A stretch of 64,000 nucleotides of DNA from Diphasiastrum complanatum (taxonomy: Eukaryota > Streptophyta > Lycopodiopsida > Lycopodiales > Lycopodiaceae). The stretch lies in NCBI GenBank assembly GCA_029204225.1, contig MU831885.1, positions 34,473 to 98,472 on the forward strand, read 5' to 3'. The translations under genes and the position numbers were made by a program. The notes beneath the pieces were generated by a model that saw nothing but the letters and a program-made list of their open reading frames with translations, was not told the origin of the DNA and did no database searches. Shown here piece by piece: positions 1 to 64,000 of this stretch (positions are counted from its first letter, which is position 1; each line of letters starts with the position of its first letter).

Positions 1-330
1 TCAGATCTCAACTGACGACCTCATTCTAATCTTGAGCAACAGCCATGCGTTAGATCTCAACCGGTGGAAGTTGCTTAGATCTCAACCGACGGGAACCGCT
101 TCCAATCTCCACCGACACACACTGTCCAATCTCAACCGACAGCCAGTGTCAGATCTCAACTGACGCACTCTATTGAATCTCAACTGACACACACTATCAA
201 ATCTCGACCGACGATGCCCTATGACATCTCGACCGATGGTCCTCAGTAAAATCTCAACCGACGGTCTCAATGAAATCTCAACCGATGGCCATTCAGTCCA
301 ATTTCAACCGACGGCCTGTTTCAATTGGAC
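1..330. repeat. 25-bp minisatellite, about 12 degenerate copies
   Basis: The core is AATCTCAACCGACGG with variants (AGATCTCAACTGACG, AAATCTCGACCGATGG). Copies start near 3, 52, 77, 103, 128, 151, 176, 200, 225, 249, 274 and 300, so the spacing is 23-26 bp apart from one 49-bp gap. The array may begin before the window. It precedes a gypsy gag remnant and could belong to that element's LTR or leader; this is inference. Confidence 0.85.
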
Positions 331-1508
331 CAGATCCACGCTAGACCACAAACATTTCCAACGACGATCAGAACTACAGCTTGCATTGACAATCTATCTG
401 ACAATCTATTTATCTATCTGCAACACTGTAAACGAGGCCAACTACACGAGCCTGCATCTGCATTGGGTAATAACAACCGCATTCACCTGGAGCAACCGCC
501 TTGAGCCATCACCATCGCCAAAAACCAGCACTGCAGCTATCGTATTCATCGCCATCACACCACCTCCACCCTAGACCCGTGGAGAATGCATTTGTAGATA
601 GTTCACCTCTATTCACCCTTGAATCGCACTACACCGCAATCCACCGTCAACCACCACACACAATTCACCTAACTACCTCCGCATAGAACACCTTCCTTCA
701 TCATTCACCCACCTTCCTCACCTCCGCAACTGACCGCATGCCATCGCATTAAACACACCTTCCACTTCAATCGCAACACTCTGCACTCTCCCCACCTTAC
801 GGACCACCTCCACCTCCACCCGCAATCACCCGTCACAACCATCGCAACCATCCACATTCTTGCGACTGCATTCCATTACATCAGAACCCCATCCATTCGT
901 AACCCGTAACCCCAGTATTCCTCCACAACAGACCTCCAACATCACCTCCTAAAGCTTCACTCTGCCTCAGCCACAACAAACCACCACCTTCATTCGCCAG
1001 TGAACCATAGCGCCTACATTTCAACCGCACTCGCCCACACTGAACTATACTCAGATCTCAATCACCCGCACCCACCGCAAACAAACATGCTGTAGTCGCA
1101 ATTGTTCGCTGCAACCGCACTCGCCCGCTACAACCGTAATCGACCGCTGACATTGCCACTGATTGCAACAGTCTACATCCCTCCATCAACCGCATTAGAC
1201 TGCAATCAAACTGCACATAACCGCCACTGACCGCACAGTCCGCATCCGTACTCAAACGCCATCTACCATAGCCACCGCAACTACAATCAACCATAGCTAA
1301 ACGTAACCGAACGCAACTAACCGCAACCATCTGTCAATCGCATCAGATCACAATCACCCATAGTGATCCGTAGCACCCGCATCCCACCGTAACCGTAAAC
1401 CACATCAAACCGTATACCGTAGACCGTATGACCTTCAATTTTTTTTTTTCAAAAACACCAAAAAACTCAAAAAATCCAAAAATAGTAAAAAACTCATACC
1501 AGTACTCA
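331..1508. other. C/A-rich, G-poor non-coding stretch
   Basis: No believable gene. The + strand is rich in CCACC, ACCGCAAC and CAACCGCAC-like words, a degenerate simple-sequence texture that continues from the 25-bp array, and it ends in a T-run near 1440-1449. Short ORFs here are composition artefacts. The position just before a gag start suggests leader or LTR sequence of the gypsy remnant. Confidence 0.5.
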
Positions 1509-2861
1509 ATGGACCAACAAAAAGACCCTGAAATTCCAGACGATTATCCATAGAAGGTCAGGTCCCTTGTAGTTGAACAAATCAGACACCATAGGTTCTA
1601 CAGAATGCGGGCCAAACTCCAAGAGCCATCCACAAACCCGTTCGACAAACAAGAACCTAATAGAGCCGAGTCTTCATGTGCACGAGCCCATCTTTATGGT
1701 GCTGACCCCTCCCAGGCCAGAACCTACCTTAATAGAGTTTCTGCTACCCACGGAGCTCATCTTGAAAGACGTACACCCAAACTAGATCTACCAAAGTTTG
1801 ATGGTAGTTCGGACCCTCACAGATTTTTGCAAACCTTTGAGAATGCATGTGATGTATATGGTGAAACATCCCCCGATGCTATGGTCCAATTGTTTTTGAT
1901 GACCATGATCGCTAAAGCACGTGATTGGTTTTTCAACCTTGATCGTGATGAAAAGACAAACTAGTCAATTTTGAAAGAATCCTTTATCAAGTATTTTAAG
2001 CCCTTTCGCTTGGTAGAGAGCCCTTTTGTCCAATTGAGTAACATCAAAATGACAAAAGACGAACGTGTATGAGACTATATTGAGCATTTCAAATGCCTCA
2101 AAAGTCAAGTACAAGAATAGCCCTCCGAATAGATGCTGCTCATCTGGTTCCTAGTCGGACATCCAAGATGGATTAGACGCGAGCTTAAATCAAATGACGA
2201 ATATACGAGCCTGAAGTTAGCTATGTCTAATGCCATCAAGAAAGAGGACGAAGGATTGGATGTTGACGAATCCAGGGAAAGACGAGCACCACGTGCTCCT
2301 GTCCATGAGTCGAAGCCGATCGAGGACACCCGAGATCAGCTTTGGAAATCCCAGTTAAAGTTGTTTAATAAACAACATCAACTACAGATGTAGAAATTCA
2401 CCAATGAGTTTCAAGCTACCTTGAAGTCTATCCAAAGCAGTATGCCTGGTCAGTCAAACCCTGCACAAGTACCTTATAGACGAAGACCAATATGGTGCCC
2501 ACACTGCCGGGCTACGCATCCTGCTGATGCTTGTCCTTCATATCAGCCTATCCAAGCACATACAGTCCAACAATATGAAGAACAACCATCACAATATGGA
2601 AATGCTATCACTTATCGTGAATATCCACCTGAAAGTCCAGACCCACTAGCCATACAAGATGGCTATGCTATTATACAAGGGCCATTGCACACCAGATGTT
2701 TCATCTGTGGTGGAACTGACCACTTTATGGTTGATTGTCCAGTCAAGACCAAGTACCATGCTGAGTATCCTGACTGTATCAAAAAACACAGTTTCAAAGT
2801 CTGTCCAAAACAACCAACTAAGATCCTACATGCCCGTCACGTTAGTTATGACTCCCAATAG
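1509..2861 (+). pseudogene. Ty3/gypsy-type Gag, one frame with several stop codons
   Basis: A single reading frame runs from ATG 1509 to 2861 with no frameshift seen. A Retrotrans_gag-like domain begins at LDLPKFDGSSDPHRFLQTF (about 1782) and continues through AKARDWFFNLD. A zinc knuckle (CX2CX4HX4C, CFICGGTDHFMVDC) lies near 2698-2740 and would bind nucleic acid. In-frame stops lie at 1551, 1962, 2070, 2118, 2130 and 2391. Four (1962, 2070, 2118, 2130) sit where the family pattern suggests Trp, so TGG to TAG/TGA is likely. No protease or reverse transcriptase follows within 4 kb, so this is a gag-only fragment or an internally deleted element. The same frame may continue weakly to about 3300. 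Confidence 0.75.
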
Positions 2862-4237
2862 GATTCTCACGACAACCACACGAGCACCATAACACCCAAC
2901 CACTCAGCTTGCTGCTCACTCGAGAAGTTTCTAGCAAACTTCTACAATACCGCACAATACACCAGCCCCATAATGAAAAAAGACAATATGAAATGAGTCC
3001 TTGTCGAAAGAAAGTGAAACCGATATTCCGTCATCTGCTACAATGTCCAACCAAGAGCAACCTCCATAGGAAATTGATAGTTTTTCTCCCCTTCTACAAC
3101 CTCACATCTATTTTGTCTTTCCACATGCTGATAAAATTTCCAATATGCCAATACACAATATTTCTTGGATTCAGAAATCCAGATAGAGATTCGGTTCTGA
3201 ATCTCTTGTTCATAGAGGTCCTCAGGACACAGTACCTCAATAATACCTGCATCTCAAGCTATATCTTACAACATTTGCTATCACTGATGGTCGATTTTAG
3301 CGTCACCCACCCTGCCTTGTTTTGACAAGGGCATGTCAGAGTAAGTCACATTACTCTACAAAACAAAAGAAATATTGCAATTGTCAAAGTACATTATCAA
3401 TGTTGATGAATGCAAGTTTTGTTAGACAAGTGCTATATAGTTCTCACTCTTTGTCACGTTTGTTTATTTTCTTGTTTCTCTTCACCTATTTTGTGTGATT
3501 GATTTTTGCATGAAAAATAGCTATTGCACGAGAGTCTTCTGTAGAGCATCTCATGAACACATTTTCATTCATCTATACATCTTCAGATTACCTTGTATAA
3601 CAGTTTAGAATTTTTAAGTTGATTCTTGCATCTCATTGCCATATTATTTTTTGAGTCAACTACAGCAAGATCGAAACAAATTAAGTTAAAATTTGTTCAA
3701 TCTTTAATCCAGTCGCATGTTCAATGAGTTTCAACTATGTGTTCCACACGCCGATCCAATCCTGAGCATGAACAGTTACCAACAACAACATCTCCACCAA
3801 CAGATTTTTGGAGAGGGGAGAGAGTGGATCTGCTTGGATCCACTGGAGCATTTACGCTATCTGCAACAACATCAGCAAGATCGACAGCCAAGGTCACAAG
3901 TCAAATATGAAAAGACAAGGCTAAAGAAGGCAGATGGATAATCTGAAACGACTTAATCAGAAGAAGTATTCCGATCACGACAAGGATCCTTCATAAAAGG
4001 AAACACAAACGTTGGAAAATCAGTCTCCTTCTTCAACCAACCTCTTGCCATACTTCTGCGCCCATTCTCATGTCTATCATCCACACCATCTACCTTTGTC
4101 ACCACCACCCTTCCTTCCATCTGTTTGTTTATCTACCCTAGCCTCTCCATATTGGTTGAGTGGTTCATGCTCCACAGGTGTCCTTTTGGTTTGCATGTAT
4201 TGGAATCCTTAAGATCTTCACTTGGTGGTTCTTACAG
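2862..4237. other. Non-coding or heavily decayed, with a possible LTR end
   Basis: The gag frame continues with many stops to about 3300 and cannot be assigned. A short Gln-rich ORF at 3717-3941 (+) is not recognised. The last 280 bases contain CATAAAAGG near 3990, resembling a TATA element, and end in CTTACA directly before a primer-site-like sequence, so 3950-4236 may be the 3' part of an LTR. I did not find its start or its partner copy. Confidence 0.3.
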
Positions 4238-4253
4238 TGGTATCAGAACTTGG
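4238..4253 (+). promoter_or_regulatory. Retrotransposon primer-binding-site-like sequence
   Basis: TGGTATCAGAACTTGG matches the start of the usual plant primer site complementary to initiator tRNA-Met (TGGTATCAGAGC) with one change in the first 12 bases. It follows an LTR-like ...TTACA end by one base. No gag follows on this strand. Confidence 0.45.
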
Positions 4254-4865
4254 ATCACATCTATTAGGAGGTGGAGCTTGAGAATCTTGGATTTTGTAAT
4301 TCTTTTGGTGTAGCTCTTTGCTTCTTCTTCCAGGTGCTGGAATTCAATGTCAAGTAGGTGGATTCTCAGATCCTTGGTGTACTTTCAGCCTAAAGATCAT
4401 AATTGTGGATTTGCTCTATGAATTTTGATGGAAATTATAGGATTTATGATGAATTTAGTGAAATTTTCACCTGGAATTGATATTTTTTTGCAAGAAATTG
4501 GTTATAGGATCTGGTGTAGTGCATTTTACAGATTTTACTTACGGTTTTACATTCATTAATTATAGAATTTAAGGATTACATGATGTTTGAATAGTCAAAA
4601 AGTTGACTAGATAGTGATTTTGGACCAAAAATTGTGGTTTTTGGGCCATAAATGGGCTATAGAAACCATGTTTGACTTGAATCAGAACTTTTAATGCTTG
4701 CATGCAATGGATTTACAGGGATTTGGATCTGATTGCACGAATTTGTGGATTTTCCCCACAAATTTTGGTCATGGCACAACCGAGGGGCCAGGGAAAGCTA
4801 GAAAGGATTCCACTATCTGACTCAACAATTTGGACTGGATTCTATCCTTGCGAAATGTTGAAACA
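4254..4865. other. No gene seen
   Basis: AT-rich sequence after the primer-site-like motif. No ORF with coding character was found on either strand. It could be the untranslated leader of a deleted retroelement. Confidence 0.4.
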
Positions 4866-5337
4866 ACTAGTTGTTCAATAGATGCGCAGCGGCCTGAATG
4901 ACAAGTTCCATGATAGCATCTATCAGGTAACCGTTGTTAGTCTAGATTGGAATTTCTGGTGTAGTTTGGGTGACGAAAGGTTTGATCAGACTTTTTGTCT
5001 GACGATGGGAGATGGGCTGACGGTCACCGGACATAATGCCAATGGTGACCATCGAGTTTGCGTTAATCATGACCTTGTATGTGGTACCTTAGTACAAGAA
5101 GTAGAAGCGTGACTTTGACACATCCCAGGTGGCGTAAGTGTGAAGGGCGAGGCCCATGTTAATCTCATAATGGAAAAGCACTGGAAAAAAACCCATTGCC
5201 TCAAGAAGTGGGCCAGTTGTCTGAAGCCATCGTTGAATCAGAGCGTTAGAGGGCAAGGGCCAAATTTGTGTGACTGAGGGGATTTCGCTCTGAATCACCT
5301 ACTTGGTGCCAGAGTCTTTAGAGGATGAGGAGGCCAT
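4866..5337 (-). pseudogene. Uncharacterised decayed ORF, probably retroelement-derived
   Basis: Reading leftward from ATG at 5337 (MASSSSKDSGTK) one frame is kept to about 4866, broken by stops at 5301, 5091 and several after 4945. The best stretch is 5298-5089 and includes NALIQRWLQTTGPLLEAMG and HYEINMGLALHTYATWDVSK. I do not recognise the family. It lies downstream, on its own strand, of an LTR-like stretch at about 5570-5830, so it may be the first ORF of a gypsy-type element whose pol has been lost. The composition looks protein-like rather than random, but no catalytic motif or membrane segment is visible. Confidence 0.35.
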
Positions 5338-6214
5338 GTTAGCAATGATAGTTAAAGGACGAAAAAGTAGGAAAAATGGTAGAAAAGATAAAAAGATGTG
5401 AAAATGACAAAAAACTGTGAATAACGAGTGTCGGATGGCAAAAACTGTAGTTCAGAGCGCAGATCTGTGTTCAGTATGTGTAGATGATAGCTTGTAGGAA
5501 GTTTGGTCTCAAACAGAGAGCTTATAAATTTTAGTAAAAATTTGAACAGAGTTTTGCCAGCAAAGGTGACAAATTACTCAAATTCAGCCCTTATATAGCG
5601 GAATTTAGAGTGCGTATTAAGTGAAATCCACTTTCCCTTGTTCAGTTCCACCAAAATTTTGGCAGGGATTATAAAGTCCTCAACACAGGATTCTAGTCTA
5701 AGCATACCATACAAAGCAACAACACATGGAAACCCGTGGAAGTTAAACCAACCCAACCAAACCTAGATCGTACGGATCTAGCCCCCAAGCTATGGATCAA
5801 TCAGAGTCATGGAAAGAGGAGTCACACCAGCAGCATGTAGCTACTCATCACAAATCAAGCATACACTAGTGAGAGCCCAACATGTATACTTATACCCTCC
5901 AAGGCCCATGCACCTCTAGTAGTGCACTGTGACACCTCACTGGACACCTCTGCCTATCTGGGCCACATCATCCAGTTCTCTAATGACTCACTGATAGACC
6001 CATTCCAACTCCACCACCATGTGTTTAGGATTACAACCCTTAATTATGACTATGTACACATAAGGGCCCCAATTCCCTTATAGTCACAATTAACTTACAG
6101 GTTGTTGGTCTACCGGTCCCTAGCATGGACACTCTACCCAAGACCAGTCATGGGCATGACAGGGACCTTCTTCACAAAATTATAAGACCTTAGGGAAGTC
6201 TGCGAGAGTTTAAC
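5338..6214 (-). repeat. Gypsy LTR-like fragment and flanking spacer
   Basis: On the minus strand, about 5740-5800 reads GCTTGGGGGCTAGATCC followed by TCTAGGTTTGGTTGGG. The same words occur in the + strand LTRs at 25329-25820 and 34990-35178, so this is a related LTR in the opposite orientation. Its ends were not found. The rest of the interval has no gene. Confidence 0.4.
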
Positions 6215-6545
6215 ATTGTCTAGATCTAGGTTAAATCTATTGAATGCTAATGATCAAATAGTGATTTGTGTCATTGAAGCAATTCATTTTGAAGCATTAG
6301 ATCAGACCTTTAAGGTTGATTTGTTCAAATCTTAAGTGTGTGTGAAATATCAAACCAAATTGAACTAGAATCAATTTCTTTGAGGAGTGAATTGCTAGGA
6401 TATTTGTAGTTGATCTATTATACCATCATCCAAGTTGAACTAGGATTGATTGGGCCGAGATTAGAAGCTTTTTGAAAGCTAGAAATCTATCTTAGCTCAC
6501 ACCTTATCAAGAGATCTTTGTGTATCTCATAGGCTTTCATTCAAA
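6215..6545 (+). other. Leader of the copia gag fragment
   Basis: No ORF. The sequence runs straight into the gag start at 6546 and is probably the element's untranslated leader. No LTR was identified. Confidence 0.3.
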
Positions 6546-7258
6546 ATGACATCCATGGGTGGATATATGTTAGAATCTAGTGAGAAACTAACTTCCACAA
6601 ACTATTCCATTTGGAAAGTAAGAATTGAATCACTATTAGTGCTTTATGATCTCTTTGATATTGTCTTAGGAGTTGAGGAAGAGCCTCAAGCTCCCCAAGA
6701 ACAACTAAAGTACAAGAAGAGGGTTAGATTAGCCCTACATTGCTTGAAGTTAAATGTAAGCAATGATCACTTGAAGGAGGTGGCTTCTTGTACCACATCA
6801 AAAGAGGCTTGGAATTCACTAAAGTTTATGAATCCAATAACACTTCAAGAGTGCTTATGCTAAGAAACTTGATCTTGCAAAGCATGAGGGGAAGTGGAGA
6901 AAACGGACAAGTGTATGTCCTAACGATAAAATCCTTGAACAAAGAATTGGGATCTATAGGAGAAAAGATCCAAGATAATGAACTAGTACAAGTAATTTGG
7001 AATGGATTAGGAGATGAGTTCTCTAATCTAGTTCAATCTTTTGCTATTCAAGGCCAACTTCCATCAATTGAGAAATTGCATAATGTTCTTGTGGCCGAGG
7101 AGAGTAGAACCTCAAAACAAGAATGGGGTCCTTATCACTACATAATGTTGATGAGAAAGCAAACTTCACATCTAAAGGCAAGAAGAAGACTCATCCTTTC
7201 AAGAAGATCCAAGACAAGGAGGCCGAGGCAAAGGATGGAATATTTGCACACTCAATGA
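6546..7258 (+). pseudogene. Ty1/copia Gag fragment (UBN2/DUF4219 type)
   Basis: It starts MTSMGGYMLESSEKLTSTNY, close to the starts of the copia gags at 14149 (-) and 35874 (-), so all three are one family. The UBN2-type gag core follows (SIWKVRIESLLVLYD, KEAWNSL, then NELVQVIWNGLGDEFSNLVQ). One frameshift near 6840 moves the frame to the 6788-7258 ORF, and a second near 7125 restores a Lys-rich tail (KGKKKTHPFKK). The fragment ends before the zinc knuckle. No LTR is attached, so it is a truncated, dead copy. Confidence 0.8.
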
Positions 7259-8031
7259 TGTTACAATATACAACTTGTTAACATCGCATGATTTTGGTGT
7301 TATAATAAAAAGATGTAATGAAAGAGTGTAGGTGTTAAATAAGTTCTTGATAATTGACAAAAAGTAGACATTTAAAATGCATGCACAACTCACATGTTCA
7401 TAATGACAAATTAATACCAATGTGTTTGAAATCATTAGAGGAAATCCAAACTCCAAAACACCCTTCTAAGGAATGCCACATAAGAAAGAAAAAATCATCA
7501 GAATTTAAAAAACTCTGATTGAATTTTTGGTCTTTCCACACACCTTCGGTGACTTAACTCCACCAGTAATGTGTGTAGTTATTTGGAAGTGGGGCAACCA
7601 CAACGCATAAGGTTTGGTCTTCAAGACTTGTTATGTTGGTTAATGTGCTAGTATTAACGCACTTTCACAAGGAGACTTCACCAAAAATCCAACTCTAGCC
7701 CCACATGCATTCAATCAAAGGATACAAGCACTCTTCTAAGATTCATTAGAGATGCATAGAATTCGAATAGGATTCCTCCAGCTAAGTTATCTCATTGCTT
7801 TCTGAATGCATTGTTGGATTTTAAAGTCCATAATAGTGGATATAGTACATCTAAGAGATTCTTTCTCTAGGCTATGGTTGTAACGACATGGTCATTTCAA
7901 ACTTAAATTAATAAACATTCTTAAATGCACTATTCATTGGATTAGTTGTAGTCCAAAGGCACCACAATTCACTAGATTGTTACTGTTTAGTGACAACCTC
8001 TCCCTCTCTATCTTCACACAAAAATGTCTTT

Positions 8032-8033
<2 letters not shown>
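7259..8033. other. No gene seen
   Basis: AT-rich sequence between the copia gag fragment and the AC tract. No supported ORF on either strand and no clear repeat. Confidence 0.4.

Positions 8034-8125
<92 letters not shown>
8034..8125. repeat. (AC)n microsatellite, about 46 units
   Basis: Uninterrupted AC dinucleotide of about 92 bp. The ORF across it (a HTHTHT peptide) is an artefact. Confidence 0.97.
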
Positions 8126-8126
<1 letters not shown>

Positions 8127-8939
8127 CCAAATAAGCTATAACAACACTGTTTTAGCAATATTGGGAGAATGTAAAATTCAAAAAGACACTATTTTGATGT
8201 TTGATGAAAAATTTATCTTAATGATAAGTACCATTGTTAGAATGAATGCATCAATATTGAGGTAGTACATAGATCATTGCATTAAAAGCTTAAGCAAAAA
8301 AAAGGGTGAGGAAGTAAATAAGGGTTTCTAAAAAAAGGAGGAATGTGGGTGTATTTTTCAATACATTTTTTAAAATTAGCATTTATTTTGTTTTAGAAAT
8401 AAAAAATCATGTATTTAAATTTAGATATGTGGAGTACACAACTAGAAAAATATGGTCTCTCAACATGCCATTGGTTAGAATAGATAATCGATTGGAGCTA
8501 AAGGCCTATCACAAGTTTTGTAAGCTTAGAGACGTATGGTGGATTATTTGTTTCCAATAAAAGTCAATGTATGTTGAGACTCGTGTAATGTAGACTCGAG
8601 AGAGTAAAGCATTGACTTGACATAATACAATTAACTTTCTATCCACTACTCGGACTTTGATGCTAGAGGTTAATGGTATAATGGTGTGGCTTTTTTTTAA
8701 AGGAAATTTGCTACTAATATTGTGTTTATTGTAACATAGCATCAAAATTAGAAAGAGCCAAATAGGCGTATGTCTCAACATAGGAAAAGTCTTGTTGTTG
8801 TGTGGTTTGTAGATTTTAGGTTGTCCAATATTTTAAGCTTTTTGAAGTAATCATTGCGTGATATTTACAAAATATGTTGTAGAAAATGCCGACGTACATT
8901 GTGTTATCCTTTTTCAATGCAATGCATCAAATTTAGCCA
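8126..8939. other. No gene seen
   Basis: AT-rich. Short ORFs on both strands lack coding character. Confidence 0.4.
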
Positions 8940-9406
8940 ATTAGAATGGGTCCAAAATCGATCTCATCCACTTATCTCTTGCCAAAAATAGTACAAACAC
9001 TATTTAGGCCCTTATTGACAAATATGAAACTATCTCTAAGTTGAGATCTCAAGTTGGCCTCTAAAAATGCCAATAAACCAAAAAATTAGTTGACAATTTT
9101 TCACAAAGAATATGAGCACCCCAAGGTGATTTACTAGGCTGTATATGAGCCATCTTAACAACAATTTTCTATTTGATTTGTAATCTCTATTTCTTCTTTT
9201 TGAGAAAACCGATATGGTTGTCTAGAGATAGGGTGACTACCTAGAATTAACTCAATCATGTGGTCTACCAACTTGGAGGGTGGTATACCATGAGGAAATT
9301 CAACTGGAAAAACATCTTAAAATTTATCCAAGATTTTATTAATATCTATTTGCTCTTGATCTAAGTCCAATGAGTTAAGAATTTTAGACAGTTCACAGCT
9401 ACTTAG
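8940..9406 (-). pseudogene. Gypsy pol, start of reverse transcriptase (left part of an interrupted gene)
   Basis: Minus-strand translation gives DVFPVEFPHGIPPSK, MIELILGSHPISRQPYRFSQ and QPSKSPWGAH. These are the entry to a Ty3/gypsy reverse transcriptase: the HRIDL-like block, the PYR block, then the PSxSPWGAP-like block. Stops occur at DKF*DV and after IENCC. The catalytic part is missing or unreadable. The frame continues across the copia insertion: joining 15644+ to 9406- after removing 9407-15643 and one CTTAG copy restores an open frame (KMHLSSCELSKILNSLDLD). A similar protein is encoded at 20640-20780 on the + strand. Confidence 0.65.
9402..9406. repeat. Target-site duplication CTTAG (left copy)
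   Basis: CTTAG directly abuts the left LTR at 9407 and is repeated at 15644-15648 directly after the right LTR. Confidence 0.9.
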
Positions 9407-10143
9407 TGTTGAATTTCACACGTGTGGACTGTCCACTACATGTACTTGTGATCTCCTAAGGTGTGTAGATGCACCAAGATCAAGACTAGATTGAGATTCA
9501 AGATCAATCTTGAATCCTATGGCAAAAACACACTACTACATGCATTCAATCACTTCCAACTCTCACTCACACGTGTGGGAAGTATTCAAAAAATAATCTA
9601 AGTAAAAACAAGCTGCTCTCCTTGGGTAGAGAGAGAAAATGCATCATGAGCTCTCAGGTAGAGAGAGAAAGCTAGAAATTCAATAACTCACAAAATCCAT
9701 GAAATCACCAAATCAATTAGCTTCAAAATGAGGAGTACAATGATACTAGTAGGTCCACGAGCTACCACTATGCTTAACTATGATTGGACCATATTTTGTC
9801 ACCTCTTGATCCTATTGGATCATTGATCTATGCACCTCTTAATTCTATTGGACTATATTCAAACACACCTCAATTTCCTATTGGACCTCACAAGGTTCCA
9901 CCTCTAAATCCTATTGGACCTCTTGGAATTCATCAAACAAAAACTTTACACTTGTCTACACTCTAATTAGCAAGTGTTTAGCCTCTTACTCTATTTTGGC
10001 TCAATAGTGGCATTACAAGTGGAAATGCATAATTTGCCATCTATGCCAAATTTATTCCTATCAACATCCTACACCTAGATGCTTGATGTAAAAAACATAA
10101 GACCCCTATATCTAACATAGATAATCTTTTTCAATTCTTCACA
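9407..10143 (-). repeat. Copia 3' LTR
   Basis: 737 bp, begins TG and ends CA on both strands. Five ATTGG (CCAAT on the element's strand) sites lie at 9783-9917, spaced 31-33 bp. ACACGTGTG boxes lie near 9417 and 9567. Two GGTAGAGAGAGAAA words lie near 9627-9670. The small ORF at 9784-9966 comes from the CCAAT repeats and is not a gene. Confidence 0.95.
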
Positions 10144-10160
10144 CTCCTCCTAAAAAATTA
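10144..10160 (-). promoter_or_regulatory. Copia polypurine tract
   Basis: On the element's strand AATTTTTTAGGAGGAG directly precedes the LTR start TGTGAAGAATTG. This is the expected site for priming of plus-strand DNA synthesis. Confidence 0.8.
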
Positions 10161-10161
10161 T

Positions 10162-10822
10162 CTATGAAGATTTGAGCATTGATCTTGATATAACTCCAAG
10201 ATTAGATCTATGCTTGATGAAAGCATTTTTGCTCAAAGGCTTGGTGAGTAGATCGGCAATACAAGAGGACGAGTTGACATGCTCCAAATAGATTTCTCCT
10301 CCAATAAGCTTTTCTCTCACAAAATGGTGTGCCACTTCTATGTGCTTGTCTCTTGCATGAAATATGGGATTATTGGCAAGAGCTTGGGCCGAGATGTTAT
10401 CACACTTGATCATTGGTAGATCATCCTCCTTGATGCACTTTAGTTCCATTAATAACCTCTTGATCCAAAGCACTTCTTTGGTAGTTATAGTGAGTGCTTT
10501 GTACTCGGCCTCACATGAAGAAAGAGATATAGTATCTTGCTTTTTGGAAAGCCAAGATATTAGATTGCCTCCAAGAAAGATAGTGTATGCACTAATAGAC
10601 TTCGATACATCTTGTCACTTGCAAAGTCCGAATCCGAGTAGCCAATAATGGATAGATCTTCACTTTTATAGAGTAGACCATAATCACAAGATGAAGATAC
10701 ATATCTTAGAATCCTCTTGGCCATCTTCCAATGATGGATCTTAGGATCTTGCATAAATTGACTCAATTTGTGCACACAAAAACTAAGATTGGGCCTAGTA
10801 ATGGTAAGCCAAATCAAGGAGC
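10162..10822 (-). pseudogene. Copia RNase H and pol C-terminus, two frameshifts
   Basis: Continuation of the polyprotein after the reverse transcriptase. It reads SLIWLTITRPNLSFCVHKLS, then the YSDSDFASDK block typical of copia RNase H, then LSKKQDTISLSSCEAEYKAL and NPADMLTK-like ADLLTKPL near the end (10473-10162). A one-base loss near 10890 (at the VK/DPNKGDE junction) puts the start out of frame with the RT. A second shift near 10620 separates the 10817-10560 part from the 10473-10162 part. The stop lies directly before the polypurine tract, as in intact copia elements. Confidence 0.85.
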
Positions 10823-11887
10823 CTACAAGACTCCTAAAAAGTGTGATGTCCTCAAAGGATCTTTCATCACCTTTATTAGGATCTTTACAATTTGCTCCAT
10901 TGGAGTATCTATGCTCTTAGAATTTTCCATATGGAATTTTTTCAACATAGAGTGAGCATATCTAGATTGGCATATAAAGACATGATTTTCATAAAAATCA
11001 ATTTCTAGGCCTAGGATGTAATGTATCTCTCCTAGATCTTGCATTTTAAACTCACATCCAAGTGCTAGCTTGGTTTCATCAACTAGCTTGATACAACTTC
11101 CACAAAGAATAATGTCATCAACATAAATTAGAAGAATGACAATATTGCTATCAACAAACTTTAGATACATGGAAGGATCATAGTCACTAAGAGTAAATCC
11201 TAGTGAGATAAGAAAAGAGTTAAGTCTTGAATACCATGATCTTGGTGCTTGCTTGAGTCCATAAAGACTTTTGAAGAGCAAGCACACTTTGGACTCATCC
11301 TTGATGAATCCTTGAGGTTGTTCCATATAGATCTCCTCCTCAAGATAACCATTTAGAAAAGCATTGGATACATCTAATTGGAACACCTTCCACTTGAAAA
11401 AACAAGCAAGAGAAATAAGAATTCTTATTGTCACCATCTTTGCAACGGGTGCAAAGGTCTCCTCATAATCAAGACCATGGATTTGAGCAAATCCTTTGGC
11501 ACATAATCTTGCTTTATGCTTGTTGATGGTGCCATCATGATTGAACTTCATCCGAAATACCCACTTGCAACCAATCACATGCTTGTTGGATGGAGGATCC
11601 ACAAGCTCCCAAGTATTGTTGGTGATCAATGCATCATACTCTTGCTTCATGGCATCATACCACTCCTTGGTATTGAGTGCCTCTTGTACATTCTTTGGCT
11701 CTTCATGAGAGACATAAAAAACATAATTAGTGGAATCAAGATCCACTTGTTTGCCTTTGTCAACATATGAGAGCCTCTTAGGCTCGGATCTATCTCTCAT
11801 GGATCTTCTTGGTGAAAAAATTCAAGGAGAGTCTTCTTCAAATCTCGACCCCATTACATCATGATTGTCTTCAAAATCAATAATTGA
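10823..11887 (-). pseudogene. Copia reverse transcriptase part of Pol
   Basis: The open stretch 11800-10823 is in the same frame as the Gag-integrase ORF upstream, separated by a TAA at 11888-11890 and a TGA near 11822. Numbered from the Met at 11800: KWVFRMKFNHDGTINKHKAR at about 79, FAPVAKM at 116, QLDVSNAFLNG at 141 (first catalytic Asp143), LYGLKQAPRSWY at 179, and the YVDD catalytic motif at 226-229. All catalytic Asp residues are present. The two stops look like CAA to TAA and TGG or CGA to TGA. It would copy element RNA into DNA in cytoplasmic particles if it were made. Confidence 0.9.
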
Positions 11888-14203
11888 TTATGCATCCATA
11901 GATTTCTTGATCTCGGCCTCTTCAAATGATGAGTGTTGATCTTCATGAAAGACAACATCTCTACTTTCAATAACTTGAGAAGTAGTGAGTATAAAGACTC
12001 TATAGGCCTTCTTGGTGGATGAGTATCCAACCATGATCCCTTTGCATGCACTAGGATCTTCCTTCTTCCTTGTTTCCAAGGGAATATGGACAAAGCATAA
12101 GCATCCAAAGACTCTAAGGTGATCAACCTTAGGCTTCTTCAAAAATAAGATTTCATATGGTGACTTTCCTCCAAGAGCTATATGTGGGAGCCTATTGCAA
12201 AGATAATTTGCACAATTAATGGCTTCTCCCCAGAAATCTTTGGGCAAAGATGCCTCAATTCTCATAGATTTTGCACATTCACATAGAGATCTATTCTTTC
12301 TCTCGGCCGCTCCATTTTGAGATGGAGAGTAGGCACAAGAAAACTCTCTTTTAATGCCTTCAAGCTCACAAAAATCTTGAAATTTATTGGAGATATATTC
12401 ACCACCTCCATCACTTCTAAGAGCATTAATCTTGAATGAGAATTGTTTCTCTACATAAGCTTTGAAAATAAGGAAATGATCAAACACCATAGATTTTGAA
12501 GCAAGAAGATATATCCAAGTGAATCTTGTGTAATCATCAATGAAAGTAACAAAACAAGTGGCTCCTCCCTTGCTTGTAGTTGATGATAAATGCACGTCCG
12601 AGTGGATTAACTCCAAAGGATGCTTGCTTTTGATAGAAGATCTTGTAAATGGCTTTTTGTGAGATTTAGCAATAGCACAAGCCTCACAAGGCTTGATCTT
12701 CTTGGAGAATGACTTTGGCAAGCCAATAGCTTTGGATTCTTTGATCATAGAGAGCATGGATTTGTAGTTGGAATGTCCCAACCTCCTATGCCATAATTCC
12801 TCCATAGAGAGCTTGTTCACAAGAGCAACATTACAAGCATTCACATACTCATTTGGATCTAGTTTATAGATGCCACAAAATCTAGATCCTAATGCAAGTA
12901 TCTCATCATTCTTCTTGATAGTGCAAGTATCAACATTGAATTTTACATCAAGGCCATTATCAAGCAATTGGCCAACACTAATAAGATTCTTGGTAAGCTT
13001 AGGTACATAAAGAACTTTAGAGAGAGAAAGAACTTTAGAGAATGCAAGCTTCAAGGGAATGTTCCCTATGCCTTCAATAGGACATTCAAAATCATTTGCA
13101 GTGTATATTGATTTCTTTACTCCATCATAAGGTGCAATAGAAGAGAAAGAGTCCTTGGAGCTACACATATGTGAAGAGGCTCCACTATCAATATACCATA
13201 GGCCGTCCTTCTTGAAAGGAGTAGATGAGAAACTAGAGACCATAAGAGATCCCTCTCCATCACTTGCAATAGTGTCTTCCTTCTCGTTGGTAATATTGGC
13301 TTGCTTGAGTTGATTCTTCTTTTTGAAGAAATTGGTGGCATAATGACCTTTCTTGCCACAATAAAAGCACTTGATCTTCTTCTTCTTCTTGAGCTTGGAT
13401 GATGAAGCATTAGAGGAATCATCTTCCTCCTCATCTTTGTCTTTGGATTTGACTTTTTCCTTGCTTGAGGATTGTTGATGTTGGTTCTTGCTCCTCTCTT
13501 TGTGCTTATCCTTGGCAAAGAGAGCTTTGCCATCATTATGAGTGAGAGAAAGCTTGTCCATCCTCAAGAGCTTGTACTCTTGTCTTGATTCTTTTGAAAT
13601 TAGCACACTTTGGAGAGCCTCCAAACTTGGTAGCTCCTCCTTAATGGCATAGGATTGGACAAGGTTATCAAATTCACTTCTCAAGCCATTGAGAATGACT
13701 TGAACTAGCTCATTTTGATTGATGGAATCACCAATGCAAGCAAGCTCTCTATGAATATCTTTTACTCTCAAAACATAACTAGATGCACTCTCATCACTCT
13801 TTTGGCTACTTTGAAAGATTTGATTCCTAAGAGTGAGAAGCCTAGAGGTATTCTTAGCCTCATAGATAGTCTTGAGACAATCCCAGGCTTCTTTGGCTGT
13901 TGTACAAGTACCTATCTCCCTCAATATCTCATTAGAGACATTCATCTTAATGTAGTGGAGAGCCATCCTAGCTCTCTTTTTGTATTTTTGAGCCTCTTGA
14001 AGAACTTGTGGTTCTTCTTTAAGGCCAAGAACTATGTCCATCACGTCTTGAAGGATCAAGATGGACTCCATCCTCATTTTCCAAATTGAATAATTTGAAG
14101 TGGTCAATCTTTCACTTGGTTCCAACAAGGATGAACCCATTGAAGACATTTGAAGTGAAGAAAACTCAAATGATGAACAGTAAATGCTGTTACACACTTT
14201 CAA
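11888..14203 (-). CDS. Copia Gag-protease-integrase polyprotein (771-codon open part)
   Basis: Longest open frame of the window. The likely start is Met19 (14149), because homologues begin MTSM/MSSM there. Residues, counted from 14203: UBN2-type gag about 30-210; Lys-rich region 230-278; zinc knuckle C279, C282, H287, with Phe292 where the fourth Cys should be; protease WYIDSGASSHM with Asp339; GAG-pre-integrase zinc site H472, H477, C506, C509; integrase catalytic D536, D598, E634. The C-terminus reaches the integrase end before a TAA at 11888. Apart from the missing knuckle Cys all domains look intact, so this part could still yield protein. Confidence 0.92.
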   Translation of the reverse strand: MKVCNSIYCSSFEFSSLQMSSMGSSLLEPSERLTTSNYSIWKMRMESILILQDVMDIVLGLKEEPQVLQEAQKYKKRARMALHYIKMNVSNEILREIGTCTTAKEAWDCLKTIYEAKNTSRLLTLRNQIFQSSQKSDESASSYVLRVKDIHRELACIGDSINQNELVQVILNGLRSEFDNLVQSYAIKEELPSLEALQSVLISKESRQEYKLLRMDKLSLTHNDGKALFAKDKHKERSKNQHQQSSSKEKVKSKDKDEEEDDSSNASSSKLKKKKKIKCFYCGKKGHYATNFFKKKNQLKQANITNEKEDTIASDGEGSLMVSSFSSTPFKKDGLWYIDSGASSHMCSSKDSFSSIAPYDGVKKSIYTANDFECPIEGIGNIPLKLAFSKVLSLSKVLYVPKLTKNLISVGQLLDNGLDVKFNVDTCTIKKNDEILALGSRFCGIYKLDPNEYVNACNVALVNKLSMEELWHRRLGHSNYKSMLSMIKESKAIGLPKSFSKKIKPCEACAIAKSHKKPFTRSSIKSKHPLELIHSDVHLSSTTSKGGATCFVTFIDDYTRFTWIYLLASKSMVFDHFLIFKAYVEKQFSFKINALRSDGGGEYISNKFQDFCELEGIKREFSCAYSPSQNGAAERKNRSLCECAKSMRIEASLPKDFWGEAINCANYLCNRLPHIALGGKSPYEILFLKKPKVDHLRVFGCLCFVHIPLETRKKEDPSACKGIMVGYSSTKKAYRVFILTTSQVIESRDVVFHEDQHSSFEEAEIKKSMDA

Positions 14204-14888
14204 TAGGATCCAATAATTGAGTACTATCTCCTCCTATAAAAGATCTTACAACAATTTGTGAATTGATTCTCACTAGCTACTCAAATCTCTCTAAAACAAG
14301 ATCTATTTCACATCAAATGATGGAGTATAGGAAAAGTTAGGATCTAACACTCTTAGCACGTGTGAAATACACTAAGAAACCAAATTTGACTCAAATACAA
14401 TGATATTGCATGAAACAAAATGGCTAAGATCTCAAAACAGTGCCTAGATCACATATAGATGAGATTGGCAAGCATACAGCTGTGATTTTGGATCAACCAA
14501 GCAATCTCTTGACCAAACCAAATGTGTCCACCCAGGTCTAGGTGCCCTACCTAACCCTCTTCAAAATCTTATAACTTTTGATTGGCTCAACCAAATGGAA
14601 TGAAATTGATTGCAACAGAAACTAGACAAAAATAGCTTCAAAACAAGCTATCAAGCAAGATAAATGGATCAAACATGAGAGAGAACTTCCAAAATGAAAT
14701 TGGATGTTCCTCACACGTGTCTAAGCACCTGATTCTGTACAGTACCAGGTCATACCCAATCAATGTCCTTTTGATCTCTTTTGATCCAAGATTGAACAAG
14801 ATAGCTAGGAAAATGGGCCTTGACAACTTCTAGCTCAAGATTGATGAGATTTTTTTCACTTAGATGGATCAAAATTCATGGTAACCTT

Positions 14889-14906
14889 AGGTAGGCTCTG
14901 ATACCA
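14889..14906 (-). promoter_or_regulatory. Copia primer-binding site
   Basis: On the element's strand TGGTATCAGAGCCTACC follows the 5' LTR end (...TTCAACA) with no gap. It is complementary to the 3' end of initiator tRNA-Met. Confidence 0.9.
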
Positions 14907-15643
14907 TGTTGAATTTCACACGTGTGGACTGTCCACTACATGTACTTGTGATCTCCTAAGGTGTGTAGATGCACCAAGATCAAGACTAGATTGAGATTCA
15001 AGATCAATCTTGAATCCTATGGCAAAAACACACTACTACATGCATTCAATCACTTCCAACTCTCACTCACATGTGTGGGAAGTATTCAAAAAATAATCTA
15101 AGTAAAAACAAGTTGCTCTCCTCGGGTAGAGAGAGAAAATGCATCATGAGCTCTCGGGTAGAGAGAGAAAGCTAGAAATTCAATAACTCACAAAATCTAT
15201 GAAATCACCAAATCAATTAGCTTCAAAATGAGGAGTACAATGATACTAGTAGGTCCACGAGCTACCACTATGCTTAACTATGATTGGACCATATTTTGTC
15301 ACCTCTTGATCCTATTGGATCATTGATCTATGCACCTCTTAATTCTATTGGACTATATTCAAGCACACCTCAATTTCCTATTGGACCTCACAAGGTTCCA
15401 CCTCTAAATCCTATTGGACCTCTTGGAATTCATCAAACAAAAACTTTACACCTGTCTACACTCTAACTAGCAAGTGTTTAGCCTCTTACTCTATTTTGGC
15501 TCAATAGTGACATTACAAGTGGAAATGCATAATTTGCCATCTATGCCAAATTTATTCCTATCAACATCCTACACCTAGATGCTTGATGTAAAAAACATAA
15601 GACCCCTATATCTAACATAGATAATCTTTTTCAATTCTTCACA
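14907..15643 (-). repeat. Copia 5' LTR
   Basis: 737 bp, the same length as the 3' LTR, differing at about nine sites by my reading, all C/T or A/G. It should carry the promoter for leftward transcription. The five phased CCAAT boxes are conserved (about 15283-15418), but I see no clear TATA box. Confidence 0.95.
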
Positions 15644-15950
15644 CTTAGATGCATTTTAGAAAAATCCAAAACAAGTTTGGCAGCTTCATATTGTGAATCA
15701 AAAATTTCCACTACATTAGCTATTGAAATCATCCTAGATGGATGTACATATCTATTTCCAAATTGTGCAACTACTTTATTAGTTCTCCTTCTTGATGAAA
15801 AATAGAAGTTTAGGTATGATTTCCTTTCTATGATATATTCTTTAGGTAGGTATTTATCAATTCTCAAATGCCATGCATGAGGAGCTTGTTTCAAATTCTA
15901 TAAAGTTTTCTTCAACTCACAAACATACACTACAAGCTAGTAGAGGTTTT
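15644..15950 (-). pseudogene. Right part of interrupted retroelement pol (copia-like RT piece joined to gypsy pol)
   Basis: Reading leftward, 15950-15830 gives VYVCELKKTL*NLKQAPHAW, the copia RT block that normally reads LYGLKQAPRAWY. It is followed by NRYVHPSRMISIANVVEIFD and FSKMHLS, which runs into the gypsy RT start on the other side of the copia insertion. So a copia-type and a gypsy-type sequence are already fused here, before the young copia landed. The join between them lies somewhere near 15780-15820. The first five bases are the right CTTAG target duplication. Confidence 0.5.
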
Positions 15951-16553
15951 TCACTACTTTTTTGGAATAGTTTTACAAAAGATAGCCAAAAATTGGGGTG
16001 CAAGTAGTGCAAGGCTTCCATTCCTTGACTAATGTTGATATAAGCCTCAAAATCATTTTTCATATGGTCCTTTAAATTAGATTTTTTTTTTCAATACTCA
16101 TTTTGAGGATTATATTCGACGCTGATAAAAAAATTGCAAACCTTGATATAAGCCTTAGTATATTACAAGATAGATTATAATTTGCTTATCAACATTGAAT
16201 AATTTGATTTTCTATCAGTAATAGGGCCCATATATAAGTGAAACCAAAATGTGATATACTATATAACAATATATCATGATCCTATGTAATTATCTAATTC
16301 ACACATAACCTATATTTGTGTGATGCCAATTATCAAATAAATAAGTATAGCGACCAATATAGTGGGAATCTATTCACGCTACTCGAGGCTTGGTTGCCAT
16401 TTAAAGCTGAGTCCCCTCTTGAAAGAAGCTCGATGTATGGTCAAGACTGGTTGTGATCCTTCACCAAAGATTAGATGCCAATCTAGCAAGATAGATACAA
16501 CACTTCATCCACCAAACTAAATGAGTCCGTCTCTACCTCTATCCAGATTTTCC
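15951..16553. other. No gene seen
   Basis: AT-rich, no supported ORF. CACTACAAGCTAG just to the left at 15926 resembles a CACTA terminus, but no matching opposite end was found. Confidence 0.35.
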
Positions 16554-17345
16554 CTATAACTTCATTATTAATAAGCTAATATTCACTAGTTGATGGCGAT
16601 GGTGACAATGGGATAAATGATCGAACATGTGTATCATGCGATGTCGAATCATTTGATGATGATGCATCATAATTGATAAGATCGTCATTTGCTTGAAAAG
16701 CATGCAACTCATCAATGTCCTCTGACTGAGACTTATCATCTTCATAATCTTGTTCAAGTCCTAAAATTGGCCACATGTCCTCCATGACATCTCTACCCTA
16801 AAATATTCTTATACTATGATGAACAACTTGACTCACATACCACCATATGGGATTTGAATGGTCAAGGTGAAAGATCACATGTATTTATCACCATAAACAT
16901 TGACTTAATAAGTATATCTATGTTATTGAGTACATAGACATACTTACAATTTTTATATAGAGGATCAACTAATCAACACACAAAGGCCATTGATTATAAC
17001 TACATGAGCACATTTTACGTACCTGCTCACATTATTGAGAAAAAATAAATGCATTATGTTGATGTACAAAGCTTGGTGAGGTTAATAGAAGCATAGCAGC
17101 TCTCATCTTTCATGATAGTCGAATTAGGACCATTACAAATAAGCTTAAACATTTTACATCAAACATAAAAAAGCTGAATTGCCTAATTCCAACTTCCAAG
17201 GCATCATGGATTGTCCCACAATAATCGAGTTGAGAAAAGGCTAGGTTGAGAAAATTGTGCTTGCTTGACTCTCTTGAGTGAAATTTGCCATGACTCCACA
17301 ATCATATGTGTTTTTATTTTTATCAATACACTCCACTCGAAAATA
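16554..17345 (-). pseudogene. CACTA (En/Spm) transposon remnant, DUF4216-like segment and acidic tail
   Basis: Minus-strand pieces in three frames resemble the DUF4216 domain found downstream of CACTA transposases: NTYDCGVMANFTQESQAS, then LDYCGTIHDALEVGIRQFSF and FDVKCLSL (the YYGVIEEIWEV...F.VPVFKCKW pattern), then HNAFIFSQ*CEQV (the DPFIFASQAKQVFYV pattern). Further left, 16785-16576 encodes an acidic Ser-rich tail (MEDMWPILGLEQDYEDDKSQ), as expected near the C-terminus. Frameshifts and stops show it is dead. Part of it is repeated in the 882-bp duplication. Confidence 0.5.
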
Positions 17346-18900
17346 TTATGCATGCATCCACAACGCATTGTGTTTTTGTACTAAACAAGAAATAACAAAA
17401 GGTGTTAGTGAAATAAATTTTGATGGATGACATGTGCCAACCCATGCTGAATATATATCAATCAAATGCATAAAACTACTAGTTAAATATGTGAGCAGTT
17501 TATTAAAAAAAAAATTGCATCCCCTTGCAAATTCATGCTCTCTCTTTGTTACTTCCTAGTTATTAGTTGTGGCTTGTCTAAAGACAGGCAATCAAGTGTT
17601 ATGTACTAGGGAAAAAGAGCAAGATCATGTAGGTATGGTTGTCTTCTATGCCTTCTCCTAAATGTGGCTCAAGTAGTTGCTCTATGAGCTTTGGCTCTTT
17701 CATATCTCGAAATCCACTTTTTTTTTCTTGATTTTTAAAATGCAAAACTTATTCACCTTCTCCCTTGAGAACTCACTCATTTTTCTTATCACTTCATTTT
17801 CTTGACAAACTTCTCCAACAAGACACAATTAGCATATAGAGAATTAACACTAAATAGAGCTTTAGGCATAGATTAATCTAAAATATTCAAGAATTACCTA
17901 TAGGCTCACATTTTTACATATCCTAGTTTTGGCATTGTCTAATGGAAGATTTTATAGATTGATGTTAGCAAATTATCAATGTCCTTGTGCATGTTATTGG
18001 CAAAATTCATCTTGATACAAATAAGCTTAAACATTTTACATCAAACATAAAAAAGCTGAATTGCCTAATTCCAACTTCCAAGGCATCATGGATTGTCCCA
18101 CAATAATCGAGTTGAGAAAAGGCTAGGTTGAGAAAATTGTGCTTGCTTGACTCTCTTGAGTGAAATTTGCCATGACTCCACAATCATATGTGTTTTTATT
18201 TTTATCAATACACTCCACTCGAAAATATTATGCATGCATCCACAACGCATTGTGTTTTTGTACTAAACAAGAAATAACAAAAGGTGTTAGTGAAATAAAT
18301 TTTGATGGATGACATGTGCCAACCCATGCTGAATATATATCAATCAAATGCATAAAACTACTAGTTAAATATGTGAGCAGTTTATTAAAAAAAAAATTGC
18401 ATCCCCTTGCAAATTCATGCTCTCTCTTTGTTACTTCCTAGTTATTAGTTGTGGCTTGTCTAAAGACAGGCAATCAAGTGTTATGTACTAGGGAAAAAGA
18501 GCAAGATCATGTAGGTATGGTTGTCTTCTATGCCTTCTCCTAAATGTGGCTCAAGTAGTTGCTCTATGAGCTTTGGCTCTTTCATATCTCGAAATCCACT
18601 TTTTTTTTCTTGATTTTTAAAATGCAAAACTTATTCACCTTCTCCCTTGAGAACTCACTCATTTTTCTTATCACTTCATTTTCTTGACAAACTTCTCCAA
18701 CAAGACACAATTAGCATATAGAGAATTAACACTAAATAGAGCTTTAGGCATAGATTAATCTAAAATATTCAAGAATTACCTATAGGCTCACATTTTTACA
18801 TATCCTAGTTTTGGCATTGTCTAATGGAAGATTTTATAGATTGATGTTAGCAAATTATCAATGTCCTTGTGCATGTTATTGGCAAAATTCATCTTGATAC
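17134..18900. repeat. 882-bp tandem duplication, copies apparently identical
   Basis: Unit 1 is 17134-18015 and unit 2 is 18016-18897 (similarity to 18900). I see no difference between them over the positions compared. The junction shares TAC. Unit 1 contains part of the DUF4216-like remnant. The lack of divergence, against the decay around it, means a very recent event or an assembly artefact. Confidence 0.9.
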
Positions 18901-19639
18901 ATAAAAAAATGTTCGAGATATTATCCACATTTTTCTCCAATGAGAGTATGTTCAGGCTCCCAAGGATTACTGCAAAATCAAAGTAACGATCTATTAGATA
19001 AATGAAAGACACTCAAAGCATGCAATGATATAGCATAAAAAAATATTATAAAAAGGAATATCTTATAATTAAAGAACTTACTTAATATGATAACAAATTA
19101 TTATGTACTTAACAAGTGTGCATCCAACAAATAACCATTGTGATAAACCTCTCATTGCTTTCCTTGAAAAGTGTTGTGCATCTAGCAAATAAGCATTGTG
19201 ATAAGTTCTCATTGCTTCCCTTGATGGAATGCAAGATGAAATTGCTAAGAACAAATAGTTCTCTTCTTGAGTCCCTTGCAATTCACAGATTGGGGGAGTT
19301 GTAGTCACGTCTCTATGACAAGTTAACTTATTGAGGACTTCTTATTCTTCAATTCTTCATAGTTATTTATTTCAAAATATATGCCACAATCAATTTCATC
19401 TTTTTTTTTGACAACACTAATGGCATTAGATATATCTTTCTCAAACTTTAGATAATGTTCAGAGTCTATAAATGTTGTTGGAGGGGGAGGATGAAGAGTG
19501 AGTGTAGTCTCAATACTAGTTGGGGCAAGAGTAGGATGTACAATATTTATAGGATTTTCCAAAATGGACGTTGTGGGAGCTTCAACTTTCAATTTCACAT
19601 GATTCCTTTTATCATGGCCCTAATGGGGGTTTGGACCAT
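18901..19639 (-). other. Unrecognised sequence with a 58-bp tandem repeat
   Basis: Minus ORFs at 19308-19078 and 19598-19323 are not recognised. The first contains two similar stretches (REAMRTYHNAYLLDA and RKAMRGLSQWLFVGC) because the DNA has a 58-bp tandem duplication (19118-19175 and 19176-19232). The position to the right of the DUF4216-like piece would fit CACTA transposase-linked sequence, but no known motif is visible. Confidence 0.3.
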
Positions 19640-20990
19640 TAGGGGATACATTGGACATAGATATTAGGCCTAATCTGGATAGTAGTCGAGTAGGACCATG
19701 GGGTCACACCCGCATGCAGGACTGGGAAGAAGTATAAGAAAAAATCTAAAACATCAGTAAGGGATGCCTTCAAGCAGGGCTTATATTTCAATTGTGGCAA
19801 AGCAGGGCATTTAACTAAAGAGTGTCTACAGAAGAACAAGTCCTTATCAGACCTATGATCTACCATCAAGTAAAATGCAAATTCGGATGTTGTTAATGCT
19901 CCTTGTGAGTGTCAATTTAGTACATTATCTTTTAGTCCTCACAATTTGTTTCGTATTAGGGTCAAATTGTTAGGAAAAGATGTGAATGTGTTGTTTGACT
20001 CTAGTAGTACTCATAACTTCATTAATTCTCAACTTGTGTAGAGACTCCGGGTGCCTACCAAGCCAAGTGACCACGATACATGGTTAAGCTTGCTTCAGGG
20101 TTGAACACTGAAGTTTTAGATATCATGATTCTGGAAATGGAATTGAATCTGTAGGGTTATGTTAAGAAGATTAATATTCATATGCTAAATCTGGGCCAAT
20201 AAGATGTAATTTTGGGTTACGAGTGGTTATTCAATAAATCTGACAGTTTTTTAATTGATTTTAAGAAACATAAGTTAGAGTTTTTTGATAGTAATGGTAA
20301 ATGTGTATCTATTTTTGGAAACGATACTTGTACTCAGTTTCTGATGATTTCATCAATGGAATTGTTAAAGAAATCCCACAATTTCAAATGATACTATCAA
20401 CTTTTAAAATCTAGCTTAAGTGGAATTGTATCTGATTCTTCTAATGGGAATGATAGTTCTAATTCAATTATTGATAGTAATTTCATTGTGAATGATCAAT
20501 ATCAATGTTGTAATCTAGCTCAAGTGGAATAATGGTTTCTGATTCTTCTAATGGGAATGATAATTCTAATTCAATTACTTATGGTAGTTTCATTGTGAAT
20601 GATGAATATCAGTGTTGTAACTTAGATCGTGAGCATGAAGAGAAACAATTATTAGCAGATTTTAAGCAAAAAATGTGTGATGTGTTTCCTAGTGAACTAC
20701 CACATGGTCTACCACTGTCAAGGCCAATAGATCATAGGATAGAATTAAATCCAGGTAGTCAATCAACCATATCGGTTTAGTTTGAAGGAAGAGGAGGAAG
20801 TGACTTGGCAAATTGAGGAAAGGGGTATCTTCGTATGGGTCACATTTGGCCTAGTAAGTCTCCATGTAGAGCACCCGTTCTTCTAAAGGACAAGAAAGAT
20901 GTTACTTTTCAGATGTGATGTGTGTAGACTATAAAGGGCTAAATAAATTTATTGTTAAAAACAAATATCCATAGCCTAGAATGGACGATC
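19640..20990 (+). pseudogene. Ty3/gypsy fragment: zinc knuckle, protease, start of RT
   Basis: In order on the + strand: a gag zinc knuckle FNCGKAGHLTKEC near 19787, whose first Cys is Tyr (TGT to TAT); a pepsin-like protease core VLFDSSSTHNFINSQLV near 20000, where the usual DSG/DTG is DSS; a spacer; then MCDVFPSELPHGLPLSRPID and IELNPGSQ, the start of the reverse transcriptase (20671-20780), followed by IWPSKSPCRAPVLLKDKK. Many stops. The spacer contains a 104-bp tandem duplication (20408-20511 and 20512-20622). The sequence stops near 20990, where CACTA-like repeats begin, so it may be inserted within that element. Confidence 0.7.
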
Positions 20991-21010
20991 TAGTTGATCC
21001 GTGCTACTAT

Positions 21011-22120
21011 GAGAGACAGAGATGATAGTGAATCTTATCAGAAAACATACGTTTGTAGAGAGCTCTTCATGATCAAAGATATCATACTTTCAAAAATAGT
21101 AGGTAGTGCATTGTTGGACAATATGTATTATAAGACTTTTGGTCTTCCATCGTTGGAAAGCAACAATGGTGCTCATTAGGCTGTTTTGCATAGATAGCAC
21201 ATTCATTTACTAGAGCAGATTATGCAAGCATCGCTGGTACAGTAGCGATATACTACTTTACAAGTGCTCACATATGACTATAAGTAATATGTGTCACTGC
21301 TAAACTGTGAGAGACAGAGATGATAGCGAATCTTATCAAAAAACATACATTTGTAGAGAGCTCTTCATGATCAAAGATATCATACTTTCAAAAATAGCAG
21401 GTGGTGCATCGTTGGACAATATGTATTATAAGACTTTTGGTATTCCATCGCTGGAAAGCAACGATGGTGCTCATTAAGTTGTTTTGCATAGATAGCACAT
21501 TCATTTACCAGAGCAGATAATGCAAGCATTGAAAATACAGTAGCGATATACTACTTTACAAGTGCTCACGTATGACTATAAGTAGTATGTGTCACAAGCC
21601 ATAATAAGTATTATGTGTCACAAGCCATAATACTGTACTATCATTTTTGGCCAGCGATGGATCACACAATAGGAATATGCTAATCTGAGCAGCGATGCTA
21701 GTTCCAAAGTTAGCAGCAATGGATGCCATACCTATAACAATGCTTCATGCACTCAAACATCCAACAAATGATGTATGATAGCGATGTCATAATACTATGT
21801 TATCATTTTTGGCCAGTAATGGATCGCACTATCAATAGTATGAGGATGCCAATATGAGAAGTGATGCTAATTCCGATCTGAGGAGCAATGAATAACATAT
21901 ATATATCATTGCTTCATTCACACAAACATCCAACAATCAGCGTATAATATCAAAGCAGTGTAGGTTGCACTACAGTAGCACAAATATATACCATTTACTT
22001 GAGCCTACTCCATCGCTAGGGTCCATCGCTGGATAGCAGAGTAATCTATTATAAAAGTGCCACAGATATGGAAAGTGGCCAATCGCTAGTCCATCGCTGG
22101 TGGTCAACCAACATGCCTAA
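21011..22120. repeat. Tandem repeats with CGATGG/CCATCGCTGG words, possible CACTA subterminal region
   Basis: A 298-bp unit occurs twice (21011-21308 and 21309-about 21605). A 175-bp-scale unit then repeats from about 21612 and 21787 (CATAATACT...TTTTTGGCCAG). Short words CCATCGCTGG, GCATCGCTGG, CAGCGATGG and TAGCGATG occur in both orientations more than 15 times. Dense short repeats in both orientations are typical of subterminal transposase-binding regions of CACTA elements, and the DUF4216-like remnant on the minus strand is in the right orientation. No TIR or 3-bp target duplication was found, so the assignment is tentative. Confidence 0.5.
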
Positions 22121-22474
22121 ACCTTCAAAGAAAATGCAAGCTTTCTTATCATAGAGATATGAATGCTCCAAAGAGAAGAGAGTTAAACCACATATCATAT
22201 ATCAAAAACGAATAAACCAAAGCTTGATAGGGCGTGCTCTCTATTATGAGCACATCTCCAAACAGTATAGTAGAAAAGCTTTAGTTAACAACTAGTGATA
22301 TATAATAGTTCATTAGGAAGCTTTGTAAAAGAGCCCTTCTGACCAAAATGGTGGGAATTTTTTTTTTGAATAAAGCCACACAGGGTTGGGTTTGAAAAAA
22401 AAGGTTAGGACCTCTAGATAAGTAGTTTTTTTGTGATTAGACCGGGGGACGTACTTTAAAATAAAGAAGATTCC

Positions 22475-22476
<2 letters not shown>
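22121..22476. other. No gene seen
   Basis: AT-rich spacer between the CGATGG repeats and the GA tract. No supported ORF. Confidence 0.35.

Positions 22477-22552
<76 letters not shown>
22477..22552. repeat. (GA)n microsatellite, 38 units
   Basis: Uninterrupted GA of about 76 bp. Ser-Leu repeat ORFs across it are artefacts. Confidence 0.97.
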
Positions 22553-22558
<6 letters not shown>

Positions 22559-22689
22559 CAACCGACCTGCAGTTAGTAAATCCCTTAGGGGGCAGTTAGC
22601 TCCCCGTAAGAGATAGCTAACTGCCCACCAACAAACCATTAATAGTGTGGTAGATCATAGGAAAAACTCAAAAATGCAACGTCAAAAGA

Positions 22690-23290
22690 AGCTTATTTAT
22701 GATAAGGCACAATTTACCCCTCATGAAACCATTTTTTTGAAAAGCATTTAGCAAGATTACTACCTCTTTTATGAAAGTATCTTGATTGTTGTAGCAATAC
22801 ATTGCAGAAATAACTTGGGAAATAATCACTTTGTAAGAATTGTAAACTGGTCTATTGGAGGCCAGATGTATGTATTGTAAATACTGAAAAGGTAAATCTC
22901 TTTTTTATCAAACTTTGAGAGATGAGAAACCCCCGTTACGGGACTAAAGGCAATTGAAATATTCAAAAAACTGGTGGTGTTTGCTTCACAAGACTTTTTT
23001 TCAATATCAAAAAAGTTTAATGGATAAATCCAGAAAGGGTTTTCTGGTGTTCTTACCTGATTCTTATCCATAAACAAATTGATGTTAGGATTATTAATGA
23101 AGCAAATGTCATCAACATATCTAAATGAGTGAAAGAATTCATTCATCCATGTTTTGATCCCTAACTTGGCTAATCTTTTTATAAATCGAACTTCAAAGAA
23201 TCTAAGATACTAGTTACACCATGTAGGTGGGCACTGTTGGAATGGCAAAGTGGAGCCACAGCTCATGCTCAAAGAAATCCCATAAGTAGA
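22690..23290 (-). pseudogene. Penelope-like element reverse transcriptase fragment
   Basis: The minus ORF 23146-22826 starts MNEFFHSFRYVDDICFINNP, with the RYVDD catalytic motif, then IYPLNFFDIEKK and TTSFLNISIAF, matching the order R-Y-[IV]-D-D, [IV]YP.EL.LE, SFLDL.I of Penelope-like RTs. Next comes FDKKEIYLFSI, like the YDKRDDFNFxI block. Upstream the frame extends through YLRFFEVRFIKRLAKLGIKT, preceded by a TAG where the pattern suggests Trp, and a weak GSTL block near 23260. RT motifs 4 to 7 are thus visible, with a decayed C-terminal end. The GIY-YIG endonuclease that usually follows was not found. Copia, gypsy and LINE RTs do not show the DKRDDF-type block. Confidence 0.65.
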
Positions 23291-24929
23291 AGTGGGACTT
23301 TGTTCAAAGTGGATATAAGTGGTAAATGTCTAAGTGCTTAATGTCCCCTGGTACCAGCCCCTTTGCAGGCAAGGGAGAGCACTTGGATTCGTGGGCAGCT
23401 AGGCATCCGGGGACGGGATCCCGGAACACAGCTCATGGAAGGGGCAAAAGGCTCCATGATTTTGGTGCAATCTCTGAACCAGAAAGGCTAAGTTGTATCC
23501 GTTGAAGGGCCACCGAATTCCTTCAAGCATGAAAAACCCATTGGTATACCATGAATTTGTCTCCACTGGAAACTGTTTGTTTTGTGTGTATTGCTTGTAA
23601 GATACATAATTTGTGAGTCATTTGGATTCATCTGGAAAAATTGTGTATAGGATATACGAAAATCTTGGGTCTGTATTTCTCAGCTGGAAAATAACTCAAT
23701 TCATTAGTGATTGTATCCCAGAGCGCTCAATTGGATACTGGATTCTAATGGTTCCAATAATGGTAAACTGAATTTTTGGAATTAAGCAGAACTTTGTAAT
23801 CTCTAGATGTTGTTCTAGGGTTTTGTATAAAGTTTATGTTGTTAAAGACAGATGTTGTAATGGTCTTTAATTACTTGTTTGATTGTAGAATTTGGAACTC
23901 ATAATCTGATTAAGAATCGGTTTGGAAGAATATTCTAGCAATCAAGTAATTCCTTTATGGAAAAGATTGCAGAATGATTCTTATATTTTCTGAGTTGTAT
24001 GTTGTGCATATACTCCTATATTTTTTAATGATTATGGTTTTGGAATCCTATAAATTATGATTAATGAATCATAAGATTCTAAATATTTATGATTGACGGA
24101 TCATAGATTGATACTTAAAGGTCATTAATAGATTATAAGAAAATGTGAAGATTTTTAAGATAATGAGTAATTCTTGATCAATTGGGAGAGTCAAGGATTT
24201 AGATCTGTTATTTGAACTCTAAATTTCTTTACTCTTGCACAAATTTGAGATTGTATGGATCTCACAAGCATTTTCATTAGGTATTTTGGTTACTTATGAG
24301 AAATTTGCTTACTTTAGTAGATGGAAATCTAATATAGATTGTAGTCAAGGAATTCTTGTGTACTGTTTTCAGCCTAAATCTCTGGTTAATTAAGAGATAG
24401 ATAAATCTGTCAAGAGGGTATGATTGCTATTTCCTTGCATATGTTGCTAGGAATAGAGCACTTAACTCAAGAGAGTATCTAGAGTACTCATAGCTGAGTT
24501 AAAATCATTTTTATCTTGATGGATCTCCTAAGAGATTTTGGTAGGATGAATTGTGGTACTTTAGGTTTCTAAAAAAATCCTAAGTGTATTGGTACCAAGA
24601 AGCATTTATGACAGGTCTACAAGTAATTGTGGATAGTCTTGAACTGTAATTGTTTGGATCTTTGATTTTTGAACATTGATCTCTATTGCAAGGTGAGAAC
24701 TCACTCAATGATTCATGTAAATTGAGGTTACATGAAGGTGATGTTATCAGATTGGAGAGAATTAGACCCGCTGTATGCACGTAGGACAGATGAGGCAGTG
24801 TGCTGCCATTAGGTTGGTGTAAGCACAGTCTGTGAGGAAAATCATCTCTTAGTGTACTTCTAAAGGTCAATATAGTACTTCAGTGCAGAGATTAATAATT
24901 GGTAAATTATTCTATCTCTAAGTACTTAT
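23291..24929. other. No gene seen
   Basis: Long AT-rich stretch without supported ORFs. A slightly GC-richer piece at 23340-23480 contains TGGTACCAGCCCCTTTGCAG, only weakly like a primer site, and no LTR end was found beside it. The minus ORF 24870-24580 has no recognisable feature. Confidence 0.4.
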
Positions 24930-25328
24930 TTGATATTAAGGTTAGAATAAGGGTTGAGTTTTCGAGTAAACATGAAAGTTAAAAGATTGATTTGTTGGCT
25001 TTTGAGCTTGATCTTCATGATTGGTTGACTACTCATCTAGAGAATCATGTAAACTTAGTTTATTTGATGATGACAGTTTGATGTATTGAAGATCTTACCC
25101 ATTTGGAGGACTTATCACTCAATGTACCTTTGAAATCTGAAAGAGTACTCAAAACCAAAGATAAACACATGAAAAATTGTTCTATTTTTTATTGTTTGAT
25201 TAGGTCGGATGGACAGATTGAGGATAATGATTCATGGAAAAGAGTTAAAAGCATGCAAATCTAGATCTTTGTTAGTTTCTCATTCTGAGGATCATTTTGA
25301 GGATAGAACTTGTTTACGGGAGGAAGAA
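24930..25328 (+). pseudogene. Probable 3' end of a gypsy element: pol tail and polypurine tract
   Basis: The frame near 24960-25240 has only a few stops and reads KIDLLAFELDLHDWLTTHLE, then VPLKSERVLKTKDKHMKN. I cannot align it to a known domain. It ends at ACGGGAGGAAGAATG (25316-25330), a polypurine tract directly abutting the LTR start TGTTACGACC. The position is what makes it a pol tail; the sequence alone would not. Confidence 0.35.
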
Positions 25329-25820
25329 TGTTACGACCATATTCAGCTAAGCACATGGAATAGTCCTAATATGGTTGATCGGCCCTCCAGTGTTCGAGAT
25401 TATTGGTCATGTCTAGATTTTATTCCACTTCGAGGCCTGTTGGTGACTAATGACCTTGAGAGGACCCACACACTCTAATTGAGACATATGGAGTAGTGCA
25501 TGTTCGTGTGATGGATATAGGTAGGAGGAATGCATGAAGAGCTATGACCTATTTATAGTTGACCTACATGGGGATTGCATGGGCTCATGCACAAGGTCCT
25601 ACTCTCTATACATTGAGGTAGAGATTATCCCGTCGACGACTTTGGTGTAGGTTACCAATTGTGTTCTTCTCCTAATGCTATCACATGGCATGGCTTGAGG
25701 GCTAGATCCAGGAGGATTATAAAGGAGGGATCTAGGTTTGGTTGGGTGGTTTTGCTCCATAGTCTCTCTTATTGTGTTTTCCTATCCTCATCTTAGGGGA
25801 TTTCCCTAGTGGTCTTTACA
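25329..25820 (+). repeat. Gypsy 3' LTR, about 492 bp
   Basis: Starts TGTTACGACC after a polypurine tract and ends GGTCTTTACA. It contains ACATGGCATGGCTTGAGGG and GGTTTTGCTCCATAGTCTCT, shared with the LTR end at 34990-35178 and, inverted, with 5740-5800. The neighbouring ORF 25209-25478 overlaps the boundary and is not a gene. Confidence 0.7.
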
Positions 25821-25858
25821 GGTCCATCTTTAGAATCATCTTCTCGTGATGATCTTTA

Positions 25859-26793
25859 TCATTTCAAGACCATGTTATAATGTTGTTTTGCTTGTTTCTT
25901 TGTCATTGGTCCTGCATTCTTTCCTTCCTTCAATATAACTGCTTTCAACGGTTTTATTGTCGGTTCATCAAGAATCTCACGAACTCCAAGCCTTGTAGGA
26001 TCCATGTGATTTAAAATCTGCTCATCAGTAAGATTTGTATTTTCATCATAAGACAAGGCATGACTAATATGAATGAGTTCATCTTCAATAAGATCTGGTA
26101 TTGGATCGATTGATATCCAAGTTACATTTATCATGTTCATTGGGAATGTGATCGACATATCCAAAGTTCAATCAGGTAAAGGAATCTCACTCAACTCTGA
26201 TATGTTCTCTCTTTAAAACATATAGTGTGTTGTAAAATCCATTGTTGCAAGAGCTTGATTTCAATTAACAATATTCATTTGAGAGTCATAATGAACTCTC
26301 AAAATCTTTACTTCTCGATCACATGTATGGTTTGTTGTTGATAAATCATCATCCTCTTTTTGGACAAATGGCTTGATTGTCCAAGTGATTGGATCAACTT
26401 TGACTGCACGCTCACGATTCTCAAAAGTAATATTTTTAGTACCCCAGTTATGAATTACTTGTGCAACAACTCATAACCATGGATGTCCCGACAAGACTCG
26501 ATAATTCTTGTAATTAGGCCATTTTTTACCACTTCTCAATCCATGTGTTCTATTTCATCTTGGTTATAGAACCAGTCTTGTGTTGCTTTAGTTAAAGCCA
26601 TAGGAAATAGCTTAAGTTTATCTTGTAAAAAACCTTCGCCATAAACCTCACATGATTTTGAGAAATTTGATTGGATCAAATAACCCATTATACTTTGGTA
26701 TCTCTAGACGAGGTGACCATCTAACAATAATTGGTCGAACGTTCAACGAAGGTACAAGTGGTGCATTAGGTGGTCCATCGCCCATATTAGACA
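25859..26793 (-). pseudogene. Gypsy gag/protease remnant, internally deleted
   Basis: From ATG 26793 leftward: MSNMGDGPPNAPLVPSLNV, then PRLEIPKYNGLFDPIKFLK, a frameshift, and CEVYGEGFLQDKLKLFPMAL with TKATQDWFYNQ, a Retrotrans_gag domain. After a large deletion it resumes at GHPWL*VVAQVIHNWGTKNI and ENRERAVKVDPITWTIKPF (26530-26330), which matches the end of the gypsy aspartic protease region (GRPWL...). The last open piece, 26164-25859, is an acidic spacer ending in KKQAKQHYNMVLK. Reverse transcriptase is absent. It points toward the + strand LTR on its left, so the two probably do not belong to one element. Confidence 0.6.
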
Positions 26794-28067
26794 TCTTTGC
26801 AAATTACTTCAAAAAGACAATGAGATTGGATCTACATTTTTCAATCAATTTCTATCTTTGATCAGATTTGTAAAAACTCTATCACTTAACAGTAATCAAA
26901 TTTCTGATTTTTGGAAAAAGGATCTTGATTAAACGATCGACATTTCTAAAATAAGAATTTTTCAGGATCAATATTAAAATGTAACAAAATATTTCAGAAA
27001 TTTGACAATGGCTGGATCTAGTAGATTAGAACTCAAAAATAGTATTGGCAAAAGTTTTGTAGACGAAGGTTTTGTAGGCGAAAGTGGACTCAACGAAGGT
27101 TCTTCACTGCTATTTTGGATTAAAATCACTTATCTGAATGTTTTTACAAATTTGATAAAAGTAACCTTGTGCGGATTGACAATGACTATATTTGGTATAG
27201 ATAAGGCTAGGATAGAACTGGCAAAGGTTCTTTCTGGCGAACAATAATGTTTTTATAACTTGGCGAGGACTAAAATAGACTTTTTTGATAATTTTGATAG
27301 ATCTAACCTTTGCTGAACTCAAAAATGATAAAGTACTATATTTAGAATCCTCAAACAAGTCAGTGAAGGTTCAGACGAAGTATCATAAGTAATATTGTTA
27401 TTTTTGTGAAATAGAGTCTTTTTTTTGACAAAGATAGATCGATATGACAACTGACCTTGACTTCCAACTCACTAATTATCAAAATAGATGAACAATCACT
27501 TTGGCCTTCTATTTTTGGTATTACTCTTTGCCAACCTAATAGTAGATAGATATGAATCACACCTATGTCCAGTAGAATGGGCAAAGGTTCTTTTTCTGTT
27601 TTTTAGAGTTTTTAGTGGCTTTGTGATGGTTTTTGTTCTATTTTTGCAAATCTGCTAAGAATTAGCCTTCGCCCTTCACACTGAAGATTCCCTGTATAAA
27701 AGTGGTATGGTCTGTAAGTCAACAAAGTTTCTTTGCCAGGGAACAAAATTTTATCAAAATTGATGACGATTTTGTCTCCTTTTTCACCAAAAATGGCAGA
27801 AATGAACATTTTTCTTTGTTTTTTCTGATTTCTCATATCCAAATGGATTAAGAATGGTGACTTGTGTGGCTTCCCCTACTCAACAATCAAATTAGATTTC
27901 AAACAAGAAACTTCACTTAAATCAAGCAAGATCTCTCCCAATTTAACTCTAAAATGTAATTTTAACCCTAGTATGCCAAAACAAGATGCCTAAATGCAAG
28001 CTAACATCTATTCAAACATGCTGAAAATTGAAAAATTGGCATAGCTCCCTGGCCACTGTCCAATTTA
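26794..28067. other. No gene seen, with a recurring GGCAAAGGTTC word
   Basis: The words GCGAAGGTT, CAACGAAGGTTC and GGCAAAGGTTCTTT recur around 27060-27600 on the + strand. Lying upstream of the minus-strand gag, this may be the leader or LTR of that gypsy remnant. No coding sequence is supported. Confidence 0.35.
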
Positions 28068-28505
28068 ACAAAATGGTTCCGTCTTAACTCGAAATTGGGT
28101 GATGTAAAAAGAAAAATTGTTGAAAATTTCAAAATATCTACAAGTGTGCATCTTAAATAGTGTACGAAGACTTGATGGGTGTCGTCTTTCAAGTGTTAGG
28201 TTCAACAGACCAAGGTCAGTGCCATGCTTGATGTCTACATGGTGGCATTTATGCCCATGCTCATTACTTAAAAATATATTTCATTCAAACGCTAATCACA
28301 TTTCCAATTTTACTCGGAACTGGGCGACGTAAAAAGAAAAATTGCTAAAAATTTTAAAAAAAATTCAATTGTGCACTGTAAGTATGCCCATGCTCATTAC
28401 TTAAAATATATTTGGCTCCAACGCTAATAGCATTTCCGTTTTAGCTCGGAATTGGGCAACGTAAAAAGGGAAATTGTTGAAATTTTCAACTCTGCACTCA
28501 CAATT
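28068..28505. repeat. 133-bp tandem repeat, two full and one partial unit
   Basis: Units at 28252-28384 and 28385-about 28505 share TGCCCATGCTCATTACTTAA and GGCGACGTAAAAAG/GGCAACGTAAAAAG. A third, partial relative lies at 28068-28140 (GGGTGATGTAAAAAGAAAAA). Confidence 0.7.
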
Positions 28506-28679
28506 TTCTCTTTGTTGTAATTTTAAACTAGATTTTTTATGTAAACCCGAAATCTTTATCTAACTAGTTAAAAATGTGCTTGCCAGTCTAGAATCATTTC
28601 GTGCTTAGGTCTTCAAATGCTTTTGTTTGCTCTGTTGTTTTTTAATAGGTATAGATGCAATACAAGCACCTTTAAGTGC

Positions 28680-30391
28680 CAATGTCCCAAGTTCTTCATA
28701 CAAAGCAGAACCCAAAGGAAAGAGAAATTTCGAAGGAATCTACAATGAAGTCGGGAAGTGATCTCACGTCAAAAACAGTTTCTAGAACCTCGTGACATCC
28801 GTAGAGTCAAAAAACTTAGTTTGCTGTATTTCCTCTTGTTTGCAAAAAATTGAACTCTATTGAAGTTAAGCAAATTCGCTCGAGTTTTTTTTCAAAAACA
28901 AAAAATGATCAAATTTATTATCTTTGTTCATCTATAAGGCTTGATAGAAAAGATTTCACCTACTTTCTAGAAACAACAGAAGTTTGTTGAAAGACCTTCA
29001 AGGCTGTCCATGCAATTGAAAATTCTAGACTTCGTCGTATTCACACGAGATTAAAAAAGGACTCTAGTCTTCAAGATTTTGTTCAAGGTCGGACTGTTTC
29101 TCCGGATTCCTTAACTGCAAAAACATGGGTGACGCATTTTATAGACATGCATGCTGAGAAACTCCCAAATTTTTTATATTTTCACCTTCCAGAAAATTTC
29201 TCAAAATTAGAAATATTCATGATGTACAAAGATTTTGTAATGTTGAAGAATGTTCAACATGTAAAATACTCTTATTTCGTGAAACTGTGAAGGAGAAATT
29301 TTGGTCTACTAAAAACCCTGAAAAAATCATCATTTTTTTCTAACCACCCAGTTTAAATTTATGACCTAGTTTAAATTCCTTCTACTCTCACTTACTACAT
29401 CATTTTTGTTTGTGATTTTTTAGACAACATCACAAAATCACTTTAAATTCATCGAGAGCAACAAACAATAGAAAGGCAAAAGGCTGCCAAACACAATAAA
29501 AAGTGTTTGGAGTTTTCTCAAAAATATCTAGGCCTCGTAATTGATGGGATGGACCAAAAGAAAATGCTACTGCCACATTTTGTGAGGGTGCCAAAGAATC
29601 TAAACGAAGTGGATTTTATTCAAGTTCATTTGGTTGGAGCTCTTATATTCAACGACACCTTGTAATCTAAAGTGTTTTTCAATTATCTCAATGTTCAAAA
29701 TGATCCAAACTTGACTATTACCATAATCCACAAAATAATAGTTGAATTTGGCAATAGTCTTCTAGAGATTCTTTACTTGCAACTTGATAATATTGCTAGA
29801 GAGAACAAAAATCAAACAGTGTTGGCATATTTGTCCATGTTGGTTGCTTTAAAATTTTTCAAAAAAAATAAAAATAGGATTTTCATTAGTGGGTCATGCT
29901 CACGATCAAATCGACCAAATGTTTAGCTGCTTTTCCAAAAAGCTGAGATGCAAAAAAGCTTTTTCTTTGTCGGTACTACAGAGTATTATCGAGGAGTCCT
30001 ACACCCATAGACCAAATGTGGTTTTACTACGACGCACATTTGATTTTAGAGACTACATCAAAACGTCGGAGGAATATTGCACTATACCAATAAATGATAT
30101 TAGTTTTCAACATCAGTTCAAAATTGAAAATGATATTGGTGGCATTACGTTGTTGTGGGAAAAGAAATTTTCAAACACTATGGAATGGTTACCATCTGAA
30201 CGAGTTCATTTCTTACAAAGCGTGCCCTCTTCTCAAGTGAAGCTTGCACCTTTGTGTCATCTAATTTCTACCACGGAAGAGCAAAAGGCTCAAAGAGAAC
30301 ATCGTCCAGTTGATCCATTGCGGCTTTAAACTTTTTGGAAATGACCATTCAAGTAGCATACCAATGTTTTGATGAGTTTGATAGACATGTG
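28680..30391 (+). pseudogene. Third copy of the putative DDE (DUF7869-like) transposase, decayed and truncated
   Basis: It parallels the gene at 40998-44184. Pieces in order: SRQKQFLEPRDIRRVKKLSL, VKQIRSSFFSKTKNDQIYYL, KTFKAVHAIENS, VQGRTVSPDSLTAKTW, EKLPNFLYFHLPENFSKLEI, an intron-like gap ending TTTTTTAG near 29424, then YLGLVIDGMDQKKMLLPHF, VDFIQVHLVGALIFNDTL, ILYLQLDNIARENKNQT, GHAHDQIDQMFSCFSKKLR and WLPSERVHFLQSVPSS. The putative acidic residues (DGMDQ, QLDN, HDQID) remain. Frameshifts and stops occur throughout. At 30391 it is cut by the copia LTR TGTGAAGGATTTC, so the C-terminal PFWIAKV-type domain is missing. Confidence 0.7.
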
Positions 30392-30392
30392 A

Positions 30393-31017
30393 AGGATTTC
30401 AGATCATTTGATATCCAATCCATGTCCCTGATCTTTGGTTACAACAAGGAGCAAACCAACAATCCTGCCAATGTAGAAAAATCAGCATCTACATACAAAA
30501 TGAGATGCAAACTCTAAGAGGACTGATCAAACATGAACCAAAACATAAAATATAGTTTTTTTTTGTACAATTACAATACCCTACTATATTTCACATGTTT
30601 GGAACAAAAAATAGCAAAATATGAGCATTCTACACACAAGATTGCAAGATGTCATCAAGAGAGTGCACCAATAAGTAGTAGAACCCAAAGAGAAGCATGT
30701 ATAATGATGAAATGAGAGAGAGAAGAGAGAAGATGTCTCTCTCCATGAGTTTCCTCCTTTTATAATAGGTCCAAAACCTATTTGACCTGTTGGCTTTCCC
30801 TCCAAAATGCTAACCCTACTATTTTTGGGTCTAGATTCAAGGTACCCAACATTCAAATTTGAATCTCTCTCAAACTCGACTACCAAATTTCCCACACTTT
30901 CAAAAAGTGTTTATTGAATGTATTTAAAATGTTTATCTCTAAGTCTAAAATAAGTTTTGGCCTCATATTGACAATTTACCAAAATATGACTAAACTAGAC
31001 TAAACTAGTTGAAATCT
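30393..31017 (-). repeat. Copia (second family) 3' LTR
   Basis: About 625 bp. It contains a short impure GA stretch (GAGAGAGAGAAGAGAGAAG, 30714-30732) at the place where the related LTR at 56903-57526 has a 123-bp pure GA tract. CTCCCTCTTCAACTAG next to its right end is the polypurine tract in reverse. Confidence 0.8.
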
Positions 31018-31018
31018 C

Positions 31019-32919
31019 TCACACTCCCTCTTCAACTAGTTTTGGCATAGTTTTAAACATGTCACTTTGATCCAGCTTTAGAATGATCTCCATCCTAAGT
31101 ATAGATATCCTTTCTAAGGTTCTAAAGTATCTTTCATAATTGATATAGAGAATAGTGTCCAAATTGGATGCTTCACTATTTTTTACATCAATTTTACACA
31201 TCAAGATATAACTAGAACATGAAGAACCAAATATAATGTAAATAAAGTGATTCCTCCATGCTTCAAACTTTGAACTCTCTGGAAAATTACAGCAACCAAA
31301 CAATAAATGTGAGTGATGACCATTTGCTTGCTTGTCTCCTCCAATAAATGTGATGATGATTTGCTTGTCTCCTCCAACTTTGTCCTTTCTTGATATGTCT
31401 CCACCATAAAACTCCATGAATGAGCCTCCATCTCCATCTTTCCACAAGTAACCATCAAACCTTGGAAATCTATGAGTAGGTGAGTACATCAATGATGCAA
31501 ATCCAGCACCACATGACTCCATAAACCAAGTAGGTTGCACTAGTCCATCTTCTCTACTTGGCACAAGAAAATGACCATGAATTCACCAAAAATTGACAAT
31601 CTCCAAGTATTGGCACCAAGTAGCTCAACAATTGAGAACTTAGGCATGTATGAGTGATATAATGAACCTCCAATAGCTTCATTTCCATCAGCAAAACCAG
31701 ACAATAATGCTAGTACAACTCCAACAATAAGATATTGCAAGACAATGTAGCTAGTTTGTCCATATCTTGACAATTTGCACACATCCACATGAAATAGCTT
31801 AAACATGAGATAGAATAAGTAAAGTAAACTTGAACGACACTTCCTTGCTGCTCATTTGACCTTACTTGAGTCTTCAATAACTTGTAAAAACAGATCCATA
31901 ATATCTTTTCCAAATGACCTTCCTTTGATGCTCTTGACTAGCTCCAAATTGCCACTTTTCCTTTTGTGTTGTTGAAGCCCTTTGAGACCAACCTCTTGAT
32001 CTTCCTCTTGACCATCAAAGTCATTCAGCAAACTTTTTTTTCCAGATCCATTACTTGCTTTTCCAGCATGAAAACCATGAGAACTAATATCATCTTGCAT
32101 AGCATCATCTATACAAGAAGATTCTCCAAAACATGTGAGTAAAGCAAAGAGAGTCGCTTCCACTTGCTTATCTTTCTCTTGAACATCAAAGATATCAAAG
32201 ATATGAATATCTTTAGACCTGAACCTCTAGAAATACTCCCCCTTAAACATATGATCTCGATTCAACAAGATCTCATCAATGCTTGATCTCGAATTTCCAC
32301 AAAGATTAGTGAAAACAATGCCACCAATGTCACCATCATAAATCAAAAGATAGATTTTAAACTTTCCATCCAGCATGAAGTAGAGTAGGTGAAGATGAGT
32401 ATAAAACCTAATAGATCCAGCCCTCTTGAGTCCATAAAAAACCTCAATAAGCTCACCAATGAGATCTCCCTTGCCTTGAAGAAATTGCCTCTCGATTTGC
32501 TCCATGTAGTCTTCTCCAACCAAGCTTTTGCCATCTCGATCATGAGTGATCAATTCATAATCATAGAATTCTTTGAGTTGATGAAGAGATATGAGATCCA
32601 TGATTTGGATCTTCCCAAGAACCAATCTTCCATTGCTCTTTCCTTCATAAGACTCCCTCTTAATGATTGCATCATAAGAAGTTGAAACCTCAAAGACATT
32701 AGAAGCCATAAAAAAAATGACAAGTACCTTCAACATAAGGATGATTAAAGTACTCTCTTTTTTCAAACAAGAACTTCTACTCAATGTTTCAGGTAATGAC
32801 TCATATGATAATGACTCTTGATCACTATCATTCACAATGACATCATTCAAAGTACATCCTACTTCGGAACTCTTCACATACTTCTCTTCTTCTTGACTTG
32901 TGAGTATCTCTCTCACCAA
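31019..32919 (-). pseudogene. Decayed copia pol region
   Basis: Several overlapping minus ORFs (32919-32227, 32163-31852, 31806-31540, 31564-31019) cover the pol position. Only faint family patterns remain: VFYGLKRAGSIRFYTHLH resembles LYGLKQAPRQWY, and IYLLIYDGDIGG resembles LLLYVDDIL with the catalytic motif destroyed. The final ORF ends KTMPKLVEEGV next to the LTR, as the end of copia Pol does. Large parts do not match anything I know, so unrelated sequence may have been captured. I would not expect activity. Confidence 0.4.
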
Positions 32920-33044
32920 GTCTCATGATAGAATCATTTGATCTACTCTCTTTATGAAGACATGTGACTCCACTTGCTGCAAAAATGACTTTCTTGGACT
33001 CATCACAAAAGAATGTAGAAGAAACTTCTCCTTCATGCATGCAC

Positions 33045-33909
33045 CTAAGCAACAACTTTTTCCATATGATCAAAGAAATCATTAACAATTACAATCTTTT
33101 CCAAGGAAGAACCTTCACCTTCATTGATGAAGTTAGATCTTTCCTTACCTTTTTCATGCTTGCACTTTCCATGAAGAACCCTCGAAGAACCATCATTATC
33201 CTCATAACTAGCCAAGTTAGCACAAAGATGAACATCTCCAAGAAGCATATTAGATCTTGACCTAGATCTAGCATAAGGAAGCCTTTTAGACTTTGCATAA
33301 GATCCACCAATCTTATTGATGGTAAAAGGGAACTTTGGAAAGTTGAGACCAATCTCCTTTTCCATTCCATCCTTTTTGTTAGCCATAACAAAAGCATCAA
33401 GCTTGAAGAGTCTACCTTGTCTAATGCCCCTAGCAACCAATATTTCCTCCTTTGTAATGAAACAAGCATCACCACCAAACTTTACCATGTATCCTTTCTC
33501 TATCATTTGACCAACACTTCCAGCATGAATCTTTGTCACCTTCACTTGATATTGGACTAGAAGAACACATAAAAAGAGAATCACCACCACCTAGATCCTC
33601 ATCATTAGTGGTAAAGTTGATTTGCTTGCTACATTCATCTCTTTGCTTCTTCAAACATTCATTTGCAAAATGTCCTTTGATTCCACAATAAAAGCATTTA
33701 AACTTAGACTTATCTTTCTTTTTGCCAAAAGAGGAAGTCTCACCTTGATCTTGCCCTTTAGACCACTTGCCTTTGCCTTTGCCCTTGAACTTGCCTTTGA
33801 TGAACATAGCCTCCTCTTCATATTGAGATGTTGATGTATATCCACCTCCTCTTGATTGAAGCCTAGACTCCTCATTCACCAAGATCCACCACTTGTAGCC
33901 ATGTTGCAA
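33045..33909 (-). pseudogene. Copia gag zinc-knuckle region and pre-integrase segment
   Basis: ORF 33909-33469 has a Lys/Gly-rich stretch, then an intact knuckle CFYCGIKGHFANEC (CX2CX4HX4C) near 33690, for RNA binding. ORF 33590-33045 in another frame gives SVGQMIEKGYMVKFGGDACF and ARGIRQGRLFKLDA, the block that lies between protease and integrase in copia Pol. The protease core (WxxDSGA) between them is missing, so either an internal deletion or a frameshift removed it. The first half of gag is also absent. Confidence 0.65.
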
Positions 33910-34497
33910 TGTTGATCTTCTCTTTCAACCTGTTCCAATGCACAAAGCACTCTCTTGCATGTCAACAAATGAACTCAAATTGAAATCACAAAGATATGGA
34001 ACCTCTCAAATCTCTTCTAGACTTCTAACTAGAAAATCAACACATACAATAGTAAAATCTTGATCAACCTATGATCTATCATCAATCTAATGATTCTTGC
34101 CACTTTCTAAGATTGAAACACACTCAAATGAAGTTTAGTGACCTCACAAACTAGAGATCCAATCAAAATTAGGGTTTTGACAAAATCACAAAAACTTGTC
34201 TCAAATTCTACATGCAATTTCTAAAAATTTAATTTATCATCTTGTAGCCTCAAATGAGACCTTCCTAATGCACCAAAAATTTGCTAATTTCAGTAAACCA
34301 AGTGTGAAATCAAAATTGATCAAGTACATAAACCTCTATTGAGTTTTGAACCTACAAAAGATAAATTCTATACATGCAAAAATATTGATTTTTGAGTAGA
34401 AATCAATCTAGCATGCTCTAGCATTGGTAACTCCTCCAAATCCTTGCTAAAGATGGCTAATCCTTTCATAAGCTAATACACAAGAGCTCTGATACCA

Positions 34498-34738
34498 TGT
34501 GAAGGATTTCAGATCATTCAATATCCAATCCATGTCCCTGATTTTTGGTTACAATAAGGAGCAAACCAACAATCCTGCCAATGTATGAGATGCAAACTCT
34601 AAGAGATACTAATCAAACATGAATCAAAACATAAAATATAGTTGTTTTTCATACAATTATAGTACCCTACTGTATTTCACACGTGTGGAACCAAAAATAA
34701 CAAAATATGAGCATTATACACACAAGATTGCAAGATAT
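34498..34738 (-). repeat. Copia (second family) 5' LTR, truncated
   Basis: Matches 30393-30650 of the 3' LTR, minus a small internal deletion after CCTGCCAATGTA, and breaks off in GCAAGATA. Sequence to the right is unrelated. Confidence 0.75.
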
Positions 34739-34989
34739 TTTTTGCTAAAAAACATATTGTTTGCAAACAGAAACTTTTGATTTTTGGAAATTTTTTCATG
34801 AAAGAGCATGTTTTTGGCAAAAATAAAAAAATCATAAAAGAATTACCCGTTTTTTGAATATTGTTCTATTTCAAAAGATTTCATGTTTATGGGGATACAT
34901 CAATGGTTCTATAGCCAAACCAGGCAGAATTTGAAACGCTATCAGCATGGGAAGCAAAGGATGGCAAAGCTCTTGCCATCATATCCTTG
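34739..34989. other. No gene seen
   Basis: AT-rich, with TTTTTGC and AAAAAAC words. Nothing identifiable. Confidence 0.3.
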
Positions 34990-35197
34990 AATATGAAAGA
35001 CGTCGACATATCGAGTTTAGGTTACCAGTTTCTCTCTTCTTCTCTTGCTTCACATGGCATGGCTTGGGGGCTAGATCCAGGTATTTGATCTAGGATTGGT
35101 TGGATGGTTTTGCTCCATAGTCTCTCTTGTTGTGTTCTCCTATCCCCATCTTAGGGGCAATCCTATAGGGTCATTACATTGGTATTAGAGCACCGGC
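34990..35197 (+). repeat. Gypsy LTR 3' end and primer-binding site
   Basis: The LTR part ends GGGTCATTACA at 35178 and shares CATGGCATGGCTTG and GGTTTTGCTCCATAGTCTCT with the LTR at 25329-25820. After one T, TGGTATTAGAGCACCGGC (35180-35197) is a primer site like that for initiator tRNA-Met with one change. The element that should follow is missing: copia sequence begins at about 35445. Confidence 0.65.
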
Positions 35198-35444
35198 TAA
35201 GATGTAGTCTTGGATAGGTAGGAGGCAAGCTCTACATCAAATCGAAACCATATGGTTTATGTCCCGGATAGGTGTGCGGAACTCTCAAGGGAATAATCAA
35301 GTTTTGGATCCTCTAATTCTTGTCTGAAGCATGTTGGCAAGAGGAGTCGTAGTGCACTTCCACCGGATTATCTTTTTGTTAATATTGCTTCTATTTAGAA
35401 TGGATTCATGTCTGGTTTTTTTGAAAACTTTGACTCACTTTGAT
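35198..35444. other. Leader fragment of the gypsy element, no ORF
   Basis: Sequence directly 3' of the primer site. No coding sequence is visible before it is cut by the copia fragment. Confidence 0.35.
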
Positions 35445-35874
35445 TGATTGAGTCACCAATACATGCAAGCTCCCTATGAGTATCTTTGACTCTCAAATCA
35501 TAATTAGATGCACTCTCATCACTCTTTTGACTACTTTGGAATATTCGATTTCTAAGAGTGAGGAGCCTAGAGGTGTTCTTAGTCTCATAGATGGACTTGA
35601 GACAATCCCAAGCTTCCTTGGATGTAGAACGATCACCAATCTCCCTCAATATCTCATTAGAGACATTCATCTTAATGTAGTGGATAGCCATCCTAGCTCT
35701 CTTCTTGTATTTTTGTACTTTTTGAAGGATTTGAGGCTCCTCCTCAATCCCAAGTACAATTTCCATCACATCTTGGAGTATCAAGATGGACTCCATCCTC
35801 AACTTCCATATTGAATAATTGGAAGTAGACAATCTCTCACTTGGTTTCAACAAGTATGAACTCATTGAAGTCAT
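35445..35874 (-). pseudogene. Copia Gag N-terminal fragment (first family)
   Basis: Starts MTSMSSYLLKPSERLSTSNY and follows the gag of 9407-15643 closely through ILREIG, STSKEAWDCLKSIYETKNTS and ELACIGDSINQ, about 143 codons of UBN2-type gag. After GDSINQSES the frame runs into unrelated sequence at about 35445. No stop codon interrupts the kept part. Confidence 0.85.
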
Positions 35875-37331
35875 GTAAAGTGAAGATAAATAAAAGTGAT
35901 GAACAAAAAATGTTGCTTCTCTCTCACTATAGGATCCAATAATGGTGTGCTACCATCTCCTATGCAGGATCTTGCAACAAACTGTGAGATGATTCTCACT
36001 AGCTATTTCAATCTCTCCAAAATTAGATCTACTTCACATCAAATGATGGAGTATGGGCAAAGTTAGGATCAAACACTCTTAGCACGTGTGAAATACACTA
36101 AGAAACCAAATTTGACTCAAATACAATGATATTGCATGAAACAAAATGGCTAAGATCTCAAAACCATGCCTAGATCACATATAGATGAGATTGGTAACCA
36201 TTCAACTGTGATTTTGGATCAAACGAGCAATCTCTTGACCAAACCAAATGTGTCCACCCAGGTCTAGGTGCCCTACCTAACCCTCTTTAAAAGCTTATAA
36301 CTTTTGATTGGCTCAACCAAATGGAATGAAATTGATTGCATTAGAAACTAGACAAAAATAGCTTCAAAACAAGCCATCTAACAAGATTTTGGACCAAACA
36401 TGAAAGAGAACTCTGAGCACCTGATTCCGTACAGTACCAGGTCAGACCCAATCAATGTCCTTTTGATCTCTTTTGATTCAAAATTGAACAAGATAGCTAG
36501 GAAAATGAGCCTTGATAATTTCTAGCTCAAGATTGATGAATAGTTTTCACTCAAATGGATCAGAATGCATGGTAACCTTAGGTAGGCTCTGATACCATGT
36601 TGAATTTCACACGTGTGGATTGTCCACTACATGTACTTGTGATCTCCTAAGGTGTGTAGATGCACCAAGATCTAGATTGAGATTCAAGATCTATATTTGA
36701 TTCTATTGCAAAAACACACTACTACATGCATTCAATCACTCCAACTCTCACTCACACGTGTGGGAAGTATTCAAAAAATAATCTAAGTAAAAACAAGCTG
36801 CTCTCCTGGGGTAGAGAGAGAAAAACCATCATGAGCTCTCGGGTAGAGAGAGAAAGCTAGAAATTCAATGACACTCAAAATCCACTCAATCTCAAAATCA
36901 ATTAGATCCAAAATGAGGAGTACAATGATACTAGTAGATTCATGAGCTACCACTATGCTTAACTATGATTTGATCACACTTTGCCACCTCTTAATCCTAT
37001 TGGACTATTGATCCATGCACCTCTAAATTCTATTGGACTATATTCAAGCACACCTCAAATTCCTATTGGACCACACATGGTTCCACCTCTAAAACTTATT
37101 GGACCTCTTAAACTTCATCAAACAAAAGCATAACACTTGTCTACACTCTAATTGGAACAAGTTTGGCCTCCTACTCTATTTTGGCTCAATAGTGGCATTA
37201 CAAGTGGAAATGGATAATTTGCCATCTATGCCAAATTTGACCCTATCAACATCTTACACGTAAATGCTTGACTATGAAATTCTATGAGACCCCTATATCA
37301 AACATTTTGATTTACTTTACAATTCTCCACA
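35445..37331 (-). mobile_element. Truncated copia element (first family): 5' LTR, leader and gag start
   Basis: LTR 36598-37331 (TGTTGAATTT...TTCTCCACA, about 734 bp), primer site just left of it (GGCTCTGATACCA, ending 36597), leader, then the gag fragment. It has the same layout and sequence family as 9407-15643, with more differences and small indels, so it is older. Everything after the first 143 gag codons is lost. Confidence 0.9.
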
Positions 37332-38030
<699 letters not shown>

Positions 38031-38146
38031 ATTACATTATCTTCAACAAAGTGATTTCTAGCTTCTTGAGTGACGATCGTTCTTCTAAAATTTGTCCCTT
38101 TGGACAGTTTTTTGTAATGACCAAATTTATCGCAGTAGAAGCATAT
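38031..38146 (-). pseudogene. Zinc-knuckle fragment of a retroelement gag
   Basis: The minus strand reads CFYCDKFGHYKKLSKGTNF, a CX2CX4HX4C knuckle whose last Cys is Ser, and is then open to about 38010. It ends exactly where the inverted transposase copy begins (38147). No other gag sequence is visible. Confidence 0.4.
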
Positions 38147-40085
38147 TTAACACAATGACATTTGTTTTGGGACTTTGACCTAAAAAAGAGTAATATTTTT
38201 TGGTGTTTTTTAATGGTCCTAGTTTTAGAACAAAATCATGGATTTTTTTAATAAATCTCTAAATTTTATCTCAAAAAAAAACCAATAAATGCATATATTA
38301 AATAAAGAACTACAAGTTTTTTGTTGTAAATTTCATAAAACCATCATAATTACAAATGAAATAATAATCCAAGAGAAAAATGATTTTTGAAACTCGAAAT
38401 CCCATTGAAATACAAAAAGACTTAGATTATATTCGCATATTCTCTTTTTTAAAGTACTTTTTTTAAGGAATTTTCACTGATGCCTCTCAATTTAAAACTT
38501 GTCATATTCTCAACACTCATTTTTAGTTTATGAAGTGGAAGACTCATCTTCTTCATCAGAGTTATCTTCCTCAGAATTTGCATCTAATGTTGACAAAAAG
38601 CTTTGTAAATCAGCTTTTCTCTGTTGATGACGAGTGGAGGATGATGGTTTTTCCATTAATCCAAGTCGTTCTTTCAATATAGATTTAGTTAACTTTTTTA
38701 GATGATTGGTTATTGTTAATTCAAAATTAAACACCAAAACATCTACATCCTTTAAAATCAAATTGTCGACTCTTGGTTGATTTTTTGGCAATCTCTTTCT
38801 CTTGCCCTTTGGATCTACTTGCAACATTTCGAGTTCGTACCTTTCCAAAAAAGCAAAGTGCAAGAAGGCTTCCAATTTGAATTTCATTCAAATCACCGCG
38901 CCATTTCATTTTCGCAACTTTTACACTTTGCCTATTCTTTCTTGAGCCCACATAAATTTCACGTTCCTCACTTTGCAAAAGCTACAAGAAATCATTGTCT
39001 TGAGAAAGATATGAAGGTTCGACAATTGTAGTTGAAGTTTTTTATTTATGAAGCCAATAAAATCTTCAGTTGTTGATGTGTGTTCGAGATTGAGCAAACT
39101 GATTTTTGTTTCTCAAAAAAGTCCATCCACCAGTGCTGATCAAACTCATCAAAAAAATGATAAGTTGCTTGAATACTTGATTCCAAAAAATTTCATAAGG
39201 CAAATGGATCAATCTCACGATGTTCTCTTTGCGCCTTTTGTTCATAGAGGATTTAAAGTCCTTATTGAAACTAATAAAACATCTGGTGGTGGAATTGACT
39301 TCCAAGTAAGTGGCTTCTCTAGCATGGACTTCAAGGGAGACAACACAAGCAGCTTGATTTGAGTCGATGGAATGTTGAGCAAAAATCGAATTCCTTCAAG
39401 AGGTAGCCATGAAACTAAATTTGAAAATAGTTTGCCCAATTATAATATAATGTTTGATTCGTTACATTTGATTTTAAACTGGTGCTGAAAGCTAATATCA
39501 TTAATATTAGCTATGCATCGCTCTGCGCCTTAATATGATCACGAAAATCATGTGTGTCTGATTAATGACACGTTTGGCTTTGGCACATACGATTTCTCGA
39601 CAATGCTTTGAAGCACTGGTAAAGAAAATGTCTTCTTGCATCTTAATCTCTTAAAAAAGCAACTAACATTTGATCAATTTGATTGTAGGTATGTCCTACC
39701 AGCAAAAATCTTATTTTAACTTTTTTGAAATTTTTTTCTCTACTAACATGGACAAGTATGCCAAAACAGTTTGATTTTTATTTTCCTTAGCAATGTTGTC
39801 AAGCTGCAAATAAAGTATTTCCGAAAGGTTTTTACCAAATTCGCAAATAATCTTATGGTGATTGTCAAATTTGGATCATTGGGATAATTAAAAAAGACTT
39901 TGGATTCCAAAGTGCCATTAAACACAAGTGCTCCAACGAGATGAACCTGAATAAAATCTACCTCATTGAAGGGCTTTTGCAGCATCCAGTGAAAATATAA
40001 TGAACTTATTTAATAGAATAAAGATACCGTAATGATATTCAGATAAATTGCAACTTAAGTTTTTTCAAAACAAAAAGTATTAAAA
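38147..40085 (-). pseudogene. Inverted partial copy of the DDE (DUF7869-like) transposase gene
   Basis: It matches 42275-44489 in reverse orientation, from the intron end and second exon to beyond the stop codon. Pieces in order: VDFIQVHLVGALVFNGTLES (39985-39743), the RCKKAFSL-like region near 39620, WLPLEGIRFLLNIPSTQIKL (39439-39242), EEREIYVGSRKNRQSVK and MKWRGDLNEIQIGSL (38978 on), YELEMLQVDPKGKRKRLPKN (38887 on) and a Ser/Asp-rich acidic tail (stop near 38528). A deletion of about 160 bp removes the DGMDQ segment, so it lacks the first putative catalytic Asp. The first exon is absent. The copy ends at 38147 just past the gene, as does the homology on the other arm. Confidence 0.75.
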
Positions 40086-40997
40086 TCGTTACTCACGCGC
40101 TCTTGTCCAACCTCTGCTGAGCATAGGATGTCTTCGCTATTTGCTTGCTAACTTATGCTAAGCATAGGTTGGAAGAGGACCATAGATGCAACCTATGCTC
40201 AACATAGGTCGAACCGTGGTAAGAATAAAGAAATAACTTCGGAATTCTATGCTAAGCATAGGATATTACTAAGGACCCGAGCACAACCTATGCTCAACAT
40301 AGGTTAAAAGAGAGGACTGGTGCAGGCACCTATGCTGAGCATAGGTTACCCATGTTGCAAGAAGATGAATACAAATTAAAATATGAATATTTTCTAATGC
40401 AATAATTTATTACCCATGCTAAGCATAGAGCAAAGCTAGAAAATGACAATAATCTTATCGTCAAGAAATCTGGAAGTGAGAACGTATGAGAAATCTTATA
40501 AAAAGCCGTGACTTGGTCGAAGCGATTGCTCTGGCAGGATGTGGGCTTCTGAATTCGCAAATGAGGTGAGTTATGCTTGGACTATGGTTCTTAAATAATT
40601 TTTTTTTCGAGACCTCCGTCTCACGCCAATCCTCTAGCTTACTTCGGGACCAAGTTGTCGCGACTCACCTCACCCCATGTCGACCTCGAGTATTAGCTCG
40701 GACAGTCCAAACCTAACCGTAACCCTAACCCTAACCCTAATAATGCTGCCAAACAGTATTTAAGACATGGTAGCCGCCAGAAATTTTTATTAACCAGTTA
40801 CTTTTTAGGCTTGTTGCTCATTTGCATTTAGTTGGTTTTTCTGTGTACGTCTATTGAGGTTCGCATAGGTTTTTATTTGTTCTATGATGAGCATAGGTTG
40901 CAGTTATGTTTGAGGAGCACATTTAGTGTGGTGTTAACTATTTGAACGGTTCTATGCTTAGCATAAGTACGTAGTTAAAATTTTTTTTGAGGTTACG
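40086..40997. promoter_or_regulatory. Upstream region with nine palindromes CCTATGCTNAGCATAGG
   Basis: Sites at about 40112, 40152, 40191, 40246, 40286, 40328, 40413, 40881 and 40951, each 16-19 bp. Perfect arms are CTATGCT/AGCATAG around one variable base. Two sites (40191, 40286) read GCTCAACATAGG. They lie between the inverted copy and the start of the plus-strand transposase gene. The spacing is irregular (29-117 bp, then a gap of about 450 bp). Such palindromes fit a dimeric DNA-binding protein, possibly the element's own. A GC-richer patch lies at 40600-40715. Confidence 0.8.
40716..40741. repeat. Short telomere-like stretch (CCCTAA)3
   Basis: AACCGTAACCCTAACCCTAA continues to a third CCCTAA unit. 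It is a six-base unit, not the usual plant CCCTAAA, and too short for a telomere. It lies in the upstream region of the transposase gene, where similar telo-box sequences can be promoter elements. Confidence 0.6.
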
Positions 40998-43900
40998 ATG
41001 TCAAGTAGTTCTACCTTTTTTATTCCAGTAGTTGTAACTCAATATATTACAACAAGTGCAACATCTTCATCTGACATTGCCAATGAAAGCTTTTTTTTAT
41101 TAAAGCCACTCTTGAATTTGAACATATTTTGGTAAACGATGTGGCATCGTCATCATTTACCCGTTCATCATCTGAAATTCCTCAAACAAGTACTTTTCAA
41201 GAAATGACGTCTGTAACTCAGCTTGTATCAAACCTTTCGACCTCGTCCTCCTCTTCAGATACAGGCTCGGCACAACTAGAACATTGTTCTTTTGAACAAG
41301 TTGAATCATTGAGTGATGAGTCAAAAGCTTCAATTCACTCAGTTACTGATTCTAGTAAATCAACAAATCCACACAAGTATGTTGATCCGCGACGTTCAAG
41401 CTTTTCTCATGTTTGTAGGAGACCTTCTCAAAGTGATGTTCGTCATGTTAAATCTAAAAAGGCTATATTCGTTGAAAATTTAGAGCCTTCTAAGGGTCCA
41501 GAACATCCTAGGGTTGGAGCCAGAATTCCTTGTCATGAAATTCCAACACCTTCTCAACCAGTTCAAGCACCTACTAGTGTCACAGGTTCAATTTATAGAT
41601 CAGACCCCAAACAAAAAGAAAAATACAAGAGAGACTTGAGATCCTCACCTAATTTAACGAATCGTCAAAAACAATTGATTACAAAATCTGAGATTCGAAA
41701 GGTACGAAATATTATTTGTTGTTCATCCTGTTGTTTGCAAAAACTGAGTATCAGAGAAATTGAAGAATTAAGATCAAATTTCTTTTTACGAAGTAAGGAT
41801 GAGAGAAATTACTATTTGTGTGCAACAATGAGGCCGAACAAAAATTCATTTTCGTATTTTTTAAATGTTTTGGAGGTTTGTCGCAAAGCTTACAAAGCAT
41901 TTCACGCAATCGGAAACTCATGGTTTCAACGAATGCATGCACAACTTCAGAAAGACTCAACATTACGGGGATCCTTACAGGGTCGAACTATTTCTCCAGA
42001 TGTTTTAAATGCAACTGCTTGGCTAAAGCATTTCATAGATGTGCACGAAAAAAAATTGCCTAGTTTCTTATAGTTTCACTTGCCAGATAATTTTACAAAA
42101 TTAAAAATATTTTTGATGTACAAAGAGTTTTCAAAAACAAAAAATGTTTCCTATTTGAGTTACTCATATTTAAAGATCATGAATGACAATATGCTCCACT
42201 TGCGAGTTGTTAAAGTCTGCAAAACAACTTACAAAGACCAATGGCAAAATTGTAAATATAAATCAAATTTGCCATTCATTTTAATACTTTCTGTTTTGAA
42301 AAAATTTATGTTGCAGTCTTTTTGAACACCATTATGTTGCAGTCTTTTTGAACACCATTATGGTATGATCTTTATTTTATTAAATAAGTGAATCATTGTA
42401 TTTTCAGTGGATGTTACAAAAGCTCTTCAACTGCACAGAGATCAACAAACAGTTGAAAGACAAAAGTTGGCCAAGCATCGAAAGAAATGTTTGGAATGTC
42501 CACAAAAATATCTGGGACTTGTTATTGATGGCATGGATCAGAAGAAAACAATGTTGTCTCATTTTGTCAGAGTGCGCCAAAATCTGAACGAGACAGATTT
42601 TATTCAGGTTCATCTCGTTGGAGCACTTGTGTTTAATGGCACTTTGGAGTCCAAGGTCTTTTTTAATTATCCCAATGTTCAAAATGATCCAAATTTGACG
42701 ATCACTATTGTACATAAGATAATTTGTGAATTTGGTAAAAATCTTCCAAAAATACTTTATTTGCAGCTTGACAACACTGCTAGGAAAAATAAAAATCAAA
42801 CTGTTTTGGCATACTTGTCTATGCTAGTGGAGAAATTATTTTCAAAAAAGTAAAAATAGGATTTTTGTTGCTAGAACATACCCACGATCAAATTGATCAA
42901 ATGTTTAGTTGTTTTTCTAAGAGGTTGAGATGCAAGAAAGCATTTTCATTACCAGTGCTTCAAAGCATTGTTGAGGAATCGTATGTGCCAAAGCCAAACG
43001 TGTCATTAATCAAACACACATATGATTTTCATGATTATGTTAAGGCGTCCAATGAAACAGAGTGATGCATAGCTAATATTAATGACATTAGCTTTCAGCA
43101 CCAGTTTAAAATCAAATGTAACGAATCATACATTATATTATTATGGGGCAAACTATTTTCAAATTCAGTTTCGTGGCTACCTCTTGAAGGAGTTCAATTT
43201 TTGCTTAACATTCCATCGACTCAAATCAAGCTTGTTGTGTTGTCTCCCTTGAAGTCCTTGCTAGAAGAACATCAAAGAGAACATCGTGAGATTGATCCAT
43301 TTGCCTCATTAAATTTTTTGAAATCAAGTATGTAAGCAGCTTATCATTTTTTTGATGAGTTTGATCAGCATTGGTGGATGGACTTTTTCGAGGAACAAAA
43401 AATCAGTTTGCTCAATCTCGAACATACATCAACAACTGATGAATTTCATTGGCCTCATAAATCAAGAACATCAACTACGACTGTTGAACCTTCAAATCAT
43501 CCTCGAGATAATGATTTCCTGCAGCTTGTGCAAGGTGAGGAACGTGAAATTTATGTGGGCTCAAGGAAGAATAGGCAAAGTGTAAAAGCTGCAAAAATGA
43601 AATGGCGCGGTGATTTGAATGAAATCCAAATTGGAAGCCTTGTTGCACTTCTAGCTTCAGAAAACAATGAAGGACATCCATTTTGGATTGCCAAAGTACT
43701 TGGTTTGATTCAAAATAGCAATCAAACAAAAGTACTACATGTCCATTGGTTGCGCACCACTTCAACGAATGCTTTTTCGGGAAGGTACGAACTCAAAACG
43801 TTGCAAGTAGATCCAAAGGGCAAGAGAAAGAGATTGCCAAAAAATCACCCAAGAGTCGACGATTTGAATCTACAGGATGTAGATGTTTTGGCATTTAATT

Positions 43901-44184
43901 TTGAATTAACAATGACCAATCATCTACGAAAGTCAACAATATCTATATTGAAAGAACGACTTGGATTACTTGAAAAACCATCATCCTCCACTCGTCATCA
44001 ACAAAGAAAAGCTGATTTACAAGGTTTTTTGTCAACATTAGACGCGGATTCTGAGGAAGACATGCCAATTGACTCTGATGAAGAAGACGGTTTTTCACTT
44101 CATCAGCTGAAAATGAGTGTTGAGAATATGTCAAGTTTTGAATTGAGAGGCATCAGTGAAAATTCCTTAGAAAATGTACTTTAA
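40998..44184 (+). pseudogene. Putative DDE-type transposase (DUF7869-like), two exons, nearly complete
   Basis: Exon 1 is about 40998-42200 and exon 2 is 42408-44184 (acceptor TTTTCAG at 42407); about 990 codons. Start MSSSSTFFIPVVVTQ. Then a Ser-rich region, a basic segment (YKRDLRSSPNLTNRQKQL), a Cys cluster (CCSSCCLQ), CRKAYKAFHAIGNS, and a GRTISPDVLNATAW block. Exon 2 has YLGLVIDGMDQKKTMLSHF, VHLVGALVFNGTLESKVFF, ILYLQLDNTARKNKNQT and EHTHDQIDQMFSCFSKRLR. These give an Asp...Asp...His/Asp set like a DDE/RNase H-fold nuclease. The C-terminus has PFWIAKVLG and VHWLR, resembling a chromatin-reader-like beta domain, and an acidic tail. Lesions: a T8 run (41091-41098) and an A6 run (about 42846) shift the frame; stops at 42071, 43063 and 43333. 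The family name is from memory of DUF7869-type proteins. Confidence 0.65.
42201..42407 (+). other. Intron of the transposase gene
   Basis: Ends ATTGTATTTTCAG, a good plant acceptor, kept in the inverted copy (ATTATATTTTCA) and replaced by GATTTTTTAG in the third copy. I could not fix the donor. It contains a 27-bp-scale direct repeat (ATGTTGCAGTCTTTTTGAAC, twice, 42310-42360). Confidence 0.5.
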
Positions 44185-44489
44185 AAAAAGAATGTGCAAA
44201 TATAATTTAAGTTATTTTGTATTTCAATGGGATTTTGAGTTTCAAAAATCATTTGTTCTCTTCAATTATTATTTCATTTGTAATTATGATGGTTTAATGA
44301 AGTTTGCAACAAAAAACTTGTAGGTCTTTATTTAAAAAATGTATTTTTTGGCTTTTTTTAAAAACAAAATTTAGAGATTTATTTAAAAAAATCCATGATT
44401 TTGGCCTTAAACTAGGACCATTAAAAAAACACCAAAAAAGATTACTCTTTTTCAGGTCAAAGTCCCAAAACAAATGTCATCGTGTTTTT
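42275..44489. repeat. Right arm of a 2-kb inverted repeat
   Basis: Pairs with 38147-40085 in reverse orientation. The spacer is about 2.2 kb. Outside the arms no similarity continues: 38147 leads into a gag knuckle and 44489 into the second gene's leader. Confidence 0.75.
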
Positions 44490-44959
44490 ATGATTGATAA
44501 AAACTGTTTGTCTATTTAAAGTTTTTAGTATTTTTAATAAGGTAATGTTTGAAATTTTCCTGAAGAATCTTTCTCTCTGCAGATTTTCAATTGTCTATGC
44601 TAATCTTCGAAATGTCGAGGATTTCTTTCAAAATCTCAAGTAAACTTCAAGGTATTCCTTTGAAGAATAAGAAGAAATTCATGTACTACTTCACCAGAGA
44701 GGTCAACAACACAAAGCTCTCTGAGCTTTTTATTCATTTAGTTGAGAAGTCTGACAAGGGGGACTCACAGTTTCATATTCAAGGAAAATTGCTTGCTGAT
44801 CAACCAGATGAGAATGAGAAAGGTGGTTTTGTGAACGTGCTTGTAAAGGAGACGAAAATGTCTCGTCCTATTTTCATTCTGAACGAGACTATGATAAATA
44901 TTCGACTCTGCCAGGATGATGCCATCAAAACTTATTTTGATAAAGCTCTGGTTATTTTG

Positions 44960-45158
44960 GTATGTAATCAAAAAATCTATTTTCACTCATATACGTTAAC
45001 AAGTGTTCTATGCTTAGCATAGTGGTTACCTAAATATAAAATTTCCATGAACTAATAAGTAGAAAATTTTTATGTAAATTGAGTAGTCCTATGCTGAGCA
45101 TAGCCAATATAAATTCCTTTGCTCATTATACTTTAACCTTGTTTTTATTTATGTTCAG
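44960..45158 (+). other. Intron of the second gene carrying two palindromes
   Basis: GTATGT...TTATGTTCAG, 199 bp, phase 0 (VIL|SIKQWL). It holds palindromes at 45007 (TTCTATGCTTAGCATAG) and 45088 (CCTATGCTGAGCATAG). Confidence 0.65.
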
Positions 45159-46805
45159 AGCATAAAACAATGGCTCAAAATGGTGCTAGTTGCTATTGCT
45201 GAGGGAAAAGATTCAATCTACTCATTACAGAGTTCTAAATCTATATCTATTGGACCTCGCAAGCTTGCTTCTACCACTACTCAGGTCACAAAGCCAGCCA
45301 CTAAAAACGTTGAGGCCAATGTAGCTGCCTCTCACCCAAAAAAAAAAGATCACACAATATTTCTGAATTTTTGCCCACCAAACCCAAGTCCCGCCCAAAG
45401 ACCACGACTACACATCGTCACAAGTCCATTCCTTCAGCTGAAAACAAAAAAAATGTAACAAAACCCTCGATGTCTTTATCTGGTGCTTCCATCCACCCCC
45501 TACAAGATAGTTTTGAAATAGCAAAATTAAGAGAAAATATTCATAAAGCAAAAAAGAAAGAAAGAGAAATAACATTAATTTTGGATATAGACCAATGTGA
45601 TAGGCCACCTGTAGACCCAATACAGGAAATAGGCTAATGGAAGTAAGAGAACCAAATGAAACACATGTACATAATTTAAAAATAAAATTTAAAGATCATG
45701 CATAGGCCATAGGTACCTCGTTTGTTGTTTTGGTTGATCTCTTAGAATGAAACGACGTTGCAAATTTTGATTTTTCTGTATTAAATTCATATCATTTTTT
45801 TGTTCTTGGGGGCATACAATTTACAAGCCTAAAAATAGTTCTCTCAAGAGTATTCTCATATTCCTTTCTTTCGAACCATTAGTACAATTGCATTTGTTGG
45901 CCTGACAATGGAGGAAGCAAAATTGTTGGCTTGGAACCATAGTATTGAGCAGGACTACCGGATGAAGATGTCCGTCACAAAAAGAATCCGGTTATTTCGC
46001 AAGGAGTATACAAGAGTCTCCAAAGTTGGAGATGTAAATCAACTAGAGCTGAAAGCACTTTGTGCTCAAGAGACAGCCCTCCCTTTTGATTCAAAAACTC
46101 CTACGCAGAGCCTTACAAAATACAATTATTATTTTTAACTTGCTTTCCTTAATGGCCAAGTAATTTTTCTTGCTATGCTCATCATGGAATGCTTTAGTCA
46201 TAATATATGTTACTATCTTTTTAAATTGTTTTTATTAAACTAAAATTTTGAGCTTAATTTTAATATTTCTTAAATTGCTTATCAAATGATTAAACCTTTT
46301 TTTTTATTTTAGGTGTGGGCCCTTGTTGATAAATTTTTTGACAAATGAAAAAATTTCCAAATAAAAGACGAACCTGCTCAGGGTGCCTCAAAGTCAAAAA
46401 AGAAAGTTGTCATCACTCAAACTTTGAAGCCAATCCCTACATAAATGAAAATATCATAGTGGAAGAACATGCAAGGGATTAGCTCTTCAAGGCTAATAAT
46501 AAGTGTTCTTTCTAGAGTTGTTGGTGGTCAACTCTCTGGCAAAAATGGAGAAAGAATTTCAGAGGTAATATTCATAATTAAAATATCTGTTTTCATGTTA
46601 CTTTTTGTAATAAAATGATTTTCATGATTTTGATGGATTTTTAACAATGACACTTTTTTAAATGCAGCATAAATTATTTATGAAAGTTCAAAAAGCCCTT
46701 GTAACAGGGTTAAATTGTCAAGATTTCAAAGAGTGCCAGAGGCTTTATCCTCTAAGCAGCCAAAATGAATCCTTAACTCCATTTTTTATTTTGTTTAGAG
46801 ACATG

Positions 46806-46983
46806 GTATTTATATCACCCATGCTTAGCATAGGTGTTTATCAATTGTTTCTTTTTTATACTTTATCTCCTATGCTAAGCATAATTTTTTCTTTTATTAA
46901 TTGTTCCTTATTGATACTTTATGTCTCCTAGTCTAATTTATATTTTATGTCTCCTATGCTAAGCATAGCTTCTTCTTTTTCAG
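46806..46983 (+). other. Intron of the second gene carrying three palindromes
   Basis: GTATTT...TTCTTTTTCAG, 178 bp, phase 0. Palindromes at 46818, 46868 and 46952. An 11-base word TTTATGTCTCC is repeated just before the last one. Confidence 0.6.
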
Positions 46984-47690
46984 TCCCCCGAAGATAAGAA
47001 AAACATAGTCCTTCTAGAGCAATTCAAGAGACATATTTCGAAGGCGAAAGCACAAAAAAAGGACAGGGAGAGATTAGCACAGGGTGAGACCATTGCGGAG
47101 GAGGATGCATTAGAGACCTACCTCCCCAAAAGTGTCGATAATCAAACATGCTTTTACTCGGTTGAGGAGGGCGATTGTAGAAAAATTTCATTTTTTTTTT
47201 AAAAAAGGCCCTATACACTTTGCATTGCCGATATACCATATGGATTTCAGATGAAGGAATCATTAATAATGATGATTCTCCTTTTAAATTCACTGAAATC
47301 CATAGTTTCATGCAAGATTTTCTCGAAGTCACAACGTCTCCTATTTGGAGAGTTGCTAGTTTTCATTCCTCTTGGCAATCCGCTTCAGTGCAGAAAGCTC
47401 TATTAACTTTCTATAATGCAGGAATATAAAATGCTGTGTGGTAAGTCTTTAAGTTCATGAATTATATATTCATAGTTTTATTTTAAATTTTTTATTTTGA
47501 AATAAATTTTTTTATTTATTCTACTTGTAATGTTCTATGTCAGGTACAAGCCCAATGTCAAGAACTCGGGAGGAGCACAACTTTGCAATGAAATATAATA
47601 CATAACCATTGGTTATTATTCTTTGGACGACAAACTCTCAATGCTTCACGTTTCGGAAACTTATTCCAGTATTGAGCCGTGACCAAAAAA

Positions 47691-49064
47691 CTGAAGAATC
47701 CAATGATGGGTTCTTTGGCTTGTCCCTACCAAAAGCCACAACAATTAATTAATCATTTAATTGATATTTTTTCTCACCCAAAATCTTTCTAATTAATTGA
47801 ATGTTTTTAAATTTATTTTTTAAGGATTTAAAATTAAGAATTTCAAATATTCTAAAAATTTTAACATTAATAATCATTAGCAAAACTAAAATTGTAACGA
47901 ATTGTCAAGTTTTCAATATTCTAATTTTTGATGTGTTTTCATAATAATTTTTTGGAAACAATATTGTTAGATATTTAGAGAAATCAAAAGATTTTTTTTT
48001 AGGGTGATTTAAATATTTTCACAAATCATGTAATCTCGATTATTGTAAACTAATTTCATTTGTATTTATTTAATGTTTAGATATTCAATGAACTTACAAA
48101 ATATAAGTAAAGATTTTAAAAATATTAAAAAGCTAATAAAATTTGATTAAAATTTTTGTCATAATTTAAAAAATCATTTGTTTTGATACAAGAATTGTAA
48201 TTTTAAAAACTTTTATAATTCCAAAAAAAAAACTAAAACTTTTGTTTTAAATAAACAAAAAAGAAATGTTTAGTTAATCTAGTGGTTGTATACTAATGAT
48301 TTTATTTTGAATAGTATTATTATTTCATATAAGCTAATTTGGAGTTATTAATCTAAGTCTATTAACAAAATTTTGGTAGCTTGATTGATTTTCTTGCAAA
48401 ATACAACATTTTTTTAACATTGTAATATATTTATTTGAATCATTTTAAATATGGATTTTTCTCAAAAAAACTTTAAAAAATTGAAAAAAATGAGTCTCCA
48501 TGTCATTTCTCTTTTTTTTTTGTCATCATGTTATTTACCTTTCTTCTCAAAACCTACCGAAGAATCATCATTATGTTGGTTAACTTGCTTTGGCCATGAA
48601 GTTCATGCACATATTTTCAAATTCATTTGAAGTGTGAAGGTGACAAGGTTATTTTGCACTCAAGTTTAAATTCAAGCTATTTCACAACATTTAACAACCT
48701 ACGGTGGTACATTTTCTTTAAATTACTATTAATCAACTACTCTATGGGAAAATCATTGGAAACCAAAAAGCAATAAAATTTGCTTCAAGACTTGGTTAAA
48801 AAAGGATTTGCACATGATACCCTTGATAAAAAATGAACCCGAATGTACAAGATAGAGTCTAGTGCATATACTAACAATGTGTCCTAAAAGGTCTCAATGT
48901 CCTTATGCACAACAATTTAGTAATAGATATATGTTATTTATCCATTTAAAAGGTAAAATCATGCTTAGGATATTTTAGTAATTCTTGGTATAGTAAAGAA
49001 TGCATATGAGAAATTGTGATGTTAGATACCAAAGATCCCACGCCAACTAATAAAGGTTGATAGA
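47691..49064. other. Very AT-rich spacer, no gene seen
   Basis: Long A/T runs, with no ORF of coding character on either strand. No end of the upstream element (TIR, target duplication) could be recognised here. Confidence 0.5.
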
Positions 49065-49300
49065 GTCCCATAAGCAAATGGATCACTGAGAATTGTAATC
49101 ATTAAATCATTAAGAGATGTCAGAGACTGTGTGAGTCTCTTTATGGTACCCGTTTCTGAACGATCCACACATTTGGAGGGTGGCTAGGAAGCCGTAAGAC
49201 TCAAAACGTTAATAGCGTCCCGTGAGCAAATGGATCGTAGAATTGTACATATGAAGAGGGGTTAAAGAATGTGTGAGTCTCTTTATGGTACCCTTTTTGA
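49065..49300. repeat. Imperfect direct repeat, about 160 bp period
   Basis: GCAAATGGATC...GTGTGAGTCTCTTTATGGTACC occurs at about 49073-49150 and again at 49224-49285. Sequence just right, to 49500, contains two CGTGGGTATGG/TGTGGGTATGG blocks. No gene. Confidence 0.55.
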
Positions 49301-49560
49301 AGGGGACCTAGGGTGGGATCTCAACCTTCAGCCCAAATGCCAAAACTTCTGACAGAAATCTCGCCCAAGATTTATTTGGGGGATTGGACACGGAAATGAT
49401 CAGCATGTATTCACGTGGGTATGGTGAAACTACTCAAAGGTTTTCCTATTTTTGATACGTTGATGTGGGTATGGATGAGATTATTCAAAGAGTAAATTCT
49501 CCTTTTTTGTGAAAATTTAGCATGACGAGCAATCAAATGACAAGTCGAGTAAATAAGAAA
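49301..49560. other. No gene seen
   Basis: Intergenic sequence between the direct repeats and the 3' end of the phytocyanin gene. Confidence 0.35.
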
Positions 49561-49566
49561 CTTTAT
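49561..49566 (-). terminator. Candidate polyadenylation signal of the phytocyanin gene
   Basis: AATAAA on the minus strand, about 407 bases after the stop codon. It is the clearest such signal downstream, but other signals cannot be excluded. Confidence 0.4.
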
Positions 49567-49972
49567 TCAAGATAGCATGTGAATAAATGATGCTTGGTAC
49601 AGCTTTTGTTTATTACAGGAGCAATAATTTGGGCTTGGCAGAACACAAACTGCTAGAAACAGCCAAATAGCTTCTTACACTGATCAAAGGAAGAATTTGA
49701 CTCTATCAACATTGTATGCGTTTTCCCGCTGCAAATTCGACTAAATGTTATGTAGCAATAGAAAGCTTGCAAGTCAATGACATGGACTCTCCTCTCTGGA
49801 AAGTGGGTGATAAAATTCAGACTTTTAGCTGCACCAACAGCAACATATGTCCAAAACCTGATCAACCGCATCAATCAGGGTATAGAAAGCATTATCAACA
49901 CTGCCATTATAGAGCCGATTGTTACAATGAAGTGATTTTATTTCCCTTAGTACTGCTGGAATTTGGCTGAGC

Positions 49973-50922
49973 TCAATAGAATAACGAAAATCCACCCAAA
50001 AAGATTGCTGACAATAGAACCACGGTTCCAGAATACAAAGTTGATGGAGCACTGCTTGGCATAGAAGTCGGTGGCGCTTGTGGAGATGTTGGGGAGGATG
50101 GAGTCTCAGAACCAGGTGGCGGTGTTGAGGGTGGAGATGATGGGCTGGTTTCAGATGAAGGTGACGGGATGGTTTCAGACGGTGACGGTGAGGGGATGGT
50201 TTCAGAAGGTGAAGGTGCCGGCCGATTCGTTTTAGAAGGGGAAGGTGCAATGGGCGATGGTGAAGGTGATGGCACTGGCTTGGGGGGAGATGGCAAAGGT
50301 GAGACCTTAGGCGCAGGTGAAACAGTAGGAGCTGGAGACGGGGTGCTTCCTCCTGACACAGCGACCGTTACAGCCATGCCGCTAGAACAGTGGTTTGGAG
50401 TACCGCAGATAAAATATTGGGTAGTTGCATCAGTAAGCGTAATAGAGTCACTGCCAGTTTGATAACTCTTGATAAAATTGGATATAGTGCATGTCTTGTA
50501 GTTTGCTTGACTTACTTGAAACACACTGTGGGCCTCAGCGCTGTATTTGAACACTGCACACACAGACGGATTGTTCTAAGGCCCATCTATTAACGCATCT
50601 TTAAATTGAAAATGAGCGCAATCAAAGCAAGTTCAATTGTTAGCTATGCCAGGAAGCAATGATATGCTCAGCTCTCTCAGAAGACGAACATTGGTTAGAA
50701 TGTAAGATCAACATTGTGCGACGGAATATTGAGTGTCTTACGTAGCGTGTCGCCCACTTTAAAAGTAATCGGTGCAGCCCAGGTTTTGTAATCTACGTTG
50801 AGGTTCCATCCTGCAGTACCGCCCACGGTGTAGGTAGCTGCCATGGCGCAATGGACAATCGCTAACAGCACCACTGAGATGGCTGCATAACTTGCACCGC
50901 CACTTCCCTGTCTGTCTGCCAT
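49973..50922 (-). CDS. Phytocyanin, uclacyanin type, probably GPI-anchored chimeric arabinogalactan protein
   Basis: Two exons: 50922-50742 and 50553-49973, intron 188 bp with GTAAGA...TGTGCAG, in phase, giving 253 residues. Signal peptide about 1-28 (hydrophobic SVVLLAIVHCAMA). Plastocyanin-like copper domain about 29-127: YTVGGTAGWN and FKVGDTL are family landmarks. Copper ligands His69, Cys110, His115, and Met120 as axial ligand, which marks a uclacyanin rather than a stellacyanin (Gln). Cys82 and Cys116 would form the conserved disulfide. A Pro/Ser-rich region (about 130-228) follows, with many SP and PSP motifs for arabinogalactan attachment, then a hydrophobic tail (VVLLSAIFLGGFSLFY) as a GPI signal. 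The intron position after GDTL is typical. Such proteins sit at the plasma membrane/cell wall; electron-transfer partners are unknown. All features are intact. Confidence 0.93.
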
Positions 50923-51320
50923 AGATCTGACGTTACTGGATTGAAAGTGTTAGCTATCCGGAAGATAATTACTCGAGCTAATAAATGCTGCAAAGAATGC
51001 TCAGTTTATGAAATAAAAAGAGCTAAGGGTGTATGTGGATGCTATTAGCTGTGTGCGTACTGATCGATCAAACCCCTAGTGCTGCTGAGAGCTTATTGAA
51101 GCAGCTGAAACTTCTATCTTATGGGATGGTCAGAGACTGGGAAAAAAGTAGGATGCGAGTTGCAACCCCAACGCGCAAAGAATAAGCCGCTGCTGCGGAC
51201 CCCACTTAAGCCAAGTCCACCATTAGCATGGCATCTGTGTTCTGTCTTAATTTGTTACACATAGCGTGTTTGGGCGAGGGCGATGAAGGGCTGGAGCCTG
51301 GAAGCAAACCCGACTAAATC
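50923..51320 (-). promoter_or_regulatory. Upstream region of the phytocyanin gene
   Basis: No clear TATA box. The nearest AT-rich candidate on the minus strand is TTTTTATTTCATAAA at about 51005-51019, some 85-100 bases before the ATG. The region is more GC-rich than the surrounding transposon DNA. Confidence 0.25.
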
Positions 51321-52920
51321 AACGAAAGAAGCTTTTTAAAGCATCATTTGATTAGCTACTGCGGTTGCGGGCTGCATTTTTTCTCGACTGCAATACAAGA
51401 TGCCTATTCTCTCACGGCTTTTGATGCTGCTTCGCAGAAAAGTATAGACGATGCTTCTCGATCTTCCAAACCTAAAAGGCAAGCTGCGTCTTTGACAACG
51501 GGCGTTGCATTCATGTAGCAACGATGTCGTCCATTCCGTTGGTTGATTACCACACTGGCTTTCTAACCCAAACAACCCAAACAGATGCATGACAAAAGCT
51601 CTCACGCATTGCTCGCTAAAAATTTAAAAATACAGACACTCCAATTGTTAAAATTTATTTTTTATAGATTTATTTCAGATTTATAAGTTTTTTTATTGCT
51701 CAAAATCAAATGCTTTTACTTATAAATGTTAGTGCTTTTAGTTATAAATGTTATGTTTTATTTTAACCTTTGACAGATTCATAATAGATTTATGGGCTTT
51801 TTTATAAAATTAGTTTCAAACTTTTTTATAAGCACTGCTCAGGTGATATTTTATGAGCACTGCTCAGGTGATAGATAAGAATCTGAACTCTAGGTTTTGA
51901 ATCACAAAAAATTAACAAATACAAATATCCCAATTGTTTAAATTCATTTTTTACTGTTTCATTTTAAATTTAAAGATTTTATTTTTACCTTTTACCTTTT
52001 GCATAATAGGTTTGTGAGTTTTTAATAAGGTTACTTTGAAACTTTTTTACTAGAGCTGGTTTTGATTTCAGCTGAAGTCAACGTTCACCTACTCATGCCG
52101 CAAATAGATGTCCATCTGGATGTTGCTTCATCCTCATCATGGGCTCAGAATCCTCACATCCCGCGTCGCTGATCCTAGCTATTATTTCGGAAACTGGAAA
52201 GACTGGTTGGTGGCCTGGTGCACTAAGTTGAACTTGAAGACGCACTTGGCGAAGACAATTCGGCGCCTGATTCTATTGCCAACCACGTTTCTCAATGAAA
52301 TGGGCCCTCGCAGGTTGTACAGAAGCATCCATTTTAACTTTTACGTGACACGTCTGAAAGCAATAGGTCACCTATTTGTCCTGCCTAGTTAGTACTGTGA
52401 CTCTGTGAGACTGCGTGTGTGAGACACAGAAAGAATCACGCTAGTCTGGTTGATAAAGATTTGTAGCTCAGGGACTCTCTAACCTGGTAGTTTTCCATCT
52501 GTCAAGCCAGCAATCATAGGAAAATCCAGCTCTTGCATTGAACATTGAGAATTTTCACAGCTAAAATGCTTGAAAAAGTAAACTTAAATTCCGATAAGTA
52601 TGCGGTGGGTGGTCCTACTCCTACCTGGTGCGCAATTGTGTGTGACTTTGCAGTTCGAACCGATATGTCAGGAAATATATGTACTACACCAATCACTCCG
52701 CTGATTACCTCAGCTGCTCACAAAAAGTGTCAGGACTCAGCCTCTTACTTGTAAATTCAGCAGTTTATAAAAAATTAATCCCTCACCAAGTTTACCCACA
52801 AGTCTACTACAGGACGAGCATTTCTTTTCCTCTTACATTCTGATTTGGGAATGCAGCCTTGCTTGTTGCAACTGCTACAAAGCTTCAAGATATAGCACAC
52901 ACGAATCATAGTTTCTGCAG
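51321..52920. other. No supported gene
   Basis: ORFs 51605-51336 (-), 52108-52392 (+) and 52545-52754 (+) have no recognisable motifs. A 24-bp direct repeat GAGCACTGCTCAGGTGATA lies at about 51831-51873. The 52100-52450 stretch is GC-richer and could be an exon of something unknown, but nothing supports it further. Confidence 0.35.
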
Positions 52921-53965
52921 CTTACGGGTTGAAGTTTGTTTCCACTGCCGAAGCCGGAGGGCTAACACCATGTTTTTGAAATGCCTCTAGCCCAAAGGAT
53001 CCAACTATAGATTAACTTCTAAACTGCCACAAATACCAATTAATCACTGCACCCAAAAAGCAACTTTTGTTAAAGTTGGGTTGGTAGACCTCACACAAAA
53101 GTGTGCAATAGTAATTATTATATCAATTTTCATATGAATATGAGATTGTACTAACTTGTCATGAGATTCACAATAAATTGGAACACGAGAAATGGGGGCT
53201 CCATCACGTGTTGTTTCACGTGCAATTCAGTACCAGTTAATTTACCATATATGCAATTATCGAACTTTTGAAGCAATCTCAATTTTCACTTTTTAATGAA
53301 GTAAATGGTCATTGGTCATGCTTCCACAAAGAAATATGTGTGCACGAAGGTTACAATATCATCTATTGATTTTCTTCTCTGATTCTTTGAGCACTACGTG
53401 CATACCCACGCAGTGCATTGGCGTGAGAGAAACGCGGTTCTCTCACGAGAATCGTCTCGCTTTACTAGCGGACAGAAATTTATAGCAAGAAAATTTTACA
53501 TGCACTTTTCAATTGTCGAAATATGCACGTAAAAAATTTACCTTTTTTACATGCACCTTCCACCCGAAAGGTCCATGTGAAAAAAAAATTACAACAAAAA
53601 TAAAAGTAAAAAAAAAGTTACGTCGCTAGGCGGAACGCCCTTGAAGGAGTCCCAGCCCAACCCTCTCCCCCCCCCTTCCCTTTCCGCGTCCCATGTAACA
53701 CCATACATACACCGAATGCTATATCCCAAGTCTCCCAACAAACATAGCTTAGAATCTCGAGACTATAGGTAATAAAACTTCATTTTTGGCAACAAATGGC
53801 CTCAGTCACGAATCAAGTAATAGCCACAATCACACAGTACAAACCACATGGATAGGCATAGCCAGATGTATGTAGTTTCCATCCCACTTACATCCCCATG
53901 CTACATAGAGCATAGATAGGCATAACCAAACTAATTGATATGTGTTGCCAAATTGGAAATAGCTT
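52921..53965. other. Intergenic, with one strong hairpin
   Basis: At 53422-53447 CGTGAGAGAA and TTCTCTCACG form a perfect 10-bp inverted repeat around ACGCGG. Poly-C (53667-53676) and A-rich runs lie to the right. No gene. Confidence 0.5.
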
Positions 53966-54150
53966 AATTAGGAGCCTAAGGATTGATTCCCGCCTACCTT
54001 TGAATCCACTTTTGAATTAGAATTTATGCTAAAGAACATTAGCACTTGCCCGCAAAGACCTTAATTAAGAGCCTAAGGATTGATTTCCACCTAAGTTTAA
54101 ATCCAATTTAAAATTGAAATTTAAGCTCATCAACGTTTCCACTTGCCTTT
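53966..54150. repeat. 97-bp imperfect tandem duplication
   Basis: AATTAGGAGCCTAAGGATTG at 53966 and AATTAAGAGCCTAAGGATTG at 54063, each followed by CCACCT/CGCCTA, TTGAATCCA/TTAAATCCA and CACTTGCC. Confidence 0.7.
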
Positions 54151-54450
54151 AATATATATCCTTTAAAACTCATTTTAAAGACAGAGAAATAGTTATTTAT
54201 CTTAATTTAAAGCTGATTCACACAAGGTTCCTTTAAATGGAAGGCATATTTTTCTTATTTTGGTTGCATTTTTTTAAATAGGACATGGGTTGTCAATCTG
54301 AAAATTGTTTGTGTTTTCATCTTTTGTAGACGTGTTTGTGGCATCTTCATATGGTGGTGTCATAAATTATCCTAAGTGATATTTACACTATTTCACATTA
54401 GAAAATTTTGCAACAAAGTTTATCTTATTCTTGGATGGTTGTTAGTGAAC

Positions 54451-54567
54451 TTAGTAACAATATATGCTTCTTGGTTTCCAAGGGGAGGCTCGAACCTGGG
54501 ACCAAAGAAACTTTGGATGCCAAGCTAACCAGTTGAGCCAACCCCGTTGGGTTAGTAACAATATATG
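54451..54567 (-). mobile_element. tRNA-derived retroposon (short SINE or tRNA pseudogene) with 16-bp target duplication
   Basis: An 85-bp insert (54467-54551) is flanked by perfect copies of TTAGTAACAATATATG (54451-54466 and 54552-54567). On the minus strand the insert has a polymerase III A box TGGCTCAACTGG (54540-54529), GTTAGC after it, and a B box GGTTCGAGCC (54496-54487), spaced as in a tRNA. The anticodon and T arms do not fold into a proper tRNA, so it is a SINE-like or decayed tRNA copy. The long duplication indicates LINE-type retroposition. Confidence 0.75.
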
Positions 54568-54879
54568 ACAACACATAGTGTAAAGTTAGTTATTCTCTTG
54601 TATTTTGGAACTTCAATTGCAATATTATTGTTTTAGCAACTCATCAATAATTGCAACTATGGAAAATGAACATTTGATCATATGTTTTTTGGTTCTTCAA
54701 ATCACTTTAGTGGTTCGACGAAGTGCAACAACTCGTATCTAAGATGAAATAATGATTTGCATTCTAAGGTAGATATAAATGAGAACAGTGCGATTGCCAC
54801 ATCAAAGGCACTTTGTCAAGTCATTTGTTGGGTGAAACCAAGAAGCTATGCATGGTTTGATAGGTCTTGCTTTTACCAT

Positions 54880-55690
54880 ATGACAATAGTAGGTGGAAGG
54901 AAAACTTGAGAATGACTACAAGCACATTCATTTGGTTATTGCAAGATCAGATCGTGAAGCATAATATTCACGATAGACTAGCTATGTGTACATTAATGTG
55001 TAGCTTGTACATTGTACAAGCTTTTGAAAGTTGTTGATTATTCGAAATTATCAAAGAAATTTGGTATACGTCAAAGTAGTGTACTTGACATAGTTTGCAA
55101 TACTTGAGGGCCGTAGTACATGTTTTTGGGTACAAGATAAAATTTTCTTTGGATGGGAAAATAGTGAGCGTTATCTCTAAATTCAATGATCATCGTGGGC
55201 TTCTGAATGTATGCAATCCAGTAAATTGCATGCCCATTGAAATACTTCAAGCCATTGGTACTACAAGTTTGGACTATTATGATAGAAGAAATAGGTGCAA
55301 TATCATCCAACAAGCCATTTGTGATAATAACATAATATCAGTTGGATTTTCTTCTCAAGTTATCTAGGATTTGTCCATGATAGTAGGGTGTGGAGGGTTT
55401 TGGAGTTTTTTAAAGAGATGAAGTGTGAGAGATAATGCAAGAGTCGACTATTACAATCAACACAAATGTAATGACAAAGCCATACTTGATAGGATACATG
55501 CTTTACATATTGGGGATGGTCAGACATTAACCATTGTGCAAAACATATTTAGCAATGAACAAAAAAAAGGTAGAGTCATTTGATAAGCACTTGGCCTTCT
55601 CAAAGAAAAATTCTAAATATTGGACATTAAGCTCAATATGTATCTCAAGATGAATCACATGGCAAGTTTTTAGGAACGTGCAACTCCAAG
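54880..55690 (+). pseudogene. PIF/Harbinger-type transposase remnant
   Basis: Pieces in order: TSTFIWLLQDQIVKHNIHDR (the RMSxxTF...L block), KKFGIRQSSVLDIVCNT (the FGVSRSTV block), VVHVFGYKIKFSLDGK and NPVNCMPIEI (where GAIDGTHI usually stands, so the first catalytic Asp is lost), DYYDRRNRCNIIQQAICDNN, then SVGFSSQVI*DLSM, and farther on EQKKGRVI**ALGLLKEKF (the R..VE.AFG.LK.RF block). Several frameshifts and stops. No TIRs or TAA/TTA duplication were identified. Confidence 0.6.
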
Positions 55691-56756
<1,066 letters not shown>

Positions 56757-56902
56757 GGGACAGTTCCAATTCCATTTTTCATATAGGTCTATCTACACAT
56801 TTGGTTATGGATTTGAACCCACTGTACATACATAAAAGAATTTTTCACCATGATTGAACATATTTCGAGTCCTTGTCGGTAGTCTATTTGCTTGGCAATT
56901 GC

Positions 56903-57526
<624 letters not shown>

Positions 57527-58780
57527 TGTCGTACTATACCAACAAGGTTAATATAGATTCTGTAGTAAATAATGTCGTTCCCACAGAGGACAGCGTTAGA
57601 AAGTTATGTATTTGGTACAATTTATGACAAATGGTTTCGAGTGTTATTCTGGTTGTCGATAGACATTAGAAAGTAACCAGTATTACTTGTGTTTGGGAAA
57701 TGTAATGTTAATAATTTCAGAACAACAATTTGGCATTTATCAAATTGAATGAAACGCGTTCTACAGGTGAGATGTTATTAGAGCAGTACAACAGTACTAC
57801 ACTCCGGCTGATTAAGGTGTCAACAGAGAATCAAGAAATGTTTGTGGCTGTACAGACAATTAATTAATTGCGTTCGCGAACTGTTCACTTCTAGACAAAA
57901 GTTCTGAACAACTTACGTCCAAATTAATGGTTAAAGAACACGAATAGTTTTAGAGCACGTTAGAAATTTATGTCAATTACAATCAGGAACACAGATCAAA
58001 GACTCAATTTTTTCAGACAGGGACTGTCATCTCATATGTATACATATAGCTTTATTCAATGATCGTGCTAGACTGTACCAAAGATAGTCGTTATTCGAGT
58101 GTCGAAAAGAAAGTATTCGCAACAGACGAATAAGATGCTTGTAAGACAGTTCCTTAGAGCATGCTTTACGGATACACAACAAACGACTGTAATGCGCTAG
58201 AGAGTCTGTCTGATCAGAGAGTAGTTCATGTAATGCGTTAGAGATTGCTAGTAGACTCAGGATCACTCACACTCAACAGTGTGGAGAACAGAGATAAGGG
58301 AGAATAACTCTCAACACTCAAGTTCACTTCTTCAACCTCTTACATATACATAAACTCTTCTCTCTCGATGCTCGAGACTAAAGTGTGAGATCAATATATG
58401 TTCTACGGGACAAACAAACACACCTCTAAAACAACAGGTGCGTCGCTCCCGCAAAAGGGTCTAGTTAACAATTAGCTTGAGTATACGTTCAACTATACCA
58501 TAAGAGGTATATTTAACTAAGAGTTAAGATTACTATAGTTTAACATGTCTTTTCATATCTAGTCGTTTCATGTGGACGACCTAGTAAAGGTTATCCAAGA
58601 CAATGTCTTTCCTTTTAAAGGTCTTGCCCTTAATTACAAGGCAAGTACTTAGGAGATATATTCTCGAAAAATGACTTAGGCCTCTTCATGATTTATACTT
58701 AACCAACTCATATCTTCATTTTCGAGTATATCATGCCATATTTATGTTGATATTCAATATTTAACAATTTTGTGGCATCA
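57527..58780 (-). repeat. Gypsy 3' LTR, 1254 bp
   Basis: Starts TGTCGTACTATACC and ends GTGGCATCA on the + strand, so TG...CA on the element's strand as well. The polypurine tract GAGGAAAGGGATATG (58795-58781, minus) adjoins it. Its 5' LTR must lie beyond 64000. Confidence 0.75.
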
Positions 58781-61335
58781 CATATCCCTTTCCTCAAATG
58801 TGAAACGTCCTCCTGAACATATCATCTTCATTTCGATGACTATTCGCCAAACATTCTTGTTCTTCAAATTTTCGGTAAGGTGAAAAGATATTTCTTCATA
58901 TGTTTCATCCTTTAGATATTTCTTCGTCTTAGAGAATATGTGTCTTTGTTGTTTCTTAATTGAATAGGTTGTTTTGATTTGATCCTTGAATTGTTGATAA
59001 GAACTGGAATCAATCTTCAAAACATCATCAAACTTAAAAGATCTGGATTCAACGTCACATATAGAAACATCACCACGACAAAGGCACAAATGAATATTCA
59101 TGAACGATTCAATTCGTCATGTAATTTCTGAGAAAACTCTAAGTTTTGTTGAGCCTCAATCAAAAGCAAGTCTTCTTTTGATTTCTTATAACGGCCAACT
59201 GGGAGGTTGTCGAATTCTTCTAGCTTAACCGGGAGCAATATTCCATCAAACAGCTCCTGAGTTAACTTTCTATCTTCATCTGAATCACTACGAAGTGTGA
59301 TTTCTTTACAGTAACAAACTAAAAATCTAATAAAAGAGCTTTAAACATAAAAATTTTGAACAAAAAATAATGTCTTTGCCGCAAAGGTACCAAACTGCCA
59401 AAATGAATATGTACAGAACTGTTTGTAACGGAACGACTTCCTTCTGTCTTGCAGATTATGTCAAATCTCCACAAAATATTTTGCAAAGTTCCACTCACAA
59501 TCCACATAAAGACTGAAGAGTTTAGGATAGGCCATATTTACATTAATCAGCAATCCTGCATCATCGAACGCGCCTAAAGCCGCAACAACTTGAGGTTTGT
59601 ACAGTTGAAACTACGACTTTTGCTTCCAAAAATTTCGCTTATTGTCTTCGTTCCTCAAAAACTGGAATTCTTTGATTCAAATATATTCAAGAGCATACAT
59701 AGGCGAAGAGCCTATGTATAACTCTGTTGATCCGAAAGGCACGACCTGGAATTTCCCCTGGATTATGCCCCAGCAGAGACATCCTTTCTACTCGATAGAG
59801 AGCTGGGCCCATAACCAGAGAAAGTTATCCTTGTCCCAAGGTCGCTTCCACTCGTCGAAGGCGATGCCTACTGTGCCTGGTAGCATCATGTAATCCACAC
59901 GCCATTGCAATTCAATATTAAATGCATGTGGACACCACTTCCAGAATCGTTCAGCAAATGCACGGAATCTTTCAGCACATACCTTTGACTGATTACAACG
60001 TGTTCGCTTTGGCTATGTAGATGTAGTTGCCAAATCTTGAGTTTGCAACTCAGCAGCCAGCTTCTGACCTTCCAATTGTTGCTTGATATCTGATAGCTCC
60101 TGTGCAAGCTTGTCAATCTTCGCGACTGCCTCCAAATATTCAGGATGGTCTGAGGCTCCGTAGCAGGATGACACAGCTTGGATTTGTTGTGTGAGGTCAT
60201 CAATGCGGAGCAGGGCCTGAAGATATTCTTCGCGAGAGTCGGGCCCACTAGAATATGGGGTGGCTTCACTAGACAGCTCTGCCAACTCTTCCTCGACAAG
60301 TGCCTTCACATCCTCGAGCGGATGCAAGAACTCAACTCAAAAAAATTTGAGCATCTGGTTCAGCTTCGTGAGGTCTACTGTGATTGACCCTGCATTGGTG
60401 CTTAGAGAAAGAGCAACTTCTTCCTTTATTCGCGTCATTTGCTCCTCTTGCAAATATTTTTGGAGGGTGACATTGTGTTGATTTGCAGCCAAAAGCTGTT
60501 GCTTCAAAGAATTATATTGAGTGTCTGAAAATTGTCAGACTTGGTCTCAATTGCCTTATTAGTCTGCTTCAAATAATCAACTTCATTTATTACAGTCTGA
60601 AGCTGTGTTTTGAGAGAACGATTTCGTTCAATCAATTTCGTGTTGTCTGATTCAAGCAAATCGATCTTCTCGTAGGACGCTTTAGAGAGCCTTGGCATCT
60701 TCTCTCTGAGTTGACAAACTCCATGGTGAGCTTTTTGTGATACTTGTCAAACTCATAGACCTCAGTCACTAAATTCTTGGCTCTCTCGGTCATGGTATGA
60801 AACTATTGGGGCTGATTGTCTAGTTCATCTTCATCTCCAATAGGTGCCCCAGTGTCGCCTTCAGCAGCTGCTCGTGCCTTTCCTGATGTATCGAACTGAG
60901 TTGCATCATCATCCGAGGTAGATTGAGTTGCATCATCACTCTACTGCTTCTGGGATGTGAAAGCAGTTGCTGGCTTTGAAGGATCAACAACAGCAACAAC
61001 AGCATCTGTATCCATAGCCACAACTGGAACTATATATGGTTGGGATGGTGCAACATCAATCTCCATAGCAGTGGTAGCTGCTACTTCGACTGGTGGTGCA
61101 GCATTTGATGTAATAGGGATAGGAACGGTCAAGTGTTGAAAAGATCAATAGGTTTTGGAGCCAATATCCTTCCAGTCAGCATTGTTTTCTCTTGCTCAAT
61201 CAAAATTCCAAAATGATCGCACAATCGAGAAACATGTGCTCCAACTCCAGAAAACTTTTGGTGTTTAATCCATCGCAAAAAAGCCTTGTATGTAATAACA
61301 CCGAAGCAAACTAGATTACCCGCTAGTGCGTCCAA
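58778..61335 (-). pseudogene. Extra coiled-coil ORF between integrase and 3' LTR, unrecognised
   Basis: Minus-strand pieces: 61335-61129 ([40 protein letters not shown]), 61132-60941 (Ala/Val/Pro-rich linker), 60698-60504 and 60327-60013 (heptad-like coiled coils: YLQALLRIDDLTQQIQAV, EAVAKIDKLAQELSDIKQQL), 59893-59640 (GIAFDEWKRPWDKDNFLWLW), 59100-58778 (Lys-rich, ends MICSGGRFTFEERDM). Frames change and stops occur, but each piece is protein-like. It occupies the place of the env-like or extra ORF of some plant gypsy lineages. No signal peptide or membrane segment is seen, so Env is not supported. It might instead be a gag-like ORF placed here by a rearrangement, because integrase stops abruptly at 61340. 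Confidence 0.4.
58781..58795 (-). promoter_or_regulatory. Gypsy polypurine tract
   Basis: GAGGAAAGGGATATG on the element's strand, directly before the LTR start TGATGCC. Confidence 0.7.
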
Positions 61336-62137
61336 TATATAGCCAAAATTTTGGACTCAACATTCTTTGTAGCATAATCCGTTGCAACTAGAATATAACG
61401 ACATTTCGTATGTTGGGTCACAAGTTTGATTGGACTGACAAAGTCGATCCCCCACTTCTCAAATGGTGCAAGAGGCAGGATTGGTGTCAATGGCCAATTC
61501 ATTGCTTTTGTAGGCTTGCTAGATCTCTGGCATGGATCGCACGAACAAATAAAATTTGATACATCCTTGAACATGGTTGGCCACCAGTATTGGCGGTCAA
61601 TATTTTATTAACTGTGTTCTTTAAGGCAAAGTGTTCTCCAACATCTTCCGAGTGTAAGGCTTTAACAACTTTTTTAATGTCTTTAGTTTCGAGACATCTT
61701 CGTAGTTGATGGTCAGCACCAAGCTTGTACAGAACATTGTTAATAATCTTATAAGGTGCTACCTTATATTGAAAAACTATCTTTTGCTCCAAATCGTAAC
61801 CATCCGAATATATCTGATCCTTGAGATAAGTAATGATATCAAAATATAACGAATTGGTGGAAGAAATTTCAAATAGATGTTCGTCTAGAAAATCATCATT
61901 AATTGGTTCTTCAATTTTTCCAGTGCTGAGTCGCGATAAATAATCAGCATTTGTATGATACTTTCCTTGGCGAAGTTCTACTTGATAAGTGAATTCCTGC
62001 ATAAGTAGAACCCATCGAGCAATTCGTCCTGATAAAACTGGTTTATTCACAAGATACTTAAGAGCATAATGATCAACATGAAAAATAAATGCATATCCCA
62101 GCAAATAATGCCAAAATTTCTTAACAATGAAAATCAT
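61323..62137 (-). pseudogene. Gypsy RNase H end, integrase zinc finger and start of integrase core
   Basis: 62137-61499 reads FHVDHYALKYLVNKPVLSGR and ARWVLLMQEFTYQVELRQGK, the end of gypsy RNase H, then ADYLSRLS, a linker, and [18 protein letters not shown], the His part of the integrase zinc site. 61574-61323 continues in another frame with [12 protein letters not shown] (the Cys part), [13 protein letters not shown] (first catalytic Asp) and [15 protein letters not shown] (second block), then ends. The rest of the catalytic core, including the final Glu, is missing. The last part abuts the unrecognised ORF at 61335, suggesting a deletion join. Confidence 0.75.
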
Positions 62138-63487
62138 GCCAAGTGCTTCCCTTTCTATAGCCGAATATTTCTTCTCTGAGGCACTGAGATGTCGACTCGC
62201 ATAGTAGATGGGATGATTTTTCTTCTAATTGTCCTTCTCGCTCAAACAGACGCCAATAGCAAATGCAGAAATATCAACATGACTATGAAATAAAATAGCC
62301 CAATTGGGTGGTCTCAGAATAGGAACATTGATCAACCTTTGCTTAAGTTCTTCGAATGCTTTTTGCTGTTCATTCGTCCACTAAGTATTCCACTTATTTC
62401 TTGAGTAGATAAGTGAGAGAGGCAACAATAGAAGCATGATTTTGAACAAATCTCTGATAATAACCGACATGTCCTAAGAGAGCTCTTAGTTTACGTAGAT
62501 TGGTTGGTATCTGAAGATTCTTTATAAGCTCGACTTTATCTTTGTAGACTTATATTCCACTGTTTGATATTCTGTGTCCCAGTAATGTTCCTTCTTTCAT
62601 ACCAAAAAAACATTTCTCTGTATGAAGGGATAAACAAGTATCTCGACATTGTTGCAATGTTAATTTCAGCTTCTGTAGGTGTGTCTTGAAATCACTATAT
62701 ACACAGAAATAATCCAGAAACATTTCGAGAAAAGTTCTTAGGAAAGCAGCAAAAATAAAATATCATGATTCGTTGAAAAGTCGCTGGTGCGTTACAAAGA
62801 CCAAAGGGCATTTTGTTGTAGGCATAAGTGCCCCAATCCATAGTGAATGTGGTCTTTGAATGATCCTCCTTCCGCACTCCAACCTGATTATAACCATAAA
62901 AATCGTCACAAAAATTGTAACGCTCTTGACCAGCAACCTGATCTAAGATGGAATCAGTGAAGGACAAAGGATGATGATCCTTCCTTGTGGCATCATTGAG
63001 TTTGCGAAAATCATGGCATATTCGTATTTTGCCATTCTTCTTCTTTGGGGACGACAACAATGGATGAAACTCATTCATTGCTTAAGACGAGATAGATAAT
63101 ACATGCCTTAAGGTGCTTGTTGAGTTTGTTCTTAACCATGAGAGAGTACTTGGGATTGAGACAATATTGTCTCTGTCGAACAGGTACAACATCTTCTTTA
63201 AGATCAATACGGTGCTCTTTGAATTCTACAGGTATACCCTTCAAATCGTTGAGCGACCAGGCAAAAACATTTTGATACTCTTTCAATAATTCAGTGAATT
63301 TCGCCAACTCCGATTCTCCAAGTGACTTTGAAACATGCACAAATCTGCCAGGTGCAAGTTCAATTAGTTCAGTAGAATCTGGTAAAGTGATATCTTCTGT
63401 CATACTGGCCTTGTGTATGGCCATGAATTTCTCGCATGGTTGACTCGATTGATGTATTCTTGTCGTCAGCCTGGTTCTTGTTACCAA
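62138..63487 (-). pseudogene. Gypsy reverse transcriptase, catalytic motif altered
   Basis: 63487-63071 gives YQNVFAWSLNDLKGIPVEFK and EHRIDLKEDVVPVRQRQYCL. 63078-62695 gives PKKKNGKIRICHDFRKLNDA, FCDDFYGYNQVGV and MPFGLCNAPATFQRIM. After a frameshift near 62740 the catalytic block reads MFLDYFCVYS where the family has VFVDDFCVYS, so the second catalytic Asp is Tyr. Thumb and RNase H follow (LRKLRALLGHVGYYQRF near 62480) with several stops. A double start around 63071-63078 is a frameshift, not an overlap of genes. The gene is dead. Confidence 0.85.
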
Positions 63488-63489
63488 AA

Positions 63490-64000
63490 TTCGTGTTCAG
63501 ATTCGTCACTCGAATCATCACACTCTTTCGAGTTCGTGTCTGCAACTTCAATTTCTTCAATTGAAACATCAGCTTCAACATTGTAGGCATTGAAGAATTC
63601 CCCTTCGTCAGCATTCTCGTAACATTCGAAATATTGTACTTCAATGTCAGATGCATTAGAAAAAATATTTAAGGCAAAAAAGAAGATTCTTCTAAGGTAA
63701 AACTCGGTGTCAGACAAAGGAGTGATTATTTGTTCTGTTGGCTTACCTTGATTATTGGTCTCACCAGTCTGAAATCTCAACTCTCTGGATTTCCAATGAA
63801 CACTTGTGTTTGATTGATAAAGCCAGGGGTCGTCCAGCCAGCATATAATAAGATGACAAACCAAGTGTTTGAATAACTATGAAATTCATTGTGAATGGCT
63901 TGGCTTGAATGTTAAAACAGTGAACATCCTTAAGTTCTCCAACAGGTTTTTCGTCGCGTCCGACTCAACTATACTTGATGTCTTCGTTGTGTCGGTTGAA
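63490..64000 (-). pseudogene. Gypsy protease end and protease-RT spacer
   Basis: 63864-63481 is open and follows NFIVIQTLGLSSYYMLAGRP and WLYQSNTSVHWKSRELRFQ, the end of the aspartic protease region (GRPWL block), with a frame change near 63840. The following spacer is acidic (DSSDESEHEFW). The active-site part would lie beyond the right edge. Confidence 0.6.

Follow-up and report, generated by a model that had tools for sequence, protein, structure and literature searches.

A candidate two-gene DNA transposon of seed-free plants pairing a DUF7869 transposase with an amino DNA methyltransferase-family gene and a palindrome array

Eukaryotic DNA transposons that carry genes for DNA-modifying enzymes include the KDZ elements of fungi, which have TET/JBP genes. 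Among bacterial amino DNA methyltransferases, CcrM and RsrI have DPPY as motif IV, and whether 6mA or 4mC is functional in plants is disputed. Sola2 transposons, in the part of their published account drawn on here, have short inverted repeats of 12–13 or 21 bp and 4-bp AT-rich duplications of the form AWWT (PMC3627910). Here, we describe a lycophyte transposon locus that shares features with each of these systems. No description of this element was found in the literature searched, including that on transposon-encoded methyltransferases, although its novelty in print was weakly tested.

The window (the entire 64-kb stretch of DNA analyzed) contains an element, B (38149–48532), within which part of another copy, A (40086–44486, plus strand), is nested. 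Element A comprises part of a palindrome array, a transposase gene, and the transposase-side end, and its methyltransferase side is missing. What remains of B is the decayed 3′ part of its DUF7869 transposase gene (38149–40086, minus strand), 88–91% identical at the DNA level to its counterpart in A, and the methyltransferase half (44487–48532, plus strand). The order of the parts indicates that A probably inserted into B; both copies are broken. A preliminary description had read 40086–47690 as one element encoding both proteins. Those bounds cut across both elements, and the true ends lie at 38149 and 48532. The notion of a two-gene element withstood scrutiny in that the genes are coupled genome-wide, but the two seen in the window stem from different nested copies, the transposase from A and the methyltransferase-like gene from B. 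A third DUF7869 copy, decayed and diverged (about 71% DNA identity), occupies 28660–30433 (plus strand), and no methyltransferase was found beside it.

Element ends are AACAYGATGAC inverted repeats. Those of B, AACACAATGACA on the transposase side (38149–38160, plus strand) and AACATGATGACA on the methyltransferase side (48521–48532, minus strand), are bracketed by the anticipated target duplication, ATTT, at 38145–38148 and 48533–48536. Element A retains a transposase-side repeat, AACACGATGACA, at 44475–44486 (minus strand). Across seven two-ended copies, the 4-bp duplication was exact in five (ATTT twice, also AGTT, TTTA, and TAAA) and had one mismatch in two; in sampling for such copies, ten candidates yielded none, ten others four, and three left ends one. 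Inverted ends together with target duplications in several copies identify a cut-and-paste DNA transposon. One of two fern two-ended copies has an AACA duplication and the other has none. A search with two flanks among the retrieved DNA found no empty site. When the flanks of B are joined, the sequence next to the insertion resembles a Copia gag zinc knuckle with a broken frame.

Gene 1 of the window matched the Pfam DUF7869 profile (PF25273) with E = 8.2e-21 and 74.9 bits, relative to a curated cutoff of 26, confirming the family first suggested for it; fern open reading frames scored 178.2 and 173.9 bits, also above the cutoff. In A, the first-exon open frame spans 41087–42073 (also delimited at 42070) and the second exon, with the DUF7869 domain, spans 42392–44184, both on the plus strand. 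The DGMDQ, QLDN, and HTHDQIDQMF blocks are located within 42392–43062. Described earlier as near-complete, the gene is in fact interrupted by stops in frame at positions 43063 and 43333, and its long first-exon frame differs from that of the ATG at 40998. The predicted structure adopts an RNase H-like fold with a conserved acidic triad, consistent with a DDE/RNase H-like enzyme. A Foldseek search with this transposase model gave 374 matches at E ≤ 10, with Argonautes at the top, and none at E ≤ 0.001. Family members were found in liverworts, Chara, ferns, bivalves, and corals; viral contigs held no gene 1 relatives (15 pattern matches), and a literature search on DUF7869 matched no paper. This previously unnamed family gains a likely function, that of a transposase.

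The methyltransferase gene of B (plus strand) is represented by N-terminal and middle exons with putative bounds of 44564–46805, containing stops and frame changes; an exon with motif IV, ADIPYG (46984–47440), in which one stop and one frame change disrupt the reading; and an exon with YKPN..NEI and the motif X-like KPQQLINHLIDIF (47544–47789). As with gene 1, every protein block named in the preliminary description is present: ADIPYG, FHSSWQ..KALLTFYNA, and WYKPN, the last across an intron, fall within 46984–47600. Approximately 450 bp found in other copies is deleted at 47780/47781, and the AdoMet-binding motif I is gone. The window reading gave no relevant match in Pfam, NCBIfam, or the PDB, and a search of 5.8 billion proteins returned 1,052 candidates, none at E ≤ 1. 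A methyltransferase match was obtained only from copies retaining the ~450 bp, which hit PF01555 with E = 9e-13 (49.1 and 47.7 bits for intact-region copies, relative to a cutoff of 26.7) and display the class-beta motif order of IV (ADIPYG), X (KPQQLINHLIDIF), and I (DLFSGSGTT). By homology, gene 2 is a member of the class-beta N6/N4 amino DNA methyltransferase family (PF01555). The methyltransferase assignment is therefore upheld for the family through its other copies but not for the broken window copy. Structure prediction was informative for gene 1, with its RNase H-like fold, but not for gene 2, where the AlphaFold 2 model of the Ginkgo relative had low confidence (pLDDT 36, pTM 0.28). 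From a G-G-S-H..EA..L pattern seen by eye, we suspected a ParB-like N-terminal domain; profile searches of this region retrieved DUF6551 alone, below cutoff, with nothing relevant in the PDB and no match in PHROGs. Viral contigs held no gene 2 relatives (54 pattern matches). Most lycophyte copies carry stops. We rejected gene 2 as a host gene because its copies sit beside transposases.

The palindrome CTATGCTNAGCATAG is confined, as originally claimed, to the area of both genes: with up to two mismatches, 15/15 matches in the window lie inside 38149–48532, and with up to three, there are 21 matches, whereas 100 shuffled versions averaged 2.4. The array of A (40112–40428) holds seven copies with 0–1 mismatch, 40–84 bp apart, and two more lie upstream of its transposase gene (40882–40966). 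Introns of the methyltransferase gene contain two (45008–45103) and three (46819–46968) others, the latter at the same place in several other copies. Palindromes of fern-like contigs have the core ATGCNNNGCAT and a 40–41-bp spacing in common with the lycophyte array; two of six fern contigs lack the array. Tests for helical phasing gave p = 0.004–0.022 at 10.5 bp (four related copies), with 0/12 tests below 0.05 at 10.0, 10.25, and 11.0 bp; the signal is suggestive only, the copies being of common ancestry.

Beyond the window, the two genes occur together, as had been predicted, and stand head to head around a CTATGCTNAGCATAG array in 15 of 19 retrieved loci. Between the two genome-wide hit lists, 21 of 23 close pairs were head to head, versus 0.2 pairs expected. 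Fern-like contigs contain the same divergent gene pair. The genes, their coupling, the ends, the duplications, the array, and the conservation between two plant lineages can thus be read from the DNA itself. The pairing of transposase and methyltransferase, which recurs in fern-like DNA, hints at an element able to place chemical marks on DNA.

We assign a probability of roughly 0.6 to the reading that this is a two-gene transposon with a methyltransferase and a palindromic promoter array, working as follows. A cut-and-paste family of seed-free plants, about 8–9 kb long with two divergent genes, would use gene 1 as a DDE-type (DUF7869) transposase acting on 5′-AACAY ends with a 4-bp duplication upon insertion, and gene 2 as a class-beta amino DNA methyltransferase. 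The intergenic array, with its ATGCNNNGCAT core, would double as a two-way promoter region bound by the methyltransferase (or the transposase). Adenine (or cytosine) methylation at the array would then switch the promoters and/or change how fit the DNA is to transpose, and the resulting mark would be self-made and non-CG. We infer transposition by gene 1, enzymatic activity of gene 2, and binding and methylation of the palindromes. Counted against this reading were the DIPY/DIPH motif IV, the Foldseek result, the pLDDT 36 model, and the stops in most lycophyte copies, along with the missing array in two of six fern contigs, the fern copy without a duplication, and dN/dS < 1 in no more than 21/28 and 19/28 pairs (not independent) for the catalytic exons. 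A broader version is possible but tentative: a land-plant family with thousands of candidate copies may encode the writer of its own mark, 6mA or 4mC, placed in a two-way promoter on ATGCNNNGCAT palindromes that recur roughly every four helical turns, with the mark lying outside the host 5mC system, gating expression and transposition, and kept since before the lycophyte/fern split.

Motif IV bears directly on an alternative that is unlikely yet credible, in which gene 2 is a methyltransferase-derived, non-catalytic DNA-binding accessory that reads the palindromes, a role like that of the En/Spm protein TNPA, which binds subterminal motifs. Rather than [DNS]PP[YWF], the motif is DIPY in the lycophyte copies and DIPH in the Ginkgo relative, and a binding protein would require just such a dense palindrome array. 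However, ADIPYG is present in 6/6 fern contigs and motif I, of the DLFSG[ST]GTT type, in 5/5 relatives, a degree of conservation beyond the needs of a pure binder. It is distinctly less probable that gene 2 is a captured passenger, amplified with the transposon but without a role in it. Plant transposons commonly capture genes, and gene 2 exons diverge more between copies (median dS 0.12–0.15 versus 0.07 for gene 1), but the same divergent pairing is shared by a lycophyte-type genome and fern-like contigs, and gene 2 has dN/dS values similar to those of the transposase. The tandem arrangement first proposed, with the same-strand genes at 40998–47690 forming one element, draws on their adjacency in the window and in L009, a 99.6% duplicate of the locus, and is hardly tenable given transposase-side ends at both 38149 and 44475–44486, the other end at 48532, a 4-bp duplication flanking 38149–48532, and the head-to-head order at 15/15 other loci with both genes.

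Under the favored reading of a methyltransferase-encoding transposon, a mobile bacterial-type amino methyltransferase with a fixed transposase partner and a palindromic candidate target offers a direct place to look for 6mA/4mC, namely the lycophyte palindrome CTATGCTNAGCATAG and its fern counterpart GTCGATGCNNNGCATCGAC. It would also bring one more lineage into the small group of transposons that themselves encode DNA-modifying enzymes.

Compared with KDZ transposons, the element has a different transposase and a methyltransferase in place of an oxygenase. CcrM and RsrI are likewise class-beta amino DNA methyltransferases, matching gene 2 over motifs X and I (CcrM also over the KPN region), but are cellular or restriction-modification enzymes, not mobile in this manner. 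A published Mariner-type transposon is also a DDE element encoding a methyltransferase; the portion of its description available to us assigns the methyltransferase Methyltransf_26 or C5-cytosine domains, lists an endonuclease alongside a Mariner transposase with TA duplications, and does not mention a palindrome array. N4CMT of bdelloid rotifers is another bacterial-type PF01555 amino methyltransferase in a eukaryote but, according to the sections consulted, is encoded by host genes that form an allelic pair; it has a chromodomain and an SPPY motif, and it marks transposons but is not transposon-encoded (PMC8885841). In short ends and 4-bp duplications, the element resembles Sola2; of the five exact duplications, the two that read ATTT fit the AWWT pattern given there, and the AGTT, TTTA, and TAAA ones do not. 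Other points of likeness are a transposase of ~888 aa and the carriage of a further protein, which is Fanzor1 in Sola2 and an amino methyltransferase here (PMC3627910).

Across the Diphasiastrum complanatum genome (1.74 Gb, 5,176 contigs), a transposase search returned 3,054 candidates, the best 150 of which were scored. From these 150, we fetched 20 stretches of 10 kb and, leaving out a duplicate of the window, counted 19 loci. The amino DNA methyltransferase-like gene (gene 2) lies upstream of the DUF7869 transposase gene (gene 1) and on the opposite strand in 15/19 loci, with the palindrome array between the head-to-head genes wherever it is retained. A gene-2 coding match was absent from four loci (L011, L019, L025, and L028), and L017/L018 and L021/L022 are apparent duplicate pairs. 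Six of the 15 loci were extended; all six carry parts of both genes in the head-to-head layout, and four contain the full C-terminal query part of gene 2. One copy (E10) is complete from end to end at 8,931 bp. When the genome was searched using the part of gene 2 around motif I, 2,745 candidates came up, 150 of which were scored. Between the two scored lists of 150 hits, 23 gene 1–gene 2 pairs lie no more than 8 kb apart, versus 0.2 by chance; 21 are head to head, and the two same-strand exceptions are on contigs C14 and C746. The pairing that the preliminary description proposed recurs elsewhere; the same-strand order it read in the window is not the usual arrangement.

The window itself holds two copies, one nested in the other. 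Gene 1 (41000–44184, plus strand) matches Pfam DUF7869 (E = 8.2e-21), the family suggested for it. A second DUF7869 copy (38149–40086, minus strand) is 88–91% identical, and a third (28660–30433, plus strand; about 71% DNA identity) has neither a methyltransferase match nor palindromes alongside. Removal of 40086–44486 joins a transposase half (38149–40086, minus strand) to a gene-2 half (44487–48532, plus strand), yielding element B in head-to-head order with matching ends on either side and a duplication outside. On the removed fragment, element A, lie a separate array and transposase as well as an end of the transposase-side type. Gene 1 is therefore part of A, the nested copy, and gene 2 is part of B, and the single element formerly drawn around both does not hold. 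Because the second end of A is missing, we can only infer that A inserted into B and afterwards lost its other half. On C14, a transposase-side end directly adjoins methyltransferase-like sequence, indicating self-nesting outside the window as well. A short CCCTAA-type telomere-like tract (40715–40745) lies between the array and transposase gene of A. Copia-type retrotransposon frames and a minus-strand open frame, phytocyanin-like by eye, were also seen in the window (10162–14233 and 49973–50575). Since a large contig duplicates window 39391–49388 at 99.6% identity (locus L009), the 98-kb contig carrying the window may be an alternative haplotype.

Comparison of copies placed the methyltransferase-side end at window position 48532; on the transposase side, ends fall at 38149 and 44486. 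The end sequences are AACATGATGACA and AACACGATGACA, with AACACAATGACA in B. Element B (38149–48532) is flanked by ATTT, and exact 4-bp duplications, the flanking signature anticipated for loci with both genes, border five of seven two-ended copies (B and L016, ATTT; C17, AGTT; C20, TTTA; C578, TAAA). The other two differ by one mismatch (C19, ATCA/ATTA; E10, GCAC/ACAC). Two random window 4-mers match with a probability of 0.0058, giving 1.4e-10 for at least five of seven if independence is assumed. One or both ends were absent in 16 of 20 copies tried for two-ended status.

The assignment of gene 2 as an amino methyltransferase stands for other copies, whereas the window copy by itself retrieved nothing relevant in profile, structure-database, or protein searches. 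About 440–465 bp retained in other copies are absent from the window at 47780/47781; this stretch encodes KPQQLINHLIDIFSHPADWVLDLFSGSGTTSAC or decayed versions, with exact DLFSGSGTT in L016 and E10. Spliced readings of copies E24 and E17 match PF01555 (49.1 and 47.7 bits; cut-off, 26.7), phrog_67, and, in the PDB, CcrM and RsrI. Six related proteins include Ceratopteris KP509_15G027200 and Ginkgo Gb_37443 (670 aa), which aligns with the lycophyte copies over 363 columns (hhalign probability, 100). Motif IV has the unusual form ADIPYG (DIPHG in Ginkgo), and a catalytically dead DNA-binding protein remains an alternative reading of gene 2. The last part of an annotated D. complanatum ion-channel protein (O6H91_Y145100) is the WYKPN exon of the element (80% identity across 7% of the query), reflecting either exonization or an annotation error.

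In pairwise comparisons of copies, the catalytic exons of gene 2 have median dN/dS values of 0.63 and 0.625 (<1 in 21/28 and 19/28 pairs); the median is 0.33 for the first exon of gene 2 (28/28) and 0.66 for the transposase (45/45). These non-independent pairs suggest a similar degree of constraint on the two genes; that gene 2 is a passenger remains the other alternative. Among fetched copies, median dS is higher in methyltransferase exons (0.12–0.15) than in the transposase (0.07), perhaps owing to recombination between copies.

A gene-2 scan of prokaryote genomes identified seven loci, six within one metagenome-assembled genome labeled Trichormus (run ERR2144891), a cyanobacterium that is resident in Azolla. 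Given this residence, gene matches in pieces spaced as exons by introns, and a G+C content of 0.37–0.40, we infer that the element-bearing contigs (L059–L064, L086, and L087) are fern DNA. The cyanobacterial assembly thus appears to include contigs of the plant host, which is relevant to searches of prokaryote genome collections. DUF7869 occurs on eight contigs of this record, matching stop-free in open frames of 529–924 aa; gene 2 occurs on six, and C447 has an additional edge match of 23 residues. Both genes are present on C142, C204, C433, and C447, head to head in every case, and the other four DUF7869 contigs may end before gene 2. All six gene-2 contigs encode ADIPYG. The palindrome array GTCGATGCNNNGCATCGAC, which has ATGCNNNGCAT in common with the lycophyte motif, lies upstream of gene 2 in four of the six and is absent there in two. 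Spacing agrees as well (41, 41, and 41 in L062; 41, 40, and 40 in L060; lycophyte, 40–42). Two fern-like copies are two-ended, with repeats of about 34 bp starting AACAC like the lycophyte ends; L087 has AACA duplicated at both sides, and L086 has no duplication.

Gene 1 would be the cut-and-paste enzyme, and gene 2 would act upon the array lying between both promoters. Several copies have additional palindromes within a gene-2 intron. In the simplest model, gene 2 would bind and methylate the palindromes and so set promoter state or transposition, by analogy with IS10, which is regulated by adenine methylation (cited in PMC3627910).

A limited literature search found no description of this element. 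Methyltransferase-carrying DDE transposons are already on record as Mariner elements of giant-virus genomes, according to PMC3627910. That paper also describes Sola2 transposons, in which a transposase of 888 aa is combined with short ends and AT-rich duplications of 4 bp; the present element resembles them in its short ends and in the length of its duplications.
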